Shown here: positions 1-18,647 of the stretch, one piece after another
Layout of the letters: each line of letters begins with the position of its first letter
How positions within the stretch are numbered: position 1 is the stretch's first letter
DNA from: Candidatus Eiseniibacteriota bacterium
GTDB lineage: Bacteria > Orphanbacterota > Orphanbacteria > Orphanbacterales > Orphanbacteraceae
Assembly (NCBI GenBank): GCA_024276995.1
Contig: JAJRWB010000042.1
Location: 1-18,647, forward strand
Reading direction: 5' to 3'
Length of the DNA stretch: 18,647 nt
Notes under the pieces: generated by a model
What the model was told of the DNA's origin: nothing
Seen by the model: the letters and a program-made list of their open reading frames with translations, nothing else
Database searches by the model: none
Made by a program: the position numbers and the translations under genes

Positions 1-375
1 ACCGAGAAGCAGCGGCGCGAAGAGGAAGCCGGCCAGATGTCCCGATACGAACGCAACGAGGGTGCGTCGCGTTCCCAGGCGATACTCGCACGCCCCCACG
101 AACAGGAGCAGCATCCCGATGATGGAAATTCCCATATACGGCTTCAGGATCTGCAAAGCCGCGGTGAAGAGCCTCACCACCGCTCCATGCTTGAGATCGA
201 CGAGCCCGATTCCCCACTTGTCCAGCATTACGCTGCTCATCGGATGAACCAGCGTGTTGGATATGGCCGCCGTTGCGAGGATGGCGATCGGCATCAAGAG
301 AGTGAACGGCAGGGTGCGGGCGATGATCGCCGCCGCTTCTCCCGCCGAGCGAGCCTGCCAAATTCGGCGAGTCAA
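1..375 (-). CDS. Multi-pass membrane protein, rhomboid-like (partial, C-terminus beyond left edge)
   Basis: The reading frame is open from a TTG at 375 to base 1 (125 codons) and leaves the window. It shows a hydrophobic segment near residues 18-45 (IIARTLPFTLLMPIAILATA), a second around GISIIGMLLLFVG, and a third around TLVAFVSGHLAGFLFAPLLL. The pattern GACEYRLGTRRTLVAFVSGH, a Gly-rich helix then a short loop then a helix with Ser/Gly/His, recalls rhomboid-fold proteins, but the GxSG catalytic serine would lie outside the window or be absent. The start is chosen because TTG overlaps the stop of the upstream lipoprotein gene (TTGA), typical of translational coupling; no strong Shine-Dalgarno is visible. 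The first ATG is about 32 codons in and would cut into the first membrane helix. Membrane location is fairly sure, family less so. Confidence 0.55.
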   Translation of the reverse strand, partial: MTRRIWQARSAGEAAAIIARTLPFTLLMPIAILATAAISNTLVHPMSSVMLDKWGIGLVDLKHGAVVRLFTAALQILKPYMGISIIGMLLLFVGACEYRLGTRRTLVAFVSGHLAGFLFAPLLLG

Positions 376-1394
376 CGGGCTCGTTTCTGGCCGGAGCGGA
401 CGAAAGTTCTCTCGAGGCAGTCGGCGCACTCATGCCCGTGGAGGCGGAGAGTGTCGGATGAGATCGTCACATCCTGGATATCGACTTCGAAGGGGCTCCA
501 CGGGAATTCCACGATGTCGCCCGGCGGGAGAATCCTGTAGAAATTCCTCGCGAGGAGCGTGTCCGCCCTCCAATAGCGATACTCCCTCGAGGAATCGAGT
601 TCGAGCCGTTCGTTATACCCTTCCGACTCGGGTGTCAGCGTGACGCCGGCGATTCCGCCGGTGGCGGCCACCCAGTCCCAAGTACCCCGATAATCCCTTT
701 CGGGAAGAGCGCATCGCGAGATGCTGTTCCCCCTGAGACATCCGCCACCCTGCATGCAGATAGAGATGCAGTGGGGATCCCATGTACCGAAGACGAACAC
801 CGTATCCCCGATGACGAACGAGCCGAGATTCGAGAGCTCGACAAGCCCGCCCGTTTCCGTCTCCAGGAAAACGCACTCGACTCCGAAGACCAGAACGCCG
901 CACATCGAAACCGTGAAGCCCGTGTCGGAGGGAAGGACGCCGACGGCATTCGCCGAGATATCGGACCAATTCCCGGCGCTGTCCGCCGAACGGATCGCGA
1001 AAAAATACTTCTCCCCGGCGGTGAGCCCGCCGGCGGTCATCGAATCGACGCTCCCCGGCGCGCCGGGTAGGGGCTCGTCCTCGGCGGGTGTCGCCGAATC
1101 CCAGCTTGTCGAGTCGAGCCGGCCGGTGGAGTAACGGAGATCGTATTCGCATGCCCGCCCGGCGCCTCCGCTGTCGGCGGGAGCGCTCCACCAGAGTCGC
1201 ACGGTGCTTGTCGATGAAGCCGACGCCTTCAAATCGACCACGCGGCCTGGAGGACGGCTGTCGGCGGATTCGTTGTCGGGAGGGCTTTCCGTCGAGCCGC
1301 CGTCACAGGCGATGATCAGTGCGGCGGAAATAGGAATCAGAAAAAGGGCGACCTTCGGAAAGGGGCGTGCCGTTACCTTACGAAGGGTAGTCAT
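372..1394 (-). CDS. Lipoprotein with an FN3 domain, unknown function
   Basis: A 340-residue protein. The N-terminus is a lipoprotein signal: basic start, hydrophobic run, then lipobox LIIAC with Cys30 as the lipidation site. An acidic Ser/Pro-rich linker follows, then an FN3-like domain at about residues 49-153 (PGRVVDLKASAS... LRYSTG... GLTAGEKYFFAIRSADSAGNWS). The rest has a small beta-rich module with several Cys (GVLVFGVECVFLET, HCISICMQGGGC) and a C-terminal part with paired Cys (HECADC), possibly lipocalin-like; I do not recognise it. ATG at 1394 is preferred over the in-frame TTG at 1397 because a GGAGG (complement of 1401-1405) lies 6 bases upstream of it. The stop overlaps the TTG start of the membrane protein, so both are probably co-transcribed. 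Probably anchored in the outer membrane. Confidence 0.7.
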   Translation of the reverse strand: MTTLRKVTARPFPKVALFLIPISAALIIACDGGSTESPPDNESADSRPPGRVVDLKASASSTSTVRLWWSAPADSGGAGRACEYDLRYSTGRLDSTSWDSATPAEDEPLPGAPGSVDSMTAGGLTAGEKYFFAIRSADSAGNWSDISANAVGVLPSDTGFTVSMCGVLVFGVECVFLETETGGLVELSNLGSFVIGDTVFVFGTWDPHCISICMQGGGCLRGNSISRCALPERDYRGTWDWVAATGGIAGVTLTPESEGYNERLELDSSREYRYWRADTLLARNFYRILPPGDIVEFPWSPFEVDIQDVTISSDTLRLHGHECADCLERTFVRSGQKRAR

Positions 1395-1524
1395 CAATCC
1401 CCTCCTTCAGGGAAGGGGTGGTCCACGGAAACCGCGGCCGCAGACACTTCCCTCCGCTAATCTATCAACAATTCCCCGCTTCGACAACCGGATCCGGCCC
1501 GGCCCCACGATTACAACCCACCTG

Positions 1525-1552
1525 TATAATGCTACCTAGACCTTTTAGGTCT
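1525..1552 (+). promoter_or_regulatory. Perfect TATAAT followed by small inverted repeat
   Basis: TATAAT at 1525-1530 sits about 120 bases before the deacetylase start. Just after it are nested inverted repeats: AGACC-TTTTA-GGTCT at 1538-1552 and ACCTA...TAGGT at 1534-1550, where transcription would begin. I see no convincing -35 hexamer at the right distance, so the promoter would have to be extended or activator-dependent. The repeats could be an operator or only a short mRNA hairpin. Confidence 0.35.
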
Positions 1553-1651
1553 TGATCTCCGTCCTCACAACCTATATGCTCGAATATTCCGGCCGGCGAA
1601 AACACGCCGAACACGCCCCCGTTTTCCTCGCCAAGAGCAGGAGGTGCCATA

Positions 1652-2425
1652 ATGGCCGCAACCCGGATCGTTTCGATCGTTTTTCTGCTTTCCCTCTGTC
1701 CACGCCCCGGCGACGCCGTCGCTCCTCCCTCCAACCTCGAGGTGGTCGATACGGGCGACGGGTGGGCGAGGTTTCGCTGGGATGTTTCCCCCGATCCTTC
1801 CGCCCGCGGCTATCGGCTGAAGTACTCCCTCACCCCCGGGACACACCCTTCCATGACCGACTGGAACGGCTACCCGGCGGCGTTCACCTTTTCCACCGAT
1901 GACGGAACCGACGATAACCTCGTTTACATGAATGTGTTCGATAATCATGGCGTTCCGTTCACGGCATTCGTCATGCCGCTCCGGTTTGGATGGGACGACC
2001 ATCTTACCGCGGCGGAAGTAGAAACCCTCCACGCCCACGGCCACGAAGTGGGATCCCATACAGAGGATCACAAGGCGCTTGTCCGGAACACGGCCCTCAC
2101 ACTCACTTATGTGGATACGGCCGGCTCGTGTGTCGTCGAGGTGGAGGACGACACCCTTCGAACAGTGCTGAACGGCATGGAAGAAGATGTCGAGATCCAG
2201 CTGGCGGATGCGGAAGTGCGCTACCTTTACCAGCTCGTCGCCTACCTCGACTCCCTGCCGGCGTACGAATGCACTCTGGACTCCTACCCCTGCGAGTCGG
2301 GCGTCTGTCTCTCCGACAAACTGACCGCAAGCCCACCCGTCGAAATCGCCGGTTCGCCCGCCACACTTCTCACGTCGCGGGGGTGCGACTCGACCACCAT
2401 GATCTATGAAATCAGCGAAGCCTAA
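1652..2425 (+). CDS. N-terminal fragment of interrupted deacetylase (signal peptide, FN3 half, motifs 1 and 2)
   Basis: 257 codons from the well-placed Shine-Dalgarno start to the premature TAA. If translated alone it would be exported but would lack the third catalytic motif, half of the FN3 fold and the C-terminal sorting-like domain, so it should be inactive and not surface-attached. Described in full under the parent entry. Confidence 0.7.
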   Translation: MAATRIVSIVFLLSLCPRPGDAVAPPSNLEVVDTGDGWARFRWDVSPDPSARGYRLKYSLTPGTHPSMTDWNGYPAAFTFSTDDGTDDNLVYMNVFDNHGVPFTAFVMPLRFGWDDHLTAAEVETLHAHGHEVGSHTEDHKALVRNTALTLTYVDTAGSCVVEVEDDTLRTVLNGMEEDVEIQLADAEVRYLYQLVAYLDSLPAYECTLDSYPCESGVCLSDKLTASPPVEIAGSPATLLTSRGCDSTTMIYEISEA

Positions 2426-2509
2426 GCGGAAATCGAAGCCCTGATCGCGTCTCCCTCCTATGAGTGCCGCTCCCTCGCCTATCCGTACCACGCTCATGAC
2501 CAAAGAGAG

Positions 2510-3379
2510 ATGAACGCGCTGATGGAAGCGGGATATCTTGCGGCGCGGAACGGCTCGAACGGCGGAACGTATCCCGATCGAAGCCCCGTATCCCTCAACT
2601 ATCTCGATCGCGTGAATACGTACCAGGTGCCGGTCACATGGGGACGGACGAAGAACGATTCTTCAGAAGCATTCTGCCGGCAGTGGGTGCGCAACCGGAT
2701 TGCGGCCTGGAAAGAGGACGGCGAATGGGCCGACTGGTACGACCACACCCTTGCCGACTGGGACTCGGCACACGTCGACTGGGCGATCGACGAGATCGTC
2801 TCCGACGGCGGTGTCTGGATCGCCACGTTCGGGGAGATCGCCGAATATGTCCGGCGGTTTCACGTAACGGTGGAAAACCCGGTGGAAGGATGGAACGATT
2901 CGCTAACCGCCTCTGCGCCCCTTCACGGCCTGCCGGATGACGCCTGGGTGTACGTCGTGGCGGTGGCGTACGACAGCGCCGACAACGAAAGCGCCTGGTC
3001 GAACGAGGTCGATGTCTTCGCCGATGGTTCACCTACCGGGATGCGGGTCGCGCCGGGAAACGGTGGGACCGGCAACGAATCGGGGGACGCCGGCAAGACC
3101 CCTTTCCTCGCACCCTGTCGCCCGAACCCGTTCAACCCGGCGACGGTGATTTCCTTCGTGCTCGGTGCGCGCGCGTCCGTCCACCTGTCGCTCTACGACG
3201 TGCGCGGCGCCTCCGTGGCCACCCTCATCGACGGCGAGGCGATGGCCGCCGGAGCACATGAAGTGGTATGGAACGGTCGATCCGACGGCGGACGGCCCGT
3301 ATCGTCGGGAACGTATTTCGCCACACTCCGAGCGGGTGACGGCGCGCCGGCGACGAGACGGCTCGTCGTCGTGCGGTAG
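2510..3379 (+). CDS. C-terminal fragment of interrupted deacetylase (catalytic end, FN3 half, FlgD-like domain)
   Basis: 289 codons from ATG 2510, in the same frame as the upstream fragment; the 28 codons between the TAA and this ATG also read as deacetylase (including RSLAYPYH). A weak AGAGAG precedes the ATG, so re-initiation is possible but would give a protein without a signal peptide. The end of the catalytic domain is seen as DWAIDEIVSDGGVWIATFGE, the FN3 remainder as GLPDDAWVYVVAVAYDSADN, and the C-terminal domain runs from PNPFNPATVISF to TRRLVVVR. Confidence 0.65.
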   Translation: MNALMEAGYLAARNGSNGGTYPDRSPVSLNYLDRVNTYQVPVTWGRTKNDSSEAFCRQWVRNRIAAWKEDGEWADWYDHTLADWDSAHVDWAIDEIVSDGGVWIATFGEIAEYVRRFHVTVENPVEGWNDSLTASAPLHGLPDDAWVYVVAVAYDSADNESAWSNEVDVFADGSPTGMRVAPGNGGTGNESGDAGKTPFLAPCRPNPFNPATVISFVLGARASVHLSLYDVRGASVATLIDGEAMAAGAHEVVWNGRSDGGRPVSSGTYFATLRAGDGAPATRRLVVVR

Positions 3380-3386
3380 GCGGCCG

Positions 3387-4439
3387 TCACTTCCCGATGT
3401 AGACGTCCGATTCCTCGTACCGTTTCATGAAGAACCGGACGAGTACGCCGATCACGGCGGTGATCGGCACGGCGATGATCATACCGATGAAACCGAAAAG
3501 GGCGCTGAATGCGAAGATACCGAAGATCACCCAGAGCGGATGGAGGTGCACCCGGTCTCCCATGATGCGCGGCGTGAGGACGTAGTCGGCCGCGAGCTGG
3601 CCGGTGACGAAGATGACGAGTGCCACGATCGGCATGACGACGCTCGGCCAGAACTGGAAGAGCGCCACACCGACGGCGGCCAGGAGTCCGAAGGCGGTTC
3701 CCAAGTACGGTATGAACGAGGCGATCCCCGCGATGAGGCCGATTGTCAGGCCGTACTGCAACCCCATGATCGAAAGGGCGACGGCATAGAACAGGCTGAG
3801 CGACACAACGACCACCACCGAGCCGTTGACGAATCCCTTGAGGACCGAATCGACCCGGCCCGCGAGGAGGCGGATCGTCTCCGCGTGACGGCGCGGGAGG
3901 TAGCCGTCGATGCGCGATACGAGATCAGGCCACTGGACGAGGAGATAAAACGCCACGAGAGGCGTGATCGCCAGGAGCGAGATCAAGCTCAGCAGCGACA
4001 CGCCCCCCTGGAGTACGCCGAGCGCCGCGTTTCCGGCGAGGGAGGCGAGCTTCTTCGCCCCGTCGATGCCGGTCTGCTGCAACCGCTCGGGCGAGCCGGC
4101 ACCGGCGAGGGCGGCGGCGCGGTCGACTAAAGGACGGACCAGTTCGAGTCCCTGCGCGTAGTAACCCGGGAGATGGGCGACGAACACCGACACCTGGTCC
4201 GCCACGAGAGGGACGACGAGAAGACCGACCGCCACGAGAATGCCGAATAATACAACAAGCGTCGCGATGGAGCAGAGCATCCGCGGAATACGGCGGCGGA
4301 TCATCTTCGATACGAGCGGGTCGAGGAACCAGGCGATGGCGATGCCGAGAACGAAAGGGAGGAGTATCGAACGGAGGAGCCAGACGATCAGGAAGAAACC
4401 GGCAACCATGCCGAACCAGAAGAGATAATGCTTCTTCAT
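3387..4439 (-). CDS. AI-2E family transporter / PerM-YdiK-type membrane protein
   Basis: 350 residues from the ATG at 4439 (MKKHYLFWFGMV). The family (PF01594) has about eight membrane segments and includes the TqsA autoinducer-2 exporter as well as sodium/proton antiporters and permeases of unknown cargo, so the substrate is not known here. Seen: two N-terminal hydrophobic helices; a soluble stretch with amphipathic helices (about residues 90-150); then a dense C-terminal membrane region with the family signatures IPYLGTAFG and VLTPRIMGDRVHLHPLWV followed by GFIGMIIAVP. The frame is open 29 codons further upstream to 4526, but that extension is Gly/Pro-rich and unlike the family; AGGGGAG lies about 11 bases before 4439. 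Single gene, convergent with the deacetylase and divergent from isocitrate dehydrogenase. Confidence 0.88.
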   Translation of the reverse strand: MKKHYLFWFGMVAGFFLIVWLLRSILLPFVLGIAIAWFLDPLVSKMIRRRIPRMLCSIATLVVLFGILVAVGLLVVPLVADQVSVFVAHLPGYYAQGLELVRPLVDRAAALAGAGSPERLQQTGIDGAKKLASLAGNAALGVLQGGVSLLSLISLLAITPLVAFYLLVQWPDLVSRIDGYLPRRHAETIRLLAGRVDSVLKGFVNGSVVVVVSLSLFYAVALSIMGLQYGLTIGLIAGIASFIPYLGTAFGLLAAVGVALFQFWPSVVMPIVALVIFVTGQLAADYVLTPRIMGDRVHLHPLWVIFGIFAFSALFGFIGMIIAVPITAVIGVLVRFFMKRYEESDVYIGK

Positions 4440-4546
4440 CGCTATGGCGACTCCCCTTTCTCCCGGAAAATATCCGCCGCCGCCGTGCATTGCAAGCACT
4501 CCCTCGACAGAAGGCTCGAGCGGCAAGGCGAAACGCGGCGCCCCCC

Positions 4547-4575
4547 TTGCGCCACGGCGCGCAATCCCGTATCCT
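4547..4575 (+). promoter_or_regulatory. Candidate sigma-70 promoter for isocitrate dehydrogenase
   Basis: TTGCGC (4547-4552), a 17-base spacer and TATCCT (4570-4575) lie about 55 bases before the start codon at 4630. Both hexamers are only partial matches (3/6 and 4/6), but spacing and position are right. Confidence 0.3.
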
Positions 4576-4629
4576 GATCTATCGATTCAAGCCCGGCTCG
4601 AAATGATCCCGAACCAGAGGAAGTGAACG

Positions 4630-5970
4630 ATGGAATTCAAGGAAGTGCGCGTCCCCGAGGGGGACTTGATCCGATACGAAAAGGAGAAACTGGTCATCGG
4701 AAGCCGACCGATTATCGGCGTGCTCCGGGGGGACGGTATCGGCATCGACATCACGCCGGTGATGCAGAAGGTGGTCGACGCCGCCGTGTCGAAAGCATAC
4801 GGGGGTGATCGCGCCATCGCCTGGTGCCCTCTCTACGCCGGCCTCGAGGGGCTCCGGCATTACGGCAGCGAGTTCCCCGACGAAACGGTCGAGGCGATCC
4901 GTCACCTTCGGATCGCCATCAAGGGGCCGTTCACCACGCCGATCGGCGAGGAGACCCACGTCTGCTTGAACTGCGCCCACCAGCAGTACCACGGCGGGAA
5001 GTGCGACCAGTGCGGCACGGAGGACAGCGTGTGCGACCGCTTCCGGTCGATCAACGTCCGCTTCCGCCAGCGGCTCGACCTGTTCGCCTGCGTCCGCCCG
5101 GTGCGCTACTTCGAGGGGGTGCCCGCGCCGAACAAGTACGCCGACAAGGTCGACTTCATCCTTTTCCGCGAGAACACCGAGGATGTCTACGCCGGCTACG
5201 ACTACGAAGCGGGCGGCGAGATGGCGAAGGCGATCATCGCTCTCATCAAGGAAAAGGACGGCCGCGAGATCCGTTCCGACTCCGGCATCGGCGTGAAGCC
5301 GATCTCCACGTTCGGCACGGAGCGGATCGTCCGCAAGGCGCTCGAATGGGCGATCTCGCAGAATCTCCCGTCGGTGACGATCGTCCACAAGGGGAACATC
5401 ATGAAGTTCACCGAGGGATCGTTCGCCAAGTGGGGCTATGAACTCGCCGAGCGCGAATTCGGCGACAAGATCGTTACCGAGAAGAAACTGTGGGACGAGT
5501 TCGACGGGAAGATGCCCGAAGGGAAAATCCTCCTCAAGGACCGGATCGCCGACTCGATCTTCCAGCAAATCCAGACGCGGCCCGATGAGTACAGCGTCCT
5601 CGTTCTGCCGAACCTGAACGGTGACTTCCTCTCCGACGCGGCGATCGCCCTCGTCGGGGGGCTCGGGCTCGGGCCGGGGGCGAACATGTCGAACGACATC
5701 GCCCTGTTCGAGGCGACCCACGGAACGGCGCCGAAATACACCGGCATGGACAAGGTGAATCCCGGATCGATCATCCTCTCGGCGGTGATGATGCTCAACC
5801 ACATGGGGTGGAACGAGGCGGCGGACCGGATTCTCGCCGGCATGGAGAAGTCGATCTGCGACGCGCAGGTGACGTACGACCTCGCCCGCCTGATGAAACG
5901 TGAGGGGCGTGAAGGGGTGAACGAGGTTTCCTGCTCGGGATTCGGAGAGGCGATCATCGAGAGGATGTAG
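4630..5970 (+). CDS. icd: NADP-dependent isocitrate dehydrogenase with inserted Cys-rich zinc-knuckle
   Basis: 446 residues; oxidises isocitrate to 2-oxoglutarate and CO2 in the TCA cycle, in the cytoplasm. Family residues are clear: GPFTTPIG, SINVRFRQ (Ser140, Asn142, Arg146), RPVRY (Arg156, Tyr160), FRENTEDVYAG, VHKGNIMKFTEG, NLNGDFLSDA and EATHGTAPKY. NADP preference is indicated by KY...V in PKYTGMDKV and by Tyr and Arg in VTYDLARLM, the positions that contact the 2'-phosphate in the E. coli enzyme. Compared with E. coli Icd there is an insertion of about 26 residues just before the substrate-binding serine: Cys112-x2-Cys115-x9-Cys125-x2-Cys128-x6-Cys135, a rubredoxin/zinc-ribbon-like spacing. 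AGAGGAAG precedes the start by a normal distance. Followed 107 bases later by an amino-acid dehydrogenase in the same direction. Confidence 0.93.
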   Translation: MEFKEVRVPEGDLIRYEKEKLVIGSRPIIGVLRGDGIGIDITPVMQKVVDAAVSKAYGGDRAIAWCPLYAGLEGLRHYGSEFPDETVEAIRHLRIAIKGPFTTPIGEETHVCLNCAHQQYHGGKCDQCGTEDSVCDRFRSINVRFRQRLDLFACVRPVRYFEGVPAPNKYADKVDFILFRENTEDVYAGYDYEAGGEMAKAIIALIKEKDGREIRSDSGIGVKPISTFGTERIVRKALEWAISQNLPSVTIVHKGNIMKFTEGSFAKWGYELAEREFGDKIVTEKKLWDEFDGKMPEGKILLKDRIADSIFQQIQTRPDEYSVLVLPNLNGDFLSDAAIALVGGLGLGPGANMSNDIALFEATHGTAPKYTGMDKVNPGSIILSAVMMLNHMGWNEAADRILAGMEKSICDAQVTYDLARLMKREGREGVNEVSCSGFGEAIIERM

Positions 5971-6077
5971 GTGGAGGAGTTAGGAGTGTTCGCCGGCTTG
6001 TCGGCGGGGGTGTGTGTCACCCGTGCCCAGACAGTCCTCGCTCGCCTGACGGCTCGCTGCGAAACTGCGCGCGGACG
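5971..6077 (+). repeat. Intergenic block resembling a dispersed repeat
   Basis: The gap between the two dehydrogenase genes holds a GGAGGAG near its start, a short inverted repeat (GCCGGCTTGTCGGC), and a stretch with repeated GCTCGC units (CTCGCTCGCCTGACGGCTCG). It looks non-coding and repeat-like rather than like an operon leader. Only one copy is in the window, so its repeat status is a guess. Confidence 0.25.
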
Positions 6078-7118
6078 ATGCACGATCTGATCAAAACGTG
6101 GGACGGCGAGCACGTGGTCGTCCGGTACGATCGTGAATCGGGCGCGTGGATCTTCGTCGCCGTTCATTCGACCCGTCTCGGTCCCGCCACCGGCGGCACG
6201 AGGATGAAACACTATTCCAAGCCGCGCGAGGGTCTGCGAGACGCCCTTCTTCTCTCGGAAGCGATGACGCTCAAGTACGCCGTACCACGATTCCCACGAG
6301 GGGGCGGCAAGGCGGTGATCGCCCTGCCGGACGATTTCGATCGGACCGGTCGTGACAAGCTCCTCCTTCGGTACGGCGATCTCGTTCGAAGCCTGCGCGG
6401 CGCATTCCAGACCGGACCGGACGTCGGCACCTCTCCCAAGGACATGGACATTATCGCCGAAACCGGCGCGCCCTATATCTTCTGCCGCACGCCGGACCGG
6501 GGCGGGGCCGGCGACTCCGCGCCCGCCACGGCGTTCGGTCTCTTCTGCGGAATGGAGGCGGTGTGCGAGGCCACCTTCGGGAGCGGATCACTCGCGGGAA
6601 GAAGAGTCCTCGTCCAGGGGGCGGGGAGTGTCGGCGGAAGACTGATCGATCTGCTGCTCGACGCGGGCGCCGATGTGCTCTTCAGCGACGTGAATCCCGA
6701 AACGGTGATGCGATTCCGCGACGGACGGGGCGTTCCCTTCATTCAGCCGGACGACCTGTTCAACACCGAGTGTGACATCCTCGCGCCGTGCGCCCTCGGC
6801 GGCGTACTCGACGGCAAGACGATTCCACGCCTCCGCTGCCGGGCGATCGCCGGCGCGGCGAACAACCAGCTCGCCGAACGGGCGGACGCGGAGAGGCTCC
6901 GGCAACGGGGCATCCTCTACGCACCCGACTATGTGGTGAGCGTCGGGGGCGCCATGGCGATCACCGGCATCGAGGCGATGGGGTGGACGAAAGAGGAGGC
7001 GGCCGAACGATTGCGCGGCGTGGCGGATACGGTGCGGGAGGTGTTTGCCCTCGCCGATGCGGAGGGGATCGACACGGACAGCGCGGCGCGCAAGATCGCG
7101 GAGAGGAACCTGGGATAA
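6078..7118 (+). CDS. Leucine/phenylalanine/valine dehydrogenase (Glu/Leu/Phe/Val dehydrogenase family)
   Basis: 346 residues from ATG 6078. This family reversibly deaminates a branched-chain or aromatic amino acid to the 2-oxo acid with NAD+. The match to leucine dehydrogenase is continuous: HSTRLGPATGGTRM, then MTLKYAVP and GGGKAVI with the two catalytic lysines, GPDVGTSPKDMDII with the catalytic aspartate, the Rossmann motif VLVQGAGSVGG, DILAPCALGG, AIAGAANNQL and LYAPDYVVSVGG. The exact substrate (Leu, Val or Phe) cannot be read with certainty. The frame is open 22 codons further upstream, but that part lies in the repeat-like intergenic block; MHDLIKTWDGEHVVVRYD aligns with the family N-terminus. 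The Shine-Dalgarno is weak (GCGGACG). It ends in TAA directly followed by a strong hairpin. Confidence 0.88.
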   Translation: MHDLIKTWDGEHVVVRYDRESGAWIFVAVHSTRLGPATGGTRMKHYSKPREGLRDALLLSEAMTLKYAVPRFPRGGGKAVIALPDDFDRTGRDKLLLRYGDLVRSLRGAFQTGPDVGTSPKDMDIIAETGAPYIFCRTPDRGGAGDSAPATAFGLFCGMEAVCEATFGSGSLAGRRVLVQGAGSVGGRLIDLLLDAGADVLFSDVNPETVMRFRDGRGVPFIQPDDLFNTECDILAPCALGGVLDGKTIPRLRCRAIAGAANNQLAERADAERLRQRGILYAPDYVVSVGGAMAITGIEAMGWTKEEAAERLRGVADTVREVFALADAEGIDTDSAARKIAERNLG

Positions 7119-7119
7119 G

Positions 7120-7152
7120 GGGAGACCGGGGTGGGCGCCCTCCCGGCCTCCC
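7120..7152. terminator. Hairpin between convergent genes
   Basis: GGGAG-A-CCGGG pairs with CCCGG-C-CTCCC across a short loop, starting 2 bases after the TAA of the amino-acid dehydrogenase. The small barrel-protein gene ends at 7168 on the other strand, so the hairpin can serve both. No U-tract follows. Confidence 0.5.
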
Positions 7153-7167
7153 GCACGAACGATGGCA

Positions 7168-7437
7168 TCAGTCGCTCAGGAAATAGATATCCGGCTTGTC
7201 GATGACGCCCACTTTCTGCATGACCTCGCGAAGTTCCGTCGATTCGGTGAACGCCTTCGCCCGATCGCGATCGCTCACCTCGAAAAGAGCGACCACCTCG
7301 TTCGAATCGTTTCCGCTCCGGAGAACATGCTTCTCTTTGAGCCCCGCCTCCTTCCGCTTCGGTAGATGCTCTTCGTATCCCGATTTCCATTCCGAAAAAT
7401 CCCTGACCTTGTGCCGCACGAGTAGATAGTCGGCCGT
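7168..7437 (-). CDS. Small dimeric alpha/beta-barrel (antibiotic biosynthesis monooxygenase-like) protein, ACG start
   Basis: 89 residues. It reads TADYLLVRHKVRDFSEWKSG, then a charged helix, VVALFEVSDRDRAKAFTES and IDKPDIYFLSD: a beta-alpha-beta-beta-alpha-beta order typical of ferredoxin-like dimeric barrels (ABM/cyclase-like). No catalytic residue is diagnostic, so no reaction is assigned. The expected start falls on ACG at 7437, 7-8 bases after a good AAGGAGAG, where ATG would be needed. The frame continues upstream to an ATG at 7620, but that stretch (WLYPAAGRCTPRQSDHRR) is non-protein-like. The perfect 17-bp tandem repeat containing the Shine-Dalgarno abuts the start. Either ACG is used, or the start was lost. 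Confidence 0.55.
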   Translation of the reverse strand, partial: TADYLLVRHKVRDFSEWKSGYEEHLPKRKEAGLKEKHVLRSGNDSNEVVALFEVSDRDRAKAFTESTELREVMQKVGVIDKPDIYFLSD

Positions 7438-7470
7438 CGATTCTCTCCTTCCGTCGATTCTCTCCTTCCG
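7437..7470 (-). repeat. Perfect 17-bp tandem duplication containing a Shine-Dalgarno
   Basis: Two identical head-to-tail copies (7437-7453 and 7454-7470) of CGGAAGGAGAGAATCGA as read on the minus strand. Each carries AAGGAGAG; the inner copy is correctly placed for the ACG start at 7437. Because 17 is not a multiple of three, the duplication also shifts any upstream reading frame. Confidence 0.9.
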
Positions 7471-7717
7471 ATGATTGCGCCTGTGATCCGATTGCCGGGG
7501 AGTGCATCGCCCCGCCGCCGGATATAGCCAGAAGGAAATATAATACATTATGATGCGAATGGGGGAGGAGGAGGGGATAAGCCTCTTGCACACGAGCCGG
7601 GATGGAAATAGTCTCTCCATGGGGATCCCGCCGGAGGCGGTGAAGGGGGGCCGGCCCGTGGCCGCCCGAAGGCCTTCCCCGATGAAATCGTCCTGTCCGG
7701 AACAAAAGAGGGGATCG

Positions 7718-7990
7718 ATGATGAAAAAGAAGTGGAAATGCGCTTGCGGTTACATTCACGACGGTGATGAGCCGCCGGAGAATTGCCCGAAGTGCGGCGC
7801 ACCGGCGAAGGTGTTCACCCTCCTCGATGACGTCGCCGCCGAACTCGTGGAGCGGTCACGCCACACGAACACCCTTCATGCGCGCCTCATCGGCCTGGGC
7901 CGCGAGATCGAACAGGTCTGCCGGGACGGCATCGCCGACGACCTCGACCCCGGTTGCGTGAAAGTCTTCCAGAAGACCCTCGGCCATTAA
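7718..7990 (+). CDS. Rubredoxin-like domain protein, apparently truncated by in-frame TAA
   Basis: 90 residues to the first TAA. Residues 5-36 form a rubredoxin/rubrerythrin-type iron or zinc knuckle: WKCACGYIHDG and NCPKCGAPAKVF, with Cys8, Cys10, Cys23 and Cys26. The first pair is CxC rather than the usual CxxC. A helical part follows (LLDDVAAELVERSRHTNTLH and onward). After the TAA (7988-7990) the same frame continues for 21 coherent codons, YEIMKLSMTEMQGHMNKGKW plus Gly, ending at TAG 8054-8056, which reads like the natural C-terminal helix. ATG 7718 follows AGAGGGG at a good distance; an in-frame ATG at 7721 is equally possible. Upstream extension to 7550 looks non-coding. A redox or metal-binding role is likely; partner unknown. 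Confidence 0.7.
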   Translation: MMKKKWKCACGYIHDGDEPPENCPKCGAPAKVFTLLDDVAAELVERSRHTNTLHARLIGLGREIEQVCRDGIADDLDPGCVKVFQKTLGH

Positions 7991-8056
7991 TACGAGATCA
8001 TGAAACTCTCGATGACCGAGATGCAAGGCCACATGAACAAGGGAAAATGGGGGTAG
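7991..8056 (+). other. In-frame continuation of rubredoxin-like gene beyond TAA
   Basis: 21 sense codons then TAG, in the frame of the upstream gene. The segment is Met/Lys-rich and helix-like with no rare codon run. It is either the lost C-terminus of a nonsense-mutated gene or read-through sequence. Confidence 0.5.
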
Positions 8057-8084
8057 AAGGGGGCGAGAGACGGTTTCGCTTCCA

Positions 8085-8116
8085 GGGGCCGGCGCGGCGG
8101 GGGTTGCGCCGGCCCC
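8085..8116 (+). terminator. Strong GC hairpin after rubredoxin-like gene
   Basis: GGGGCCGGCGC (8085-8095) pairs perfectly over 11 bases with GCGCCGGCCCC (8106-8116), loop of 10, followed by CTTATCTTCC. It lies about 30 bases after TAG 8056 and about 95 after the in-frame TAA, which fits the longer version of the gene. Confidence 0.65.
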
Positions 8117-8163
8117 CTTATCTTCCGGCCGACTCGTGTCCGCCGCCCGGCGCTCTTTCCTCC

Positions 8164-8192
8164 TTGCCAAAAACATAGTCCCATGTTATATT
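8164..8192 (+). promoter_or_regulatory. Sigma-70 promoter for multiheme cytochrome
   Basis: TTGCCA (8164-8169), 17-base spacer, TATATT (8187-8192), in a local AT-rich patch about 50 bases before the start at 8244. This is the best canonical promoter match seen in the window. Confidence 0.55.
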
Positions 8193-8243
8193 ATAAGCTC
8201 CAGCCCGTTACAGGAACGCCCCGGCCCACACCTGGAGGATCTC

Positions 8244-9116
8244 ATGAGGACGCTGTGCCTGCTTCTCTGCCTTCTCGTTTCGGTCGCGGCGATTCCCGCC
8301 GTTTTCGCGCAAACATGCACGTTGTGCCACGGATCGGGATCCGACCCCGCGCCGCCGGTCGACACCCAGGGGAATTCGGCGACGACGTTCACCGGCGTCG
8401 GCGCGCACCAGAGCCACCTGGCGACATCCACCTGGCACGCGCAGGTCGCCTGCACCGAGTGCCATATCGTGCCCGCCCAGCCATCCGACCCGGGCCATTA
8501 TGACACGGCGCTCCCCGCCGAGCTGACGTGGGGCGCCCTGGCGACCGCCGACGGCGCCGTACCGGTGTGGGACGGTGCGACCTGCTCAAATGTTTACTGC
8601 CATGGCGCCACGCTGATCGGCGGCGGCGCCACACCGACGTGGACCTCCGTCGGATCGGGCCAGGCGTCGTGCGGAACGTGCCATTCGCTCCCGCCGGGCG
8701 CACCCCACGCACAGGATTTCAACTGCTACACCTGCCATCCCGATATCGACGCCGGATTCTCGTTCGTCACCCCGGAGCAGCATATCGACGGCGTGGTTAC
8801 CCTCGACCCGGCGACCTCGGTACCGGAGGCCCTTCCCGGGCGGTTCGTCTTCGGGCCGGTCACGCCGAACCCGTTCAACCCGACCGCCTCGATCCGCTAC
8901 GTCGTGCCGAGACCGGCGGACGTGACGATCACCGTGTACGATGCCGCCGGACGCAGACTCGCCACCCTGGCGGATGGCCATCACGGAGCGGGGGAATATG
9001 CGGCCGCCTGGAACGGAACCGATCGAAACGGAGAAGATGTTCCTTCGGGGATCTACTTCGCCCGGATCGAGGCGGGCGACTTCAGAACCACGGAGAAGAT
9101 GATTCTTCTAAGGTGA
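8244..9116 (+). CDS. Secreted five-heme c-type cytochrome (CxxxxCH/CxxCH family) with FlgD-like C-terminal domain
   Basis: 290 residues. A signal peptide ends near VFA (residue 22). Five heme-attachment motifs follow: C25TLCH, C70TECH, C114SNVYCH (the long CX4CH form), C143GTCH and C161YTCH. Mixed CX4CH and CX2CH repeats are typical of a multiheme family well known from Geobacter-type metal reducers. From about residue 203 comes a FlgD-Ig/type IX-like domain: PNPFNPTASIRY, VYDAAGRRLATL, AAAWNGTDRNG, VPSGIYFARI and KMILLR. Such a tail usually directs secretion or surface attachment in this group of bacteria, so the hemes are probably outside the cell. GGAGG at 8234-8238 fixes the ATG at 8244; the frame is open upstream but that part covers the promoter. 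Single gene between a terminator and a convergent hydrogenase operon. Confidence 0.85.
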   Translation: MRTLCLLLCLLVSVAAIPAVFAQTCTLCHGSGSDPAPPVDTQGNSATTFTGVGAHQSHLATSTWHAQVACTECHIVPAQPSDPGHYDTALPAELTWGALATADGAVPVWDGATCSNVYCHGATLIGGGATPTWTSVGSGQASCGTCHSLPPGAPHAQDFNCYTCHPDIDAGFSFVTPEQHIDGVVTLDPATSVPEALPGRFVFGPVTPNPFNPTASIRYVVPRPADVTITVYDAAGRRLATLADGHHGAGEYAAAWNGTDRNGEDVPSGIYFARIEAGDFRTTEKMILLR

Positions 9117-9164
9117 GTCCCGTCACGAAGCGCCGAACCTTGTCTTCCACAACGGTCGGCATCC

Positions 9165-9189
9165 GGCCCCGGGCGCAAAGCCCGGGGCC
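9165..9189. terminator. Perfect 10-bp hairpin between cytochrome and hydrogenase operon
   Basis: GGCCCCGGGC, loop GCAAA, GCCCGGGGCC. It lies about 50 bases after the cytochrome stop and about 40 after the end of the convergent hydrogenase operon, so it may act in both directions. There is no run of T on either side. Confidence 0.65.
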
Positions 9190-9229
9190 TTGCAAGAATC
9201 GGTAGATCCGCGCCGCCCTCTCTCGCGAT

Positions 9230-9688
9230 TCAGTCGAGTTCGTTCAGCACTCTTTCCGCCATGCCGGGAACCACCGCGGCGATCGGGTCGGACAGCTCCG
9301 TTCCGAGCTTCGAGGGAAGCGTGATCGATACCGCGAAGAGCGTGACGTCGGGCGGGTCGCCCAGAATATACGCGGCGTCGAGAAGGTCTTTCAGTCCGAT
9401 GTCGTGGGCGGTGAGCGTCGCCGGGTAGTCGCTCGAAAAGCGGGGGGTAAGACGGCGCACCGTGCCGGGCGGCCGCCCGTCCGCCGTGGCGTCGATGATC
9501 ACCGTGCGCGTGCGCGCCTGGAGCGGCTCAAGCAGGTGAAGCCCCCCGGTTCCGCCGTCGAGATACTCCGTCCCCGGCGGCGGAGGGGCGGTCCTTTCGA
9601 GATGGCGGATCACGTGCACCCCCACACCCTCATCGCCCATCAGAAGATTACCGATCCCGATGATCGTTGTGCCCGACTCTCTCGTCAA
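9230..9688 (-). CDS. hyaD: [NiFe]-hydrogenase maturation endopeptidase (HyaD/HybD family)
   Basis: 152 residues from TTG 9688. It would cut the C-terminal tail off the large subunit after nickel insertion, the last step of active-site assembly. The family start IIGIGNLLMGDEGVGVHVIR carries the nickel-sensing Glu; the second ligand region is TVIIDATADG (Asp) and the third LTAHDIGLKDLL (His). Length is normal. The TTG start is chosen because GGAGGG sits 6 bases upstream and it falls directly before the conserved glycine strand; the ATG at 9781 would add about 31 residues of cytochrome frame shadow. It overlaps the end of the cytochrome b gene by 41 bases. Last gene of the hydrogenase operon. 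Confidence 0.9.
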   Translation of the reverse strand: MTRESGTTIIGIGNLLMGDEGVGVHVIRHLERTAPPPPGTEYLDGGTGGLHLLEPLQARTRTVIIDATADGRPPGTVRRLTPRFSSDYPATLTAHDIGLKDLLDAAYILGDPPDVTLFAVSITLPSKLGTELSDPIAAVVPGMAERVLNELD

Positions 9689-10370
9689 GAACGTCCCTCC
9701 GCTCGAACTTCCACCCACCCACCATCGACGACGTCGTTCCCCGGCCTTCGACATAGTCGTGATAGAACACGAGGTAGACATGGATGATGGCGAATACGAC
9801 GAAGAACCACATGAAAACGTGGTGCCACTGCCGCACAGCGAAGTCGCCTCCCATAACGGGAACGATCCACGCGAAGAGCCCGGGCAGGAAGGACGAACTC
9901 ATGCTCGAGTAGAGCGCGAACCCGGTGATCGACTGGAAGAGAAAGACGAAAAACGTGAGAAAGTAGATCAGTCCGGCAAGTGCATTGTGACCGATCCAGA
10001 GCCTCCCTTTCAGCTTCATCTGGAGAATGTCGACGCGCAGGACCTCGAAGATCTCCTTCACCTTCGCGCCCGAGGTGGGAATGAATCGGTCCCACCGGGC
10101 GTAGCGGTTCCCGGCGAATCCCCAGTAGATCCGGACAAGGAAGTTGAAGAAGAAAATGAATGCCGTCACGAAATGGGTGAAGCGCACGATGCCGAACCAA
10201 TACTGCTGGTACGCCTCGGTGGAATGCACGATCGCAATGGGCGAGCCGATCAGGAATCCCGTCGCCGCGAGAAGAACGACACAGATCGCGTTCACCCAGT
10301 GGTAGAGCCGGACCGGGAACTCCCAGACATAGATCCGCCGGTATCCCGGTGTTTCCGCCGCAGTGGCCAT
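9648..10370 (-). CDS. hyaC: Hydrogenase b-type cytochrome subunit (HyaC-like membrane anchor)
   Basis: 240 residues from ATG 10370. It takes electrons from the hydrogenase small subunit and passes them to quinone in the inner membrane. Four membrane segments are visible (HWVNAICVVLLAATGFLIG; FTHFVTAFIFFFNFLVRIYW; GLIYFLTFFVFLFQSITGFA; MWFFVVFAIIHVYLVF). Histidines placed as heme b ligands appear in FPVRLYHWVN, RFTHFVTAF, VRQWHHVFMW and IIHVYLVFYHD. The signature RLYHWxNA at the N-terminus is typical of the family. AGGAGG overlapping the TAG stop of the large-subunit gene lies 6 bases before the ATG, showing tight coupling. It ends in TAA inside the maturation protease gene. Confidence 0.92.
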   Translation of the reverse strand: MATAAETPGYRRIYVWEFPVRLYHWVNAICVVLLAATGFLIGSPIAIVHSTEAYQQYWFGIVRFTHFVTAFIFFFNFLVRIYWGFAGNRYARWDRFIPTSGAKVKEIFEVLRVDILQMKLKGRLWIGHNALAGLIYFLTFFVFLFQSITGFALYSSMSSSFLPGLFAWIVPVMGGDFAVRQWHHVFMWFFVVFAIIHVYLVFYHDYVEGRGTTSSMVGGWKFERRDVLDERVGHNDHRDR

Positions 10371-10380
10371 GGCGAACCTC

Positions 10381-12095
<1,715 letters not shown>

Positions 12096-12096
<1 letters not shown>

Positions 12097-13208
12097 CAGG
12101 CATCACCCCCTTTTCGTTTCGCTTCCGCCGACTCGTCCATCGTCTCGTCGATCAGCTTCCGCTTGCGGATGTTCGTGGTGATCGCGTGGGCCGCCACGCC
12201 GGCCGCCGCGGCGATACCGACCGCCGTGCCGACCCTGTCGGCGGTCGACTCGATGCCGAAGCCGGGGAACGAAGCGAGGTGCCGGTAAAACGGCCCGTTG
12301 TCCCAGAAATTGTTTTCGCTGCATCCGATGCAGCCGTGTCCCGACTGGATCGGGTAGCTCGTTCCCTCGTTCCAGCGGGTCACCGAGCAGGCGTTGTACG
12401 TCACCGGACCGCGGCAACCCATCTTGTAGAGACAGAAGCCTTTGCGCGCTTTCTCGTCGTCCCACGCCTCGACAAACATCCCGGCGTCATAGTACGGCCG
12501 GCGATAGCACGTGTCGTGCACGCGGCGCCCGTAGAACTCTTTCGGCCGTCCCTGGCTGTCGAGTTCGGGAATCCGCCCGAAGACGAGGATGTGGGTGACC
12601 ACGCCGGTCATCACGTCGGCGATCGGCGGGCAGCCGGGCACGTTGATCACCGGCTTGTCGACGAGCTTGTGGATCGGCGTGGCGTTCGTCGGGTTCGGGT
12701 CGGCACTTTGGATACAGCCGTTCGACGCGCAGCTTCCCCACGCGATGATCGCCGCGGCGTCCTTCGCCGTCTCCTGCAAGATGTCGTTCGCGGAGCGCCC
12801 GCCGATGGTGCAGTAGATGCCGTCGTCGAGCATCGGCACCGAACCCTCGACGAGGAGAATATACTCGCCCGCGTACTTCGTCATCGTGTCGCGGAGACAC
12901 TTTTCCGCCTGATGGCCGGCGGCCGCCTGGAGCGTTTCGGAGTAGTCGAGCGAAAGGGTGTCGAGAAGAACGTCGGCGACGATCGGGTGCGATGAGCGGA
13001 TGAACGATTCACTGCAGCAGGTGCACTCCTGGAAGTGGAGCCACACCACCGGCGGCCGGTGCTTCGTCTCGAAAGCCTCGACCACCGATCCGATTCCGGA
13101 CGCCTCGATTCCGGCGAGCGCGGCGGCGAAACTGCAGAACTGAAGGAATTCCCTGCGCGAGTATCCCTTCTGTTCCATCGCCTGCCACAGAGAAGGCATC
13201 TTTTCCAT
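12096..13208 (-). CDS. hyaA: [NiFe]-hydrogenase small subunit, oxygen-tolerant (group 1d) type with Tat signal
   Basis: 370 residues. It carries three iron-sulfur clusters that lead electrons from the active site to cytochrome b. A Tat signal is clear: SRREFLQFCSF then a hydrophobic run. The proximal site has six cysteines: ECTCC (Cys62, Cys64, Cys65), GSCASNGC (Cys160, Cys165) and PGCPP (Cys193). Cys64 and Cys165 are the two extra ones that form the [4Fe-3S] cluster of oxygen-tolerant enzymes such as E. coli Hyd-1 and the Ralstonia MBH. The distal cluster ligands are His231, Cys234, Cys259 and Cys265; the medial ones Cys274, Cys293 and Cys296. A C-terminal helix (VGTAVGIAAAAGVAAHAI) and basic tail anchor it in the inner membrane. 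The start follows GGGGGAG by 5 bases. First gene of the operon. Confidence 0.96.
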
Positions 13209-13542
13209 GATACTCCCCCGGGAACGGTTTACCTGGACAACGATCTGCTTAAGGAACCCCGGCGATCGGGGATTATTTCATGGCTTAACCTCCCGCTTGA
13301 TGGGCCTCGCCCGGAGGATCTGATGGGTACGGGAAAACACTAATATAGTAGGGTTAATGCTGTCCAGGGTTTTTTGAGGGGGGGGGGAACGATTTCCCAT
13401 CCAAGAGGAATTCCGTGATTTCCCCCCTCCATTCCCTCTGGCCCCTTATCCCGCTTCACGCTACAATAACCCCCATCAGCCCTGCCCGGCCCGGTGCCTG
13501 CCACGCGCCCGGCCCCACGACGAAAGGACCAGGAAGGAAACG
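13209..13542. promoter_or_regulatory. Divergent intergenic region between hyaA and TerB-like gene, with poly-G tract
   Basis: 334 bases without a convincing gene. On the minus strand an AT-rich TACTATATTA (13341-13350) with TGGACA (13361-13366) may be a hydrogenase promoter, but their spacing (13 bases) is too short for a standard sigma-70 site. A run of 10 G (13378-13387) next to six T (13370-13375) lies just upstream of it. CCCCG-GCGAT-CGGGG (13256-13270) is a small hairpin in the hyaA leader. On the plus strand TACAAT occurs near 13463, without a clear -35. Confidence 0.4.
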
Positions 13543-14109
13543 ATGAGCCAGAGGAAATTCGACGCCGAATATAATGCAAAGGAAAAGATGTTCGTCGATC
13601 AGTACGCGAAGAGTCTCCGGGAGAAGCGGCGGCGGGAGAAGGCGGAGCGCGAACTGGAGGAAAAGATGTTCGAGGCGTCGGGCATCGAGGACAAGGAGGT
13701 GATCCGCCGGCTGATCGCCATCCGGATCGAGCCGGATACCCTCGCGGCGCTCTCGCTGGTCCCACTCGTGGAGGTGGCGTGGGCCGACCGGCGGCTCGAC
13801 GAGAAGGAACGGAAGGCGATTCTCGAGGCGGCGGAGAAGTACGGCGTCGCCGGCGACACCCCCGGCCGCGCGCTCCTCGAGTCGTGGCTCGACGAGAAGC
13901 CGGACGATTGTCTTCTCGAAGCGTGGAAAGACTATGCCGGCGCGCTGTCACACGGCCTGGACGATCACCTGCGCATCGCGCTTCGCGACTCGATCCTCGG
14001 CCACGCCCGCGCGGTCGCCGAGGAGACGGGCGGCATTCTCGGGCTCGGCAGCAAAATTTCCGATGCGGAACAGAAGGTGCTGGATGAGCTGCAGGAAGCA
14101 TTCGAATAG
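13543..14109 (+). CDS. TerB-like helical protein with coiled-coil N-terminus
   Basis: 188 residues, cytoplasmic, no signal peptide. Residues 1-45 are very rich in Lys/Arg/Glu (KSLREKRRREKAERELEEKM) and should form a charged helix or coiled coil. Residues about 55-185 are all-helical with the acidic pattern VEVAWADRRLDEKERKAILE, which resembles the D-G-x-l-d-x-x-E motif region of TerB/tellurite-resistance-like domains. No enzyme motif was seen and the role is unknown. AGGAAGGAAACG precedes the start. The GatD gene follows after 27 bases in the same direction, so they may be co-transcribed. TerB similarity is by eye and tentative. Confidence 0.6.
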   Translation: MSQRKFDAEYNAKEKMFVDQYAKSLREKRRREKAERELEEKMFEASGIEDKEVIRRLIAIRIEPDTLAALSLVPLVEVAWADRRLDEKERKAILEAAEKYGVAGDTPGRALLESWLDEKPDDCLLEAWKDYAGALSHGLDDHLRIALRDSILGHARAVAEETGGILGLGSKISDAEQKVLDELQEAFE

Positions 14110-14136
14110 AACTCGCCTTGACCCCGGAGCCCCGTC

Positions 14137-15522
14137 ATGCAGGACAATCCGTATAAAGGCTACCGCCCGCCCGCGCTCGACAAGCTGAAAGAGTGCGGCG
14201 CCCGCGTGTGGAGCGATGTCGAGATGGAAACCACCGGCGGCGTCTTCTCGGGCATCATTCTGCCGCGCGCCGAAACGGCCGACGCCGAGCACATCGTGCT
14301 CAAGATGCGCACCGGCTACAACATCGGCATCCGCGCCGACCGAATCGTATCGATGACCGTGCGCGGCGTGAAGGAAGCGCACTACCGGATCCCCGAGCAG
14401 GAGTTCCCCTACGACGACAGCAACCCGAATGTGACGCTCCTCGGCACGGGGGGGACGATCGCGTCGCGCCTCGATTACCGCACCGGCGCGGTGATCCCCG
14501 CGTTCACGCCGGGCGAACTGTACGGCGCGGTGCCGGAGCTGGCGGACGTGTGCAACCTGCACACGGAAAAACTGTTCGGCATTTTCAGTGAGAACATGGG
14601 GCCGAAACAGTATATCGCCCTCGCCGAAGCGATCGGCAGGGAAATCGAAAAGGGGGTCGCGGGGATCATGATCGGTCACGGCACCGACACGATGCACCAC
14701 ACCGCCGCGGCGCTCTCCTACATGGTGCAGGACTCGCCCGTGCCGATCGTGATGGTCGGTTCGCAACGCTCGAGCGATCGCCCGTCGTCGGACGCCGCGT
14801 TCAATCTCCGCTCGGCGGCATACGCAGCGGCGCACGGCGAAATCGCCGAGGTGATGGTCTGCATGTTCGGCCCGACGAGCGACTCGTACAACCTCCTCCA
14901 CCGCGGGACGCGGGTGCGCAAGATGCACTCGAGCTACCGCTCCACGTTCCGCACCATCGGCGACATTCCCCTCGCCACGGTGACGCCCGACTCGCTCCGC
15001 CCGCTGCGCGAAGGCGTTTACCGGAAACGCGCCGGGCGCGCCGTCCGCATCGTTCCCGCGTTCGAAGAGAAGGTCACCATGGTCTACTACTACCCGAACA
15101 TGAAGCCCGACATCATCGACTCTCTCGTCGACAACGGCTATCGCGGCATCGTCATCGCCGGCACCGGTCTCGGCCACGTGAACCGTCCGCTTTACGACGC
15201 GCTCCGTCGCGCCCACGATCGCGGGGTCGCCCTCTACATGACGGTGCAGACGCTCTGGGGGTTCGTGCAGATGTATGTCTACGAGACGGGCCGCGAGATC
15301 ATGGACCTCGGCGTCGTGCCGTGCGACAACATGCTCCCAGAAGCTGCATACATCAAGCTCGGCTGGGCGCTCGGTCAGACCGACGATCTCGACGAGGTGA
15401 AGAAGATCATGCTCACCTCCGTGGCGGGGGAGATCACCGAGCGCGAACCGCACGACGGCTACCTCGTCCTCCAGGGGGGCCTCCCCGAGGTGCAGGACTT
15501 CCTGAAGAATCACATGATGTAG
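14137..15522 (+). CDS. gatD: Glutamyl-tRNA(Gln) amidotransferase subunit D (archaeal-type GatD)
   Basis: 461 residues. GatD is the asparaginase-like subunit of the GatDE enzyme, which frees ammonia from Gln or Asn to turn Glu-tRNA(Gln) into Gln-tRNA(Gln). The GatD-specific N-terminal domain (about 17-85) is present, with GVFSGIILPR and LKMRTGYNIGI, and separates it from plain L-asparaginases. The asparaginase part starts with LLGTGGTIASRLDYRTGAV (nucleophilic Thr107), then IMIGHGTDTMHHTAAALSY (Thr183, Asp184) and TRVRKMHSSYRSTFR with the likely catalytic Lys262. Length fits the family. GatDE is the normal archaeal system; bacteria mostly use GatCAB. The partner GatE is not in the window. GGAG lies 7 bases before the ATG. 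Confidence 0.88.
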   Translation: MQDNPYKGYRPPALDKLKECGARVWSDVEMETTGGVFSGIILPRAETADAEHIVLKMRTGYNIGIRADRIVSMTVRGVKEAHYRIPEQEFPYDDSNPNVTLLGTGGTIASRLDYRTGAVIPAFTPGELYGAVPELADVCNLHTEKLFGIFSENMGPKQYIALAEAIGREIEKGVAGIMIGHGTDTMHHTAAALSYMVQDSPVPIVMVGSQRSSDRPSSDAAFNLRSAAYAAAHGEIAEVMVCMFGPTSDSYNLLHRGTRVRKMHSSYRSTFRTIGDIPLATVTPDSLRPLREGVYRKRAGRAVRIVPAFEEKVTMVYYYPNMKPDIIDSLVDNGYRGIVIAGTGLGHVNRPLYDALRRAHDRGVALYMTVQTLWGFVQMYVYETGREIMDLGVVPCDNMLPEAAYIKLGWALGQTDDLDEVKKIMLTSVAGEITEREPHDGYLVLQGGLPEVQDFLKNHMM

Positions 15523-15543
15523 ACCCTTGGGAGGTCGACAATC

Positions 15544-15729
15544 TTGAGCAGAGGAAGCGCGTTTCGCCGAACCGTTCCATTGCTTGGCCTTCTTTTGCTG
15601 TTCGGTTTCGGGGCGGAGGACGCGGCGACGCTCCGGCTGACCATTGGCGCGGCTCCTCAGGAATCAGAAGCAGGCACGAGAGTTCGGGCGGTGCTCGTCA
15701 GGCAACATTTCCGTTCAGCCGCGCGGTGA
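15544..15729 (+). CDS. Short ORF with signal peptide, likely remnant of a secreted protein
   Basis: 61 codons starting at TTG 15544, 8 bases after GGGAGG (15530-15535). It begins with a plausible signal peptide (RRTVPLLGLLLLFGFG) followed by a short segment LRLTIGAAPQESEAGTRVRA and then a stop. No domain is recognisable. The good ribosome site and signal sequence followed by rapid loss of coding character suggest a truncated gene. Confidence 0.3.
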   Translation: MSRGSAFRRTVPLLGLLLLFGFGAEDAATLRLTIGAAPQESEAGTRVRAVLVRQHFRSAAR

Positions 15730-15907
15730 TTCTTCCCACAATGGCGAATTATCCTCGCTCTTGCGGGTACTCCCGGATGTTGTTGCCTCGGGATTCTTTG
15801 CAGCACCGAGATTGTGAGATACGGGAATTCATGCGGCCCAACTCCTTTGGCTTTCTGAAAATATTCTTTCGCTACAACGACATGATATTCAGTCTGTTAT
15901 GAACTTC

Positions 15908-15929
15908 CCTCACTTCGCCGCAAGTGAGG
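15908..15929. repeat. Perfect 8-bp inverted repeat (hairpin)
   Basis: CCTCACTT, loop CGCCGC, AAGTGAGG. No T-run follows on either strand, so it is not a clear terminator. It stands alone in the AT-richer stretch. Confidence 0.5.
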
Positions 15930-16096
15930 CGCCCCACGCCTTCTTCTGTAACCCTCCCGACAGAGACCGATTGCGGCATTCTCGCCGGTGAAAAAATTCT
16001 TTTTCCCGAAACCGGACTTTCCTCCGTTTTCTCTGTCTTCGTTTCAAGTGCGCGGCCTTCCCAATCCCTTGCTCTGGAAACCGATAGACCCGTCCT

Positions 16097-16138
16097 TTGC
16101 CGATCGGTACGAATATTGCGATAGTGATAATCACTATG
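16097..16138 (+). promoter_or_regulatory. Fur-box-like palindrome over the -10 of a candidate promoter
   Basis: GATAGTGATAATCACTATG at 16120-16138 matches the E. coli Fur consensus GATAATGATAATCATTATC at 16 of 19 positions and contains a perfect palindrome ATAGTGAT-A-ATCACTAT. It overlaps the -10 (GATAGT 16120-16125) of a candidate promoter whose -35 is TTGCCG (16097-16102, spacer 17). A repressor there would block transcription of the genes from 16179 on. Other Fur-family regulators (Zur, PerR) use similar boxes. Confidence 0.55.
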
Positions 16139-16178
16139 TGATGCGACGTGTCCCGACATCGTTGTAACAGAGGCTCGC

Positions 16179-17209
16179 ATGGAAAAGATGATCCGTGTAA
16201 AGTCCATCATTCGTACCGCTCTTGCGCCGGCGCTTTTGCTCCTGCTCTTCCTCCAGGTGTTTTCTTCGCCTGCATTCGCGATCGGCGAACTCGTCTGGAG
16301 CGTCAGGATCGAAGGAAAAGGCGCGACACTCGCGCGAAGCAGGTTTCCTCTACTCCTGGATCCCGCGGAGAAGACGCCCCGCTCCTTTCCGCTTGGAACA
16401 CTTCGCGTAAGAAGACTCGTGGACAAGTCGACTTACGGCCCGGATGGTGGTGGGACGAACCTTCGCATCCGTGTGGCGCTCCTCCCTGTGCGCCCGGACG
16501 GTACGCTTGCCGCGTCATCTCTCGTGTTCGTGAGTCCCGAGCGCGTCTCCCGGGAAAAGCCCGGCATCGCCCCGGAGGCCTTTCGGAATCAACCTGTTTT
16601 AGGCTGGGAATCTTCCGCGGACGGATCGCGGGCGGTGGTACAAACCGAGTTCCAGACACTATTTCTAATTACGCCCGCCTCCGGAAGAACCGACATGAGA
16701 ATCAAGACCACCGATACGCGCCGCACCTTCGGTGCCGTCCTTTCCGATAATCCCGAGCGGATCGCGGCGATTTCGCTCGAACGGCTTGATCCACGAGCGC
16801 CTCCTCGTCTTCGAGTTCGATGGAACGACTCTCTATGCGGGCGAGAATCCGGAGCTGTTGGATCAGGCCGGGCACTTGTGATCGCGTCGAGGCCATGGCG
16901 TGGCAAACATGTCTGCTTCATGGTACTTCACATCTCGCCGAACGCCTCAGGAAATCACCGGGGGAGCGCCCTGGTCGAGCCACCGGCCACACCACGGTTC
17001 GAGATGATTTTTCTGGTTCGGAACGAACATGTAACGCTTCTGCGGCAACTCGATGCCACTTCAAGATTTCGCTCATACATTCATGGGATGGTCGCGATGC
17101 GAATGGCCGACCCGTTTCGCCCGGCGTCTATTTCCTGCGCGTGCAATCGGACGACGAAGGGAAACATCCCAGCGAGCGGATCGTGCAAGAACTGATCGTG
17201 CTGCGATGA
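16179..17209 (+). pseudogene. Frameshifted secreted propeller-like protein, paralog of the next gene, with FlgD-like C-terminal remnant
   Basis: The N-terminal frame starts at ATG 16179 with a signal peptide (ALLLLLFLQVFSSPAFA) and continues IGELVWSVRIEGKG. It matches the downstream gene over GELVWSV, VLGWESSADGSRAVVQTEFQ and RTFGAVLSDNPERIAAIS. Near 16785 homology jumps by one frame (NGLIHERLLVFEFDGTTLYA, ending at TGA 16879-16881), and the end lies in a third frame: WDGRDANGRPVSPGVYFLRV to QELIVLR with TGA 17207-17209. That tail is the last part of a FlgD/type IX-like domain; its first half is missing. At least two frame changes plus a deletion make a functional product unlikely. The apparent 338-residue frame from 16179 to 17195 is chance after about residue 205. 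Confidence 0.7.
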
Positions 17210-17239
17210 GCACGAACGAAAACAGAAGGAGGAACCCTC

Positions 17240-18586
17240 ATGCAGATCCACCGTGTGTTCCGGATATTCTCCACTCCTGATATGCCGCATCCCGGCATTG
17301 CCGAAGAGGAAGTCCCGATAGCGAAGTTCTTCGTTCGTCACGCTCTCGTGGCGGCCCTCTTCCTCCTGTTTTTTCTTCAGCCATTTTTTTCGCCCTCGTT
17401 CGCCATGGGCGAACTTGTCTGGAGCGTGGTAATCAAGGAGGACGCCGCTCAGCTCACGACAAACGAGTTTGCGGTGGTCTCGGGAAAGCTGTCGGGAACG
17501 AGTTTTCCCGTTCAGAATCTGTTGGTCCGAAAAGTGGAGGATCTGTCGGAGGGGGAGTGGCGTCGTGTTGTCAGCAAAGCTGCGCCCCTCGTCGTGAACC
17601 CAGACGGCTCGCTCCGGAAACCGGCTCTCAGTTTTATCATGCCGGGACGCGCAGGCGTCGATCCGAGCGGCCGAAAGTACACTTACCTCGCTCTCCCCGA
17701 CGATGATACCGCCCGCAAAGTATCGTTGCACATTCCTGTCCGTTTCGTGGATCTCGCAGAAAGCCGTAACCAACAGATTCTCGGCTGGGAACGTTCGGCG
17801 GACGGTCACTATGGCGTTCTCCATGCGGAAAAGACGACCCTCTTTTTTGATGCCACGGCAGGTGCGCCGCCGGGAACTCAAATCGTCCGCAGAAGCTACG
17901 ACTGGCGGACGTTCGGACCGGTAATGTCAAAGGTTTCTGAGCGCCTGGCGCTTATCGCGACCGACGGACACCGCGAAAAGATCGTCGTGTTCAAGTTCGA
18001 CGGCACGTTGGTGTTTGAAGAGAAATCGTTTTCCGACTACAGCTACAGCCAGCCCTTTCTTACGTCCTCGGGGGAAACGCTGATCCTCGACCGGAATGAA
18101 CCTCAGCGAAACACCGAGACCATCGCGATCGACCTGCGCGACGGCTCCACGAAAGTTCTAGACGTAATCGTCAAGGGTACCCGCTATTACTCGGACGATG
18201 GAAACCGATTCGTCGTGCTCCAGGGCGGTTACGGAAAGGTCTTCTACTACGATTCATCCAACCCTTTCGACCCGAAACTCCTCTGGACCTATGAAACGAG
18301 CCGCCTCACGACTACGGCAGCGGTCAGCGAAGATGGAGCGTATGTGGCCCTCGAAACCACCTCCAATCATCCGGGGGGACAGACGATGTCCGTCGTGGTC
18401 CTCGACAGCCGCGGGAGTGCCTTCGCGAAACCACTCGCCGAAACGCGTCTGGAAGGTCTCCAGTTCGAAGGGGATTTCCTTTTCGTCGGCACGCAGCGCC
18501 ACCCGAGACCCGCATACCTGGACTTCACGACAACCACCGGTATCGAAGTGTTCCATTTCCCGAACCAGCGAGAGGGGCGGTCATGA
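17240..18586 (+). CDS. Secreted beta-propeller-like protein of unknown function (intact paralog)
   Basis: 448 residues. The start has an excellent AAGGAGG (17226-17232) 7 bases upstream; a 30-residue lead precedes the hydrophobic signal segment (ALVAALFLLFFLQPFFSPSFA), so a later start is possible but has no ribosome site. The mature part begins MGELVWSVVIKED, like its neighbour. From about residue 190 it has repeated short beta-strand units of the kind LGWERSADGHYGVLHAEKTT, ERLALIATDGHREKIVVFKF and AAVSEDGAYVALETT, which suggests a WD40/YVTN-like propeller, though no standard blade signature is exact. Unlike the damaged copy it has no C-terminal FlgD-like domain. The next gene starts inside its stop codon (ATGA). 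Confidence 0.7.
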   Translation: MQIHRVFRIFSTPDMPHPGIAEEEVPIAKFFVRHALVAALFLLFFLQPFFSPSFAMGELVWSVVIKEDAAQLTTNEFAVVSGKLSGTSFPVQNLLVRKVEDLSEGEWRRVVSKAAPLVVNPDGSLRKPALSFIMPGRAGVDPSGRKYTYLALPDDDTARKVSLHIPVRFVDLAESRNQQILGWERSADGHYGVLHAEKTTLFFDATAGAPPGTQIVRRSYDWRTFGPVMSKVSERLALIATDGHREKIVVFKFDGTLVFEEKSFSDYSYSQPFLTSSGETLILDRNEPQRNTETIAIDLRDGSTKVLDVIVKGTRYYSDDGNRFVVLQGGYGKVFYYDSSNPFDPKLLWTYETSRLTTTAAVSEDGAYVALETTSNHPGGQTMSVVVLDSRGSAFAKPLAETRLEGLQFEGDFLFVGTQRHPRPAYLDFTTTTGIEVFHFPNQREGRS

Positions 18587-18647
18587 GGAGACTGGGATGG
18601 ATCGCCGTTTTCGCTTGCCTGACCCTTCATCGTGCCACACCTTCACG
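18583..18647 (+). CDS. Start of a secreted protein (partial, right edge)
   Basis: ATG 18583 overlaps the preceding stop as ATGA, with GAGAGGGG just upstream. The 21 visible codons, MRRLGWIAVFACLTLHRATP plus Ser, look like a signal peptide. Nothing can be said about function; the overlap suggests the same operon as the propeller-like gene. Confidence 0.55.
   Translation, partial: MRRLGWIAVFACLTLHRATPS

What the first reader, a model, noticed from the sequence alone, without database searches (positions are those of the whole stretch)
4936..5060. Zinc-knuckle inserted beside the active site of isocitrate dehydrogenase
Seen: about 26 extra residues with Cys112-x2-Cys115-x9-Cys125-x2-Cys128 and Cys135, placed between GPFTTPIG and the substrate-binding SINVRFRQ. 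In E. coli Icd this loop carries the serine that AceK kinase phosphorylates to switch the enzyme off. All catalytic and NADP residues are kept, so the enzyme should be active. Inference: a bound metal or a redox-sensitive Cys cluster may gate substrate entry and replace phosphorylation as control. I do not know a described Icd with such an insertion.
Basis: partly seen in the sequence, partly recalled or inferred. Interest (0 to 1): 0.7.

Follow-up and report, generated by a model that had tools for sequence, protein, structure and literature searches.

The report
Isocitrate dehydrogenase with zinc-ribbon active-site loop
A common TCA-cycle enzyme, in a scattered set of uncultured bacteria from about ten phyla, carries a small extra hairpin with four cysteines (probably a zinc-binding ribbon) right beside its active site; it looks like a real, conserved sub-type that most likely stiffens the loop covering the active site rather than switching the enzyme on and off.

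Summary
The NADP-type isocitrate dehydrogenase at 4630-5970 carries 31 residues (107-137, nt 4948-5040) in place of the usual two-glycine linker of the 'phosphorylation loop', with C112-x2-C115-x9-C125-x2-C128. It is not unique: a scan of about 85,000 species genomes found 50 such enzymes, and whole-genome searches found more, all in uncultured lineages. With the insert columns removed, they form one clade (SH-aLRT 100, long stem) in which ten phyla are interleaved. In loci found without requiring cysteines, 27 of 29 keep all four; two related ones keep the insert but have lost the motif. The insert is modelled confidently as a hairpin whose nearest solved shapes are zinc-ribbon/rubredoxin knuckles. 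Cys135 is not conserved. Replacement of AceK control is not supported: there is no isocitrate lyase in this genome, the active-site serine is kept, and AceK is rare in ordinary relatives too. Best explanation: a structural zinc ribbon that pre-orders the active-site lid, comparable to zinc and zinc-free adenylate kinase lids. Metal content and effect on activity are untested. I found no description of it in the PDB or open-access library searched. New variant of a known kind, interest about 0.5.

The parts
4630..5970 (+). icd: NADP-type (subfamily I) isocitrate dehydrogenase, 446 aa plus stop
4948..5040 (+). Insert, residues 107-137 (EETHVCLNCAHQQYHGGKCDQCGTEDSVCDR), replacing the two-residue linker of ordinary IDH (E. 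coli G109-G110)
   Evidence: predicted hairpin 110-112/134-136, block pLDDT 81-93
4963..4974 (+). First knuckle C112-L-N-C115
   Evidence: both Cys kept in 27 of 29 unconditioned loci
5002..5013 (+). Second knuckle C125-D-Q-C128
   Evidence: both Cys kept in 27 of 29 unconditioned loci
5032..5034 (+). Cys135: Cys in 18 of 48 clade members, otherwise mostly Thr or Ala; not part of the conserved motif
5041..5073 (+). F138-R-S140-I-N142-V-R-F-R146-Q-R: isocitrate-binding segment; S140 corresponds to E. coli Ser113
   Evidence: alignment; S140 and N142 48 of 48
4927..4947 (+). P100-F101-T102-T103-P104-I105-G106: loop before the insert; F101 (E. coli Leu103) is specific to the insert clade
   Evidence: F 46 and Y 2 of 48, against L 63 of 64 ordinary

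Best explanation
The protein is a genuine TCA-cycle NADP-isocitrate dehydrogenase of a distinct, horizontally spread sub-type. A small zinc-ribbon hairpin is built into the phosphorylation (Cd) loop. Two CxxC knuckles hold one Zn2+ (tetrathiolate), which locks the hairpin. The hairpin grows from the two strands directly before the isocitrate-binding serine, so it most likely acts as a rigid lid or brace that pre-orders the loop touching nicotinamide ribose and isocitrate, a loop that is mobile in ordinary IDHs. The role is structural (stability, active-site closure), not an on/off switch, and as a side effect it would block AceK-type kinases. Shown: the insert, its conservation, its single clade, its position in sequence, the confident hairpin prediction, the kept catalytic residues, and the TCA gene context in some members. 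Inferred: metal identity, lid function, effect on catalysis.
For: Four Cys kept in 27 of 29 loci found without a Cys requirement. V111, L113, Q118, Q119, D132 and R137 are identical in all 48 clade members, though no search required them. One clade with SH-aLRT 100 and stem length 0.63 when insert columns are left out, with ten phyla needing 17 changes on the tree. Model pLDDT 88, 93 and 87 for blocks 111-120, 121-130 and 131-140, with hairpin strands 110-112/134-136. The insert folded alone is nearest to L40e ribosomal zinc ribbons, the LapB rubredoxin-like domain, RNA polymerase subunit L and MCM zinc ribbons (weak, E 0.2 and up, Z up to 3.8). In ordinary IDH this loop carries Ser113, is disordered in the S. 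tokodaii apo enzyme, and contacts nicotinamide ribose and isocitrate (PMC6313988). Citrate synthase and aconitase genes are next to the insert icd in L067, L093, L063 and L074. About 40 further clade-specific residues include both flanks, F101 and I141. L102/L103 keep the insert but lack the Cys motif; adenylate kinase lids likewise occur as tetra-Cys zinc forms and hydrogen-bonded forms (PMC4227292).
Against: No metal measurement or solved structure. The model's alignment was shallow (30 sequences) and three loops near the active site score below pLDDT 50. Nothing tested shows that the ribbon changes loop mobility. The near-complete Cys conservation and long stem would also fit a regulatory role.
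Confidence: 0.6

Rival explanations
1. Redox or zinc switch: oxidation of the thiolates or zinc release disorders the loop and shuts off isocitrate binding, tuning NADPH output to redox state.
For: CxxC zinc sites can act as redox switches in bacteria (review PMC3184428, title and abstract). The site lies close before the substrate-binding serine. The Cys are nearly invariant.
Against: The extra Cys135 is not conserved. Two members keep the insert without the Cys motif. No conserved redox partner gene lies next to icd. Nothing shows reversibility.
Confidence: 0.17
2. Protein-protein docking module: the ribbon is a handle for a partner such as citrate synthase or aconitase, or for higher oligomers, with no direct effect on catalysis.
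For: Zinc ribbons often mediate contacts (general knowledge). Citrate synthase and aconitase genes are adjacent in four loci. H117, Q118 and Q119 are nearly invariant.
Against: In most loci neighbours are not conserved. The position inside the active-site loop makes a purely remote docking role less likely.
Confidence: 0.12
3. Replacement of AceK phosphorylation as the control of the glyoxylate branch point.
For: AceK is absent from 50 of 50 insert genomes. In the window's phylum the only genome with AceK has ordinary IDH.
Against: AceK is absent from 55 of 60 ordinary genomes too (p = 0.06). A clear isocitrate lyase is missing from the window's genome and 39 of 47 insert genomes, although ordinary relatives do not differ significantly (p = 0.12).
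Confidence: 0.05
4. Rubredoxin-like iron site for electron transfer or iron sensing instead of zinc.
For: Some nearest shapes are rubredoxin-like (LapB, rubrerythrin), and CxxC pairs bind Fe as well as Zn.
Against: The canonical rubredoxin CPxCG knuckles (general knowledge) are not present (the motifs are CLxCA and CDxCG), and the reaction needs no electron-transfer centre (general knowledge). Sequence alone cannot separate Fe from Zn.
Confidence: 0.06

Closest known systems
Subfamily I NADP-isocitrate dehydrogenase (E. coli Icd, A. fulgidus 2iv0)
   Same: Whole-length homology (best PDB match 2iv0, E 4e-134; fold match Z 49.8), with substrate and NADP residues conserved
   Different: 31-residue Cys4 insert in the phosphorylation loop and about 40 clade-specific residues
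B. subtilis-type IDH with an AceK-excluding insert
   Same: An insert said to restrict kinase access to the phosphorylation site (PMC3590139)
   Different: Different position and no such Cys insert: the B. subtilis enzyme 1hqs aligns to the window protein with best stretch 138-446, and the profile of this insert matches it only over the 12 residues before the insert
Zinc / zinc-free adenylate kinase lid
   Same: A tetra-Cys zinc motif in an active-site lid in some members, replaced by other residues in others (PMC4227292)
   Different: Unrelated enzyme; the comparison is by analogy only
Zinc ribbons / rubredoxin-like knuckles (ribosomal L40e, LapB C-terminal domain)
   Same: Two CxxC knuckles on a short hairpin; nearest shapes of the insert
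   Different: No significant sequence or fold score; used here as an insert inside an enzyme loop

Membership tests
Subfamily I NADP-isocitrate dehydrogenase | Scores over a curated NADP-IDH family cut-off | tested here: met
   NF005425 523 bits against 490. TIGR00183 just misses (556 against 567); the match is in two stretches either side of the insert
Subfamily I NADP-isocitrate dehydrogenase | Isocitrate and metal-binding residues (E. coli S113, N115, R119, R129, R153, Y160, K230, D283, D307, D311) | tested here: met
   Window S140, N142, R146, R156, R180, Y187, K254, D308, D332, D336, all invariant in A1
Subfamily I NADP-isocitrate dehydrogenase | NADP-specificity residues (E. coli K344, Y345, V351, Y391, R395) | tested here: met
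   Window K369, Y370, V376, Y416, R420
Subfamily I NADP-isocitrate dehydrogenase | Isocitrate dehydrogenase activity with NADP+ | not testable with these tools
   Needs the purified protein
AceK-regulated IDH | AceK kinase/phosphatase gene in the genome | tested here: not met
   No PF06315 match in G000 (96% complete) or in 50 insert genomes
AceK-regulated IDH | Phosphorylatable serine in the loop | tested here: met
   S140 in 48 of 48; it is also a substrate-binding residue
Zinc-ribbon / rubredoxin-like fold | Two CxxC knuckles on a beta hairpin | tested here: met
   Sequence and predicted strands 110-112/134-136
Zinc-ribbon / rubredoxin-like fold | Significant similarity to a known zinc-ribbon family or structure | tested here: inconclusive
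   Pfam matches only weak and scattered; Foldseek best E 0.2, VIA Z 3.8, top rows zinc ribbons
Zinc-ribbon / rubredoxin-like fold | Bound zinc | not testable with these tools
   Needs metal analysis or a crystal structure

The most novel reading that the evidence does not exclude
A horizontally spread family of IDHs in which a zinc-thiolate ribbon in the active-site loop senses redox state or zinc supply and gates isocitrate entry, a post-translational control of the TCA cycle without a kinase.
Probability: 0.15. Interest if true: 0.8.

Novelty: new variant of a known kind. Interest (0 to 1): 0.5.

Why it matters
IDH is one of the most studied enzymes, and its phosphorylation loop is a textbook case of covalent control. 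A clade found here only in uncultured bacteria has rebuilt exactly that loop around a probable metal site, kept it across about ten phyla, and in one lineage lost the cysteines while keeping the insert. It offers a natural set (ordinary, Cys4, Cys-less) for testing how lid order in this loop controls catalysis and stability. It also warns that IDH curation can stumble on it: this protein falls just below the TIGR00183 cut-off.

Tried and rejected
Conserved gene neighbourhood as a clue to function: most loci share no neighbours; only four have aconitase and citrate synthase next to icd. AceK and isocitrate lyase association: the trend is not significant. Viral contigs: no match. Pfam and PDB profile searches with the insert: only weak, scattered zinc-finger matches. 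Direct measurement of Cys-Cys geometry: no model coordinates were found in the Python box. Single origin including the Elusimicrobia variant L090: compatible with the tree but unsupported (SH-aLRT 25). Literature search for such an IDH: nothing found in the open-access library; most subscription papers are not held, so earlier description is not excluded.

Full report
OBSERVATION. The ORF at 4630-5970 (+) encodes 446 aa and is a prokaryotic NADP-type isocitrate dehydrogenase. The solved prokaryotic relatives align in two pieces, 1-106 and 138-446, so residues 107-137 (nt 4948-5040) are an insert. Compared with ordinary enzymes (TTPVG-GG-FRSLN), 31 residues replace two. The isocitrate- and NADP-binding residues are present.

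HOW WIDESPREAD. In the window's phylum (7 genomes held), G000, G003 and G006 have the insert; G001, G002, G004 and G005 have ordinary IDH. One DNA-pattern scan of about 85,000 species genomes gave 53 stretches, of which 50 encode IDH with the insert (L077, L085 and L094 are chance). Record titles and genome groups place them in Acidobacteriota, Planctomycetota, Krumholzibacteriota, Myxococcota, Gemmatimonadota, Fermentibacterota, Hydrogenedentota, Eisenbacteria, Latescibacterota and Elusimicrobia, and all titles name uncultured genomes (nearly all marked MAG). The 68-aa probe found the insert in 12 of 194 matching Acidobacteriota genomes, 4 of 240 Gemmatimonadota, and 9 of 13 matching (80 searched) Krumholzibacteriota. 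It is a minority, patchy sub-type.

ASCERTAINMENT. The pattern scan demands the four Cys and fixed spacing, so it cannot prove their conservation. Of 29 insert loci found by protein similarity, 27 have all four Cys. Columns that no search required are also invariant in 48 of 48: V111, L113, Q118, Q119, D132, R137. Cys135 is Cys in only 18 of 48. L102 and L103 (Krumholzibacteriota) keep the insert; L102 reads EETHVCLATGRQGTREELIGKHGCRPEDVTARFRS: one residue longer, with the CxxC pairs gone. L117 is one residue shorter; L090 (Elusimicrobia) is a divergent form.

EVOLUTION. With insert columns removed, the insert IDHs (48 plus 2 Cys-less) form one clade, SH-aLRT 100, stem length 0.63; the Cys-less pair is nested inside it. 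L090 lies near but outside; one origin including it is compatible but unsupported (SH-aLRT 25). Within the clade, 46 rows in 10 phyla need 17 phylum changes against a minimum of 9, which suggests horizontal transfer, although many inner branches are weakly supported. The window's enzyme and those of G003/G006, from the same family, are not sisters in that tree. The clade differs from ordinary IDH at about 40 further positions, including both flanks of the insert: F101 (E. coli Leu103) and I141 (Leu114).

STRUCTURE. AlphaFold2 on 30 clade sequences gave mean pLDDT 84, pTM 0.87. The insert is confident (blocks 111-140: 88, 93, 87), with strands 110-112 and 134-136 closing a hairpin, while three other loops (219-221, 256-261, 365-373) fall below 50. 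The whole model matches solved IDHs (Z 49.8, rmsd 4.1 A over 397 residues with 2iv0). The insert folded alone (pLDDT 68) has no significant match, but the top rows are zinc-ribbon or rubredoxin-like: ribosomal L40e, LapB, rubrerythrin, RNA polymerase subunit L, MCM.

FUNCTION. The same enzyme step is implied by the kept active site and by aconitase and citrate synthase genes next to icd in L067, L093, L063 and L074 (clusters; families named for L067, L093 and L074). The loop concerned carries Ser113 in E. coli, is disordered in S. tokodaii apo IDH, and touches nicotinamide ribose and isocitrate when closed (PMC6313988); phosphorylation of Ser113 blocks isocitrate binding (PMC3590139). A metal-locked hairpin there should restrict the loop's motion; this is inference.

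CONTROL BY PHOSPHORYLATION. AceK is absent from G000 and from 50 of 50 insert genomes. It is also absent from 55 of 60 ordinary-IDH genomes of Acidobacteriota and Gemmatimonadota (p = 0.06). A clear isocitrate lyase (E below 1e-40) was found in 8 of 47 insert genomes and not in G000, against 17 of 60 ordinary ones, or 19 of 60 if two weaker matches are counted (p = 0.12 with 19). The data do not support the claim that the insert replaces AceK control.

WHAT IS KNOWN. No solved IDH found here carries the insert. Seven literature searches of the open-access library found no description. The nearest analogies are adenylate kinase lids, which occur in tetra-Cys zinc and hydrogen-bonded forms (PMC4227292), and ribosomal protein S4, with horizontally exchanged zinc and zinc-free forms (PMC3087516).

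VERDICT. A real, conserved, apparently undescribed sub-type of subfamily I IDH with a probable zinc ribbon in the active-site loop. A structural lid is the best-supported explanation (0.6); a redox or zinc switch remains possible (0.17).

Noticed in passing
window 1652-3376 (+): Polysaccharide deacetylase (PF01522) and a C-terminal FlgD-Ig/sorting-like tail lie in one frame, split by an in-frame TAA at 2423-2425: broken gene, assembly error or two genes.
   Followed up: partly
window 14137-15519 (+): Archaeal-type GatD (TIGR02153 510 bits against 324; GatD_N domain) in a bacterium. The same genome also has a GatE-like protein over its cut-off (G000:C72, 447 bits), which the other six genomes of the phylum lack.
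   Followed up: partly
window 9230-13208 (-): [NiFe] hydrogenase cluster: small and large subunits, b-type cytochrome, maturation protease.
   Followed up: no
window 8136-9113 (+): Protein with several CxxCH haem-like motifs and a C-terminal sorting-type tail.
   Followed up: no
window 6012-7115 (+): Glu/Leu/Phe/Val-type amino-acid dehydrogenase directly downstream of icd on the same strand; not conserved beside insert icd elsewhere.
   Followed up: partly
window 7550-7987 (+): Small protein with a rubredoxin-like domain (PF21349).
   Followed up: no
L002 1489-2787 (-), G000:C12: Second protein of the isocitrate/isopropylmalate dehydrogenase family in the same genome, below every curated cut-off, with its own Cys-free extra stretch of about 16 residues at the same loop.
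   Followed up: partly
L102 and L103 (Krumholzibacteriota genomes G151, G152): Insert kept, CxxC motif lost, one residue longer: a natural Cys-less variant nested in the clade.
   Followed up: yes
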